DNA from: Polytrichum commune
Lineage: Eukaryota; Streptophyta; Polytrichopsida; Polytrichales; Polytrichaceae
Assembly: GCA_950295325.1 (NCBI GenBank)
Contig: OX485806.1
Coordinates: forward strand, 7,192,001-7,256,000
DNA length: 64,000 nt
Direction of reading: 5' to 3'
The translations under genes were made by a program, and so were the position numbers. The notes below the pieces were generated by a model. It searched no databases. It worked only from the letters and a program-made list of their open reading frames with translations, and had not been told where the DNA came from. This document shows, piece by piece, positions 1 through 64,000 of the stretch (positions are counted from its first letter, which is position 1; each line of letters begins with the position of its first letter).

Positions 1-375
1 TACCTATTCTCTCTGAACTACATCAATAATTTATGCAATTCATCTTCCTACAACCACTGCCATGGAAAAGTGGAGATTAAATACTACGAGGTTCCTGACT
101 GGGAAAAAACTGGGCCGGCCGTGAATGCGACCACAGGAAAAGCAACAGGAGCAGAATTTCCATCTTTCGCAAGGGTCAATCATGCCAAGTTTGCTGTTAG
201 TGATGTGAGGGCACACATTGGAACCAGCAATCTTCTGTGGGACTATTTTTATGTCACAGCGGGCGTGAGCTTCGGTACTTATAACCTGAATGTCGTCTCC
301 CAGCTGCAAGCTGTATTTGATGCAGACTGGCACTCTCCTTATGCAGTTCCATTGCAAACAAGTTCTTCTGAGTAG
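1..375 (+). CDS. PLD3-like phospholipase D family protein, C-terminal exon (partial)
   Basis: The frame is open from base 1 and ends at TAG 373-375, giving 124 C-terminal residues; the rest lies left of the window. It carries one complete HKD motif (H-x-K-x4-D, HAKFAVSD, bases 181-204), then IGTSN, DYF and a terminal SQLQAVFDADWHSPYA stretch. This order (short C-terminal lobe, HKD, IGTSN, DW-SPY end) is that of the PLD3/PLD4/vaccinia-type branch, not of the C2- or PX-PH-type plant PLDs. Animal PLD3 and PLD4 are lumenal 5'-3' exonucleases or lipid-processing enzymes; the role in plants is not established. The first HKD, the N-terminal membrane anchor and the start must be outside the window. 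Family call is firm; substrate is inference. Confidence 0.85.
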   Translation, partial: YLFSLNYINNLCNSSSYNHCHGKVEIKYYEVPDWEKTGPAVNATTGKATGAEFPSFARVNHAKFAVSDVRAHIGTSNLLWDYFYVTAGVSFGTYNLNVVSQLQAVFDADWHSPYAVPLQTSSSE

Positions 376-929
376 CATTGGTACCATTTCACCACCTATT
401 GTACATACAGTTCTTAGATCTATGCCACTGGACTGTCTATTTTCAGTCATTTCCAATATCCCTTCATTTACCATTTCTGACTCTGTCAGTGTATGATGCC
501 TCAAAAAATAGCTCTCCTCTTCCAGAAAGTGGAGTAGGTATTCCTTGTCATGTTTGTAGCTGTCCAAGAAGTTTTGCCACCAATAAATGTTGGTTGCAAG
601 TATCATCAAAACACTACTAAGCACTCATGTCAAGTTCTGTGGGGCCGGGAATAAGCTGAAATTTGTTCCAGCAAAATTCACTCAGGGTTCTCTCCCACCC
701 TGATTTAATGTTGAATCCTCGAGACACAAAATCCATTTTGAAGGGCACATGTCTGCTAAGCTATGTGTGTCATCTCCCAGCTGTAACGTTCTCCAACTTC
801 TACCCATTAAATTCCATAACGGAACTTGTGTGGCATCAACAAATCTACGATGAAGCATCAGCACAAACGGATCGAAATCCGGACCTCCCTTAATTTTAGT
901 TATGGTTATCGGAAGTGCATGTTTGTTGA
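376..929 (+). other. Probable 3' UTR and downstream flank of the PLD3-like gene
   Basis: No coding potential is visible; short frames on both strands match nothing I recognise. An AATAAA occurs at 978-983, but that site lies inside a dispersed repeat, so the true poly(A) site is uncertain. Confidence 0.4.
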
Positions 930-1130
930 TTCCTGAACCCTCCCTATGTGTTGTTCTCTATTGAGTGTGGAGTAGTTAATAAAATTTGAAGATGTAATAC
1001 AATCTCTTTAAACATGTGCCTTTATGGTGTTTGTTCTTTGATTCTTACTGAACCACACACCCATCCAACATATTATATAGGTGTCTGATAAAGAAAAGTA
1101 ACCAAATAACACCCGCATACCTTGACCCAA
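930..1130 (+). repeat. Dispersed repeat family A, copy 1
   Basis: This stretch shares a run of short matches, in the same order, with 8285-8625, 13690-13945, 16345-16680, 49705-50120 and 55850-55935. The most conserved part reads like AAACACATGTCC, then CACACCTAACATACCA, then ATAGGTGTC. All copies lie in the same orientation and are old and diverged. No terminal repeats or coding capacity are visible, so the element class is unknown. Confidence 0.5.
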
Positions 1131-1908
1131 GCATGCAACCAGATGCACTGTGTTTATGTACTTGTGAAATTGGCAGTGAATAAAGTTGATTTTAGGCTCC
1201 AGGCTCGTTGCTAACAAAGAGGAGACTTCATAGTTGCCGGTGCCATTGGCTCCACTGGCCTCTGAGAGAAGCCGCCTCAGCTGTACTGTTTTTAAACTCC
1301 ATGGCGGAGGTTGGATATGGAAAGAGAACAACCTCCAACCTCTGAAAAATGTTATAATAGAAAGAAAAAAATAACCATTGTACATGAAAAGGGTCCATTC
1401 GCCCACAATGAGTCTAGAGCCCGTGCTGACCTTTCAGTAGGGCTAAGGGATATTGCCCACCTTCAGTAGGTGGACCAAGGAGAAATGAGGATCGAGATTG
1501 GGTAGGGAAGATCAGTTGTCGGTTTTCGCAAGTGTACAGTTTTGAAGGACAAGATTCACTAGGTATCTGATGGCAATTTGATGGAAGGTTTCTATGAGAG
1601 ATTTAATTATGGCGATGCGGATGTGATAGATCATGGAGATGTTCAATTGTGAGGTTATTATGAATAGCTCCTCTTGTTGACTCATGTTGTAATAACACTG
1701 GGAAGAGCTGTGATCAAGCCTGGGCTTCGTAAATGAGTGAAAAGAAAATTTCATCTGAGAAATTAAGTTGTCATACTAATTTTTTAAACTCACGGGTTGA
1801 TCGTGTGTTTTGTCTCAAGACTGGATTTCATAGATTGCAAACTGTAGGAAGGTGAAATGATGTGTTTGTAGGACTATTGGTTGGAGGAGAACTTTGACAA
1901 ATAGACAC
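1131..1908. other. No recognisable gene
   Basis: AT-rich non-coding DNA. Short minus-strand frames at 1008-1406 and 1512-1754 lack domains. The second is just downstream of the Copia fragment and may be degraded retrotransposon sequence, but I cannot show it. Confidence 0.4.
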
Positions 1909-2409
1909 CTACCGAATAAGACAATCAGGTCGACTGTGTGTGAGATGTATTAGCTTGCCCACCATAGACCTGTAGATAGTACGATCAACAAACTCCTCGT
2001 TCATATCCGTTTGCAACTTGAGTCGTTCTCGTTCTACCATCGGAGTTGACGTTGGCTGAGAGTCTTGAAGATTGAAGGTTTCGAGTGTCCGTTGAGCATA
2101 ACCCCTTTGAGTCAAGAATATTCCATGCGGAGTCTGTATAAATTCCGCTTTGAGATATAAGGTGAGATTTCCCTCCCCAAGCTCAGACATCTCAAACACA
2201 TCCTCCAGCTGAGCTCTGAACCAGTCTATCCACTGCGAGCAATTCCCAGTGAACAAAAGGTCGTCAACATAGAGAACGAGAACTAGGATTTTGTCTTCAT
2301 GAGTGATAACGTAAAGATTTTGAGTCCGCAGTTGCTTTGGTGAAGCCCTGATTTTAGAGATATGTGTCAATTTTAGCATACCATGCACGAGGCGTTGGAA
2401 TATGAGCAA
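1909..2409 (-). pseudogene. Ty1/Copia reverse-transcriptase fragment
   Basis: A 166-residue open stretch reads through the second half of a Copia reverse transcriptase. It contains LVLYVDDLLFTG (the YVDD catalytic box), then GYAQRTLETFNLQDSQPTSTPM, then YRSMVGKLIHLTHSRPD, which normally leads into the RNase H domain. Gag, protease, integrase, most of the RT fingers, RNase H and both LTRs are missing. The fragment stops abruptly at 1909. It is an isolated relic with no neighbouring element parts that I can identify. Confidence 0.85.
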
Positions 2410-3078
2410 TTTTGGTCATGAATGGAGGGACAAGCATGCCGCCATACCTCAAAATGTCTCAAAAGCCAACGGTAGCAAGAAAACTTGGAGGGACTAATGG
2501 TCACGCTCTTAGGCTTCCTCACTCACCGGCACACATGGCTAGGGTAAGTAATTGCACGCCGCCTTGTTCGTGCTTCAGTGCACGAAATGAAGGGAGTGGG
2601 TGGGGGTTTTCGGGAGCGAATTTAAAGCTCAGAGGGTCATTCAAGTCCAGATGATGATGTTTCTCCTGGATCAGATCCAGACATAATTTATGAGGTTAGC
2701 TCTGTGAAAGGCAATGCTTGAGATTGCAAGATTAGAGGAACAAAATTTGCGCACTTGAGTGATGCAAAATCTGCCTGCTACACTGCCTGTCGACCTGCCT
2801 GCTACGGCAATCAGATGTCCATACAAAGAGGCAGACAACGAGTGCACTAGTGTACCCAACCTGCATAGAAAATGTCTTTGTACCCAAGTGCCAAACCACG
2901 CTTCGAATGTGAGCCTGGATTACTATGATGTCTGTGGCGCAGGACAAGAGAAAGCAACAGCGGAGGTTTAACAAGTACCTGGCATGGCAGGGCACAGTGG
3001 AGTGTACAAGCAAAAGCAGCCTTTCCTCGGGTCACAAAACCTTTGAGGATGATGGTTTCACTCCGCCAAAGTTGTTTA
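2410..3078. other. No recognisable gene
   Basis: Overlapping short frames on both strands without domains. The last three bases (3076-3078, TTA) are the target-site duplication of the MITE that follows. Confidence 0.4.
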
Positions 3079-3747
3079 GGGCCACGTCACACACGAGCCA
3101 AGAGCCGTGACCATATAATTGTGAGAGCCCGAAAGGAAAGTGTCCAAAGGCCGTCCCAACTCACCTCCAAAATCACGTAGTGTGGTCGCGGACCCTCAAG
3201 TGTGGTGTGAAGTCATATGTGACCGGGCCCTCAACCAAATGCTATTTCAATTAATTTTTATTTATAGGGGTCCTCACACATGATGAAATAGAATAAATCA
3301 ACAGTTGTGAGCGTTTGGAGTGCCATGGTCTCCCGGTTTTGTGTTAGGTGTACCTCCAAGAGGTGGACCCTCAAGTGTGGTGTGAAGTCATATGTGACCG
3401 GGCCCTCAACCAAATGCTATTTCAATGAGTTTTTATTTATGTGGGCCCTCACACATGATGAAATAGAATAAATCAACGGTTGTGAGCGTTTGGAGTGCCA
3501 TGGTCTCTTGGTTTTGTGTTAGGTGTACCTCCAAGAGGTGGTTTTTGAAAATAGTCCAAGTGACCATGAAACCATTCGATGCCATGAAAGAATCCATGTA
3601 GACTTTACATCCATCTTGCATTCACATGCCCTGTTGGTTCCTCAAGCATAGTGTGAAGTGAACTTGGACCAGCTCCGCCTTTTCCACCAATGAGAGTGCT
3701 TGAAGTGCAATGGTCACAGGCTCTCAATGTCGTGTGTGAAATGGCCC
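3079..3747 (+). mobile_element. Harbinger/Tourist-like MITE, family H1, copy 1
   Basis: The element begins GGGCCACGTCACACACGA and ends with the inverse TCGTGTGTGAAATGGCCC, flanked by TTA at 3076-3078 and 3748-3750. A 3-bp TTA duplication plus GGG-starting inverted ends is the signature of PIF/Harbinger transposons. It has no transposase. A second, inverted copy lies at 46199-46703, with clear interior similarity (for example the stretch around CCGTGACCAT and GTGTCCAAAGGCCGTCCCAA). This copy is longer because of an internal tandem duplication. Confidence 0.8.
3191..3540 (+). repeat. 175-bp tandem duplication inside MITE H1
   Basis: Two adjacent units, 3191-3365 and 3366-3540, both start GACCCTCAAGTGTGGTGTGA and both end in CCTCCAAGAGGTG. 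They differ at only a handful of positions, so the duplication is younger than the insertion. The copy at 46 kb has a single unit. Confidence 0.85.
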
Positions 3748-3750
3748 TTA

Positions 3751-6049
3751 AACCACCTAAAGGCCAAGTCGGAATTTTTTTCATTATGGGCAACCACATC
3801 TGCCCGTTCATATTGGTGTTCATGTTTACATTATGTTTGCGTTCTGAATTACGACATGTGGACAATTGGATTGTAATATGAACAATCATGCCTTTATCAA
3901 CATGTCATCCGTACAATAAATCCATTCTAGGTGCAAGAGGGGGGACTTTTCCAAAATTACTAAGAATCCCAAAATTGTCAAAATCCATGAGGTTGTTGCT
4001 TTAAAGAACACTTATCCTCTTATCATTTAAGAAGAAAGAGAGCCTTCAACTTGACAATCAGTAAAATGTTCATATGAGCTCCAAATATTATGAGTAATTG
4101 ACTACAACCACGCTTTGAATTTGCCAATCATGTCATATTTGATTGCATGTTAAACACCATGGGGAAAAGTGGGTTAATTGGTAAAAGCAACCATCTAAGA
4201 TATGTCTACCATATGTATAGTGGGAATTTATGGTTGTAGACCCCATAACTTAAACCACTTAAATATTTCACTCTTTTTTTCCTACAGAGGCCACGGGTCC
4301 TTCTTTTCCCAAAAAAACCCCACATCATGGCCTCATTGTACAGCCAAGGTGGCACCTCTCTTGAAACATACATTCCATTGAGTTCCAAAATTAAATCATG
4401 AAAGTTTTGTGTGATTTCACTTTGGATCATGGTAACGATCTTCTAAGGTGTGGTTGAAGCTCAAATATAAGAGGTCACCAAGGCTTGAGGGCAAAGGCAA
4501 GCTTGTTTGCAAGTGGTCATTCCTCGTCATAATATTTGTCTATATTTAGTATTATGGGAAACACCTAAAATCAAACATGCCCAAACATGGCACTCAAGCT
4601 CAATATGTGAGATACCTACCACCCAATCAATGAACTTTGACCCCTCTAGACAAATTTGAAAATTCAAATACTCACATATGTTCTAAACATGATTATATGT
4701 AGATCCCCTTAAACAAGAGCAATTTACAGCATGTCATCCAAAATTAACAAAAACCTATTTTTTGCTAGTTGCCAATACATGAATATTTATCCTCTACAAT
4801 TGTTGAATCTTCTTCGAGTTGATCAAAATTTTGTTTTTTCTTTTCTTTTCATAGATGTGTAGTGAACTTAGCTACAATGTCTGAGCAACCAATCCAAATA
4901 TATACTATTGACAATGGGTAGTAAAGCCTTTAATGTCAATGATGATCTAAAACTTCTTTCCCATGAGAATAATGGTTGACTCAATTCCCTCCACTTAGAT
5001 GTTGATATTAGGAACCTCAAATCCTCTGTAACAGGTTAGGGATATTGAGGCCTCACAATTGCTAGTGCCCTGCAACCACAAATGAAAGGTCATCTAGACT
5101 ATGGGTAGTGTGGTTGTGTTTATGCTTGTGGTTACTTGCTTTGGTTCTATTTCCATCGAAAATGCATAATAAAGGCTAACCACAACCAGGACTACCTTTA
5201 CTCTATCCACCCACTATTCCGCGTGGTTAACCACCTTTGAAGTGGTTATTCATGTTGATATGGTATCCCTAGAGTCCCTTAAGTTGGCTAAGGTCAGGGT
5301 ACAAAATTGAGGATGCTACCATCTTAACACTACAATCCAGGGCCAACAAGCATAAATTCACTTTAATCTCTTCTTGACTTCAAAAGTAAAACCAATGATA
5401 GATTGCAATTTAGAAGACCAACCCCACCATCAACCACAACCACCTGGTTTGCTTGAAACAAGTGTGAATCTCAAGAATAGAATAGAATAAAATAAATCAT
5501 AGTTGTGGTTGATTACTATAGTTACCCATAACCACCTTAGTAAGACAACGGGTGTCATTTGATTACTTTTCTTTATCGAACACCTACATTCAATTGGTGT
5601 GTGCTTCAATGCGAGTCAAGAACAAACACCGTAAAAAGACACATGTTAAAAAAAAAATTTAAAAAAAGTACGACATCTTTGAATCTAATCTACTACTCCA
5701 CACTCAACATTGAACACAACAGTGAACATGACCTATGCATTCACTTAAGGAATCAACAATTCACGCTCTTTCAATAACCATAACTAAATCAAAGGGGGTC
5801 CGATTTTTACTAATTCTTTATTGTGGATTTCTCAATACAACACAAGTTTTGTCGTATGAATACCACGACCAATATAAGATGAAACCCCATAGAAAAACAA
5901 ACCAAATGACACCTTTAGTGTGAACAACTTGAGTCCGCCAAACAAAGAGACAAAGCTTTTCACGGCCACCTCCATTGCATAGGGATTCCGAGTGACACCT
6001 GGCATGTTAGTATTGGTCCAGCTGTCCCCCGGCCTTCGAGAAAACTGTC
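3751..6049. other. AT-rich intergenic DNA, no gene seen
   Basis: Reading all frames gives only short, compositionally biased stretches with no domain or splice-linked series. I see no terminal repeats or target duplications here. Confidence 0.4.
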
Positions 6050-6222
6050 TCCTCAATAAGTGCATTAATCATGCGCCCGAGGCCTCTAAGTTAATTGCAG
6101 GCATTGTTTCAAGCACTCACGGTATAAGTAGCCTACTTTTGCATGATTGAACAAAAATAACCGTTACAACACTCTTTATGGTATTTAACTTACCTTAATC
6201 GTGTTGTCATTGGCCCACTCTA

Positions 6223-6438
6223 CACCATTTATGGTATTTAGTGTCACTTACTATTTGGAGTTACGCATTGTCATAACATTTAATTGCTAATATAATTATT
6301 ACCAAGTAAATATGCTAATGTTATTTAGTGTCCAAACAACCAGTTTGACCTTTGGTGGTTAAAAATGAGATGAACAGTACAAAATTATAGCATAACATAA
6401 TTTCAAACAGTAAGTGGCACTAAATACCATAAATTGTG
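6223..6438 (+). mobile_element. MITE family S1, copy 1 (TA target site)
   Basis: A 216-bp element with about 40-bp inverted ends (left CACCATTTATGGTATTTAGT; right is its near-perfect inverse), flanked by TA at 6221-6222 and 6439-6440. A TA duplication suggests a Tc1/mariner (Stowaway-like) origin. A related copy lies at about 13083-13310 with the same interior landmarks (CTATTTGGAGTTACGC; GTTTGACCTTTG). Confidence 0.7.
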
Positions 6439-6735
6439 TAGTATCATGTCAGGAATATGGGGTGTCTTCGTAAATCCATCCGTTGCGGAGGTGAAAACAC
6501 ATAGACTTATATTAGAGTCTATTAATGATTGTTTTAAGGTGATCTGACTTTGGTAATAACATCATGGACCTCGAGTTAGTCTAGTGGAGTCTAGTTTAAA
6601 TGAATCGGCCATCAACCTTATATCATAGGGGACTTGGTTTTACTAGAGCCCGTTCATCCACGATGGATGAGTTTACATAGAGTCCACGAATCCCAAGCCC
6701 TACTATAGTGTCGCTTTGCCTTATTATAGAAGCTA

Positions 6736-7084
6736 CACTAATTAGTCCTATTAGTGTAGGTGATAAATTGGCATGGAAATAGTTAGTGTGGACGGCAACG
6801 CTAATTTCTAGTCAAGGTGGAATGAACTTGGGTCCAAGACCCTGGGTCATCCCCTAAGTTTTCATAAAGACTTCCGACCAACACATTGAAAAGTAGGACA
6901 AAAGTAACACAACAAAAAAAATCACTCACATACATTTTCTAGGAAAACAATTATTGTGGCCCACACTAATTTTCTACTAGAAATTTAGCATGGGTTGAAA
7001 ATCAAATGTGACCCTCACTAATTCTCATATTGAGAATTAGCGTGGGCAAATGATCGTGGCCCATGGTAATAGGACTATTTAGTG
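6736..7084 (+). mobile_element. MITE family S2, copy 1 (CACTAA ends, TA target site)
   Basis: A 349-bp element starting CACTAATTAGTCCTATTAGT and ending in the inverse TAGGACTATTTAGTG, flanked by TA (6734-6735 and 7085-7086). It is non-coding. An inverted relative lies at 21096-21416. The ends resemble CACTA transposons by letter, but the TA duplication argues for Tc1/mariner. Confidence 0.7.
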
Positions 7085-7577
7085 TAGTTAAGCATAGGTT
7101 TCACTTGGTAGTAATTCTCAAGATGTTTCCAATAACGTAAGCATCGCAACAAAGACATAAGTAGAAGTGGACCCTAAAATGAGCTTAGAAATTGTATCAA
7201 ACTCGGTTGTATTGTTGAGGCTAGTTGCAAGGATTGTTCAGGCACTATTGCGTAGTATGTTTTGTATCCTTGAAATCAAAACAATGCTACATTGTTTATG
7301 ATGTCCTTGGCCCACTACCAATGTAACATGTCACTTGCCCTATTTTGAAACTTACATATAGGTTTCACTAATCCTCACGATGTTTTCAACAAGCGTTACA
7401 AGAAATATAAAAGTAAAAGCGGATTTTAAACGAGGTTAATAGATTGCATAGGACTCGGTTGTATTATTGAGGCTAATTGCAGAGATTGTTAAGGCACACA
7501 ATGTGTAGTACTTTTGCATGGTTGAAATAAGACTATGATATTTAACTTAGTGTCATTAGCCCAACATCTATTGCATA

Positions 7578-7715
7578 ACATCAGTCAACGTTATGTATTT
7601 GTTATATATGAGCCCTAGGAGAATGACCATGGGATGATGGGAGCTCAGTTTGAATATGAGTCATCCCATGGTTATATTCCTAGAGCCCATGGAATGGAAG
7701 CACAACGTTGAGTAA
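7578..7715. repeat. Small foldback inserted in a tandem unit
   Basis: An inner stem pairs CTAGGAGAATGACCATGGGA with its inverse near 7660-7685. An outer short stem pairs GTCAACGTT (near 7585) with AACGTTGAG (near 7705). It interrupts one unit of the surrounding array. Confidence 0.5.
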
Positions 7716-8284
7716 TGTTATGTATAGTGTTACTTACGTGTAGTTTTCACTCATTCTCAAGATATTTTTAGTAAGCGTCACAACAAAGATAAAAGTGGAC
7801 GTGGACTTCAAATGAGTTCAGACATTGTATCCGACTCGGTTGTATCATTGAGTCTAATGCTTAGGATTGTTCAATCACTAAATGTGTAGTACTTTTGTGT
7901 GATTGAAATAAACACAAATGGTACATTGTTTAGGATGTTTAATTTAGTGTCGTTGGCCGACTAGTGTCACTTAGCTTACATGGAAATTTTACGTTTAGGT
8001 TCCAATGATTGCCAAGACGGGGCCAAGATGTTTCTTGTAAGTGTCTCAACAAAAATATAAAGCATAATCGAACTATAAACAAGTTTAGAATTATAGTGGA
8101 TTTGATTGTATTGAAAAATATGAGGAAAGTGGTTACAACCTCTGTTTTGGATTTGCTAACCATCTTGCACATGTGTTTACATCCTGGGAGAAGTGGGTGC
8201 AAAGGTTAATGTGTCCACTTCAGACGTGCTGAAGGTAAACATGTCTTGAATGGATGTTGTTTTCAACTAGTCCACTTCTCCTAG

Positions 8285-8625
8285 GTTATGAAATACGCAA
8301 TTAGTACAGGATGGTTAGCATATCCATATCAAGGTTGTAGCCACTTTTTGGAACTCACATGAACATCTTATTGATTATTAGAGTGAAGAATCTTCTCATG
8401 CTGATGGAGTGACCGTACATGTCTCCCAAATTATATTCAATATAAAATTTAGAATGGTTATAGTATATGGAACACGCAATCCAATCTCTTTTAAACACAT
8501 GTCTTTCTAGTATCCGATCTTGGAGCAACACCCAAAAACATACCATTTAAATATAGGTGTATGATTAAGAGAAGTAAGCCAATTATGGACACCTACATTA
8601 CGTTAGTAGGTAGGCTACTTGTGTA
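8285..8625 (+). repeat. Dispersed repeat family A, copy 2
   Basis: Best aligned with the copy at 16345-16680: both read GTGAAGA-TCTTCTCATGCT, then a segment around TACATGTCTCCCAA, then AACACATGTC and a closing ATAGGTGT segment. Same orientation as the other copies. Confidence 0.55.
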
Positions 8626-11600
8626 CAAACACAAACGCCAAATAAAGTAAGTTCACGAATTGAGTCTCCACTCCTTGTTCTTGTTGCATTATGAGTCGGC
8701 CAAGTCTCAAGCTTACGAAGGACAAATGGAACAAGGAGGACAATGATGGTGGATGCATGCATGGTGTTTGGAGCCAAATAATGAAACCAATGAAGCATAT
8801 ACTTATATTGTAGGCGAATGCCCGTGCCTTAGCCGCCACTAGAGTGTATGGTTCACACTAGAACACTATCATAAGTGTAAGTAAAGGTTGAAATGTACGG
8901 GCTACTAGGTGTAATGGTTTATGGAATAACGAAAAAACAAGTGTTATTTATACATGTAATTGTGTCCATGGCGGGGAATGCTATCATATGAGTGGTGAGC
9001 AATGAGCAGTAACATATGAGCGGTGACATAAAAAAAATCAAATGATAGTAGGGTCACATGCTTCCTATAATCATGGATTATTTGTCATGAAACGATGGAC
9101 CATGTACACGGGTATGGATTGTTTAAAGTGGTTACTCCATTCGCCATTAAAATTCATATGCATTTTAGTTTGTATTGTCGTGATCAATAGGGTGTTATAC
9201 AATGAGATTAAACAACACTTCACAACACATTTAAACGATGGTAGGGGAAGTTGATATTTACACACAAAAGCAAGATTACTTATTGTGGTTTATCCAAAGC
9301 AAAGTCATAACATGAAATCAAATGCACACAAATCCACTCATAATTTCTAAGACTAAATACGATGCTATGTGTTCTAACTATCCTCTTCATTAGCCTTTTC
9401 TACTTCATCATTTGCATATGCCAACCAAACCAACTGCCGAGGTCTTCAACGAGTGACCGGTGTCAAGGTAGCTAGCATAACATGCACCACATCCTTTGTA
9501 TGTGGAGAAAGCAACATCAAGTTGGAAGATGATTATAGTTGGCTCATGATTTTGTTCACACGAAATAGGAATATACACTAAGTCTCGAAACAAAGTCAAT
9601 CAATATTACAACAAATATTCAGAAGCCATATCTAGAAGAGATTGATGTTTTTGCAAAACCGTAAATTGGGTTAGATGTGCAACCAAGCTTGCTATCATTT
9701 TCCAAAATTTAGCTTGATTACTATAGGAACGAGAGAGAAATTGGATTTCAAATGAACTTAGGTCTCTTGACTTAGTTTTGCAACTATTTTCATCGCTTAT
9801 CTTTAATTGCAAGAATAAGCTCACAATGCCACCTAGGATTCTTCCTCTCATTTCTAGTTAGTAGTGTTGTCTCTTAGGACATTCTCTCTTATACTTGTGA
9901 AGGTTTTCTTTGCCCATGAAAGCATTACTACAAGAAAATAGGTTGAATGCTATAACCATGTTGCAACATGCGTTTAACACACCATGAAATGTTGAATTGT
10001 TGGGTATCTCTTAATCTATATGCTCTAGGATTTGTAGAGAGTGTGTTCCTCATGTGGACCCTTCGAGAGAGGGTGCCCAAGAAAAGTCCTCCTTTCTTGA
10101 CAATGAGTGTATGTAAGAGCCATCACACTTGGTGGACTAGATAATATTGTACAGGTGATGAAAGCTCTCAATGGGCACTTGAGTGTGGCAGTGAGCACCA
10201 ACACATCGAAGCATGCACTTCATGAAGTGGGTCTTGAGTCATTAGAGAAGCAAAACAAGTTGTTGCTTAGAGCTAATATGTGCGTTGCAGGCTGGAAATT
10301 GCTCGACATCAACAAGATTGGACTAACCATGATTGGTATAGGGTGATAATTAGTGATGAGGCCAAAATCAATCGATTTCAGTCTGATGGTCGTGCTTGGT
10401 GTATGTGGATCACATGTTGAATATGGACCTTGTCCATGACTCGTGGCTTGTAAATACTTGGTCATGATGCATGGATATGGACCTTGGTATGGTGGTCCAC
10501 CTATTGAGTCATGCAATTTGTTTAGTTCATTTAATAATATGAACCTACCGTTGGAATAGCTCAACAAGGAGATGGGCATGGACTCAACTATAATTTCGTG
10601 ACATGTATTCTCTTGGAAATTTCTCTCCAATTAGTTGGAATTTAGGATCCTTGAAGGGTGGATTTCCATCCCCCATGGCATCGGTCAAGATATGTGATTC
10701 TTGTATGTAGAAATTGAGTTGTATGTAAGCATGCTTGAGGACGTTTAGTAAATTGCCAAGTGTACATATCAATCATTGAAAATGGTAAATGCATATGTTG
10801 CTATAACAATAAGTGAAATTTGTCATGGCGAATGCATGATAATATAAGTATTTATCTGGGTACAACATTAAGCAAAGTATGAGCATGTGGGCCAAATGAT
10901 GAGTATGAATAACATTTTTTTATTCAAAGGGAAAAAATAACAAGATCATGGGGCCATTACTTAAACAAAGTCAAATATAAACCAAATTCAAATACAACTC
11001 AAATGTGTACAATCAATAATACTTGAGTGGTTGGTTGGCACTCATATACTCCTAAGTAATGTCCCAACAAAACAATAGTAGTGTTGGACATTGATGTATA
11101 TAAAGTCCCAATGTGAAAGGATTGTTGGATATTGATGACAATTATGTTCGATTGACACTAGTTTGTTGGATACTTTTGCTCAAATTTGACCCAAATTTGG
11201 GCTTTGTTGAAGTTGACATTGTAATGTGTTCCCTCATTGCAACAATTGTGATAAATTGATTCCTCTTCAAGGCATTTTTTATTTATTTTCAATCCTCTTA
11301 TCCATATAGAAGGTAGACTATGACATATATTTCTGAAGGAATAAAGGCTTTCTATGGGTAAATGTCACTTCTCATCAAACAAAGATTATACCTCAATTAA
11401 TGAGATACGTATGGAATAGGCTTCGTTTAACCAAGGCTTGTTTTTCTTCCCTATTAAATTGCTTTGCAACCAAAGTGGAAGTGAAGAATATATTTTTTTG
11501 TCCGCAACAAAACAAACAAAAAAGAACAAAGAACAAATGTGGTACCAAGCATGCATATGTAGTGGTGTTATTCAACAAAATGTGAATGTGACAAACAATC

Positions 11601-11961
11601 AAAACAAGCTCAAGGTCCATGTCCATATGTCATGGACAAGGTCTACGCTAACCTCCGTGGCCCATGTGCATGGCAAAGGTCACTTTTGTTCAACCTCCAT
11701 GGCCGGACACTTTGCTCAACCTCCGTGGCCCATGCAAAAGAGACCACCTCCAACACAAGGCAATAACATTGTACCCATACCTTCAAGTTTTGTATTCTAC
11801 TATTTATTTATCCAAAAACTAGCCTTCAATAGAAGAAGATTTTATTGAAGTTTTACAAATGTTTTTTCTTCTATATTTTGTATATGTCATAGTCCTTACC
11901 GTTCTTAGCCGCCAGCAAAGTCGCCTAGATAGGACGGTAGTCTAGCTTTGTAAACCTGGAA

Positions 11962-11964
<3 letters not shown>

Positions 11965-11992
<28 letters not shown>
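11965..11992 (+). repeat. (CT)n microsatellite
   Basis: Fourteen uninterrupted CT dinucleotides in non-coding DNA. Confidence 0.95.
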
Positions 11993-12528
11993 ATGAAATA
12001 GTTTAAATCTAGCAGTCCTACCTTATGGTGGTTCCCACATCTATGGATCATAAAAGTTACAAATTGATAATATATCTTGTTGATGATGATATATGAGGTT
12101 CAAAATTTCTTGTAAAATCCAAAATTTGGATATGTGAGTTCATCTAATACCATCATATTCTTGGCATTCAACAAATAGCATGGAATAAGAATTTAAACTC
12201 ATGAAAATGAAGATTACGACAACGGTCTACCCAAAGAAGACCACCTTGACAATTGGCAATAACATTCGCCCCATAGTCCAACGAACCCGGGTGTTTATAA
12301 AGCCGCGTATGACCTCAACTACCCCCACGGCACAACTGACATCTTTCGACACTAACACACGACTCTCACATGAAGAGAGTTTTAAAAACCCTTATAAAAA
12401 CACTCGTATCATTTCCGGTTCACGAGATAGAGAGGACATACCAAGACCGAAAAATATGCACAAACATTGAGCACCAAACTATCCAAAGGACCACTTTATT
12501 CCGTTCTTCATGCAAAGCCTTACCGCCA

Positions 12529-12559
12529 CCCCCCCCCCCCCAAAAAAAAAAAAAAAAAA
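12529..12559 (+). repeat. Poly-C/poly-A homopolymer pair
   Basis: Thirteen C followed by eighteen A. Length may be unreliable because homopolymers are error prone. Confidence 0.9.
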
Positions 12560-13082
12560 CAACCGGGGCTCCAACCCCAAGGCCAAACTCCAAAGTAGGT
12601 ACGTTGTCCCATTGCGAGGAATCTTTGAGGAACTATACAATGTACGTGTTTTGGAATATAAAAATTGGGAGGCCTTAGAAACTCCACGGCAATGAACGAA
12701 GGAGAACCGGCCACTAGTTAGAGATGAACCGGTTGAGGCTTGAGAAACAACCGGTTGAAGTTGAAGATTGGTGGCAAATTACCCAACATTACGAGGAATA
12801 TGTGGAACATTCATCGAATTATTAAAGAAAACCTAAAAGATCACAACATGTGAACCGGTTGGACATGGAAACACAAGGGTTTTTGATCGATTATGCTCCA
12901 AAATCGCCTTGGACACTGCCCCGCGGGGACTGAATGGAGTTGTGATGGTCAATGCATGGGAACCCTAAACTACCGGATGATAGTGGAGAAGTACCCAAAC
13001 CTGGATGAAGTGGTTGATGGTTCGGTTCCCGCTTGTGAAATCTTCTCTCTAGTTGATGAAAAAACCTCGATGAAAAAAACTA

Positions 13083-13310
13083 CACCAAGGATTGTATTTA
13101 GTGTCACTTCCTATTTGGAGTTACGCGATGTTGTATCTTTTTACTGCTGATGTTATTTTCTTACCAAGTGACGATGTTGATCTTCTATGATGTCCAAACA
13201 CCGATTTGACCTTTGTTGGCAAAAGATGAGACGTACAATAAATAATTATAGCCTTGCATAATTCCAAAATAGGAAGTGACACTAAAGACAATATTTACTT
13301 GAGCAAGGTG
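13083..13310 (+). mobile_element. MITE family S1, copy 2
   Basis: Shares the long inverted ends (TATTTAGTGTCACTTCCTAT; inverse near 13270-13290) and interior order of the copy at 6223-6438. The right boundary and target duplication are blurred, so the end is approximate. Confidence 0.6.
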
Positions 13311-13689
13311 ACCACTTGCCTCCTTGGTTCCAAAACAATAAAATCAAATGAAATCAAAAATCAATGCATGGGTTGGCTCTTTTTGCAGCCAATCATGACA
13401 TGATTGAAGCAACTAGAGTAGGCCACTGCACATATCCTTCAAGGCACAAACCCTCCCAAAGATGCTCTCATGAAGAGGACTTCGGGGGGGTCTTGAGAGT
13501 AAGTCGAGACTTGAGTGGACGGAAGACCGGGGGTCTTCATTGTGAAGAAGGTTGGGGAAGAGGGCGAGGAAGGAAGAGTCAAAGATTGTTTGAATAAGGT
13601 ATGTGGGTGTAATTTGGTCAATTTTTTTTTTGTTTCCCATTTCTTATTGATCGTGTTTTACGTATGGGAATTTGTGTGGCATTAGTGAC

Positions 13690-13945
13690 TCTCTTATGAT
13701 GAATCACCCAAAAAACTAGGATTTCCCTTGATTTTATTATGAAAATTGTTGGAAGTGCTGATGAGTTATTTCCTCGGTAAATGAACACATAGGTCCCTCT
13801 ATTTGTATTGAGTATTGAGTATACTAGAGTAGTTGATAGAACTTGAAGTTGAGTCTGATCGTTTTTCAAACATGTGCTTTATTACGTTGTAGGTTTTTGA
13901 ATCCACGCCTAATTACACGTCATTCAAATATCACTTGCATACCTT
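13690..13945 (+). repeat. Dispersed repeat family A, copy 3
   Basis: Recognised by GAACACATAGGTCCCTC, then an AGTAGTTGATAGAACTTGAAG segment close to the one at 970-990, then AACATGTGC and GAATCCACGCCTAA. Strongly diverged; edges approximate. Confidence 0.4.
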
Positions 13946-16344
13946 ATTACTACATTGAAATACTATTAAAAAAACATGTTTTTAAAGTGCATCTAATCTT
14001 TTTAAAGTATATTCAATAATTCTTGCTAAAATTTGTACTTGGTAACATTTATTTGACTAGAGCATACGATTTCAACCATCACAACATATTATCATAACAA
14101 AAACTATAGTTGGTTTTATATAAGTTAAATATGCTTACATTTGTTTATGATTCTCATTCATTGTCATTAAAAAAAATTAAATCTACTTGTAGTGTATGAA
14201 ACATATACTTAAAGATATTATAACACACTAGTCACTCAAGCATGCAATACCAAAGAAAAGAAAAGAAAAAATAACGCCAGTATTGTATACCGGCATGAAT
14301 GCGAACCCGTTAGCCCTATATTGATCGCGGTGTCCCGTGATGCAATATAGGGCGTTATGCCTCTTTTGCAATAACAATACGCTAGTATTTTTCTAACCAT
14401 AGTCAATTCTATTGAGGTTCTTTTGGTTTACTTATTTCAACTCTTGCATTTTGTTGAGGTTGACCCTTTCTATAGATGAAGCAGTCCAAACTTTCACAAC
14501 TTCTTTCGACTCTACACTAATATTCCCATAAAGTTAACAAAAGCCTCCCAAGTATAATGGTATTGTGTTTAGGTTTAATATGCCCTTGTTCATTTGGACG
14601 CTCCAAAATATATTGAAACAATAATGTTTCATGTTTGGTGTAGCTTTGAGCTTTGGCAACATGTGGAACTCAATCTCTTGCAAGGTTGTATAATGATGGT
14701 AACCAAAATGAATAGTGGCTACATTACCACCAATTGATGTGGATGAGGCTAATGTGGACACCTCCAACTTTGTGATATCATCTAGTTGATGGATTCAAGC
14801 ATTAGAAGCTCGAGTAAGTTAGTAATTGCAAATCAGGACCAAAGAATTTGAAATCATTGAAATTGGAGTTAAGGAAGGTGTTGATACAGGCTCAGGAATC
14901 AAAGATTCTCCATTTCCCAGTGTGGTGTTATAAAGGAGAACTCTTTTATCGTTCAATGTTATGTAAGTGGACAACCTCATTAGCATATTCTACATGGGTC
15001 ATTTGCCAATGAAAACCAAGTTTAATGCCAATATTGGTTGTGTCGTGTCTCTAAAGTGGTCACATGTAAGATCAAATGTTCCCAAAATGTTGTTTCATTA
15101 AAGAATACCCACAATACAAGTTGATCGGCACCTCATAGCCACATGCCGCCTCCTAATTTGCCTATCTCAAGCACAAAAATCAAGCATGTCATGGCTCAGT
15201 GGATAACACTCCTAATTATGGATTATAGCGGATGTAGATATGGTCGGACAAAAGTGTTGCTTGGACAAAAATGTTCACCTTGGCGTTTAGGGATTAAATG
15301 TGACTCCAAAAGTTGAGATTTGGAATACTCCTTCCAAATCATGGCCGAATATGTACTATCTACCCAACATGCAAAGTACCAAAGTGACGTCAACATTCTC
15401 CTAATTCTTATAAACAATGCACACCCATTTCTATTATTGAGCTATGGAAATGAGAATATGGACAACCTTGGTTGATGTACTAGGTGAAATAATTATCATA
15501 TTTTGAAGGGTGAAATATTCTTGAAGCTTTGAGGAATGTGAAACCCTTTGTTCAAGGTGGAAAGGGGTGGAAAATGCACCCATATTTGCTATTCTCATTA
15601 TTTTAGACAATATCATTGAAAACAATTCAATTAGCTCCCTTTAGATGCTCGTTTTAGCCCTTAAAGTTGTTGGTACACTTTCTAAGTCCTACACCTTTTG
15701 TCTAATGAGTTAGGTTACCATTGGGAGTTATATATCACCATAACATTTACCGAGAGTATCATTTTCTTTTTTTATAACAAACTAACACAAGTAGTTAGTA
15801 TGCACACCGAAGAATATGATATAACTTAGCTAGTAGAAAGAAATAATGTCAGTAAAAAGTTATAGCAACACGTACCTGTGAATGGTAACCCACACTGATA
15901 AGACAATTTAGTGTGTTAGATAGTTTGTACAAGCCCCCAACAATAAAGTCCAATATCATTTGGTCTATCGGACTAAATATATATATCGAGGATAACTTTC
16001 GACAAGAAGAAAATGAAAAGATATGCGTATCATGTGGTATGTGTTTGAACCAATTTGGCATGTGCCGTACTAGCACATGGCACCCATGCATATGAATTAT
16101 GGCTTTGCAAGATTTGTATGCTATTGTGTGGTTAGTTTTAGCAGTAGTTGTAGTGTGGCCCCCGTGTTCCCTCCACAACATCTCTAACTAATTTTAACCT
16201 CTAATTTGGCATGTGCAAGTGACTTTCATGGTAGGTGGGTTGTCACAAGTTGCTTGCTCAATAGCCACATGTTACTTACTTATGCAACTCCTACACTCGC
16301 TCTACAAGGGAATTGAAGTTCATTCATCTAAGGTAGATGCAACA
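13946..16344. other. Intergenic DNA, no gene seen
   Basis: No domain or exon series. A short stem pairs GTTAGCCCTATATTG (near 14310) with CAATATAGGGCGTTA (near 14343). Otherwise featureless AT-rich DNA. Confidence 0.4.
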
Positions 16345-16680
16345 CTTCTGGTAAGATATGAAACAAGCATTTAGTGTGAGATGATTAGCAAATCCAAATC
16401 GACACCATAGCCATTTGTCTCCTACTTTCAAAGTTTGTATGGATATCTTATTTAACATCAAAATGAAGATTCTCATGCTCAATAGGTGGTCATACATGTC
16501 CCCCAATGATGTTGACTATTGAGCCTATAATAATTAACATTGGACTTTTGAGCATGTAGTCCAAACTACATCAAACACATGTCCTTTTGGTGTATGTTCT
16601 TAGATCCACACCTAACATACCACTCAACCATAGGTGTCCAAATTATTGTCATGTTTGGTATTAGGCATGTGTACCTTATA
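16345..16680 (+). repeat. Dispersed repeat family A, copy 4
   Basis: The best-preserved copy: GAAGATTCTCATGCTCA, GGTCATACATGTCCCCCAAT, then AAACACATGTCCTTTTGGTG, then CCACACCTAACATACCACTC. No terminal inverted or direct repeats found. Confidence 0.55.
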
Positions 16681-18281
16681 CAAGCCCATAACTCTCTATA
16701 CTTTATTCCACAAATATGTATGCTTGGTTGGAAGAAAGCAATTGAAAAACAAGTTATTTGTACATAGTGTCACTTTGTTGCCTTTGACGCATATCAATGG
16801 TGAATAGCCTCAACAAACCTCCATATGAAGCACCCATGAAGTAGGGGTCTTGGGGGAAGACCACTCTGGTGAGAGGGGGTTAAAGAGGGGCAAAGGAAGG
16901 ACTTGGAGAATTTGAGTCTTGCGTGAAAAATGGGAAGAGTGGGGGTCTTGGTTGAAGAACATTATAATGACATGTCATTATGTTGTTTGCCCTCCACATG
17001 GTCATGGCTTTGATCATCTAAGAGATTAATTTGGGGTTTCCAATGTCGATTACGGAGCCGAATGAACTAATAAAAATAATTCTATGTCATAATGTGCTTG
17101 GCTGCATTTTCACTTTAGGTAAGATTGGTGTGGTCAATTCAAAGAACATGTATTGTGTCGGAGGCATAATATTGCTAAGCGATGAGTGTTTGTTCATGTG
17201 GGCCCTGAGAATATAATCATAAGATGCCCCAACTACTGCAAATTCATATTGCTTAATAATGCTATAGGGATGAGAAAGCTCACAAACATTATTCAATGTA
17301 AGCAAGGATTTTAGTTCCTTCAAAAAAAATAAAAAAATAAAAAAATAGAGCTCCTACACCAGGCCACATGCAACGGTGGGCAATGGTCTTTTTAAGTGGT
17401 TGGGTATTGGGGATCGGAGTTAGTGGGTGGGGTGGGCCCATGCTAAGGTGGGTTATATAGACAACAATGTTTTGAGACATCGACATTGATCAATAACAAA
17501 GAGGAAGGGGGACAACCTACATAAAACATTGTTCAAGGTAACACAACATAACATGGGCCCATGTATCACAAGTTCATTATACTTAGATAATGCCCATAGA
17601 ACCTTCTTTCAACCCATATTCAACTTGAACATTGGTTATTAGGAGGGAATTCACATGGTAGTTGTTTGGGCATTGACAAAGCTTGATAGGTGGAGGCCGG
17701 TGAATACATGTCAACAACCTACCTCAGATGTTGAACTCGGTGATATGGTTTAGCGATGAATCATGTTTAGCATTAAGTCTAAGTTTGCACCACTTCGGAT
17801 AATCACATCAGCAATGTGAGAAGGATGTAAGATCTACTCAAAGAAGAGGACCAACTCTAAGATTTTTCATTTTGAATATTTTTATAAGTTCTATAACTTA
17901 CACAAGAGTGCAATATTTTATGGAAGTGTTGATCTTAGGCACACATACCCTAATCTCTAAAGGCCAAGAAGGAGTGTTGTAGTAGTTGTTGTTTGTTTGT
18001 TTGTTTGGTCCATGAAACCACTTCATGCCATCCACACCAACGTACATATTCACATTATAATCTTTAGAGCTAGAACACGTGGAAAATTGAATTTTGGGTG
18101 AGGGATCCTAACTTTTAATACATGCCATCCATCTTGTCAAATCCACCACTAAAGATACGTGTTTCTTGATTAAATTGCAAAATGGAGATTATGGTTTTTG
18201 AAGGTTTTGAGGAGAGTTGGGTTTGGGCCTTTAGGGGTTAAGCCTTCAACCATGCTAAGTAGTGTTATTCTCTTGAGGGCC
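16681..18281. other. Intergenic DNA, no gene seen
   Basis: Only short frames. A low-complexity A/T run lies near 17320-17347. Confidence 0.4.
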
Positions 18282-18659
18282 GGTTCACATGGGGTCCCGA
18301 GTCCCGAGTCTCACTCATGTTGGCAAATCCCAACATGGAGGCAAAGTCCCAACTTTTCAACCTCAAGCAACCATTAAAATATGGTCAATTATCATTAAAG
18401 TTGGATCTTCATTATTTTATGCAAAAGTATTCATGGGACTTGTGTTGAGAGTTGGGTCTAGCTTTTTGCTCGACCCAATTCTCAACACAAGCCTTAAGCC
18501 TCACCTCCAAAAAGTGTTGCCATGTAGGCATCCATGTCATAGTTGGGACTTGGGACCCGTGTGAAGTGGTAAGTCCCAACTTCCATGCTCTCAACGGCTA
18601 AGATTGCACGGATTGAACTCAAGTGACTTGAGACTTAGGATTTGGGACATGTGCGAACC
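18282..18659. mobile_element. Foldback element with nested hairpins
   Basis: The outer ends are inverse to one another (GGTTCACATG...; ...CATGTGCGAACC). Inside, GGGTCCCGAGTCCC pairs with GGGACTTGGGACCC near 18545-18565. At the centre a near-perfect hairpin (18438-18494) has arms of about 26 bp around a T5 loop; the left arm begins GACTTGTGTTGAGAGTTGGG. No coding frame. A clear target duplication is not visible, so the superfamily is unknown. Confidence 0.6.
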
Positions 18660-19188
18660 AACCTTGAGTGAAGGAGGAGGAGGAGGAGGAGGAACCTTTA
18701 ATGAAATGAAATTGATTTCAACTTCATTACAAGAGTAGAAACGGCATAATCTTTTATCTCTTAGAAATAGGCATAGTTGATCACCGTTGGGTTTCAATGG
18801 CAAGTCTATGAGTCTAGGTGCAGTAAGCAACAATGGGGTAGGGTGTTCGGGAAAGAAGAGTTGGAGGATTAAGGTTGATGCATGAATAACTGATAAAATA
18901 AGAGAGTTTGCATATGTTAAGGAGGAGTAATAGCGGGAAATTCTTTATTAATGAATTCATGAATCCAGAAATTGCTACAAGTTTTGAAGCATAAATTTTA
19001 GGGTTACACATAGTCAATGTATGGGTTAGCCCGTAACGCTCATCTCCATGCTACTCTTTAACTATGACAATCGCCAAAACTCTTATGAGATTAATCAATC
19101 AGAAGCGGCCACCACATAAACTTTAACTTTGTTCGCCTACACAATATAGATTTCATCCATGTCGACATTACATAACCCTAGTGAGCAG
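18660..19188. other. Intergenic DNA with (GGA)n run
   Basis: A short GGA microsatellite lies near 18670-18692. The rest is AT-rich without coding signs. Confidence 0.45.
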
Positions 19189-19767
19189 TTAAATGGACCT
19201 GGACGACGATGGGTGCCGCGACCTTAGGTAGTGTCGTGGGCGACGCGGGTGGAAGACCGTTGTGGAAGTGGTAGGTAGGTAGATCTGTCCGTCTGTCCGC
19301 CCTCCGCCTTCGCCTCCGGAGCCCGCCATGGCGCTCGGAGGATTCATGGCGCCGGACTTTAGGTAACTAATTACCACGGTCAAAGACACTCCATCCGCCT
19401 CGCCCCGCCCCGCGGCTAGCTTTTGTCTCTCGGGTTCTGTGGAGCTGTGGCCGTTGGACTGGAGGGGGAATCGGCCGGATGGATGATGCAAACTGATGCT
19501 ATACTTATATCTATCTACTCACTCATCTGCGCATGTGTCTGTCTGTCTGTCTGTCTGGCTTAGTGTGTGCAGGCGTGTCCGTTAGGCTGCGCTTTGACTT
19601 AACTTAGGCTGCAGGCTGCTTAAGTTTAGTCTAGTCCAGTCTGCCTACGAGCTGGCGGAAACCTAGACCTCGATGCGCATCACGGGGCACAAGAATCGGA
19701 GGAACGGCAGACGCTCGTCCTTGCGCGCGTGCTGAGGTAAGAATTTCCGCCGGGGGACAGATCAGGA
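19189..19767 (+). promoter_or_regulatory. GC-rich promoter-like region and possible leader exon
   Basis: Composition changes sharply here: GC and CpG rise well above the surrounding AT-rich DNA, as at plant gene starts. A consensus splice donor (GAG followed by GTAAG) sits at 19734-19741. The short frame before it (ATG at 19673, stop 19733-19735) could be a leader uORF. The next gene on this strand is the kinase-fold gene at 22 kb, so this may be its 5' leader exon. The link is inference. Confidence 0.35.
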
Positions 19768-20570
19768 GGATCTACTGAGGAGCGAGGGAGAGATTGGATT
19801 GATTGGGAAAGGCTCTAGACGAGGAGCAGCAGAGGGAGGGGCAGGACAAGCTTCGGGATGCAGCAACAGCGGGTGTAGAAGCGTGCTCTGTTCTGGTTAT
19901 GAGGAGCTGGCTAGCGCTTGCTTACGTCTTGATTCCACATAGACAGATTATTACAGGGGTCCGTGAGGACGTGGAGTGTGCGAGAATGACCTAGTTGGTT
20001 TCTACACATGAGGTGTCGCGTATGTGGATCTAGGAGTGGGAGGGGAAACGGAGAGAGATTGGTATAATTGGAAAAGCTCAAGTACCGGGAGTAACTCTGC
20101 CGAGTCGACGAGGGGAGAGCAGGACAAGCTTGGGGATGCAACAGCATGTGTGGAAGTGTGCACTGTTCTGGTTATGAGGAGCTGGCCAGCGCTTGCCGAC
20201 GTCTGATTCCACATACGCAAATTATTGCAGGGGACCGTGAGGATGTGGAGTGTTTGAGAATGACCTAGTTGTTCCAGACAGGAGGTGCCGCGTAGGGGGA
20301 TCTCGGAGCGGGAGAGATTGGTTTAATTGGAGAACCTCTGGTAAGAGAGTTCTCTTGCGAGTCGACGAGGAGAGAGCAGGACAAGCTTCCGGATGCAACA
20401 GCGGGTGTGGACAGTGGTTTGTTCTGCTTATGAGGAGCTGGCTAGCGATTGCAGCTGATTCATTGATCAAGGTCTTATTCCACAGAGACAGATTATTAAA
20501 GGGGGCCGGGAGGACTGTGAGAAATAAGAATGACCTAGTTGTTCCGCACAGGAGGTGCCGCATATCTACC
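19768..20570 (+). repeat. Three tandem ~270-bp GC-rich repeats
   Basis: Units start at 19768, 20026 and 20298, each with GGATCT followed by GGAGAGATTGG, then GCAGGACAAGCTTC.GGATGC, then GGTTATGAGGAGCTGG, then AGAATGACCTAGTTG and GGTGCCGCG. Identity is high, so the amplification is fairly recent. Long frames on both strands exist only because the repeat is GC-rich; none resembles a protein family. Confidence 0.85.
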
Positions 20571-21095
20571 TGTGTGTGGCGAGCTTCAGTTCCAACAGGA
20601 AATGTGCTGCTTAGTCCCGGAGATAGAAGTGGTGCGGAAAAATCCACGTGGAAATATTTAAGGCCTTCGAAACACTAGTACTTGGAAAGCTTTGGGAGGC
20701 AGTTAGTGACGTTGTTAGAGCTGTGGACGGTCTAAGGGATTCATCGACTGAATGCGCACAAGTCCATCAATGATCACCTGATCTGAGTTCTGCCTTTTAT
20801 CAACAGTCATATTCTTTTGTTATCAGCCATGTTATTCATTGAGAGACGAACGGAAGAGGAAGCCACTCTTTAATAGAGAGAGAGCTTCGATGTGTTCTAA
20901 GGGAATGGAATTAAACATCTCTTTCTGCAAGTAGTATACTACTCTGATGACTTTCATAGATTAGCTTCGACACATTTCTTTCTCTAGTTAGTGAGCAATT
21001 TGCTCAAATAGCCACAGGAGCTGACTATCTAGGCTAATTGCTTTCAGTGTTGCGAGCTAAAGTGGCTAGTGGTTTGTATTCGAGATTCGAAGGCA
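20571..21095. other. Non-coding DNA downstream of the tandem repeats
   Basis: No gene or terminal repeats seen. If the 19.7-kb donor is real, this would be leader intron. Confidence 0.35.
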
Positions 21096-21416
21096 CACTA
21101 AATAGTCCTATCAGTGTGGACCCCAGTAAGTCTCTAGAATTTAACATTAATTGTCATACTACTAGTTTATGCGGCCCACGTTGGTTGTATACTTGCACCA
21201 AATCTCTAGTTTAAAATCAATGTGGACCTAGAAACTGATTGGGTGACTTTGATTTTTGTGCTTCTTTTGTCCTTGAACTCATACTCAGTGTTGGTTGCAA
21301 GTGTCTAGAAAGACGGAGGGGATGACCTGGGCTCTTTGGCCCACATTATTTCCATCCTGGCTAGAAAATTTGTGTGGCCACATCAATTGTATCCTCATTA
21401 ATTGCACTATTTAGTA
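21096..21416 (-). mobile_element. MITE family S2, copy 2
   Basis: Ends CACTAAATAGTCCTATCAGT and its inverse near 21405-21416; TA follows at 21417-21418. Its reverse complement aligns with 6736-7084 throughout, including GGTCATCCCCT and GGACAAAAG segments. Confidence 0.65.
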
Positions 21417-22020
21417 TAGTTTCGAATAGGGGAGGGGGACATGAATAGGTTGACTGGGAGAGGTTGCGTTTCTTATTAGTGATACATGGCAATCTTACCT
21501 GAATCTGTATATTATTGAACCACCAAATAGTGGAAACAATGATTAAGAGGGAATGGTGATGTAGGTTAAGAGTCTTTCTAAAGACTCTGCTTGAAGGAAA
21601 TGCGAAGCATCCAGTTCCCAGGGTGGTTGTTTGACGCGGAAAGGTGCCGCTGTGCTGTTTCCAACGATGAGATCCGGTACGTCCTCACTATAGGAAATTC
21701 TTTAGCCTCTCTTATAGCTACTGCTACTGCATCTTTCACCATTTGATTCGTAAGAGGTGGTTTTGTATGCTTATTACAACAACTTAAAGTTCCATGTGCA
21801 AATTCTTTAGAGGAGCCACGTGTGGCTTGATTAGTATTGTACACATTAATATCGGCGAGTTACTTCTGGCTTGATGTTATGGGTTGAGTTCCTGAGGAGC
21901 TACGGTTCTTTATTAACATTGAGAGATTAATTCGGTATGGTCGAAATTTGAGATTCTCACCTGACAGCTATGAAATGAAAGTTCTAAAAGCTTCGTAGAT
22001 TGAACTTCGTAATATCTTCA

Positions 22021-25000
22021 GGCTGATGGAACCGTTTGGTGTCAGGACGGCGTGCCAAATCAGGGCAAGGATCATCCTCCAGATCCGAAAGGTCCAAGGA
22101 CAAGCGAGAAGGGAGCTTTCGACGAGCTGGTTTAGGTTTGCACCTATCCTGCCCCTTTTAATAACCTGATAGGCAGGCGTTGTTTGAAGTTACTGTACAC
22201 CACATACTTCATGTGACGTGTGTCAAGGATAACCTCATTTCTGAGGCTATGCCCTGGTATATATTCTCAATGTATGAGATTTGTATGCGAACTGATTAGG
22301 GTCTAGGGGTCACATCCTGAAGTTACTTGCATATTCTTCAGATACTGTCTTATGTGCATTCTATAGTATAAAAATTTACGCTTGAGCCCAGTATGGGTTG
22401 TCCAAATTTTAAACTGAACAGTACTTTTAATGATAGATTCAAGCAATCCTTGAAGAAACTTGCCTTATCTTTGGAAAGTTTCTCAACTTAGACCTACACT
22501 ACCTTTTGGAAATATTGATTATTGATGCACTTGGTTGTTGCAGAGGGTTTGAAAGACTTCTCTCGCAAAATTGTGAATGTGGATGCATTCATTAGTGAGA
22601 TTGAAGGGTGGATACAAGAGAAGCTTCATGTTCTTCCTTCAGGAAGAACAAAGTTCACTCCTCCCTTCCAGGTCGACCAGCTTCGTTTACTTGACTATGC
22701 CTTGGAGGGGGTGTCTTTCCAGCAGTTACTCCGAATGCCTCTTACTCAGTCAGGGACGACCTCACCAGGTGAGTGTGTTTGTTCTTGTCATGTTTGAGAA
22801 GGTGGAGGACTAGAAATTCATTGTAGGTTTGCAAACAGTGAGGGATTTGAGTCAATATTTGGTCTCTAACTTTCAACTCTCTTCGCTTCAGAGACAGGAA
22901 TATATCTTGCTGTGGAGGATTTCATGCATGCTGCTACACAACGGCTGTGGGAAACATTTTGGAAGTCTCCAGAAGAATCTGTGCAAATGCCTTTCTATGT
23001 CATGGGTCCCCACACTTCTGCTTCAGAAACTCTTTCGGTACGCTGGCTGCTTGATCACAATATCTCTTCCAAGTCCATTTTGCCTCTGTTACAATGTAAT
23101 CTGTGCGGCCCATCTATTTTAGTTCTATCCTTCGTGTTAAAGCTAGCCTCCAGTACACAGGGCTATTGTGCTACAAATTTGCTAGAATATTACCAGATAC
23201 TAGCCAGGAATACTATTTGGATTTGAACAACAGATCAATTAGTCCGACTTCTATGCATGAGGCCACAATAATCTCTTCAGTATTACAAGAATAGCTCTAA
23301 AAATAATCGATGCGGGGGTGGCGAATATAGAGAACATCAATGAGAAAGATAGTGCTCTGGTTTTCGATTCACAGAGATATATACTTGAGTTGCATTCAAA
23401 TAAAGCAGTCAGGTGAGGTATTGATCAATTTGTCCTGTATGAATTGACAGGCTTTAGTAATGGACAGGACCAGTCCAAGGGGAACTGGGGGCACACTGCC
23501 TGGAGCTGCCCTAATCTCAAAGAATGGTTCAGGTGGAGGTGGAGGACATGTTTTATGGGACCATGTTGCAGCTTTCATGGAAGTTAGGGAGGATGTGACA
23601 GGTCCTACTACTCAGGGAGTGCAGGGCACCCCAGCTCTTGGGATCATTGGGCGTGCCCTTTTTCACGGTCTACTGATGCTTTCATCAAGACCTCTAGCAA
23701 AGAGAACTTCAGTTAGACACAACTTAGATACTGCCTACATATTATTTGTAGATTCAAGACAGGGTGGTGTTGTGAGGCTCAAAGGTGATGTCACAAAGCT
23801 GGAAACCAACACAGACAATGTGTATGCGAGTGCTGCCCTGTGGATTAAGGATTATGTGGAAGTGACTGTTAGTCCTGTTGAACACGTGTGGAATAGGTTT
23901 GGAAACGCAAATTGGGGAGACATAGGTGCACTCCAACTCCTTCTGGCCATTTTCCACTCAATTGAGCAGTGCCGAGGTCCACCAAAGAATCCACTTGCTG
24001 AAATGGCAGCTCTTCACAATGAAAGGATACAGAGAAGATTGATGGAGCGTGAGACTTTGGAAATGCAAGAAAATGGTGAGACTGGATCCTCACGACACAG
24101 CAATTCTCTTCGCAGGAGCAGCCGGCGTGAAGCACTTGAAATTGAGGAAGAAGATGAGGTAGGAGAGAACCATAAGCTTATTTCGGAATGGAGTTGGTCA
24201 GTGTGTATGTGTGTGTGTGTGTGTGTGTGTTCTATAAATATTACTTTGGGTATCAGTTTATGAAGATCATGAAGGAGTGAATTTCATCTTTAGGTAAGCA
24301 TTTGTGGTGATCTATTATCACTGCTCGGAACCCTAGCCATAATTGTTTGACCTATATCAGTCCCATTCATGTGAGTTCAAGATACAGCAGTGATCACCTT
24401 TAAATAGACATGTGGCTACTGCTTTCGTTTGTCTCTGTTCTTAAGTTGTTCCTCACATTACTATACACTTTAACTAGGCACTTAAATTAGGGGTGCGATT
24501 TAAGTGTCTATCAACCTTCATTTGCCTACACTTTTCTTGGCAGATATGAAGATTTCTCATTTTCTTTACGATTTGTGGGAGGCTGGTACTCACAGTTTCG
24601 TGTGTGGAGTGGCTTTTCAGGATAATGATAGTGAGGATGTTCGAAGTGCTTCAGAAACTGTTATGAAGCTTGAGCCTGGTACCATCTTGTGGCTGGAGGA
24701 TGCCCATTGGCAGCGAGGCTTTCAGATACATGAGCAACTAGGAAGGAGAAGTTCATCTGTATACAGTGCAATCTCTCTTGATGAGGTGGGAAAACCTCTA
24801 GCAGTTCATGTTGGTGCACACCCCTCTCAGTTGGAACCTTCATGGGAAGATATGAGCACATGGTACCAGGTGAGTGTCTCTCTTTGGTGTATTCCAAGTC
24901 TAGAAATTGCAGTACTTGTGTAGCAACAGAATAAACCTCATTCCTTTTGCTGGTTAAGCTGTGGTCAAGAGGTTGTAACACTATATATAGAGGTCTTAAC

Positions 25001-25964
25001 CACTATATGGACAAATAACTGCAACTGTGATTTCTGATATTATGTCATTCCAATGTTCTTGTAAGCATGCAACACGTCGCGAACATCCTTCTTTTCTGTG
25101 ATCATTTGTCATGCATCATAATGTTTTGGATCAAGGCACTGACGACAGATGTTTGCGGAACAGGTCCAGCGGCAAACACGCGTTCTGAACCTCCTAAAGC
25201 AACGTGGTGTCTCCAGCAAATATTTGAGCCAGATCATTGCATCTGGAAGACTTATGCACCCAGGGCCATGCTCTAAGCAAAGCCCCACAGGACGATGTGA
25301 TCATCCATGGTGTGGAACTCCTGTGCTCGTCACAGCTCCCATTGGAGAAACTGTGGAGCTTGTAGTAGGGAGAGAAGGCTTCTTTCCTCTTGAAGAGGCT
25401 CTTCGTATCTGTCATGATTGTCTATCAGCTTTACGAAGTGCAAGTTCGGTAGGGATACAGCATGGAGACATTACCCCAGATCACATCATTCGGGTGACAG
25501 GAAGTGATGGCGAGTATTACTATGTTTTGTCAGACTGGGGACATGCTGTCTTAGAGGAGAGAGACAGTCCTGCTTTATCTCCACAGTTTTCATCCACAGC
25601 AGCTTTACAAGAAGGAAAACTCTTTCCTGCCTCTGATACTGAGAGTCTGGTTTATCTTCTCTATTACATCTGTGGAGGAGTTATTCCAGAATTTGATAGT
25701 ATGGAAGCTGCCTTACATTGGAGGGATCGAGCATGGGCTCGGCGGGCTATTCAGCAACAGCTAGGAGAGGTATCTGCTGTTTTGAAGGCCTTTGCTGACT
25801 ATGTAGACACTCTCTGTGGAACCCCATACCCTGTGGATTATGACATTTGGATGCACCGTTTAGCCCGTGCACTTAGTATTGATCCTAGCAAGAATGAACT
25901 TTCATCTGGTCGATTGGAGTTTATGGCTGAGTCATCAGGAACATCTGCACCTTCGGTGAGCTAA
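22021..25964 (+). CDS. Divergent kinase-fold protein, predicted pseudokinase (multi-exon)
   Basis: Exons read from frame and splice phase: 22544-22768, 22892-23037, 23281-23412, 23468-24158, 24552-24869 and 25149-25964 (TAA). An N-terminal Ser/Lys-rich exon at about 22030-22135 joins in phase, but the start is unresolved, as is the junction between 23037 and 23281. The C-terminal half has a kinase layout: degenerate glycine loop (LGRRSSSVYSA), a beta-3 strand AVHVG where VAIK-type Lys is His, catalytic loop HGDITPDHI (HRDxKxxN with R, K and N replaced), DWG for DFG, then a SDTESLVYLLYY helix. Missing Lys and Asn argue for a pseudokinase. An acidic Arg/Glu-rich segment ends exon 4. The layout recalls fungal-type FunK1 kinases, but this is inference. 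Good splice sites at 25956, 26014, 26060 and 26082 allow an alternative end at 26100. Confidence 0.7.
24201..24230 (+). repeat. (GT)n microsatellite in intron
   Basis: A nearly pure GT run just after the fourth main exon of the kinase-fold gene. Confidence 0.95.
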
Positions 25965-28900
25965 GTTTGGGATTCTTGTAAGAGAACAGCTATCACCACT
26001 CTGGTTTGGTGCAGATTTCGAGTTGCAGGCCCAGAAAGCTGGCAATGTTGGACTTGAAGGTAGGACCTTCGGTGCTCCGCAGCAATCACCTTGTAAGTAG
26101 TGCCAAAACCTAGGTTACATTGTTACCTCTGCCCTTTTGGCAATCATTTGAATGCCAAGCGGCCTTTCAGCCTGTAGGTCTCTCTTATACATGATCAGTG
26201 CCAGCTTCAGCAATTCATCACGGGCCATTTTCCCTCTGAAAATAGAGTTGTAGCTACTTCTGGGTGGCACAAATTTTCTCCTAGAAACTTTCAGGGCTGC
26301 TAAGACACAAGAAACCAGCTGCACAGATTTGTTTGCACAGGCTTTTGTCCTGTTACCATCAGAAAAAAATAACAATCCTATATAAGATGTCAATTATGTG
26401 TCAACCATTACAAATTATGTACTGTAGTGCCTCATGGCAGCATTTACCATGGAGAGAGGGTTTGCTGCAGCAAGCATATAGGCACCTCTCGTTCTGACAT
26501 CAGAAGATGGTGGACCTGAAGGACATGTTCTCTTTCATTTTCCAGACAGCCTAGAGGGAAACTTCATACAGCATTTATACGTGCCTGAGGTAATTCATGC
26601 TGGCTCTAGGACCTCAAATTAACTGCACCTTCCAAATAAGTCAGATATTATGCTTATGCCTATTTCTTATGCAACATCTGCCTGTTTTATGAAGTTTCCT
26701 GCAGGTGAAGTGCCTCATGATAGAATGCATTGATGTGACCTATGCAGGTTCAAGCTCAATGTGTATGCTTAACAAGTGCTCGTGCTACAAGGCTGAAGCC
26801 ATGGGGAATCCTGAGATGGGAATGCACACGTCATGTGCAACTTGCCTTGTCAGCCTGATCAAACCAGCAAAGCTCACTCTTACAGTTGTATTCGGACAAT
26901 GTTTTTTGCAAAGGCTTGAGGTGAGCACATTAAGAGGGTGTCTGACATCTCACCAGGAATTATCTTTTCAGCACATCCAGGATTCAGGGACTCTCAAGCA
27001 CAAGTTCTCCACTATCCGACTCTTATTTCTGCAGGTAGTTATTATTCTTGTATTTCAAAGGGTGGTACCTCCAAAATGTGCACATATCAACTTTTGTACC
27101 CATTAAAGCTATTCTCAAAGTAGGATTTTCAAATGAAAAAGTAATTTTCAATATATCAGCAATGGCTCAAGGTGCTCAGAGGTTTTGGTTTCTCCAATCT
27201 GGTCATTGAGGTTCGTTACAGGCCAGTACTTGTGTTGACAAATGTAGTCATGAAGTGTACATTCCTGCTGGATTCCTCCAGTTTTCCTTTGATTCGTCAG
27301 TCAGTTAACTGCTGTTCTGCTCCAAGGGGGTAATGTGTTGTTTACCAAATCTTACAGAATCTCCCTGATGCTGAATTTGACAGTTAGTCTCCAAAGACTA
27401 CTACAAGTGTAGGATCATCAAAACGAACACTGTAGCTGACTAACTCCTGCTTCAATGAATTGTTGTACAAAGGTTGGTACTCCTTGGAGCAAGAGTTTGA
27501 GGAGTAAGACTACAAAACCGGACCTGTATGACGGTTTTGTTTCCCTAAGATCTCTTGGACTCTTAAGACAACATACGCATCCTTGGTTTCTGGGAGCAAC
27601 ATGTCTGCCCAATACCCGACTAATTTCTGCTTCAATGGATTATTGTAGACAGGTTGGTATTCAGAGGCTTCCTTGGAGCGCGAGGTTGAGGAGGTAGAGA
27701 CTACAAAACTGGACCTGTACGATGGTTTCCGTTTCTCTAAGATCTCTGACTCCAAGACAGCACATACACTATTGGTTTCTGGAAGCTATGTGTCAATGAG
27801 AATTTGGAAGCAATACCTAGTGGGTGTCAAAATGAGAATTTGGCTTTGCAGAGTGGTTCATCAGTGGCCCGAAATGACTCCTAAGCCTGTCTTTTGTTCC
27901 TTCTGGTAAATGCCATCACTCTGGTCGTGAGAAGTTTTTTGCTCTATGAATGGATCACCCACTAATCTTCTTGGTGCTCAGTCATTCACGGGCCTTCCGA
28001 ATGCGTGATAAGTGATGCAACATTTAAAGGGAGCGCTTCTCCTTCGAGAACAACTGTGAAGCAAGGTGTCAAAGTAATGAGACTTCTGTTAACTTCAAGA
28101 TTGAGTTCCTGTGTTCCCATTGGCGGCTTCACATTCACAGGTAACAAATAACCCACTTTGATGCTCGCTAATGAGCTTGACGACTAATGCATGGGGAATG
28201 AACTTACACTCAATGGAAGTATCTCCACATGACAAAGCAACTGACAAACACTTCATGTTAGATGCTGGCCATTGTTCCAAGAAGAAAACAAGGAAGAGCT
28301 TGACCCATGATGACACGTAACATTGAATAAAAGACTGGAATTCTCAGTTAATAATATTTGAGCTATCGAACTGGGGCTTGTTAACCTTGAATGGCCTATA
28401 CATCCCAAAATGGAAGTCTCGAATTTTTGATTGATCTAATCTTGTTTAATAAGTATTGTTTGGCAGATAAAGTTCCAAGACATAAGTTTCACCTCCAAAA
28501 GCTTCCGATTATCTTCGCTAAGCCTCATGCTACCTCACCCTAGGCAGGAAAATAATACCACCAAGGGCCAGGAATTAATGTGCTGTGGTTCTCCAGACAC
28601 AAGGGCATAAGTGTAGAGCAGCGGCGAGGTTCCTGTAGAATGGGTGGGGGCATACGAGGCTTAGCAATGTTATATCATGAATGAATATCCTCTACATACG
28701 GTCACACCTCGAGACGTTTTGATATTTTGATCACTTTAAGACCATACCATGTTGGCAACCATCCATCAATACAATGTTCAGGGAGATTTTTTGGGCATAA
28801 TTGGTCAAAATCCTTGTTTCCAAGTCATGTTGTGATCTTCCAGTTCCTCTATAAATTTGAGGTATATTCCACAGATTCCTCTTAAATGATTGTTAATTTC

Positions 28901-29390
28901 CCTGAAGTCTCGAACTTCAACTGGTTACTTCTCAATCTCAACCAGTTCATCTGTGGCGGTCCGTTCTCCCTGTTCACTGTTTCTCATCAATACAATGAGA
29001 TTTGTTATTGTAATAAATTTCAAAATTTTGGACATCTAGATGAACCAAAGTTCTATTCTTTTGAAGAGAACCATAAGTTTCTATTTTTATTTTATTCTTA
29101 ACCATATGGATGTGATCCTCTGCTGGTGTGCCCCACACCTTCTCTTATGTGATAATTCTCAAGAAACCTTTAAAGATGTTACGATAAAGCACATCTTGGC
29201 AAATGCTTCACCCCTAGCGTCACTAGCAACACTGTGAAACAGGGCAAAACAATTCAGTGAAATTTTGGGGCCACCAGACATGTTTTATGTGAGGATTGAA
29301 AAGGTCAATGGACATGCTTTCAAGTATTCAGTTTGAGGTTGTTCAATAATAAAAATCTACTTCATGTTCTCGTGATCCTTACATCCCACC
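25965..29390. other. Mostly non-coding; doubtful exon-like stretches
   Basis: A plus-strand open stretch at about 26472-26590 ends at a GTAATT donor, and an in-phase continuation starts at about 26706 after a CAG acceptor and runs to about 26905. Together they would encode about 100 Cys-rich residues that I do not recognise. I could not link them to the kinase-fold gene in phase. From 27.1 to 29.4 kb nothing codes convincingly. Confidence 0.3.
27430..27790 (+). repeat. Tandem duplication, ~185-bp period
   Basis: 27430-27600 and 27618-27790 share CTGCTTCAATG.ATT.TTGTA, then CTCCTTGGAGC, then GACTACAAAAC.GGACCTGTA, then CTAAGATCTCT and TTGGTTTCTGG. Moderately diverged. Confidence 0.75.
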
Positions 29391-30172
29391 AAATCTGCAG
29401 AGCTCAGATGTTGGAAGTGCAGACCACTCAGCAATCAACTTAACTCTTCAACATATGAGGAGAGTTCTACACTAAGCTCTGTCATGTACCAATTTACGCA
29501 TCAGCAAAATCACTGTCACAGGTAGGGTTATCCTGCCCTTATCCTACTAGATAAACATACTGGTCGTTTTGCAGTTGGGGCTACACAAGCTGTTGAGGGC
29601 AGGAATGTGAATAGATTTTCAAACAAAGATGCCACACTGCGACCACATTAGAGTTTGGCAAATGGAACCATGTCAAAAACCTGTGTTCAGAAATTCTACA
29701 GAAGTTCTGTATATATGCAACAATGCTTATGGTTAGAACGTGGCCACCAATTAACATTGGATTCAGTTGACATGATATACCTGAAATCGGAAGCCCTTAC
29801 CAAATCTGCAGAGCTCAGATGTTGGAGAGCAGTGCACTCAGCAATCTAATTACCACTTAAAATATTACAAAAGAATTTGACACTCAGCTCTGTCACCTAC
29901 AAATTTGTGAAGACTTATCCTAGTAACTGGTCATTTTGCAGTTGGGGCTACACAAGCTGTTTAGGGCAGGAGTGTAACTGGAATTCGATCAGAGATGCCA
30001 CATTGCGGCGACAATGAAATTTCGCAAATCAATCCACGTCAAGAACCATTGCCTTCAGAAATTCTACAGCAGTGGTGCAAGTATACAAACGAGGATAATC
30101 TTTGAGAATTGCCAGAATGTGGCCACTAATTTATATTGAATTCAGTTGACATGATATACCTGAAATTGTAAG
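29391..30172 (+). repeat. Tandem duplication downstream of GrpE, 411-bp period
   Basis: The second copy starts at 29802 with AAATCTGCAGAGCTCAGATG, identical to 29391. Both copies run through CAGTTGGGGCTACACAAGCT, GAAATTCTACAG and GTTGACATGATATACCTGAA. The block ends about 140 bp beyond the GrpE stop, in its 3' flank. Confidence 0.85.
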
Positions 30173-30310
30173 TAGTGAGAAAACGAAGGACTCAATCTCA
30201 GGAGCTTGCCATGAAAGAAAGGTAATGGCATACACCAAAAGCTCTGCTATAGGCAAATTCTATCCTACTCCACTCTATTCTAACACTAGTGTGCAAAATG
30301 GGGGTGTAAT

Positions 30311-31339
30311 TTACTCCGAACTAAGGGATTCTTCTACAGGCAAATCTGTGGGTGCGGCGGCGGCAGGTCCAGGCCCTGAGGAGACCTTCACCATAGCCGG
30401 CCTCAACAACTTGTCACCTATGGCAAAACCCCTTTGGAACTCCAGAGTGACAATACCTTCAGCGTATTCCTCCGAATCCTCGCGCATTATCGCCTCATGC
30501 AAATTAGGGTCGAACTCCTTCCCCACCGTGTCCACCGCCACGACGCCAAGCGACTTCATTATCTCTACAAACTGCTTGTAAATACCTTGGTAGCTATTGT
30601 CAATCTTCTGCTCCCCTTCCGTCTCCGTCTTTATAGAAGTCTTCGCCCTCTCAAAATTGTCCACCATTGGCAGCAAGCTCTTGATCACATCCCCCCTCAC
30701 ATTCCCCGCCGTGCTCTGACGATCCCTCTCCGAACGTTTCCTGTAATTATCAAAATCCGCATTCAAACGCAGAAACCTATCCTTCCCTGTGGAAACCTCG
30801 CTCGTCAGCGCCGCAACTTTCTGCTCCAGGGAATCTCTCTCACTTACAACTCTCTCCAACCAAGCTTCTGCATCAGCCATTCCAGCTTCGTCATTCGAAG
30901 CCACCGCTTCCCTGAAGCTCTGCAAAAATGTCTGCGTCGCCGTGGGAGGCATGGCTGGTGCTGCTTCCTCCTCAGCAGCAGCAGACGCAGCTTCACTTGC
31001 ACCATTGCTCACAACTTCTGCTGATGCCTCCTCCACACTCTCCTCATCCTCAACTTCTGTTTTATTCAATTCCTCTGTCTTCCCGGGTGTGGCTTCAGCC
31101 ACAATGGTGGAGCGAGGAGGACACCTCGACCTTTGTGGTTGCGCAGCAGCCGTCAAAGCGAAGGTGAGATTCCCCCTGCTTGTTGAAACCCTACTGCTTG
31201 TTGTTGAAACCCTTAGGCTCCTGCTGTGTGCAAAAGCAGAGGTCGCTCTTGGATTTCTTCTCTGTGGTTGCGCAACCACAGACGAAGCGGTTGAGAAGCC
31301 GCTCGCCACCACCGCAGCTCCCATGACTAGCGTTTCCAT
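30311..31339 (-). CDS. CGE1: Chloroplast GrpE nucleotide-exchange factor
   Basis: A complete 342-residue uninterrupted frame. GrpE releases ADP from the Hsp70 (DnaK-type) chaperone, here probably the stromal one. Residues 1 to about 75 are rich in Ser, Ala, Thr and Arg with few acidic residues, as in plastid transit peptides. An acidic Ala/Glu linker (85-130) follows, then a long helical segment (about 150-215) and the C-terminal beta domain with FDPNLHEA (276-283), a GFAIGD turn and LLRPAMVKV (311-319), both diagnostic of GrpE. Length fits plant chloroplast GrpE. The ATG at 31337-31339 precedes the transit-like sequence, and no longer in-frame start is needed. Plant homologues I know have introns, so the lack of introns is unusual. 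The symbol follows chloroplast GrpE usage; a mitochondrial paralogue is less likely given the N terminus. Confidence 0.92.
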   Translation of the reverse strand: METLVMGAAVVASGFSTASSVVAQPQRRNPRATSAFAHSRSLRVSTTSSRVSTSRGNLTFALTAAAQPQRSRCPPRSTIVAEATPGKTEELNKTEVEDEESVEEASAEVVSNGASEAASAAAEEEAAPAMPPTATQTFLQSFREAVASNDEAGMADAEAWLERVVSERDSLEQKVAALTSEVSTGKDRFLRLNADFDNYRKRSERDRQSTAGNVRGDVIKSLLPMVDNFERAKTSIKTETEGEQKIDNSYQGIYKQFVEIMKSLGVVAVDTVGKEFDPNLHEAIMREDSEEYAEGIVTLEFQRGFAIGDKLLRPAMVKVSSGPGPAAAAPTDLPVEESLSSE

Positions 31340-31437
31340 TCTTGCGCGAGCGGCAGCGCTAGCCGAATTCTCGCTAAGTTCCTCTAAGGAAACAAGAAGC
31401 GCAAGATTCTTTGGTGGATGGTGACCTAAGTTGAGAC

Positions 31438-32460
31438 AATTGTTGTTGCGCTTCGGAGACGATGATAAGCGGTCACCCGTTCAAAACCCTGAAACTCAGA
31501 AAGAGAGACACAGCGGAGAGAAAGAAGGAAGGAAGAAAGACTCCAGAACTTTCCAGAGGTGTAAAAGGAGGTCTTCCGTCATAAGGTAACTTTTGCCATT
31601 CCCTCAATATGTCCACGTAGGCTCAATGTGTGGATAGAGGGCCTCCTATTGGTGCCAGCTGTGTGTCATAGATTTGAGGACATTACCTAGTGCTTGGGGT
31701 GAACTTCGGTATGCCAACCAAGTTGGCGAAAACCACTAAATGATATAAAGAAATTGACTCTTGAGGTTGTGAGAGTGCTAGTCAATACCTTTGGTAGTTT
31801 GTTTTAGATAATAATAAAATAAAATAAAACATGATTTTGCAGCAATTTGGGGAACGCAAGACTATTGTTGGTGCATTTTGCAGATGACGATAACTGGTCA
31901 CCGGTCCAAAACCCTGAAACTTAGAAAGAAAAGGACAAAGGAAAGAAAGAAGAAAGAAAATAAATCTCCTTAACTTTTCAAAGGCGTGAAAGAAGGTATC
32001 TTGTCATAGGTAAGTTTTGCCATGCCTTTTTCCCTCATCTGTACACTTAGGTTGAATGTGTGGATACAGGGGTCTCCCATTGGTGCCAGCTAATGCTAGG
32101 GGCACACTTTTGTGCACTAGCCAAGTTGGCAAGAACCGCTACATGACAACGGTGTGTCCTCCTGAGAGCCTTCTTAAGAGCAAAGCTCGTCCATGGATTT
32201 TCTAACCATTATATACCAGGTAGATTGACATTACTTCTAGATGTTGTTGCTTAGGAAGTCCTAGTGAGATCCATGCTGAGCAATTATGGCACGCAAGGAA
32301 ACCCCCTAATCTCTAAGAGAAATTTGTGTTGAGCTTTACGTGTGAAAAGAGAACTCTCTCATTGCCGCCATATGTGTGTCATAAATTTGAGATCGTACCT
32401 AGTGCTTAGGGCACACTTTTCTATATTGGCCAAGTCAGTGAAAACCTCTAAGTCACAAAT
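31438..32460 (-). repeat. Duplicated 5' flank of the GrpE gene
   Basis: The sequence just upstream of GrpE (31438-31745) recurs at 31861-32145, with the same landmarks: GGTCACC.GT.CAAAACCCTGAAAC, an AAGAAAGAA-rich stretch, TTTTGCCAT, ATGTGTGGATA, ATTGGTGCCAGCT and CCAAGTTGGC. A third partial copy (GTGTGTCATAAATTTGAG onward) lies at 32368-32450. The first copy begins about 100 bp from the start codon, so promoter or 5' UTR sequence was probably duplicated. Confidence 0.75.
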
Positions 32461-33070
32461 TATGACCGAGCTTTCACATGAAAGTGTGCTTCATATTCTA
32501 ACCAAAGAACTCAAGATGATTGAGCGTACCGTTGTCTAAAATTTTTAACAAACCCAAAAATATAAACTCCATATCCAAATGTGCATGGGATTGAGGGCTT
32601 AGGATTTATGTTGTAACACCCAAACACTAAACCTTAAATGTGCGGGAATGGTTGGGATATTAATTCCATATGCAATTGTGTAAGGGTTGAGATGGTTAGA
32701 AATGGCCCAAGATATTAATCAAATGCACCAGTGGCATGGGCCAAGATGGCATAACCCAAAGTAATGTAGTGGTACTACATTATACATCAAGTTTTACCTT
32801 GTGATATCAACAAAAATCATAGCATCTCTTAACCATAACCTTGAGATCCATCTTTGTTTGGAGGAAGTTTGATAATACTATATTTAATCTACACTCTACA
32901 ATTAGGTTCGTCACTTCAACAATTTTTGTATTCCTTAAAGGTCCCATAAATGCATTTAACACCTCAAGATGCCATAGAGAGGTCTTTAAGTTTATGTATT
33001 GTGATATGACTAGTTAGATCATCAAACGTGACTACATTTAAAACTATTAGCAATTCTTCCAATTGGAATA
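32461..33070. other. Intergenic DNA, no gene seen
   Basis: AT-rich with no coding signs. The TA at 33069-33070 abuts the pogo-type inverted end. Confidence 0.4.
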
Positions 33071-34635
33071 CAGTCTAACCTTGTTAGAACGACACTCGTT
33101 TATACGACACCCTCGATATTACGACACATTTTTGCACGACCAAACTTTTTCGTTCAAAACTCCCTCTTTTATACGGCTACAACACTCGATAATACGACAT
33201 TTAGAATCTCTATTTTGTCATATTAAAGAGGGAATTAATGCTAAAGCTCCTTTCATCTATGTTATGTACATCTAAAATACATCCATTTTCACTCGGGAAC
33301 TACTTGGGAAATTAACTTATCATTGGGAATTTAATGATAGTTAGAGTTACTAGTGTAGAATAGACTTGGTTAGGGTTAGAGTGACCTCCTTCCTATTCTT
33401 TTATCATATTATGAGCTTGAAGATGTTTACAACATGGATGAGACTGGATTGTATTTTAGACCACATCCTAGTAAAGCATTAGCACAAGGGGAGGTGAAGT
33501 GTCAGAAGTTATAGAAGGAGCATGTAACACTTGCTCTTGTTGTTAATTCAACTGGGACTGAAAAGTTGAAGTTGCTTTTGATTTATGCGTCTAAGCAACC
33601 ATGATGTTTTGGAAGGTGGCAACTCATGAGTATGTTTGGTGGCACTCAAATAAAATAGCTTGGATGAAGGGGGATATATTTCAAGCTTGAATTTTGTAGC
33701 TCAACAATCAATTCAAAGGTCAAAATCGAAAGGTGATTATGATTTTGGATAATGCATCTTCACATGTTGTTAGCTTTGCCAAAGTTGGTAAGTCTCATGG
33801 TTTTTCAACCTTGGAATTGAGCAACATGACTTTGGTATTCCTTCCTCCCAAAGTTCAACCTTTGGATCAAGGTATAATAGCATCTTTCAAAATTCAATAC
33901 AAGAAGAAACTTTTGCAGTGGATTTTATCACAATATGATGATGCTACATTAAGGAAGGTGGTGCCCAACATCAGACATGCTATCATGTGGAGTTATGAAG
34001 TATGGAGTGAGTTGGATGCACAGATAGCCATGAATTGTTGGAGGATGGCTCGTATACTACCTGCAACATGGAATGTTGATTTTGCCCTAGTTGATGAAAG
34101 GGAGAATAATAGAATGCAAGAAGGTTCAAATGAACTTGGTGCTCTGATTTCAAAGTTGCGATTGGGTGATGATGAGATGTCAATCGAGACTTACATTCAG
34201 ATGGAAGGGGAAAATATTCCTGAGCTAGAATTGAATATTGATGAGTTGGTGGATGTTGCTTTGGGAATCAATTATGCACAAGGCTTTGATCTTAATGTTG
34301 ATCTAAATTCAATAGATGTGGATGATGTTGCTCCACCTACAATAAAGCTTAGTGATGTTGAATGTCATACATCATTGTTGTCTAATTTCTTATTAGACAA
34401 CTGTTTAAATTTCGGTGTTAATGAAATTATTAGTTTTCAAAAGCTATTAGGGAACTTAAATAAGATGAAAATTGCCAACTTGGGTAGGCAACAACAGAGA
34501 TCTTTGAATTCCTATTTCAAGAGTTATTGAGAATATTTGTATTTGTTTGGAGTTATAAGTTATTATGCCATACCATCTATATTGCTCAAAGTCATTGTAT
34601 ATATTTTTAAGCTCATATTGCTTATGTTTTTGTAG
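33071..34635 (+). mobile_element. Truncated pogo/Tigger-type DNA transposon, copy 1
   Basis: Starts CAGTCTAACCTTGTTAGAAC next to TA, typical of pogo/Tigger ends, followed by internal TACGACAC words. A DDE_1 catalytic domain follows. The first Asp (NMDETG) is near 33430-33445, in a segment with stops. The uninterrupted frame 33733-34530 then has ILDNASSH (second Asp) and FLPPKVQPLDQG (the PLDQG box) plus an acidic tail. The N-terminal CENP-B/HTH DNA-binding half is absent, so it cannot be autonomous. No inverse of the 5' end is visible at the right side. The end is set where similarity to the second copy stops. Confidence 0.85.
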
Positions 34636-35399
34636 TCGTTGTGACCTATCAATTAACCTAATAGTGACACTTAAAGTTCGATCTAGCACTTATTTGGTCT
34701 TCCCTATATGATTTTGTTGAACGATCCCAATCCAAAACTTATCTACAATATGCATAAGAAACTTTACAAAGATTTGAATTGATAGATAATGAACTACATT
34801 CAATTATGTACCACATACATCTTATCACTGTTATCATTTATGATTGAAATTCCGCTTTCTCTTTGTAATAACTTGTCGTTTCAGTCTCATAGACCAAGTA
34901 AAATTTGACTTCAAAACTTGCCATGCACTTGAACAAAATATCACAAAGGCCTTAGAAAGTATACCAGAGCCTTTAAGGGTTCTTTGTGCATGTCCACTGA
35001 ACGTTCAGATCTCCATGTAAAGAAATGTGATGAAATGCATTGTCTGTGGGTTTGTTTCTTTTCCTACTTATTAGTTGCATGGAAAAATATCAAGTGTAAT
35101 GAAAACTCATAAGTTCAACATGATTAGATCTAAACCACATGGGCTCAGTGCACAGAAAAACTAGATTCTAATCATTTTCTATATATTTGTTTAATATTTG
35201 TATCAATAACATAATTAAACGTCGAATGCCAAGGGGTGTGAATTCGTGAGGCTCTCAAGAACATTGGAACCTCCTCCCAAACTGTTGTACTTTGTGAATA
35301 CCTGTTGCTTTAGGAGCATTGGAATTGCTTCGGAAGTATGTGGCCCCACGTGTGGAATGTTGCAGTAGGAATTCTGAGTATTTAAAAAATAATTTTTTT
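34636..35399. other. Intergenic DNA, no gene seen
   Basis: AT-rich; no coding or repeat structure recognised. Confidence 0.4.
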
Positions 35400-36215
35400 A
35401 AGGCCAGAGGGGACATCACAGCCATTTGCAAATGGTGCTCAATACATGAACACCAATTTAGGTTTAAATACTAACACAATTGGCAAGCTTACATGGTCAA
35501 TAAGTGCCCAAGAAGCCAAAAAATGGTTGCGAGCAATTTCCAAAGATGCATGTCCCAAGGCAAACTTTGTTTTTACTTTTTTCTTTTTCCTTGCACTTTG
35601 ACACAATAAAGTTCTGCACCATCTAGAGTAAACCGATCGCAATTTAATATCAGTGACTCTAAGGTATGAACCTTGGAGGTTGGAACCCTTCACTTTTTCT
35701 TTGTTACAAAATTAATTATTTTGGAAAAGTAACAATGTCAATGACATGAATATTCTAAGTTCTTCCCACCAAGTCTTGCAATTCATGATTTAAACGAATC
35801 GTATCAAAGATCATGTGGTTTTGATGCATCCTTAGAATTTTTATTGTTTTAAAGAAAAAAGTGCTTGTATAATGATTTGGTTGAGACCAAGGATAAAGAT
35901 CCATAATCCAACCGCACGGATGTGGTTTTGAATTAACTCTCTCGAATTTTCTCTTCTATGCCAACACAAAATGAAGTATCTGATTCACACTTGATAGTAT
36001 ATCTTTGATTCAAGCTAAGACCCCAAGCTTTAAGGGTTAAGAAAGACATTCTTCACTTCAAACACTTCTAACTTCATCTTCACTCCAATTTTGAAGCTTG
36101 ACATGACCATCTTTGTGACTCCCAATTGCTGGCTAGATGAGATAATTCTAGATCCAACCCAATTGCCCAAAATTGTGCAAGGAGTTGGAAGTGCTCACAT
36201 AACGATCCATATATA
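35400..36215 (-). repeat. Dispersed repeat family B, copy 1
   Basis: Its reverse complement matches 41895-42480 over most of its length (landmarks ATCTTTGATACGATT, TTTGTAACA, a TACTCTAGATGGTGCA core). Its far part also matches 55950-56215 in the same orientation (CCAATTTTGAA, then GGCTAGATG-like, then GATCCAACCCAAT). A translated core of about 20 residues (SVYSRWC.TLLCQ) is kept between copies 1 and 2, but no longer frame is. Confidence 0.65.
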
Positions 36216-37653
36216 TCATTAACCTGCAGTCAAACTAAATGTACATCACATGATGATGTCAAACCAACTGAATGGCGGAGTGAATTCTCTAGAATGGCAA
36301 AGTTCTGTCCCCTAGACACTAATAACCACTTGATGGTTGCAGTGTTGAGCAATCTTCTGCCAGGTAATGACAAAGCCAGATATCATACATCTATAGTAAT
36401 CACCACACATTGATTTCATGTGAACTACTACCTTGCATAACTACAATAGGTAAGGTAATTATGCAAGCTTGCAAGGTTCCAAATGCTGGCATGGGTGGGT
36501 ATCCCTAGATGATTCAGATTGTACAGTGGACACAATCTGTGTTGCAGAACTTACGCAACAAGCCATACTGAATCTTAATGCAACCCTGTCATTCCAATGC
36601 AGGATGTAAGCTATCTTAAGTAACGTGGAACATAGCTTACGTTAAGGATTATTCCTTGCTCATACTCTGAGTAAATAGAAGATACTTTACTCCACATTGT
36701 AACATGTATTTGGATGGAAGGAGTTTAAATTTCTAGCTACATTTAAAACACGTTCATAGCTTTCTGGATAAAGATCGTCACTGATATCACCCAAACTAGG
36801 ATAACATGAGAGCTTATCAACCAGCTGAGTGCAAGTAAAGGAATGTTGACCAACACATGTTGCCCAACTATTGAGCTTCCAAGTTCACCAAACCATGAGT
36901 GATGCTCATGAGTTAGCTCCTGAAGCTACAGGAGAAGGAACAATTCACAGCCAGATTCACATACCAAACAACAGATACATTGAAGAAATAGTTTCCACTT
37001 CGTCTGGGACAACAGAAAACACACCTAAAACCAAATATAACTACCGTCCTTTAACATACTTTCCTTTAACTTAGTGTCACCTTCTGAAATCAAGTTCCTC
37101 CACTTACAAATGACATAATTTGAAGGCAAACCCCGCGTACTAACAAAACTTTTTTTATGTACAAATTTCCTGCCTGCAGATACTCTGCAAGAAGTTAGGT
37201 TCTCACCATTGTGGAACTCGTCCATACGAACATCTCATGATACTACTTTTAGAACTGCGATGTGATCGGTATCAGAAATTCAATTATAACACAGCACACT
37301 GTCCAGAGTAATGATCTATGAGAAGAAGCAGATGCGGGAAGTCAACTACAAACAGTAGTATGAACCACCCCACCCAGGAAGCCATGCACCCAACTAGCAT
37401 TCCTGCCAGAAGGCCACATAGACACTAAAGTCTGACTTGGAAAAAAAAAAAAAACTATGTTACGACGGCACCTCAAGTCACAATGTGAGTGATAACCACC
37501 TCTTTCCAAGTGCTGATTAAAGAGCACCCAGACAATCATGAAACAGCCGAATATCTCAAACTTCCAAAACCACTGCTTCCTTGTTTGTTGAAAAACTATT
37601 CCCATTGTTAATAGAACGAACCGAAGAAGATGATGATGGATTTCAATTCCCAT
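36216..37653. other. Intergenic DNA and desaturase 3' flank
   Basis: No gene recognised. The last few hundred bases before 37654 are probably 3' UTR of the minus-strand desaturase. An A run lies at 37441-37454. Confidence 0.45.
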
Positions 37654-39529
37654 TTACAGAAGCGCAACTTCTCTGTTGAAAACCCAGCTGAAGCTTCCAG
37701 TCTTGGGTCCCTTCTTCACCTTGGCCTGTGCCCGCTCTTCTAGTCTCATGATGCGTGGAGGCAATGAGCACACGTACTGTTGCGCGGCCTGGGCCTCGCT
37801 CGACAGCCCTGTAATGTCCGCAACCTCCCATCTCTTCACCAAGTGCTGCATAATCTCTGCGTAATCCCGTGCGGTGTACACCCCGGTCCTTTGGGCCACA
37901 AGCGAGAAGTCGTCAAAAAGGTGCTCATTCTGACCATCGTACATTAAATGTGCGGGCATCGAGATCTTCTTCCTCATCATATCCGCAAATGCGAGCATGG
38001 CACCATTTGGATCAATCTCAAATAGCTTCTCCACAATCTTGGTGTAGGCGTTCTCATGACGCCTTTCATCGGCCGCAATTATGCCGCAGATTGTGGCAAG
38101 CTTCAAGTCACCATGCTCCTTGGCATGCCGAGCGGTGTTCCCATGTGAAATGAAGGTTGCCCGCTCCTGGAAAGCTGTGTACACAAAACCTAAGTATGGG
38201 TTGTTCTCTGTTTGGGGATCCTGCAATCAAACAACCAGGCCAACTTCAGGTCATCAAACACAAACAAAGAACTTGATACACAAACACAACAATCAGCATG
38301 ACCCTGCAATTCCTGCTTCTCTGTGAATCCTTCTAAAAAGACAGTTTTTTGACGTACCAATATTACCCAACAATTCCCCATCACCAAAAAAGGTTGCACC
38401 TGCATATCTTTTCCAAGACAATTGGCTACATTGCACTGTAGAATGCGTGCATTCTACAGAGACACACCCAATTGTGTGCGCAAGAAGGAATGCACTAGAT
38501 ACACTAAACCACACAAACCGAAAGACTTCTTTCGTACCATGCCGGATCCAATCAAATATTGAATGGTCTTCTCCACTTGTCGCATATCCACACGCCCTGT
38601 CAAGTACAAATATTTGTTTAACAAGTCCCCGTGACGATTCTCCTCTGCCGTCCACGCGCGGGTCCAAATTCCCCAGGGAGTGGGACTCGCACCTGTTTCG
38701 TCCCGCGTTCCATCCAGGGTGTTCAGCATGGTCTGATAGGTCGGCAGTGCCTCCTCCGTGATCATATCACCCACCAAACAAACCAGGTAGTCGTCTGGCA
38801 ATCCTGCTGCTCGTTCCTGAAGCTCCTTCACCTCCTCCAAAAACCCTTCCGACGACGGCTCCGGCAGGAAATCCTGAGGCTGCCAACACTTGTCCACATC
38901 CTTCAAGTACGGCAGCAATGTGGTGGACGCCCACCCCTCCAGGGACTTAATCGCTTCCAACTTCTCAGGTGCCAGGGAGTGCATAATTTTCGAGTGTTTC
39001 TCCTTGGGCGCATTGCCTACAACCCTGCAAACACAATAATACAGATTACCATCACCGATTTAGCTTATTACCGGGGGAATACGTATCGACCTCATGTGAT
39101 TCTTTATTGTGCAGATGGTCAGCTGGTCAATTTCCTTCCTGAACCCTACAACAATATCCTCATCTCCTTTCCAGAAATGCGAAATGTTTGTTTTCCACAA
39201 GGCCCGCTTGATCTCCTTCTTTCTGCACTCTTGATGAAATCTCCTCTCTCCACGAGGTATCATCGTAGATACACCCAACTCTACTCTCTCGAGAAAGAAG
39301 AGCCACTGAAAAAAAGGCACACTTACTTCCATTGGTGTGGGAGAGTCGCGGTCATCCTAATTTCCATCTTCCTTAATTTGTAGGTGTGTCCTTTGTTGGC
39401 CTGCCCGTTAAAACAGGCCAAGGAGCTCGTCCTCACATTGCAATCACTCGACCGGTCTACCTTGTTCACGCCCAGCTGCGATACAACACGCGGTGATTCG
39501 CACGCTAAATGACTAGCCACCGCCGCCAT
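37654..39529 (-). CDS. FAB2: Plastidial stearoyl/acyl-[ACP] desaturase (three exons)
   Basis: Coding exons, in gene order, are 39327-39529, 38538-39024 and 37654-38220, giving 418 residues. The donors GTAAG and GTACG and two GCAG acceptors agree in phase. The enzyme introduces a cis double bond into acyl-ACP in the plastid stroma, using ferredoxin and a di-iron centre. Both iron-binding E-x-x-H motifs are present: EENRH (about 195-199) and DERRH (about 281-285), plus [13 protein letters not shown] and the [12 protein letters not shown] stretch. Exon 1 encodes a Ser/Val-rich, basic, transit-like leader and ends in phase 2. Exon 2 resumes at [10 protein letters not shown]. The mature part aligns end to end with the FAB2/SAD family, so specificity is likely 18:0-ACP delta-9, although paralogues differ. 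The gene symbol denotes the family. Confidence 0.95.
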
Positions 39530-40560
39530 CCTTCCTCCCTATTGCCGATTTGCCAAACCCACCTGCACATCGATGACACAAGTTAACCCAATCCCCCAAT
39601 CCCTGCCAAAACCCCATACAAAACTCCTCCACATAGATAATAACCCTCAAACAAGTACACCACTGAAACCAACCTCGCAAAAACCCACACCACCAAACCC
39701 TATAAACCCCTCCAAGACCTCCCCCACACACACTAACCCTCCCAGATCTACCACTAACCACTCCCCACCCTCCACTAACCGATATCAAAACCTCCCCGTC
39801 CCTCCACCCATCCCGGATTGCCAAACCCAGAAACCCACACAACTACCACCGTCACCATCACTGTAACCATCAACCCTCATTACCAACAGCATACAAAACA
39901 CATACTCAAAAACCTCCTCCCTACTGCCGGAGTGCGTGAGGTTTCCCTACACGCCCCCTTACTTCTTCACAAGCTTGACAGTGCCAATCACCATAACCAT
40001 AACTCAACGTTTCAACAACATGATGCCATATGGAGCCAACAAACATCTGAGGATTCCTCCCCCCATGTGCATCTTCCTTCACTGACAAGTTTGGCAGAGG
40101 TGACAGAGTTTGAGCGACAGGAAAGAAACCTCAATCTCACCGCACCCGAGTGAATGAATGAAAGAATGAATGATTGTGCGCGTGCGCGCGCTCTCTCTGA
40201 GCCGGTGGGAGGAGAAGTAGAGAGAGAGAGAGAGAAGAGAAGGCGCGGATGCTTGTGCTGGTCGTAATGGTTAACTAAGTACACGGGAGAGGGGAGGGGT
40301 GAGGGGGGACTCTACTACTATTACTCGCTCGCTGCGCAGTGCGGACTCAGCCTGGGAGAAGAGGGAGAGATGAGGACGCGCGACTGCGGCGGCGGCGGCA
40401 GCGGGAAGGGAGCCGGACGGGCGAGGACGGACCGACCGAGGCAGGCGACTACGGCCGGCGGAGCCAGCGAGCGAGGGGAGGCGAGGCGAGGGGGGGGAGG
40501 GAGGCGGCCAAGTGTGTGGTAGGGGAGTGAGGAGCGACGCCCCCCAAGGCGACTCTCCCA
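39530..40560 (-). promoter_or_regulatory. Leader and GC-rich promoter region of the desaturase
   Basis: C-rich on the plus strand (39570-39950), then a GA run at 40217-40234, alternating GC near 40175-40190 and strongly CpG-rich DNA at 40330-40550. This is the only CpG-rich block near the desaturase start. Open frames here (for example 39573-39866, Pro/Thr-rich) look compositional. The exact transcription start cannot be read. Confidence 0.4.
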
Positions 40561-41810
40561 CTTATCTCCCACTTTCCCCATGCCCCAATCACATCGTAAA
40601 GACCCGTGCCCATCCGCACCCAACCGAATTGCATTCCCCTTTGTAATCGGACATCGCTTTCTTCTTCCGTAACGCATCGCATCCCACGTGTTTCAGAATG
40701 CATTACGGTTGTGGATAGGCCATCATGTTTTTCAACCGCATCGTAATCGTCGAAACCCATCTTTACGTCTGGTAATGAACTCGAGGGAGCGCATTGACCT
40801 GTTACATAGAATACATGTAATTTTGGGGTTTAGTTTATACACCGACGTGACTAGGAGCCCGTTCTTCCATGCCGCGGTCATGTTGTCTGTTACTACATAC
40901 ACGGGGCGTTGTACTTTACTTGTGTGTAATAGAAATTATGTTCTTCTCTCTTATCTACCACTTACCCAACCCTTTTACTTGGCTCTATACCCCCGTTCAT
41001 AAGGAAAAAGTCAACTCTCCCCACTTATCTCCCACTTTCCCCATGCCCAATCAAATCATAAAAGACCCGTGATGAGCCGAACTGAATTCCCCTTTGTAAT
41101 CGGAGATTGCTTTATTTTGGCGTTACGCATCCCATGTGTTTCGGAATGCATTACGATTATGGATAGGGCATTATGTTTCTCAATCAATCATAATCGTTGA
41201 AACTCATCTTCGGATCTTTATGTTTGGTAATGAACTCGAGGGAGTGCATTCACCTATTACATACACCGGCGCTATACTTTACTTGTGTATAACAAAAATT
41301 CCGCTCTTCCCTCTTATCTACCAGTTGCCCAACCCTTTTACTTGGCTCTATACCCCCATACATGAGGAAAAAGTCAATTCTCCCCACTTCTTTCTCACTT
41401 TCTCAATACACGGGTTGATACCCAAGTCGATACTTGAAAAATTCAACTCTCTCAGTTATCTCCCACTTACCCGGCACTGATACTGGGCTATATACCTATG
41501 TATAAGGAGAAGTTGACTCTCTCCCCAGTTATCTCCCACTTTTCCCAATACACAGGTTGATACCCGAGTCAATATTTGGCTCTATATGTGTGTATTAAGG
41601 AAAGAAAAGAAAAAGAACACCTCTTCACTTACCCGGGCCGATACTTGGCTCTATACCCATATATGAGAACATCTTGTATTTCCCACTTACCTGGGGCAAT
41701 ATACTTGGCACTATACCCATGAATAAGGTACAGGTCAGTATCTTCCACTTACCCTGGCTGATGTCTGGGTCTATACCCATGTATAAGAAAAGATTACAGT
41801 TTCCTTTCAT
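40558..41810 (+). repeat. Tandem repeats upstream of the desaturase
   Basis: Two long units start at about 40558 and 41020 (CTTATCTCCCACTTTCCCCA) and share GACCCGTG, CCCCTTTGTAATCGGA, GAATGCATTACG, GGTAATGAACTCGAGGGAG and CCCAACCCTTTTACTTGGCT. From about 41310 this grades into a shorter 70-90-bp repeat built on CCACTTACC-GG--GATACT-GGCTCTATACCCATGTATAAG, with five or six copies to 41800. Confidence 0.85.
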
Positions 41811-41894
41811 TTGTTGCTGAGCATGACTAAGCAAGGTTGGAGATAAGGAAATTGCTTGATAACCACAACCATTGCACTCTGGTAAAGAAGAAAT

Positions 41895-42480
41895 GTAACT
41901 CCCATTAAGCCTTCAAAAGCCTGGGGGTTTTAGCTTGGATTAAAAGAAAATCTATTATAAAGTGTGAATTAGAAGCTTTATTTTGTGTGGGCATACAAGA
42001 GAAAGTTTTAGGGAGTTGATTTTGAATCACATCCATGCAGTTGGAAGATGGATATTTACCCTTGGTCTCCACCAAATCTTTTACAAGCATTTTCCTTCAA
42101 ACAATAACCGAATTCCAAGATGTATCAAAATCACTTGATCTTTGATACGATTGGCTAAAAGTTCGAGCTACATAATCTGGTGGGAAAACCCAAAATTATT
42201 CATGTCACTATTTTTTGTTACTTTCCCAAAATAACTAGTTTTGTAACAGAGGAGAGGAAAAATGAAGTGTTTCAACCACTTCGAGATCCATATGTGAGAG
42301 TCATTGATATTAAGTTTCGATCCGTTTACTCTAGATGGTGCAAAACTTTATTGTGTCAAGGTGCAAGAAAAAACCAAGAAAAGAGAGGAGTCAGCCTCAA
42401 GAGATATATCTTTGAGAAATGCTCACAACCACTTTTTGGCCTCTTGAGCATTTAGGAGTTCAAACACAACATTCATTAAC
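41895..42480 (+). repeat. Dispersed repeat family B, copy 2
   Basis: Opposite in orientation to the copy at 35400-36215. Conserved words include TTTGTGTGGGCATA, CCCTTGGTCTC, ATCTTTGATACGATTGG and TACTCTAGATGGTGCAAAAC. Confidence 0.65.
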
Positions 42481-42996
42481 TACAACGTGTTGATGTGGAT
42501 CGAAGGTGGATTGGCATGCAGAAGCTAACGTTGCTTAAGGGATAGATTGTGGTGCCGCTACCTAATCAAAACTCTAAACCATGCGAACCGTTGTTTGTTG
42601 TGTAGCGAATTTAGTCCCCGCAAGGACTCAAAAACTAACTACACCGATCCATATCATAGAAGCAAGAAATACTTACCATGCCAATGAATGGAAATTAACT
42701 TAATAACAAACTGAAAGCTCAACATGCTAGCGTGATACACACAAACAACTCAGTCCCCTTGCCATGCCCCTTCCCCAAGCTCATTGAACTCCACATTTGA
42801 GGGTTGAATGCATATATTTCCGGGACCCTTGTGGTTCTTGATTTCATTGGGCACATGGAAGTTCTCGGTTACTTGCATCTCAAAGTCATTGGTGTGGGTT
42901 TAGATTGGAATTCCATAATTTTAATGGTATTCAGATCCACTATGTGCCTCATGTCCAATATAGTATGTGTAACTAACTGAGAAGATAAGAGAATTA
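42481..42996. other. Intergenic DNA, no gene seen
   Basis: No coding signal. TTA at 42994-42996 is the left target duplication of the next element. Confidence 0.4.
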
Positions 42997-43568
42997 GGGT
43001 TAGTTCACACCATGGACCATGAAGTCGGACCATGGAGGATGGCCTTTTTTCATGGTCCAAAATTCATGGTCCAACTTCCATGATCCAATTCCTGAAAAAA
43101 TAAAATTACACAACTTTTGGGCCTCTCACTAGGTGTGAACCCAAATGTAGACCAAGAGGAATGGCCCATGCACCAAAAAGTGAATGTGCTCATTCATATA
43201 TATATATATATGCCCCAAAATGGAAATTTTGAAAAAAAAAATCAAGTTTGACCATTCTATTGTCTTCGTCTTCGCTCCCCCCAAAAGGATTTCATTAGAA
43301 GAGTATTATAAAAACATTTATATACCATATGCCCTTGCCTTTTTCTACTAGAGCACCTCTTTTGCCTCTCCCACTGTAAAACATGTTGAACCATGTCACT
43401 GGATAATGAAGGCCTTAAAATATGTCTTTTGGAGACCTCAAACTCCATGGTCACTCTGATATTTTCTACTTGGTGTAAACCGACGTGGTCCTGGGATGAG
43501 TTCAACAACCAACCACATATTTTACATGGTTTTGGGACAACTTCATGGTCCATGGTGTAAACAACCCC
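42997..43568. mobile_element. Harbinger/Tourist-like MITE, family H2
   Basis: 572 bp, with left end GGGTTAGTTCACACCATGGA and right end the inverse of GGGGTTGTTTACACCATGGA, flanked by TTA at 42994-42996 and 43569-43571. The GGG start and TTA duplication fit PIF/Harbinger. No transposase. The sub-terminal region repeats CATGGTCCA words several times. Distinct in sequence from family H1. Confidence 0.8.
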
Positions 43569-43571
43569 TTA

Positions 43572-44480
43572 GATGTGTACTTTTATTCAATACCACATGT
43601 TTACAATATTTTACACTAACTTACTGATGTTGAGGACACTTGGCGCCAAGATATAGGGTATCGAGTGAATAGCCCTTGGATGCAGTTGTGATGCATTCAC
43701 GCCACGTCATAGCCTCTCCTACCTGGTACTTTGAAGGCCTTTATCCACATGCAAGTTCTTTCAAAAGTTGCTTCCTATTTCAAAGACAAACAAATACATA
43801 TCGTAGACACTCTAAACTCCATAGTATCACACTTGTGGCGACCAAAGTGCACGTGATATTACGGAGTTTTGTAGTGTTAACATGGATGAGTGATACTATA
43901 GAAGTAGTCTAGCATGTGACACTATGGAACAACACAAAGGAGATGTGAGGACAATTTGATTTCATTCTCATGTTACCTACGTTAGTGTGGTTTGCTCCAC
44001 TTGGCCTTCCCGGGCGATGTGGCGGATGCATGCACCGACATTCAACAAGTGGCATAAGAGGAAGAAGGAGAAGAAGACACTCCACATGTTGACACATGAC
44101 GCAATGGGAGAGTGTGGGTTGACTTCTTGGGTGGTTTGCATTAATGACAAACTTCGTGATATAAGGGAAAGAAATGTGACAATAAGGAGTGAGATTTGAA
44201 CTACGAACATCCGTTTCCTAGGGATTCGGGATATTAGAGAGTGTGTGGTATTATGGGGGTTGATATGACGGAGTTGAGGGTGTACATATATGTGTTCTTG
44301 TGCTAAAATTTACGTGGTCATAGGGTTTTTATTATCTCACTTCTATCTTCACTAAACTTCTCGTTCATCTCCTAGGCATCCTCTTTACAAATGCTACTCG
44401 AATATTAGTGCCAACTCTACTCACATCTGACTTGGTTGAGACTTCTTCCAAGCATGTTGCCATAGTTGAAGAGGCAATTA
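43572..44480. other. Intergenic DNA, no gene seen
   Basis: Short frames only; nothing recognised. Confidence 0.4.
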
Positions 44481-45114
44481 CAGTAATCTCCCGCTTAAGT
44501 ACACACCCCTTTAAGTGTACAATTTTGTTTGACGAAAATCAGGGTTCATACTTTATTGTTTGAACATATCATGCATAGTCCTTTTCCGCGAATGCATGAA
44601 TTTTTTACGCTTGACATTCAATGTCAGTTTGTTAACGTTTTGCTGAAACGTCTCAAACGATTGTCGCATTTCATCATACATCTATCTAGCTTCCGTTTGA
44701 ACATCGGAGCAAAGCAAATGGTTGTCGATGTCAAGAACAATGATGTGTAGAGCTTCAACGCCTTTGAAGTTTGTAGCACTTTCAGATTCAACAAATATCT
44801 CAATAGGCTCTCCCAGCAAATGATCCGTTGCAGTATGTTCTCCCAATTGTCCCAGACTTTCCGGAGAGCGCTTTCACTGACTTCATACTCCCGCCCCAAC
44901 GCCTGCTTGCTCGACACATTCAACTTGCTCAACTTTGCAATGATTTCACATCACTAGGCTTCGGTCAAGCGGGTTGCCTCAGGTTTCATCCGTTTCCTGT
45001 TGCAATTCATCGAATCAGAAGGTCCAGAAAGCGATATGAGTAAAGTACGCACCTACCAACTAAATGCACATCAACGACTCTGGTCCAAAGTGCGTACTTA
45101 AGCGGGAGATTACT
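44481..45114 (-). mobile_element. pogo/Tigger-derived element retaining a CENP-B-type HTH fragment
   Basis: 634 bp with inverted ends (left CAGTAATCTCCCGCTTAAGT; right ACTTAAGCGGGAGATTACT), preceded by TA at 44479-44480. On the minus strand, 44624 to about 45050 encodes a degraded HTH: EIIAKL, then ALGREYEVSESALRKVWDN, the KLEII...LA..F.VS..T...I pattern of CENP-B_N/pogo transposases. Two stops lie just before EIIAKL. The catalytic DDE domain is absent. The ends differ from the CAGTCTAACC family, so this is a separate pogo lineage. Confidence 0.75.
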
Positions 45115-46198
45115 ATGCAAAGCTCCACTTGGTTTGTATGTTTTTGTTAACCGATCCCACAATTATCATCAAAACAGTTATCAAACCTTGTCACAAAATT
45201 TCATCTGTGGAGGCACGATGTTGTCCATAATTCCCCAATTTTAATCCACGAGCTCGTCAGTTATCGAATCTGGATGAGATCGTCGAGCATATCATTCAAG
45301 GTTGGATCGAGGACTCGTGTTAAAATCACACTGCAATTTTGAGAGCCGGCAAGAAAGAAGGATGCTCCTGCGAAGATGATCTGGTTGATCTCCCAGGACG
45401 TTGATTAGAAGGTTTGATCACCAACGTCGAAATACATCGAATCGAAATGACTAAAACGTCTCTTACATTGAAACAAATTGTTTCGTCTATATGTTTACAT
45501 GCATTACAAACCGCTTAAAGACGACTACATGTACAAAACATCTGATTTACTGTGGTCCTCACTATTCGTCATTGACCCACATTAATTGTCTTGCAATCAC
45601 TGGGTGGCATGGCAGCTTGAGAGGGTGTCACATGACAAATGGTGGGATCGAGTCTAATCAACATGGCACACCAACTTAAATGTCACACTAAACCTGATGA
45701 TTATGCATTGTTTGAATAAGGCGTGTGGAGTACAATAAAGTCCACGCGTATTTTATTTTTCCCTCTATGTCGGCGGCAAGCCGATTACGCATGGAATTCG
45801 TGGCAAGATATTAAATATGGACGGGATCTAATGCAAATCCAACGGCTAGAAAAAGCCGCATGGCTTTACGCGAGGAAATGCCCTTGAGTGGGGTCGTTAT
45901 GCGCGTAAGGACCCACCTCACATTATCTACCACATCATGAAGTTCAAGCTATACTTCATCTTCATCCTCATTGTCATGTGTGAGTAACATTACATGTGAG
46001 AATGAGTTTGAATGTCAAGGCTTTGATAGTGGATCTTTGTCACCGAAGTAAAAAAGGCCCATAATATCGAGATGATTTACGATGATAAACACTATCTATG
46101 GCCAAAAGTACTCTAAATTGTGTAGAATTGTACTTCTGAGGGGGATCAAGTCAAATAGTGGAGGCAGCCAGTGACACCCCAAAGACAACTCTCACATA
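45115..46198. other. Intergenic DNA, no gene seen
   Basis: No coding or repeat structure recognised. Confidence 0.4.
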
Positions 46199-46703
46199 GG
46201 GCCACTTCACACACGAGACTGAGAGCCCGAGACCATTACACTTCAAGCACTCTCATTGGTGGAAAAGGCCGGAGCCGGTCCAAGTTCACCTCACAGTACG
46301 CTTGAGGGACCAATGGAGTATGTGAATGCAAGATGGATGTAAAGTCTACATGGATGGATTCTTATATGGCATCGAATGGATCATGTTTCATGGTCACTTG
46401 GATTACTTTCAAAAAACCACCTCTTGGAGGTAGGTCTAACACAAAGCCAGGAGACCACGGCACTCCGAAATCTCACAACCATAGATCTATTCTATTTAAC
46501 CATGTGTGAGGACCCGCATTAATAGAAATTCATTGAAATTGCACTTGGTTGAGGGCCCGGTCACATATGACTTCACACTACACTTGAGGATCCGTGATCA
46601 CACTACATGATTTTGAAGGTGTCTTGGGACGGCCTTTGGACACTTTCTTTTGGGCTTTCACAATTTCATGGTCACGGCTCTAGGCGCGTGTGTGAAGTGA
46701 CCC
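46199..46703 (-). mobile_element. Harbinger/Tourist-like MITE, family H1, copy 2
   Basis: 505 bp; ends GGGCCACTTCACACACGA and GCGTGTGTGAAGTGACCC. The right flank is TTA (46704-46706); the left flank is ATA, one change from TTA. The interior aligns, inverted, with 3079-3747 but has only one copy of the 175-bp unit. Confidence 0.8.
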
Positions 46704-47164
46704 TTATCTAACTCGTACTTTTACCGGACTATTCCCCTTTAATATGATCGACACCCCAAGCCCATCCCATCATGCACTTTCTCAAATATCACACTCACTG
46801 TCTTGCCTTGATGGATGCCCTAGGCATTGATTTAGTATGTTTGCGTTCAATTATTTCATTGTTTATCTTACTTCTTTTTCTTTTGTGCGTGTGGGTGGGG
46901 GGGGGGGGTCGTTAAGAAGTTCAACTTTATTTTGGTGTGATTTTGTTCAAGTACTTTTATCATAAAATTCTTTTACTCTTATGGTACAATTTCATTGTTC
47001 TGTTTATAATCTGGCATGTGCCAAACTTGCTGATAATACTCAACATTGTTAGAAATCACAACATGGCACCTTACCATTAAGCTCAAACAAACAAGATTTC
47101 ATCATATATATTGCATTTATATCTAGATTGAACGTCCATGGAGATGTGGACCTTGGAAGTTAGA
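46704..47164. other. Intergenic DNA, no gene seen
   Basis: Contains a G homopolymer near 46897-46908. No coding signal. Confidence 0.4.
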
Positions 47165-47570
47165 TACTACCACTAAATATGATATTTAGTGTCACCGATC
47201 CTAATTGTCTTGCTCAATACTAATTGTAAACTGCGGTATAATGTCACCAACACTAAATGTTAAGCCAACATTATTTGTCATTTGTTGTAAAAAAAATTGG
47301 GGGATTATAGATCTACAATGTTGCAATTACTATCACTTACCAAGTGATTTCTTCACCCAAATCCCAATCATCCATGAAAACAAATTCATCACAACTTGCT
47401 GACAAGAGAAGGTATGGTTTTGGTCAACGGATGAACTCATCCACCATCCATGACAATGCTTGTTCACTTATTCATAAGAAGTGTCATCCCAAAAGTTCCC
47501 ATGGTGACATAAAATACCATATAACACTAAATACCATATTTAGTGTAGCATCTAATGGTAGTCATCTTGG
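47165..47570. repeat. Imperfect inverted repeat related to MITE family S1
   Basis: The left end, near ACTACCACTAAATATGATAT, is inverse to the right end near ATACCATATTTAGTG...AATGGTAGT. The TATTTAGTGTCAC word also occurs in the S1 ends. Diverged; no target duplication seen. Confidence 0.45.
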
Positions 47571-47717
47571 CCCCACCGAGTGGATGATAGTCACTGAGGA
47601 ATGTCATGGTTTTGTAAAGAAAATGGTTGGGAATATGTGGAAATATTGATTTATCAGAAACTATATTTTTATATCGTAATTTGGTTGTTGACAAATGAAG
47701 GTCTTCCAGAGTATACG

Positions 47718-48073
47718 GTATAAATTGCCCTTGGCTAGATCACATCTTCATTCGGATGGGCCCCGCCCCTCCCACGCCTCCTTCACTGCCCAATCTTCCT
47801 TCCGGCACTTGCATGAGAACTCTTCCCTGTTGGGAACCAATGTGACAATACCCGGTCACTTAAGCCATTAAGCTCCTTTGGCATGTGAAGGAACTCCACC
47901 ACTTAACTTAGTAATATTGAAAGTGATGTCAACTTGACCGGGAATTTTCACATTGGCTCCCAACGAGGAAGAGTTCCCACACAAGTGCATGGATGAAGAC
48001 CATGCAGTGAAGGAGGCTTGGGAAGGGTGGGGCCCAACCGAATGAAGATGTGTTCTAGCCTGGGGAGTATAAA
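47718..48073. mobile_element. Foldback element with ~145-bp terminal inverted repeats
   Basis: The left arm (TATAAATTGCCCTTGGCTAG, then CATCTTCATTCGG, GGGCCCC, GCCTCCTTCACTGC, GAACTCTTCC, TTGGGA.CCAATGTGA) is followed in inverted order by the same words from about 47930 to 48073. Only some 60 bp separate the arms. No coding frame and no certain target duplication. Confidence 0.8.
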
Positions 48074-48149
48074 CTAACCCTCTTCCGTGTCACAATTATT
48101 GTAACAAAAGTAGGAGGGGACATCAAAAGGTCCATGCCATGACACAACT

Positions 48150-48190
48150 AGTGCAAACCAAATAATAATAATAATAAATTAATTAATTAA
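48150..48190 (+). repeat. (AAT)/(TTAA) low-complexity run
   Basis: A short AAT microsatellite followed by AATT repeats. Confidence 0.8.
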
Positions 48191-48414
48191 AAATCTTTCA
48201 TTTGGTACAGTCGCCCCTTGACTCATGCACCCCATCATGTTCTTTAAAAAAAATCACAATGGTGGCCTTCCTTTGATGAGATTGGTCCCCTAGGTGTCCA
48301 ACGTAATCTATCGGCCAATGCCAAGAAAGTAGTACCCTTCTCCCATGCCCAAAAACAAAAACAAACGTTTTCGCAAAAGGAAGGGGAAAAAACAAGACGT
48401 CCGCATCAGGGCTC

Positions 48415-48700
48415 GGGGAGAACCGGTGGTTTGTTACAGATGAACCGGTTGAGTTTGAGGAATAACCGATTGAAGTTGGAGACTTCAGGAGAATTACGGA
48501 TCATTCTAGAAGAATCTATGGAATATATCTCAAATGAATCAAGCAAAACCGGAAGATGTCAACATGTAACTGGGTGTATTTAGAATCACTAGGATCTTCG
48601 CCAACCATGTCCAAAAACTTCATGGGCAGCGGTCCGCATTGGAGGATGATATCCTACTCCCTACGAGCCTTTCGGGGGAGGTAGATACGGGTAGGGGCAG
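48415..48700 (+). repeat. Repeat family C, ACCGGTT-containing, copy 2
   Basis: Resembles 12700-12960: both have AGATGAACCGGTTGAG, AACC-GTTGAAGTTG, GAATATCTC-like and ACAACATGTGAAC-GG-like segments in order. Confidence 0.45.
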
Positions 48701-49704
48701 CTTCCCCACAAAGGAAACCGGAATTTTATGGACCCACCCGAAAACTTATGCCTGCCCCGTCCAACTTCCAAAAAAAACCATTGCCCTTGCATTCTTGAAG
48801 GCTACTTCTCCACAAATCCCATATTGAGTGCATTTCATCTCCAAGGTCCAAAACCCAATATATATGTTCACTTCCATTGAGTAAATAAGCAATTGACTGG
48901 GATTTCAGTTTTGAAGTGAAACATGCAATCAAACATGTAATTAACTTGGAAGTAAAAATATTACAAAACCCTCGTTAGCATTGAGGTTATGATTTTGTGA
49001 CTTATGATTGAAAGGATCTTTGTCATTCTAAAGTGAAACTAAAATTAGGTTTAATTTTTTAAATTTTCACTCTCAAAATTTGAGTTTGCATATCAAGTTT
49101 TTAGGTTGGTTGTATACGACTTAAACCCTATAATGCCCCATAATCATCTTAAACTACATTGAAGATTCATATTTATAAGAATTGCACATCACTTACAAAT
49201 GATTGATGCTTGACTCGTAGAAATCTACCATCGTTATGTATGCTATAAAAAGTATAGGCTTGTAATGTCTTAATACACTTTTCACTTAAGCCACTTTTTC
49301 TTTTCGTGACGTCCATAAATAATCATCGAGAAGAAGTCTATGGGTGATGAAAGCAACTTTTGGCTTTTGGTGAGGCCACGTTGCCTGTGCTTTCTCGACC
49401 ATCGGATTTGACCGATGTAACCCTCCTCCCCTGATCTCCTCCGTCCACTGCGTCATTTATCACCTCTCTCATTTGGATGCATCATGTGCTCATAGCATTC
49501 AAGAGTTTTACCTCGGGGCGCACTTTACTAAACACGTATGACTATGTGAGTGCACAATAGGGTATTAATTTGACCTTTGCCACTACATGTACATATGCTA
49601 TATAATTTATAACTTGTAGTTATGTACATGTATAGAACCAGTATGGTTTTCGGCGTTAATAATACTATTTTGAGATTGGTTATACTAAATGTGGGATCCT
49701 CTAG
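48701..49704. other. Intergenic DNA, no gene seen
   Basis: No coding signal. Confidence 0.4.
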
Positions 49705-50120
49705 GACATGAAACACATCATTAGTACGCAATGGTTAACAAATCTAAATTCCATAACATTGCTCTCCTCCTTGGTTGTGTTTTATGGGACTGAGTTTGGG
49801 CGAGCATGATTCTCCTTTAATTCCAGGTTTTATCATTTATGGGGAGCACTGAGGCTATTTAATGTAGACTTTTGACAAACAACTATAGTTTATCATAGAT
49901 TTTAATGGAGTCCCGTTTCTTTGGAAATACACCATCATCTAGATTCTTAGAAATGTTATGTTGGCCGTAGCTACTTTCCTCCTACTTTTTTGAGCTCGTA
50001 TGAGTATCTTATTCATTTTCAAAGTGAAGATTCTTGTGCTCGTAAATGATCGTATAGGCCCCTACAATTATGTTCGCTATTAAATCCTAAACACTCAAGC
50101 CTTTACATTCCATTTCAGGT
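49705..50120 (+). repeat. Dispersed repeat family A, copy 5
   Basis: Shares GACATGAAACACATCATTAGTA with 8285 onward, and AAGTGAAGATTCTTGTGCTC with 16445 onward. About 200 bp of unrelated sequence seems to be inserted in its middle. Confidence 0.45.
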
Positions 50121-51041
50121 GTTTCCAACATCATTGTTCAATTTGTCTACTATGTAATAAAATAGTCTCTATCTTTGACAAATCCAATTATACGGATGTG
50201 AAGATGACTACCATATATTATTGCTTACAGATTTTGAAGTCAATCGGACCACATCTGCTAGGTCATCTCAACATAAGCCAATGGACTTCCTCAAGGGGGC
50301 GACCTATATATATTTTTTAAACTTTCTATTTGATGCCATCTTTGGTCAAGGTAGACATATTTGAAAGTTAAAACTTGGCCATAGTATATTATGCACTTGT
50401 CAAAGAGTTGCTCAAAAAAATATGGGTTATTTTGATGAAATTTGGATGACGTTTGTCACCCTCAAAATTCTAGGCCAAATAAGGACATTTTCGCACATTT
50501 AGCCTTTGACCATGATGAAACAACCCTTAAACTCAAAATTAACAAAATGCCTCTGATGAAGTCATGCACATCCATGCTCATGGGGTGCGGAAAAAAATTG
50601 GCCAATTTAGACCTATCATTACTAAGTTTTGGGCTCCAAAGTCAAAAACTTTGATGGTTGACTGTTGGGAAACTCCTAAGAAAGCATGTATGCCGAAAAT
50701 TATGAGCATAATTTGGGGCCAGCTGGGCCAAGCCCTGACATTGGGCGGGCGATATGTAATTCGTTAGATTTTATTTGCATGAAAATATTGACATTATTAA
50801 ATATTTCACATTACATATTACATATTATATTATATTATATCCATGAAAATGAAATGGAGGGAATATTCTAAACATGTAATATAAGGTATTAAATAAAAAA
50901 ATTAAAATAAATGGATTTGCCTAATAAAAAGAAGACATGACATGACTTGTACATAAATTTCACATTTGAGCATACATGAATGGCAAAATAGCTTTAGCTA
51001 TAACCCCAAGAACTTATAACCTTTACCTATAGCTATGTCCA
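50121..51041. other. Intergenic DNA, no gene seen
   Basis: AT-rich, with a TATTATAT low-complexity stretch near 50810-50840. No gene. Confidence 0.4.
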
Positions 51042-51640
51042 TCAAATCATACGATGGATTTTCTTAAAATAGTCTCCCAAACGCATGAACATATCACTGC
51101 ATTCCACGCATATTGCCTTGCACCTCACCTTACACTCCACACACTGCCTCTTGACACCGTAAGTCCTCACTAACATCTGGATTTGGGACATAAGTGGAGA
51201 AAAAATCAATACACACTTCTTCCTAGCCTCCCTTCCACCCACCAATTCTTTTCCCAATCTCAACATAGATTTCAAATGGAAATACAAAGTCCAACCTTTG
51301 GCCATACATATCTCTTGATGTATCTTCCACATGTTAACAATAGTCACATCTAGTAACCAAAAATAAGGTCGATCCCACCACTTGTGAGATTTGACTTGCA
51401 TTCAATAGTATCCCACAAGTTGGTCAACCACATCACAACCTCACATTTAGGTTTGATATTGTACATGGATAGGACTAGTGTCAACAAGAACCATTATGTT
51501 TTCCACTTTTATTTCCACATATACATGCTCACTCTCTTTGGCAACATGTTTTTCACGTGTTGATAATATTAACACATGTTTTTTTTTTGTCAACCCGTGA
51601 CATTGTGCTAATGGGTAGTGACTTGCGGATCCGCCATACT
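51042..51640 (-). pseudogene. piggyBac-type transposase, C-terminal part
   Basis: The uninterrupted stretch 51042-51401 reads KWWDRPYFWLLDVTIVN, then a linker and a C-terminal Cys-rich zinc-finger region with C-x2-C pairs (CVECKVRCKAICVECS). Upstream on the same strand, 51402-51640, it continues with broken frames through VLSTREKHV and CDVVDQLVGYY, the piggyBac GGVDxxDQ..xYY..xxKWW module. At 51643 it is cut by the pogo element. The remaining part resumes beyond 53.4 kb. Confidence 0.75.
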
Positions 51641-51643
51641 ATA

Positions 51644-53224
51644 CAGTCTAACCTTGTTAGTACGACACTCATTTATATGACACCCTCGATATTACGACAC
51701 ATTTTTACGCGACCAAACTTTCTAGTTCAAAACTCCCTCTTTTATACGACTACGACACTCGATAATACGACATTTAGAATCTCCATTTTGTTTTATTAAA
51801 GTGGTAATTAATGCTAAAATTCCTTTCATCTATGTTATGTACATCTAAAATACATTCATTTTCACTTGGGAACTACTTGGGAACTTCACTTATCACTGGG
51901 AATTTAATGATAGTTAGGGTTACTAATGTAGAATAGACATGGTCAGGGTTAGAGTGGCCTCCTTCCTATTCTTTTATCATATTATGAGCCTGAAGATGTT
52001 TACAACATGGATGAGACTTGATTGTATTTTAGACCACATCCCAGTAAAGCATTAGCACAAGGGGAGATGAAGTGTCAGAAGTTATAAAAGGAGCATGTAA
52101 CCCTTGCTCTTGTTGTTAAATCCAACAAGTTTGGATGGATGAGTTGAAGTTGCTTGTGATTTGTGTGTCTAAGCAACCCTGATGTTTTGGAAGGTGGCAA
52201 CCTCATGAGTATGTTCGGTGGCACTCAAATTAAATAGCTTGGATCGATGAAGGGGGATATATTTCAAGCTTGGATTTTGTAGCTCAACAATAAGTTCAAA
52301 TGCCAAAATCGAAAGGTAATTATGATTTTGGATAATGCATCTTCACATGTTGTTAGGTTTGCCAAAGTTGGTAAGTCTCGTGGTTTTTCAACCTTGGAAT
52401 TGAGCAACATGACTTTGGTATTCCTTCCTCCCAAAGTTCAACCTTTGGATCAATGTATAATAACATCTTTCAAAATTCAATACAAGAAGAAACTCTTGCA
52501 ATGGATTTTATCACAATATGATGATGCTACATTAAAGGACTTAAGGAAGGTGGTGCCCAACATCAGACATGCTATCATGTGGAGTTATGAAGTGTGAAGT
52601 GAGTTGGATGCACAAATATTAAGGGATTGTTGGAGGATGGTGCGTATACTACCTACAACATGGAATGTTGATTTTGCCCTAGTTGATGAAAGGGAGAAGA
52701 ATAGAACGCAAGAATAATCAAATGAACTTGGTGCTCTGGTTTCAAAGTTGTGATTGGGTGATGATGAGATGTCAATCGAGACTTACATTCTCATGGAAGG
52801 GGAAAATATGCCTAAGCTAGAATTGAGTAATGATGAGTTTGTGGATGTTGCTTTGGGAATCAGTTATGCACAAGGCTTTGATCTTAATGTTGATCTAAAT
52901 TCAATAAATGTGGATGATGTTGCTCCACCTATAGTAAAGCTTAGTGATGTTGAATGTCATGCATCATTGTTGTCTAATTTCTTATTAAACAACTCTTTAC
53001 ATTTTGGTGTTAATGAAATTATTAGTTTCAAAAGCTATCAGGAAGTTTGAATAAGATGACAATTGCTAACTCGGGTAAGCAACAACATAGATCTTTGAAC
53101 TCCTATTTCAAGAGTTCTTGAAAATATTTGTATGTGTTTAGAGTTATAAGTTATTATGCCATACCATCTATATTGCTCAAAGTCGTTGTATATATTTTGA
53201 AGCCCATACTGCTTATGTTTTTGT
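51644..53224 (+). mobile_element. Truncated pogo/Tigger-type transposon, copy 2, nested in piggyBac
   Basis: Same start (CAGTCTAACCTTGTTAG, preceded by TA 51642-51643) and same right limit as the copy at 33071-34635, with high identity. The DDE region is more damaged: a stop directly after NMDET, a break before the 52322-52597 stretch (ILDNASSH, FLPPKVQPLDQ), a stop after IMWSYEV, and a third frame at 52754-53050. An insertion of six bases (GGACTT-like) within ATTAAGGAAGG distinguishes it from copy 1. Non-functional. Confidence 0.85.
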
Positions 53225-53453
53225 TCTCCCTCGATTACTTTACGCCATTTGTCATATTAATGAGAAGGTGACACCTCGATAATACGACTTTTTTTATGTT
53301 TCCCAAACTTGTCATAGATAGATAGATAGAAACTCCAACCCCTTTCAAGCAAGGGGCCGGCGTGAATAAAGTGTCCGTTCGTAATGCCAATGACCCGATG
53401 CCCACTGGACAAGGGGACAAACTTGTCATACGAAAGAGGGAGAACAATAGCCC
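53225..53453. other. Junction between pogo copy and piggyBac core
   Basis: Contains another ACACCTCGATAATACGAC word, like those near the pogo 5' end, and a short GATA run. May hold a second pogo scrap; I cannot resolve it. Confidence 0.35.
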
Positions 53454-53774
53454 CTAGGAGGCCTTGCCTAATTCCTCCTTTGCTCTTGGAGTCTTCAATA
53501 GTCCTATCCTATTTGACCTAATTGTGCCAATTGCATAGATGTCCACAATGGGTAGCTCAGTAAACAAATATATAGATGTAAAACAATTGTCGGTTACAAC
53601 CACATGATCCACATTCTCTAACCCCTTTCCCATTTGCTTCACTACTTTTAGTCCAACTTGTGGTTCCCCTTTGTTTGTGACTTTCACATCAAGCATCTCT
53701 TTGTTTCTACCATAAATATAACCCCACGCCATAATGGCCAAAATATTACCAATACACATAACCGTCACTAACAT
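53454..53774 (-). pseudogene. piggyBac-type transposase, catalytic core fragment
   Basis: A 106-residue stretch with GLKVVKQMGKGLENVDHVVV, then TDNCFTSIYLFTEL and YAIGTIRSNRIGL. This is the DDE_Tnp_1_7 pattern (a D-N/Y-x-F/Y-T-S-x-x-L-F box, then GT.R.NR.G). It is on the same strand as, and N-terminal to, the fragment at 51042-51640. The intervening 1.6 kb is the pogo insertion. The N-terminal third is not recognisable. Confidence 0.75.
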
Positions 53775-54307
53775 CCATCATATATATACACAACCAAACA
53801 AACCCAACAATAGACCCACATCTCCCACATGACCTAAATAAAGCCCTAAAATTAATAACAAACACAAATATAGATACCTACACGGGTAGATCACTCCATT
53901 GTCAAGTTGAACGTCACGTGCGACCAAAAAAAATCTTCTTTTGGTAAGTTGCACCACCAAAATGGGTCAAAATTTTATCAATTTTTTTTCATGAGTAGAT
54001 ATACACAGTACCTATGACATAGTCAAAAGTGGTAACTAAATTTGATGATTTGTTTTTTCATAAAACATGCCATTTCTAACTAGAATGACACTGAATTGAA
54101 CTAAAAAAAGGACTAAAAAAAAAGGACTAAAAATTCCAAAAAAATATACAAAATATACTATCAATGGTTATATATATGTAGACAAAATATCATAAATTTT
54201 AAAATTATATATGGCATGTAATATAGGGGTAGCAAACTTTGTCCGCACGTGGTGTCAACTTGACAATGAAGTGACCTCCCCATGGATACCTACCACAACA
54301 ATGCATA
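53775..54307. other. AT-rich DNA, no gene seen
   Basis: May include the degraded piggyBac N-terminal part and the LINE interior; nothing readable. Confidence 0.35.
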
Positions 54308-55469
54308 TATACAGATGGATCATTTATCCCACCCTTCAAAAAATCCGAAGGCCAAATAGAGGGTAACACCGCAGGCTCAGGGGTATATAGTCCCAACAAC
54401 AACACCCAAATATCCGAAAGGTTACGCGGGTATCAAAACATCCTAAGAGCAAAGCTCAATGCCATACTCATCGCTATTAAAACTATCCAAATCATCCAAA
54501 AAAACACACATATATTCACAGACAGCCTTAACATCATCTACCTAACCAACAACCACATACAACATCCAACATCACCATCTAGACAAGTTACTTATAGCAG
54601 CTATCATACATCAAATATATTCGACCCCATATAAGATATACATACACAAAGTATGAGCACACACATGAATCAATGGAAATGAAAAGGCAGACATAGCCAA
54701 TGAAGGGATACGCATAGACAAACCGGATGAAATACCACACATCCACATAGCCCACTCTAACCCTTACTGGCTAGCAAGCTCCCCTACTGCCACACACCAT
54801 GGGGCCATTCGCAACCTTCACACATTCATAACGAAAGAACACGTTAACCAAGTAACCGCATCAGCCAGACAAAAATTCACATATGTAGATAAGTGGCTAT
54901 CAAACGACCAAATCAACCAAAAACTCTCCAACCACTTTTGGAAAGACGACAAAATACCGGACACACAAGTTACCCAAACCCTAAAATTTAGATACGCCCA
55001 ATATATGGGCAACCATAGGAAAAATATATTTTGGCCCCTCAAATACCAAAACCCCAACTGTACACTATGCCATACCAATGATAGGGACACATGGCCCCAC
55101 CTACTATCAACATGCGAACACCCATACCTAAAAGGATTACAAATTGCAAGACACAACAAAGTAGTCCACCTCATCACCCAAACCCTACAAGCCAATAAAA
55201 ACACCCGATACTATACCCTGACCAATGCAGGCAAACTCAACAATCAACCCCCAAACCAAACAATCCCAAAATGGCTTCTTAAATGCACATGTACACAAGT
55301 AACATGCCAATGCCAGGCCAAATTAAGCCCAGACATAATGTGCATTATTGGAGCACCTAATCAAACACAAACACCTATACTACCCTCCCCCAACTACACC
55401 ATACAATTCATCGAAGGGAAAAGCTATTTTGCGAGCGGTGAGCGGTGTGCGGTGAGCGGTGAGCGGTAA
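54308..55469 (+). pseudogene. LINE 3' end: RNase H domain plus C-terminal zinc-binding motif
   Basis: Frame one (54308-54634) reads YTDGSF (first Asp), TAGSGVY, RAKLNAIL (consensus RAELxAI; the catalytic Glu is Lys) and IFTDSLN (next Asp). After a stop and frame change it resumes near 54665 with GNEKADIANEG (HxGNExAD box). It continues unbroken to 55469 through FRYAQYMGNH and CTLCHTND....HLLSTCEH, a C-x2-C...H...C motif typical of the end of LINE ORF2. Reverse transcriptase and endonuclease are absent, so this is a 5'-truncated, inactive copy, as usual for target-primed insertion. No poly(A) tail seen. Confidence 0.8.
55433..55467 (+). repeat. GAGCGGT heptamer tandem repeat
   Basis: Five 7-bp units, one variant (GTGCGGT), overlapping the end of the LINE frame. 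Confidence 0.9.
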
Positions 55470-55849
55470 GTTTTCTAGAATATTAAAATTTTGTCAGGTG
55501 AAACATGCCCTATGGCCGTGGTGTAGAGCTAACTTTTGAAATATTTATTGACAAATTTATTGACAAAAAGAACCTATAACCGTGGTGGAGGAACCTATAT
55601 AGTATTTGCTTGCACCTTCTTGGAGGTTCAGGATATTACCTGACCACGACAATTTCATGACAACCTCTAGCAATTTAGCAAGTAAGATTCCATCTATTGT
55701 GGTGAGGGAATCTCCAAACCCCAATGCTGCAGGCCTCACACGTAATGCCCATGAAGACCCATCTGTTTGTATGTGTGTGTATATATATATATGAGCATAA
55801 ACTTAAAATGTTGAAAGAAACTTAAAGAAAATATTAAAGAAACTGAAAA

Positions 55850-56215
55850 TGTTGGAAGTGTTTACAACATGTTCCTCTAACAACAACACCTTACTATATA
55901 CCACTCAAATATAGGTGGTTATTTAAGAAGAGCAATTGTGTTGAACATAAAACCTAGGATGATGTCCATATTTTAAGCACAAGCCTTCTTGGTTTAACAC
56001 TCAACACAACTAGGAGGTCTCGAGTCATCATTTAAAAAAATTAAATTCTTCACTTTGACTTATTATAACCTTTGCATCTCAACTTCAATTTTGAAACATG
56101 AAATAAAAATTTTCTTGGTTCTCAGTCACTAGCCAAATGGGAAAATTATGATCCAATCCAATGACCACAATTCTATGTGAACTTGGAAGTTTTTGACATT
56201 AAAATTGCATATTCT
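55850..56215 (-). repeat. Remnants of dispersed repeats A (55850-55935) and B (55950-56215)
   Basis: 55850-55935 has AACATGTTCC, ACACCTTAC, ACCACTCAAATATAGGTG like family A. 55950-56215 has CAATTTTGAAACATGA, CTAGCCAAATG and GATCCAATCCAATG-CC in the order seen at 36080-36200. Confidence 0.4.
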
Positions 56216-57054
56216 AACCTCATTTGGAGTATATCTATGATCATGAGTCTAAAGTAAATTATGTCTTAATAATTAAAAACCTAAGCGATATTAAACAATA
56301 AACTTTTTGTCACCTTCAACTCATAGTATTGCCATAATGTTTGATCCTTGATTGGGATTAAAGTTTCCTGACACCTACTAAAGGGGAGAGCAAAGAAACT
56401 AATTATCATGTAGAACATGTGAATGATTGGTCTAAACCCAATTAACACCTTAATCAAGATCAAAGACCTTGAATTATTCTAGTAGAATTAACTAGAGATG
56501 GATCTATATGTACTAAAAGTTTGTTAGACCGCGTTGAAGTATGCAAGGGGAAGATATTCTTGAGCATACCAATGTCAAGTGTCGTTGGTGTACACTTTAG
56601 TCAACTTGTAGACCATTGTATAATATAGGTGTGCACTTCATATCATTGTGGAACATACTAATGCCGAGATATTAGTCAAGACACTTGAATGCCAAATTTC
56701 ATGAGGTGACATTAATGGTGAGGTTGATGGTGAATTATTCAACCCAACATTCGCCTAAAATCGTAAGCAAGCATTGAAAAAGTATATGAAAACGATAATA
56801 GAAGAATAGTGGAAACCCTTAAATTTCAAAGAGAAGGGTATGAACTAATAGGCCGATTATGGAATTAAGTGAACAATATCAGAAAACACGAAGTCAAAAG
56901 TTAACCTAAATCTGCAATTTTATATATGCAATCCCATAAATTCCGAAAGTAATACAAATACAATGAATTTCATGCGGAATGAGTGCACAAACTGAAAAAC
57001 CAACGGAAGAAAAACCGGTATATTAGATAGTACACAGACATTCACATGAAGCTA
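56216..57054. other. Intergenic DNA and 3' flank of the next minus-strand gene
   Basis: No coding signal; the last part is probably 3' UTR of the gene ending at 57055. Confidence 0.4.
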
Positions 57055-60000
57055 TTACATCAGATCCGAATCACTGTGATCACGTGATGATGAAGACATT
57101 CTAGAATCACTAATATATGCATCAGAGGAGGCCTGACCATCTGATTCTAAAGCTTCTATATCCAAAAACTCTAAAACTCTTCCCGGATGATATTTAGATG
57201 TAAACGTCTGATAAGAACCTCCAGCTAGTTGATTAGCAGTAACATTTGCATATGTAGGAAGTTGCCAAGACTTTGGAGGGCTGGGATAGAATTTAGGGTC
57301 ACAAAAAAAAGGCCGGTGAATAGGATAGCTCAATTTATCGCATCTGCAAATGCCAATGGTACCATGTTCATAACTCAACTTTAGAAGAAATGACAGCAAA
57401 AAACATAACACTGGTAAGAGAATTTGTGGACCATACTCACTTAGTAAACCGAGATCTCTTCACAATCCTCTCAACGGGAATATCTTCACCCTTAGGATCC
57501 TCTACACTTGTGACACGGTCTTCAAGAGTGACTTCAGAGGCTGCTCTAGAGATAATCAATGGAGCAAGTACGGCCCTCAAAAATATCTACATCAGCCTCT
57601 AATGCCGCAATGTGACGGTGCACATTGCGGCATGCATGAATGGAAGATCCTGCAAATAAAGAAGTTGGAAAAACTTAGTACAAAAACCACTATGAATTTT
57701 GTAGAACAAAACAATATTAACAATTAACCAACTGAAATGCAAGATTACAAAGACATACCGGTCGCTGCCGTGCAGTCTAGAATAATATCCCATGGGGAGC
57801 TACATGCTTCAATTAGCATTTGCATTAGAAGCACGGACTTTTCACGAGGCCCTCGCCATGGTGTGGATCCATTAGTTAGCTGGTCCTCACGAGAGACCAA
57901 GTTCTGGAGAATATCATCCCGTGCAACATCCACCCCATAAGGATCCAATTCAGGGACATGGCGAAATGAAAACTTCGATGCAGGTGACCCCGGCACGCTC
58001 CTGACCGCCAATGAAATACCGAACCTCATGGTCTATAATGTACCAAACATAAAGATCAATATTACTTTACAAAGTGAACAACAGAACTGCGTGAGTATAA
58101 TAGTTAGGTGGGTCTACACTCAGAATTACCTCAAGGATGAAATTGAAACTGAATGCGGTGATCAGAAAGAAGACTTAAGCTTTATCTTACAGTTGATGCT
58201 GGATTTATTGGAGATGTAAGATGAAGGCGGTTCATTCCCCACCACTCTTTCCGAATTGCAAAACCATGCGATTTGCAATATCCAAGAATATTGGACTTCG
58301 TACTCATGCGAAAAGGGTGAAACAAAATAATTGCCCCGTCGTCGTGCAGATGTTCGTCGGCAAAGTCAAAGAGTGGTTGTAACCACTCTTTCGATTCTTG
58401 ATTCCAAGCGGGAATGGACGACGGTGGGTTTGATATGCCAGGAACAGGAAGACCTTCCGGTATATCTGCAAGAATCAAGTCCAAACAGGGATGGTCATCC
58501 GGAGAACCCTTGTAGTGCCGGGTTTTGTCTTTTGAGTGCTGCACAATCAAAGGACAACCAGGTTTGGTGTTAAAATAATCCTCCTTGCTTTGTACATTGC
58601 CTAGTACTAGCCCTTATATCAAACATATCTATACTCATTACTAACCTTATATAATACACAAATCTAACCTCTTATCAGGTTACAATTGTTACCCACATAT
58701 CTAACCACAGATCAAAGTACCTTTATGACACCCATATTCAACCTCATATCAGATTGACCTTATAACATGCGAATATAACCTCACATCAGATTGTACTTAT
58801 AACACACATATCTAACCTCATATCACACACATATCTAACCCGATATCAGATAACAGATATAGCCCAGATATCTTATCTCCCATCAGATTACAGTAATATC
58901 ACCCATATTCAACCCCAATTCAGATAGACCTTACAACACATATATCTAACCTTAGATCAGATTACACTTCTAACAAACATTTCTAACATCATATCAGAGT
59001 ACACTTATAACAAGCATATCTAGATATCAATATCTACTATGATTGTAGGTAGTAGAGTTTGAATACCAGAAAATGTGTCTCGGGACCGAGACACTCAAAC
59101 TCGGCCCTGGAAAATCAGAAATGTCTAAGCTTAAATCAGATTACCCTTATACCCACAATTGCAAACTAACCTCACATCAGATTGCACTTGTAACCCACAT
59201 ATCTAACCTCACATCAGTTTGACCTTAATACTAGCATATCTAGACCTCACATCAAATTTCACTTCAAACACACATGTGTAGTCTCATATCATAGTACCCT
59301 TATACCAAGTAAATCTAGATTTCAATATCAAATATCATTGTAGGGTTTACAGTTTGAATACCAGAAAATGTGTCTCGGGACCAAGACACTCAAACTCGGC
59401 CCTGGAAAATCAGAAATTTCTAAACTTGCCTCATATTACCCCAATACCCAAAATTGCAAACTAACCTCATATCATATTGCACTTGTAACCCACATATCTA
59501 ACCTCACATCAGTTTGACCTTAATACTTGCATATCTAGACCTCACATCATATTTCAGAGAAGGTAAAATTCAGAGAGGGCGGGGATTTCACTTAAACAGT
59601 GTTCCGACTAAAAAAGTTCAAAAATTAACATGACACCTCACCATTCATATTTCAACTCCTAATTTCCACAAACAAAATGGTACAACAAAACAAATGGCCG
59701 ATTGCAAGCACAAAACAAATTGCCGAGTCCATTGAGGGCTCAGCTCGCACTCCACATGGTGTTTGGGTCCCGCATAAACTATACCCTACCAGCCTTACTT
59801 GTCAGATCCATGATTCGGTCCCGAAAAAAATTATAGCCGATTACTGAAATATGAAAAGTAGTACCTACTGAATGTTCAATGTGGACCACATTGAAATGCA
59901 TAAATTTAAATGCAAACATGTTATGACAAAATTAAGGAAGAGCAGTACCTTGAGCATGAATCTTTTCAACTCGTTGTAGGAAGGGGTGAATTCCTCCGTG

Positions 60001-63000
60001 TCACCGCCAAGAACGTCCTCCATTGAGGCGTTGAGAATGAGTTCTTGAATATGGATATCGAGCTCCTCCCCCGATGTCAAAATAGGAATTTGACTCAACT
60101 GCTCATAGGAGGAATCGCGTTTTGTTCCTCTAGAAAATGTTGGAGCATGAGAACCAGATTCATAGGTTGGACTTGGAGCAACGGGACTCTTACCTTCTAG
60201 CTCAGAATGGGGGTTCATCTTTTTTTTCCCCTTCATGGTAGTCTTCTCCAATGATTTTTTAAAGTTTTTCCATCTCTTTCTGTGCGGCTTTCTCCTCTGC
60301 TTCCTTTACTCTAAGCGCCTTCTTCCTATCCTCTTCTAGACGTCGGGATAGGGCCTTTGCCCTCTCATGCTCGTCTTCTATGCCCTGTAAGTCAATCATC
60401 TCAACACCAGATTCTCCAACTGCCTCCCTTGACTTCCAAAGTTCAGTTTCAAAGGAAGGAGTGAAACTAGGAACACAGTCAAGGTACCAACCACCTCCAG
60501 TGAGATGTGAGGTTGACCATGTACGCTGTTGATTTGCTGAGAACATGCACGTGGAGTTAGACCTGTCAAGCCATGCTGAGAGGAATATAGGGAGATCTTC
60601 TTTTGTTATTGTTCCTTTTGCAAGGAGCTCGTACTTGAAATACCTGCGGGAAAGACACAGCTCATCATTAAATACCTTGCAATTGACATAGCTGCCATAT
60701 TAAAAACCAAAACACTATGCCAAATCAGATGTCACTAACTAAGCTTATATCATATAACACTAACTAAGCTTATATCAGATTACCCTCGCATCATATTCCA
60801 CTTATAACACACAAATCTAACCTCATATCGGATTGACCTTAATACAAGCATATTTAGAAATCACATCAGAATGCACTTATAACACACATATCTAGCCTCA
60901 TATCAGAGTACACTTATACCAAGTATAGGTAGATATCAATAGCAACCATGTTTGTAGGTAGTAGAGTTTGAATACCAGAAAATGTGTCTCGGGACCGAGA
61001 CACTCAAACTAGGCCCTGGAATTTCAGAGATTTCTAGGCTTATATGAAACTAGGCCCTAACTAAGCTTATATCAGGTTACCCAAACTAAGGTTATATCAG
61101 ACTCCCCTAACTAAGATTGTATCAGATTTCATTACCTAAGCTAATCTCAGATTGCACTAACCAAGCTTAAACCAGACTACCCTAACTAAGCTTATATCAG
61201 ATGTCACTAACTAAGCTTATATCAGATATCACTAAATAAGCTTATATCAGATTACCCTCACATCATATTACACTTATAACACACAAATCTAACCTCATAT
61301 CGGATTGACCTTAATACAAGCATATCTAGAAATCACATCAGAATGCACTTATAACACACATATCTAGCCTCATATCAGAGTACACTTATACCAAGTATAG
61401 GTAGATATCAATAGCAACCATGTTTGTAGGTAGTAGAGTTTGAATACCAGAAAATGTGTCTCGGGACCGAGACACTCAAACTAGGCCCTGGAATTTCAGA
61501 GATTTCTAGGCTTATATGAAACTAGGCCCTAACTAAGCTTATATCAGGTTACCCAAACTAAGGTTATATCAGACTCCCCTAACTAAGATTATATCAGATT
61601 TCATTACCTAAGCTAATCTCAGATTGCACTAACCAAGCTTAAACCAGACTACCCTAACTAAGCTTATATCAGATGTCACTAACTAAGCTTATATCATATA
61701 TCACTAACTAAGCTTATATCAGATTACCCTCACATCATATTACACTTATAACACACAAATCTAACCTCATATCGGATTGACCTTAATACAAACATATCTA
61801 GAAATCACATCAGAATGCACTTATAACACACATATCTACTATGATTATAGGTAGTAGAGTTTGAATACCAGAAAATGTGTCTCGGGACCGAGAGACTCAA
61901 ACTCGGCCCTGGAAAATCAGAAATGTCTAAGCTTAAATCAGATTACCCTTATACCCACAATTGCAAACTAACCTCATATCAGATTGCACTTGTAACCCAC
62001 ATATCTAACCTCACATCAGTTTGACCTTACTACTTGAATATCTAGACATCACATCATATTTCACTGCAAATACACATCTCTACCCTCATATCAGAGTACA
62101 CTTATAAGAAGTACATGTAGATATCAAACATTGCTAACTAACCTTATATGAGATTAAACTTATATCAACCATATATAACCTCATATCAGATTTCACATAT
62201 AACCCTTAATACAACCAAATGTAGAGCACACACCAGATTTCACATATAACACAAATTTCTAACCTCATATCAGATTACCCTAATACCTCAAAGTGCATAC
62301 TAACATCATATGAGAGTACACTTATAACACACATATAGAACTGTAGTATGAAAGGAGAGAACTCACTGAAAGATAACTCTTCGGACAATCAAGTCTGTCC
62401 CGTTAAATCCCTCAAATTCGTGAGTTTTGTTAAAGGCCTCCTGCCCTCGGAAGAATGTGGGAAACGCGTTGTCCCATAATTTCATTCTACAGTCCTCGAT
62501 GTATGCAACCAAGGTCAAGGGCTCGCTGGGTAGTGCAAAGTTGATAGCAAGTTTGTCTTGGCGCAAAGTGTCTTCAAATATAATGGAAGCCTGATCGGAT
62601 ATCTGTATATACAGAGAGTGAATATGAACAAGAATTTGAGCAACATCGATTCATATATTGAAATAACCGTGAAACCAAGAGAAAGACCAATTAATGTAAG
62701 GGATCAAATCAAGTAACACCGAACTAAAGGGTACATAGGGGATTATGTACTCACTCCTTCCCAAAAACATGCCTTGGCTAGGAATGCCTGCAATTTGTCC
62801 TCATTGGTGGGCTTGGTTGGCATTTTGCGAGCCTCACGTGTTGATGAAGAGGAATTGATAATTCCAACCATTTGATTTTACAAGCGGGTGATGCTTTTGC
62901 AGTAGCGATCAACTGCAATTTCTCTAAGTTGAGCTCGGGTGCAATTGAGTTAAGAGTATAGTGACGCGCAATTTGTGACCCATAGAGCAATATATTAAGA

Positions 63001-64000
63001 TCATGGAGATTAATGAATTACTTGAAAAATGTAGAATGGGTTTTAAAGTAGTGGACATACCTCCCGAAGCCATCCATCTGTCAAGTCTGGGTTTGCCACA
63101 CAAACTAGTTTTGACATTTTCTTATGAAGTGCCTCGGCTCTCTTTGAAGCAGCGACCTTCATGGCGGCTGTTTTTTCAGCAGCAGACACCTCTCCATCCG
63201 TTTGCTCAAGAAGTTGACGAACGCCTTCATCTGCAGCAAGTGCCAGTTCGTGCTGGAAAGGGATTACTATAGTTAGTTTGTAATCAAACAACTGCGACAA
63301 AAAGGTGTTATGAAAGCACATAAAGAAACAAAAACATTCAAACATCAATTATAAGTACCAAATGTTGAAAGGGATTAGATATAAGAGTAATCACATCATC
63401 AAGCATCAACATTACATCATACCTGGAAGATGAAGCTCGTGAATACATGTAGATTTAATGAATACCATGTCTTCTTTGAAGTTTGAGATTTCTTGCACCT
63501 TTCAATATCAGAGGGAGTCAAAATGTCTTGGTACTGTTCGAGCGGCATAAGTCCATACTTCTGCACCCTAAATAGAGTGTGAACTGTGTTTGTCTTCACG
63601 TGAGAGTCTTCCGTATGTCTACAAGTAACAATCATATATTAAATACAAGAACAACATAATATATGTACATAGATGAAAACCTCAAAAAATGGACTTAGAA
63701 AACTTACTTGTTGATATTATGCATAACTTGCATAACAATACCAATTTTTCCCTTGGTGTCAAGGAGGATGCTATCCACCAAAAAATGCCAGGACTCTTCT
63801 GTTTTGTGAAGTCGTTCAATATGGTTCAACCAAGCCTGCCGCCTATGGTTCCCGTCACAAACAAAGAACATCAAATTCGTAAAACCGGCTAACTCTGGAA
63901 CGGACAGAAGAAAGGAGTTGAATTGTTCATTTTTGGCACTCCAAATAGGACCCCACGATGTCTTATCAGCCTCAGTAACCTCATGTGTTTTCCCTTCTTC
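57055..64000 (-). CDS. ParB-like / DNA-methyltransferase-like protein, 3' ten exons (partial)
   Basis: Ten exons in order: 63708-64000 (open to the edge), 63423-63618, 63061-63252, 62755-62832, 62367-62602, 59949-60643, 58191-58538, 57759-58032, 57441-57649, 57055-57343. All junctions are GT-AG and agree in phase, giving about 935 residues. The first exon holds VCDGNHRRQAW, resembling the DGxHR core of ParB/Srx-type domains. Exon 6 has a Glu/Lys/Arg coiled coil. Exons 7-9 look like an N4/N6 DNA methyltransferase of beta-type order: ILADIPEG at the DPPY position (58440-58470), IILFHPFRM, a GF...W...LHLTSP stretch, NGSTPWRGPREKS, then ILDCTAATG (SAM motif I) and IAALEADVDIF. The catalytic Pro-Tyr is replaced (DIPE), so activity is doubtful. 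Exons 6 and 9 each need removal of one base to stay open. No name is known to me. Confidence 0.65.
57571..57577 (-). other. Single-base frameshift in exon 9 of the methyltransferase-like gene
   Basis: On the coding strand the run GAGGGCC shifts the frame between VDIFE and AVLAPLI. Removing one G restores a frame that meets both neighbouring splice phases. It could be a real mutation or a homopolymer sequencing error. Confidence 0.65.
58600..59600 (+). repeat. Intronic satellite, block 1
   Basis: Lies in the intron between exons 6 and 7. Built of short words such as ACCTCATATCAGATT.CACTTATAACACACATATCTA, plus two copies (near 59052 and 59350) of a conserved 75-bp core containing AATACCAGAAAATGTGTCTC. 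Confidence 0.85.
60252..60262 (-). other. Single-base frameshift in exon 6 of the methyltransferase-like gene
   Basis: The coding strand reads AAACTTTAAAAAA where the coiled coil (KEMEKL) meets a stop. Dropping one T continues into KKSLEKTTMKGKKK and keeps exon length in phase. Homopolymer context again leaves mutation or error open. Confidence 0.7.
60700..62340 (+). repeat. Intronic satellite, block 2
   Basis: Lies in the intron between exons 5 and 6. It has a 20-bp word (CTAACTAAGCTTATATCAGA) repeated many times and a higher-order period of 472 then 421 bp, marked by conserved cores at 60961, 61433 and 61854. The 60.76-61.2 and 61.23-61.7 kb segments are nearly identical. Confidence 0.9.

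Follow-up and report, generated by a model that had tools for sequence, protein, structure and literature searches.

The DNA analysed here, a window of 64,000 nucleotides from Polytrichum commune (assembly GCA_950295325.1, contig OX485806.1, positions 7,192,001 to 7,256,000 of the forward strand), contains at its right-hand edge a gene which the first-pass annotation described as a ParB-like segment joined to a DNA-methyltransferase-like domain. This raises the question of what such a gene is doing in a plant genome and whether its product still methylates DNA. We find that it is one half of a large two-gene DNA transposon of the cut-and-paste type and not a lone host gene. Our overall reading, held with a little less than even confidence, is that its product (protein 2, encoded by the second gene of the element) is a non-methylating protein which binds palindromes of its own element family.

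The second gene comprises ten exons on the minus strand, from 57055 to 64342 on a coordinate scale extended beyond the window. The gene continues beyond the right edge of the window: exon 1 (63708–64000 within it) reaches extended position 64342 (L001:1342), and its start codon is probably an ATG close to extended 64327. Exons 2 (63423–63618), 3 (63061–63252), 4 (62755–62972) and 5 (62367–62602) are followed by exon 6 (59949–60643), which encodes a charged helical stretch with weak matches to Pfam coiled-coil models (E 0.13–0.29). Exon 7 (58191–58538) includes the motif IV position, exon 8 (57759–58032) a PWRG..EKS helix and the motif I position (ILDCTAATG), exon 9 (57441–57649) the remainder of motif I and a motif II-like HIAALEAD, and exon 10 (57055–57343) the C-terminus and stop. 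The annotated motifs were all recovered on the minus strand, DGNHR at 63842–63856 in exon 1, DIPEG at 58452–58466 and DCTAATG at about 57757–57777, as was the Ser/Asp-rich C-terminus. Exon boundaries of this home copy were picked by the analyst with the help of GT/AG: nine of the ten exons have an AG acceptor (that of exon 4 reads AA) and all nine introns a GT donor. The number of exons stands, but in this copy their phases do not all agree as had been claimed: relative to another copy, B, the length of exons 4, 6 and 9 is off by a single base (218 vs 219, 695 vs 694 and 209 vs 208 nt). The first nine exons of copy B join without a stop over 1000 codons; the gene model is therefore correct and the home copy is broken.

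The home element is a DNA transposon of 16,549 bp, extending from window position 55416 to C4:7263964 and bounded by terminal inverted repeats (TIRs) and a 10-bp target-site duplication. The left TIR, GGGAAAAGCTATTTTGCGAGCGGTGAGCGGT, with a run of GAGCGGT heptamers (55416–55467, plus strand), is matched by the right end, GGACGAAGCTATTTTGCGAGCGGTGAGCGGT, at C4:7263964 (minus strand), and the duplication, ATTCATCGAA, is found at 55406–55415 and at C4:7263965–7263974. With up to two mismatches, the TIR pattern occurs 132 times in forward and 134 times in reverse orientation (reversed control, 0 and 0). Copy F (17,796 bp) also carries TIRs and a 10-bp duplication, and among ten other fetched TIR pairs the duplication is perfect in eight, agrees at 9 of 10 bases in one and is absent from one. 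Exact TIRs form 14 close, convergent pairs, 12 of which have a methyltransferase exon between them, and one exon of the second gene is repeated genome-wide (at least 150 scored matches among 1129 first-look candidates). The earlier suggestion of carriage by a mobile element is thus borne out by TIRs, 10-bp duplications and hundreds of matches, and the terminal repeats whose search had been advised are present at the home element and at further copies.

The first gene lies wholly beyond the window (L001:4870–8295 region, plus strand), is divergent from the second and encodes a putative DDE/SWIM-like transposase. Of the 37 transposase copies scored, 16 lie no more than 25 kb from a methyltransferase exon, and in 14 of these cases the two are divergent; random placement, for which the lengths of two chromosomes were approximate, gave a mean of 0.76 and a maximum of 4 in 1000 trials. 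The divergent arrangement is found again in two families (L016/L015 and L018) whose protein 2 is only about 28–39% identical to that of the home element. On copy number, divergent pairing, selection and TIR enclosure, the readings as a single gene and as captured cargo were rejected. An additional ORF, T0 (L001:3922–4413), is 75–98% conserved in these elements and was rejected as a third gene because its dN is about equal to dS.

Target-site duplications of 8–11 bp and the usual, not universal, TIRs characterize MULEs; both are found here, the duplication being of 10 bp in the home element, copy F and eight of the ten other pairs, with 9/10 bases in one more. By eye, the transposase has a D...D and C..H layout. 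The SWIM zinc finger PF04434 scored 14.1 bits against a cut-off of 19.6 (E=0.036), and the KDZ transposase domain PF18758 gave no match in this genome or in the control genomes. We describe the element as Mutator-like by design and withhold the name MULE because the MULE catalytic domain PF10551 had no match among the transposase pieces scanned by profile, because hhalign against three MULE proteins of the same genome did not rise above shuffles (11.7 vs a shuffled mean of 15.7 and maximum of 26.7) and because the layout was judged by eye. In the open-access literature searched, no DNA transposon with TIRs, Mutator-like or otherwise, turned up that carries a gene for ParB or an N6_N4 methyltransferase.

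Comparison of the families shows strong purifying selection on protein 2. For four exons, dN is about 0.12–0.31 with synonymous sites near saturation (pS 0.66–0.91); the chance ORF T0 of the same elements served as the control. Exceptions are the comparison of copies B and F, in which very few changes gave dN/dS of 1.69 in exon 7 and 0.98 in exon 8, and, with values of 0.27–0.60, a few pairs of close copies.

The element also carries arrays of short palindromes. In the home copy, one (TCTCGGnnCCGAGA, 59078–59091) lies in intron 6/7, three (60987–61000, 61459–61472 and 61880–61893) in intron 5/6 and two 5′ of exon 1 (at extended 64441 and at extended 64874). TCGGnnCCGA cores were found at all 11 home-clade loci (2–18 each) and at none of the 55.4 kb of the window beyond the element. 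The pattern TGTCTCGGnnCCGAGACA has 1310 sites (reversed control, 0), which represent far fewer independent events because the sites are tandemly amplified; all 50 sites listed of the 1310 fall within element spans. A distant clade has its own palindrome, TGTGCGn4CGCACA (852 sites, control 4): both clusters selected by this palindrome alone proved to lie upstream of an L018-type gene, and 8 of the 50 sites listed are at most 15 kb from a listed same-clade methyltransferase exon. Between families, similarity of the palindrome flanks is at the level of unrelated sequence. At the centre of the palindrome are two variable bases, and its arms covary beyond all shuffles in a test on 37 sites, the full set of distinct ones from the 11 loci; with 21 hand-picked sites, shuffled data equalled or surpassed two of five covariation measures (105/500 and 41/500). 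L012 and L013 retain the core with outer arms that are hardly palindromic (0–3 of 6 pairs).

The palindromes could be sites for the transposase, or hairpin-forming by-products of replication or silencing, with protein 2 employed elsewhere, for example in integration as proposed for mudrB; we regard this as possible, though rather unlikely. Hairpins and small RNAs can be promoted by inverted repeats, as would suit such an origin, and the arrays occupy the stretch between the two genes in addition to the introns of protein 2. Binding of the transposase or of a host factor could account for the palindromes equally well. MULEs are also described in PMC6446971 as carrying extra ORFs of unknown or integration role. 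Most of the arrays nevertheless lie in introns of protein 2 and in its 5′ region, not at the TIRs, and a variable centre with covarying arms is no less compatible with a dimer site than with a hairpin, although it does not single out protein 2.

Sequence comparisons support the assignment of exons 7–9 to a beta-type N4/N6 methyltransferase domain with motif IV ahead of motif I. The ORFs of L015 and L014 score above the PF01555 cut-off (32.4 and 35.3 bits), and the spliced domain of copy B reaches 25.6 bits (E=1.4e-5), 1.1 bits under the cut-off of 26.7. The copy B domain is also matched by phrog_3008 (E=6.9e-7) and by 296 records in a phage search, with phage DNA methylases at 87% coverage and 25% identity (E=7e-5); the L015 ORF gave no match to phage sequences. 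A structure model of the domain (mean pLDDT 33.7) had no Foldseek match at E≤0.001, and the models are given no evidential weight. The domain, its beta-type motif order and its non-canonical catalytic motif are supported as the first-pass annotation had described them. The catalytic (D/N/S)PP(Y/F/W) is replaced by DIPE, DQPE, DIPD or QFPD in 15 of the 16 loci read, with Glu or Asp at the P-x-G position of motif IV; L015 has Tyr there (DIPY). The first Asp of motif IV is Gln in three of the 16, and the GxG of motif I reads AxG, VxG or SxG in most. FVGTG is kept in L014 and nearly so in L015, and motif I of both still looks capable of SAM binding. Overall the domain looks catalytically inactive, the catalytic and SAM motifs having decayed in most families.

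An active methyltransferase which puts N6-adenine or N4-cytosine marks on the element's own DNA, either at the palindromes or close to them, and so hides it from host machinery or signals to that machinery, would be favoured by the Pfam, PHROGs and phage methylase homology, by motif I of L014 and L015 and by the DIPYG of L015. We judge it improbable: in all loci but one, motif IV has Glu or Asp in place of the aromatic residue, GxG is mostly altered and, as described in PMC8885841, the rotifer enzyme N4CMT loses 4mC addition when Ser and Tyr of its SPPY are changed to Ala.

The N-terminal segment carries a GxxR-type box, DGNHR in the home copy, copy B, L010, L012 and L018 and DGNHP in L016. 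Pfam found no ParB/Srx domain (PF02195) in this segment and tblastn no match among phages. The best hits were unrelated in a PDB profile search (E 0.093) and belonged to function-unassigned families in PHROGs (E 0.37 for copy B, 0.019 for L018), the hhalign score with four bacterial ParB sequences was 14.2 (shuffled maximum in 40, 15.5) and a structure model (mean pLDDT 45.8) had no Foldseek match at E≤0.001. A pattern search for ParB-related loci gave 433 viral and 58 genome matches, none of them confirmed. The ParB/Srx identity originally assigned to the segment is therefore not upheld by any of these comparisons, and the annotated fusion stands by half, through the methyltransferase match of exons 7–9. 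The segment is possibly ParB-like, as the DGNHR box and the roughly ParB-like strand/helix order predicted by the same model point to.

Descent from a bacterial or phage ParB–methyltransferase fusion is plausible. Such fusions are reported from phages (PMC12704722), two were located on small bacterial-looking contigs of the same assembly, and L027 has the order ParB, CDPPYG, FAGSG. In common with the phage and bacterial proteins described in PMC12704722, protein 2 combines a GxxR-type box at its N-terminus with a downstream beta-type methyltransferase in which motif IV precedes motif I; unlike them, it is eukaryotic, encoded by ten exons within a DNA transposon, decayed in its catalytic motif and without detected ParB homology. 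It is very unlikely that the gene, despite a domain order like that of L027 and its DGNHR box, is a host gene which descended from such a fusion and serves the host, given hundreds of copies within TIR-bounded elements and the undetected ParB homology. Just as improbable is a captured piece of a gene that does nothing for the element, as in the cargo of Pack-MULEs (captured sequence is frequent in MULEs according to PMC6446971), which is already contradicted by a divergent pair maintained at about 28–39% protein 2 identity and by the strong purifying selection between families.

For protein 2 as a palindrome binder, we infer the following scheme. The protein, with its N-terminal DGNHR segment (possibly ParB/Srx-like), a central helical part and the beta-type N4/N6 methyltransferase domain towards the C-terminus, would have ceased to methylate. 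As a symmetric complex it would bind the palindromes arrayed in introns and between both genes and so recognise its own element family. By analogy with VANC, protein 2 is probably a self-targeting DNA-binding protein with an anti-silencing or regulatory role. Most likely the element would be kept free of host silencing, or its transcription and transposition regulated, as by VANC for VANDAL.

PMC5735166 describes an accumulation of VANC21 motifs, tandemly repeated, within the introns of VANC/VANB and in front of VANA. The VANDAL (Mutator-like) elements described there share with this one a transposase gene, a multi-exon second gene and a family-specific short motif in tandem in second-gene introns and upstream of genes; here too such arrays are confined to their own family, as judged from the 50 listed of 1310 sites. 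They differ in that the motif here is palindromic with covarying arms, that protein 2 has a decayed N4/N6 methyltransferase domain and that TIRs are present (Vandal is classed as non-TIR in the review PMC13317346). The likeness is one of gene layout and motif arrays; protein 2 may work like a VANC, and we do not class it as one. Methyltransferase-type genes under purifying selection are also carried by DIRS (Dam-like) and by SymbioLINE/SymbioDIRS and KnitGypsy (C5-cytosine Dnmt), described in PMC5890265 as retrotransposons with other domain families predicted to be active; ours is a TIR DNA transposon with a seemingly inactive N4/N6-type domain. Bdelloid rotifer N4CMT (PMC8885841) is likewise a transposon-linked, bacterial-type N6_N4_Mtase in a eukaryote, but is described as a host gene with SPPY and demonstrated activity.

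As a tentative and rather doubtful extension, this could be a second, independently evolved system of sequence-specific self-recognition in plant DNA transposons, in which a ParB-like/pseudo-methyltransferase acts on parS-like arrays and co-evolves with them family by family, a phage-type DNA-modifying enzyme having become an anti-silencing or copy-clustering factor. To our knowledge, few transposon-encoded anti-silencing proteins have been described so far, and how they change targets is a standing question. This genome supplies many families, down to about 30–40% protein identity and each with a readable candidate target, which makes protein/motif co-evolution directly testable. If our reading is true, selection would have retained a bacterial-type DNA methyltransferase domain within a DNA transposon of a eukaryote even though the catalytic residue of the domain had been lost.

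The exon of the studied gene that carries DIPEG at the motif IV position matches 150 scored places at 70–100% identity, among 1129 first-look candidates, in this assembly of 408 Mb and 64 contigs, and for this reason a mobile element was searched for. After extension of the contig beyond the window (C4:7192001-7256000), a left terminus, GGGAAAAGCTATTTTGCGAGCGGTGAGCGGT, was seen at window position 55416 on the forward strand, and the same terminal sequence, GGACGAAGCTATTTTGCGAGCGGTGAGCGGT, on the reverse strand at C4:7263964. The element, termini included, is 16,549 bp long and is flanked on both sides by the 10-bp target-site duplication ATTCATCGAA. Allowing up to two mismatches, the terminal pattern has 132 forward and 134 reverse genome sites (reversed control: none). 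The 99 listed exact sites include 14 convergent neighbouring pairs less than 30 kb apart, and a methyltransferase exon lies inside 12 of these pairs. For 38 of the 150 exon matches an exact inward-facing terminus lies 3′ of the exon at a distance of no more than 6 kb; an outward-facing one is so placed for none. Where both ends of ten pairs of terminal inverted repeats (TIRs) were compared, the 10-bp duplication was perfect in eight, matched at nine of ten positions in one and was absent in one. Copy F belongs to another family; its termini, CAGGAATGCTAC and CAATGACGCTAC, have diverged, its duplication is ACAGTGTCGG and it spans 17,796 bp. In the two most distant families, compared at the gene-side end, a similar terminus lies 3′ of the gene (7 mismatches in 25). 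The element transposes or once did, and the suggestion of the first-pass annotation that the gene is carried by a mobile element is borne out by the TIRs, the duplications and the 150 exon matches.

Several further features were also recorded. An apparent nesting is seen at C1:461578-483000, where an element of the home type (TIR at 463016, exon at 472476) seems to lie within one of the distant L018 type, whose palindromes are at 461578-462635 and 478073 and whose exon is at 482350. L018-like copies number at least 41 among the listed matches at 34–37% identity, 38 of them without a stop (e.g. C2:10878690), and are perhaps the youngest family. The window also contains genes of GrpE type (PF01025) and acyl-ACP-desaturase type (PF03405), as expected of plant DNA, a DDE_1 transposase fragment (PF03184; 33700-34527, forward strand) and a copia-type reverse transcriptase fragment (PF07727; 1912-2415, reverse strand). 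A long open frame of retroelement appearance (54669-55466, forward strand) continues directly into the element at its left end; Pfam gives it a single match, which is weak, sub-threshold and to an unrelated family. Two forward-strand open frames, at window 25143-25961 and, between the two genes of the distant L016 element, at L016:6099-7260, include kinase-like stretches (HGDITPDH...SDWG and FHCDLSF...IGDWG), and a Pfam scan of both gave no match.

Divergent from the studied gene, on the opposite strand, is a long transposase-like gene, for which 37 or more large copies were scored. In the L009 copy it is a single open frame of 1241 codons, including an apparent in-frame intron; the home copy has in-frame stops. 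Its FDHV...FMADSAQANW...CLLHW arrangement resembles DDE transposases with a C..H pair, and its C-terminal CTC...CKH matches SWIM only weakly (E=0.036). Since the Pfam MULE model did not match it and an hhalign comparison with ordinary MULE proteins from the same genome was negative, the term Mutator-like rests on duplication length, termini and residue layout. A methyltransferase exon lies within 25 kb of 16 of the 37 transposase copies, a lower bound because scored matches alone were counted, and is divergent in 14 of these 16. Under random placement, with approximate lengths for contigs C5 and C6, 1000 trials averaged 0.76 and never exceeded 4. L009, where both genes have the same orientation, looks rearranged.

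The agreement of exon phases claimed for the second gene holds in copy B (C2:23769801-23789800), where nine exons join into 1000 codons with no stop and exon 10 is split by an insertion. It fails in the home copy, whose exons 4, 6 and 9 each differ from those of B by a single base in length and whose exon-4 acceptor is changed. In the L014/L015 family, exons 5-10 form one frame of 577 codons. Copies B and F, from different families, are nearly identical in exons 7-8 (pS about 0.02) and saturated in exons 1 and 6 (about 0.75); families seem to have exchanged the 3′ half through the repeat-filled intron 6/7. Similar mosaics are found in L010 and L008/C.

That exons 7-9 encode a domain related to beta-type N4/N6 methyltransferases, as first proposed, is well supported by sequence comparison. 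PF01555 matches the L014/L015 family above cut-off and the spliced domain of copy B just below it (E=1.4e-5), a PHROG DNA methyltransferase matches at E=6.9e-7, and tblastn gave full-domain matches to phage DNA methylases (296 records, best E 2e-5); the L015 frame had no match in phages. Motif IV precedes motif I, as in beta-type enzymes. The motif IV position, read in 16 loci, is ADIPEG or VDIPEG (8), VDQPEG (3), VDIPDG (1), VDIPYG (1) or LQFPDG (3). An acidic residue thus stands in place of the aromatic one in 15 of 16, confirming a non-canonical catalytic motif, and the first Asp is Gln in three. Motif I is DCTAATG, DCTVATG, DCMAATG, DCIAATG or similar in the home clade; L014/L015 have DLFVGTG or DLSVGTG, and L018 has DLTCSTG. 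For four exons measured in the home clade, dN between families is about 0.12-0.31 and pS 0.66-0.91, with synonymous sites near saturation; for T0, an ORF of the same elements used as a neutral yardstick, dN about equals dS. The exceptions are close pairs such as B and F (dN/dS 1.69 in exon 7 and 0.98 in exon 8, on a handful of changes). This is a two-gene transposon whose second protein is kept by selection with decayed catalysis. We infer from its residues, by analogy with rotifer N4CMT (PMC8885841), that it may be a pseudo-methyltransferase working without methyl transfer.

Exon 1 is conserved down to 28–36% identity and its DGNHR box is found throughout the compared loci, save for DGNHP in L016. 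Its reading as a ParB-like segment was not upheld: no profile, fold, phage or genome search supports the family, and the likeness consists of the box and a predicted strand/helix order resembling ParB/Srx in a poor model (mean pLDDT 45.8). ParB-methyltransferase fusions do occur in two small contigs, C12 (L027:1294-2796) and C10 (L030). They are bacterial-type, with CDPPYG and FAGSG, and these contigs are probably bacterial contamination. The L030 ORF (1435-3237) seems to carry an insert in the methyltransferase frame between DPPY and the C-terminal part, with a Cys start and a ...VTHN|C end, which may be intein-like.

The elements also contain palindrome arrays. Dyad repeats with arms of at least 8 bp number 9 in the home element (shuffled 1, 1, 1), 23 in L018 (0, 2, 0) and 20 in F (0, 2, 0); the 55.4 kb of window outside the element has 14 (4, 6, 3). 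Home-clade dyads share a TCGGnnCCGA core (home 7, A 10, B 18, C 2, F 18, L008 4, L009 3, L010 9, L011 8, L012 7, L013 2), which is absent from D, L018 and the window outside the element. The outer arms vary by family with pairing mostly kept (GTCTCGG/CCGAGAC, GTTTCGG/CCGAAAC, GGTTCGG/CCGAACC, GGCCTCGG/CCGAGGCC, CTGTCGG/CCGACAG), except in L012 and L013, where they hardly pair. In 21 hand-picked distinct sites the covariation score was 0.359; shuffles gave 0.140 (0/500 as high) and sliding gave no more than 0.176. Two further measures on these sites were unexceptional (105/500 and 41/500 shuffles). For all 37 distinct sites from 11 loci, the paired fraction over six outer positions sums to 3.70, versus a maximum of 3.03 in 2000 re-dealings. 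Compared between families, flanks 11-60 bp from the core are no more alike than unrelated sequence (0.26-0.34, against a baseline of 0.29 with 99% at 0.38); unrelated repeat units of different periods, 295 and 472 bp for the home element and 64 and 32 bp for L018, are therefore built round the same core. A second palindrome, GGGTCGnnCGACCC, is arrayed to either side of the L018-type gene (L018:8953-9736 and 4221-4285).

Genome-wide, TGTCTCGGnnCCGAGACA has 1310 sites (reversed control 0). The first 50 listed, on C1, all fall either inside a span from TIR to TIR or in the stretch from a TIR to a methyltransferase exon; 34 are within 15 kb of such an exon, and one span is 81 kb. The palindrome of the distant clade, TGTGCGn4CGCACA, has 852 sites (control 4); D has five and L018 six, in each case between the two genes. 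Of the first 50 sites listed, 8 are near an exon among the exons listed. Two of three unexplained clusters were fetched, and both lie upstream of L018-type exon 1 and methyltransferase exons, one being also flanked on its other side by a divergent transposase. Since both adjoin an L018-type gene, the palindrome predicts the element.

The arrays are family-specific and dyad-symmetric, and lie in introns and between the genes. The second protein may bind the palindromes of its own element: palindromy might suit a dimer and, as a guess, a parS-like site would go with a ParB-like segment. The chief alternative is binding of the arrays by the transposase or a host factor. According to PMC5735166, the VANC21 motif (VANC being the anti-silencing protein of VANDAL elements) accumulates as tandem repeats in VANC21/VANB21 introns and upstream of VANA21, and VANC21 causes local methylation loss. 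The anatomy seen here, with motif arrays in introns of the second gene and between the genes, is similar. Methyltransferase genes are known in retrotransposons (PMC5890265). Searches of open-access literature listings turned up no TIR DNA transposon, Mutator-like or otherwise, that carries a gene of this type. DNA transposons that carry an accessory gene, possibly anti-silencing, are known, and here that gene is built on a methyltransferase.
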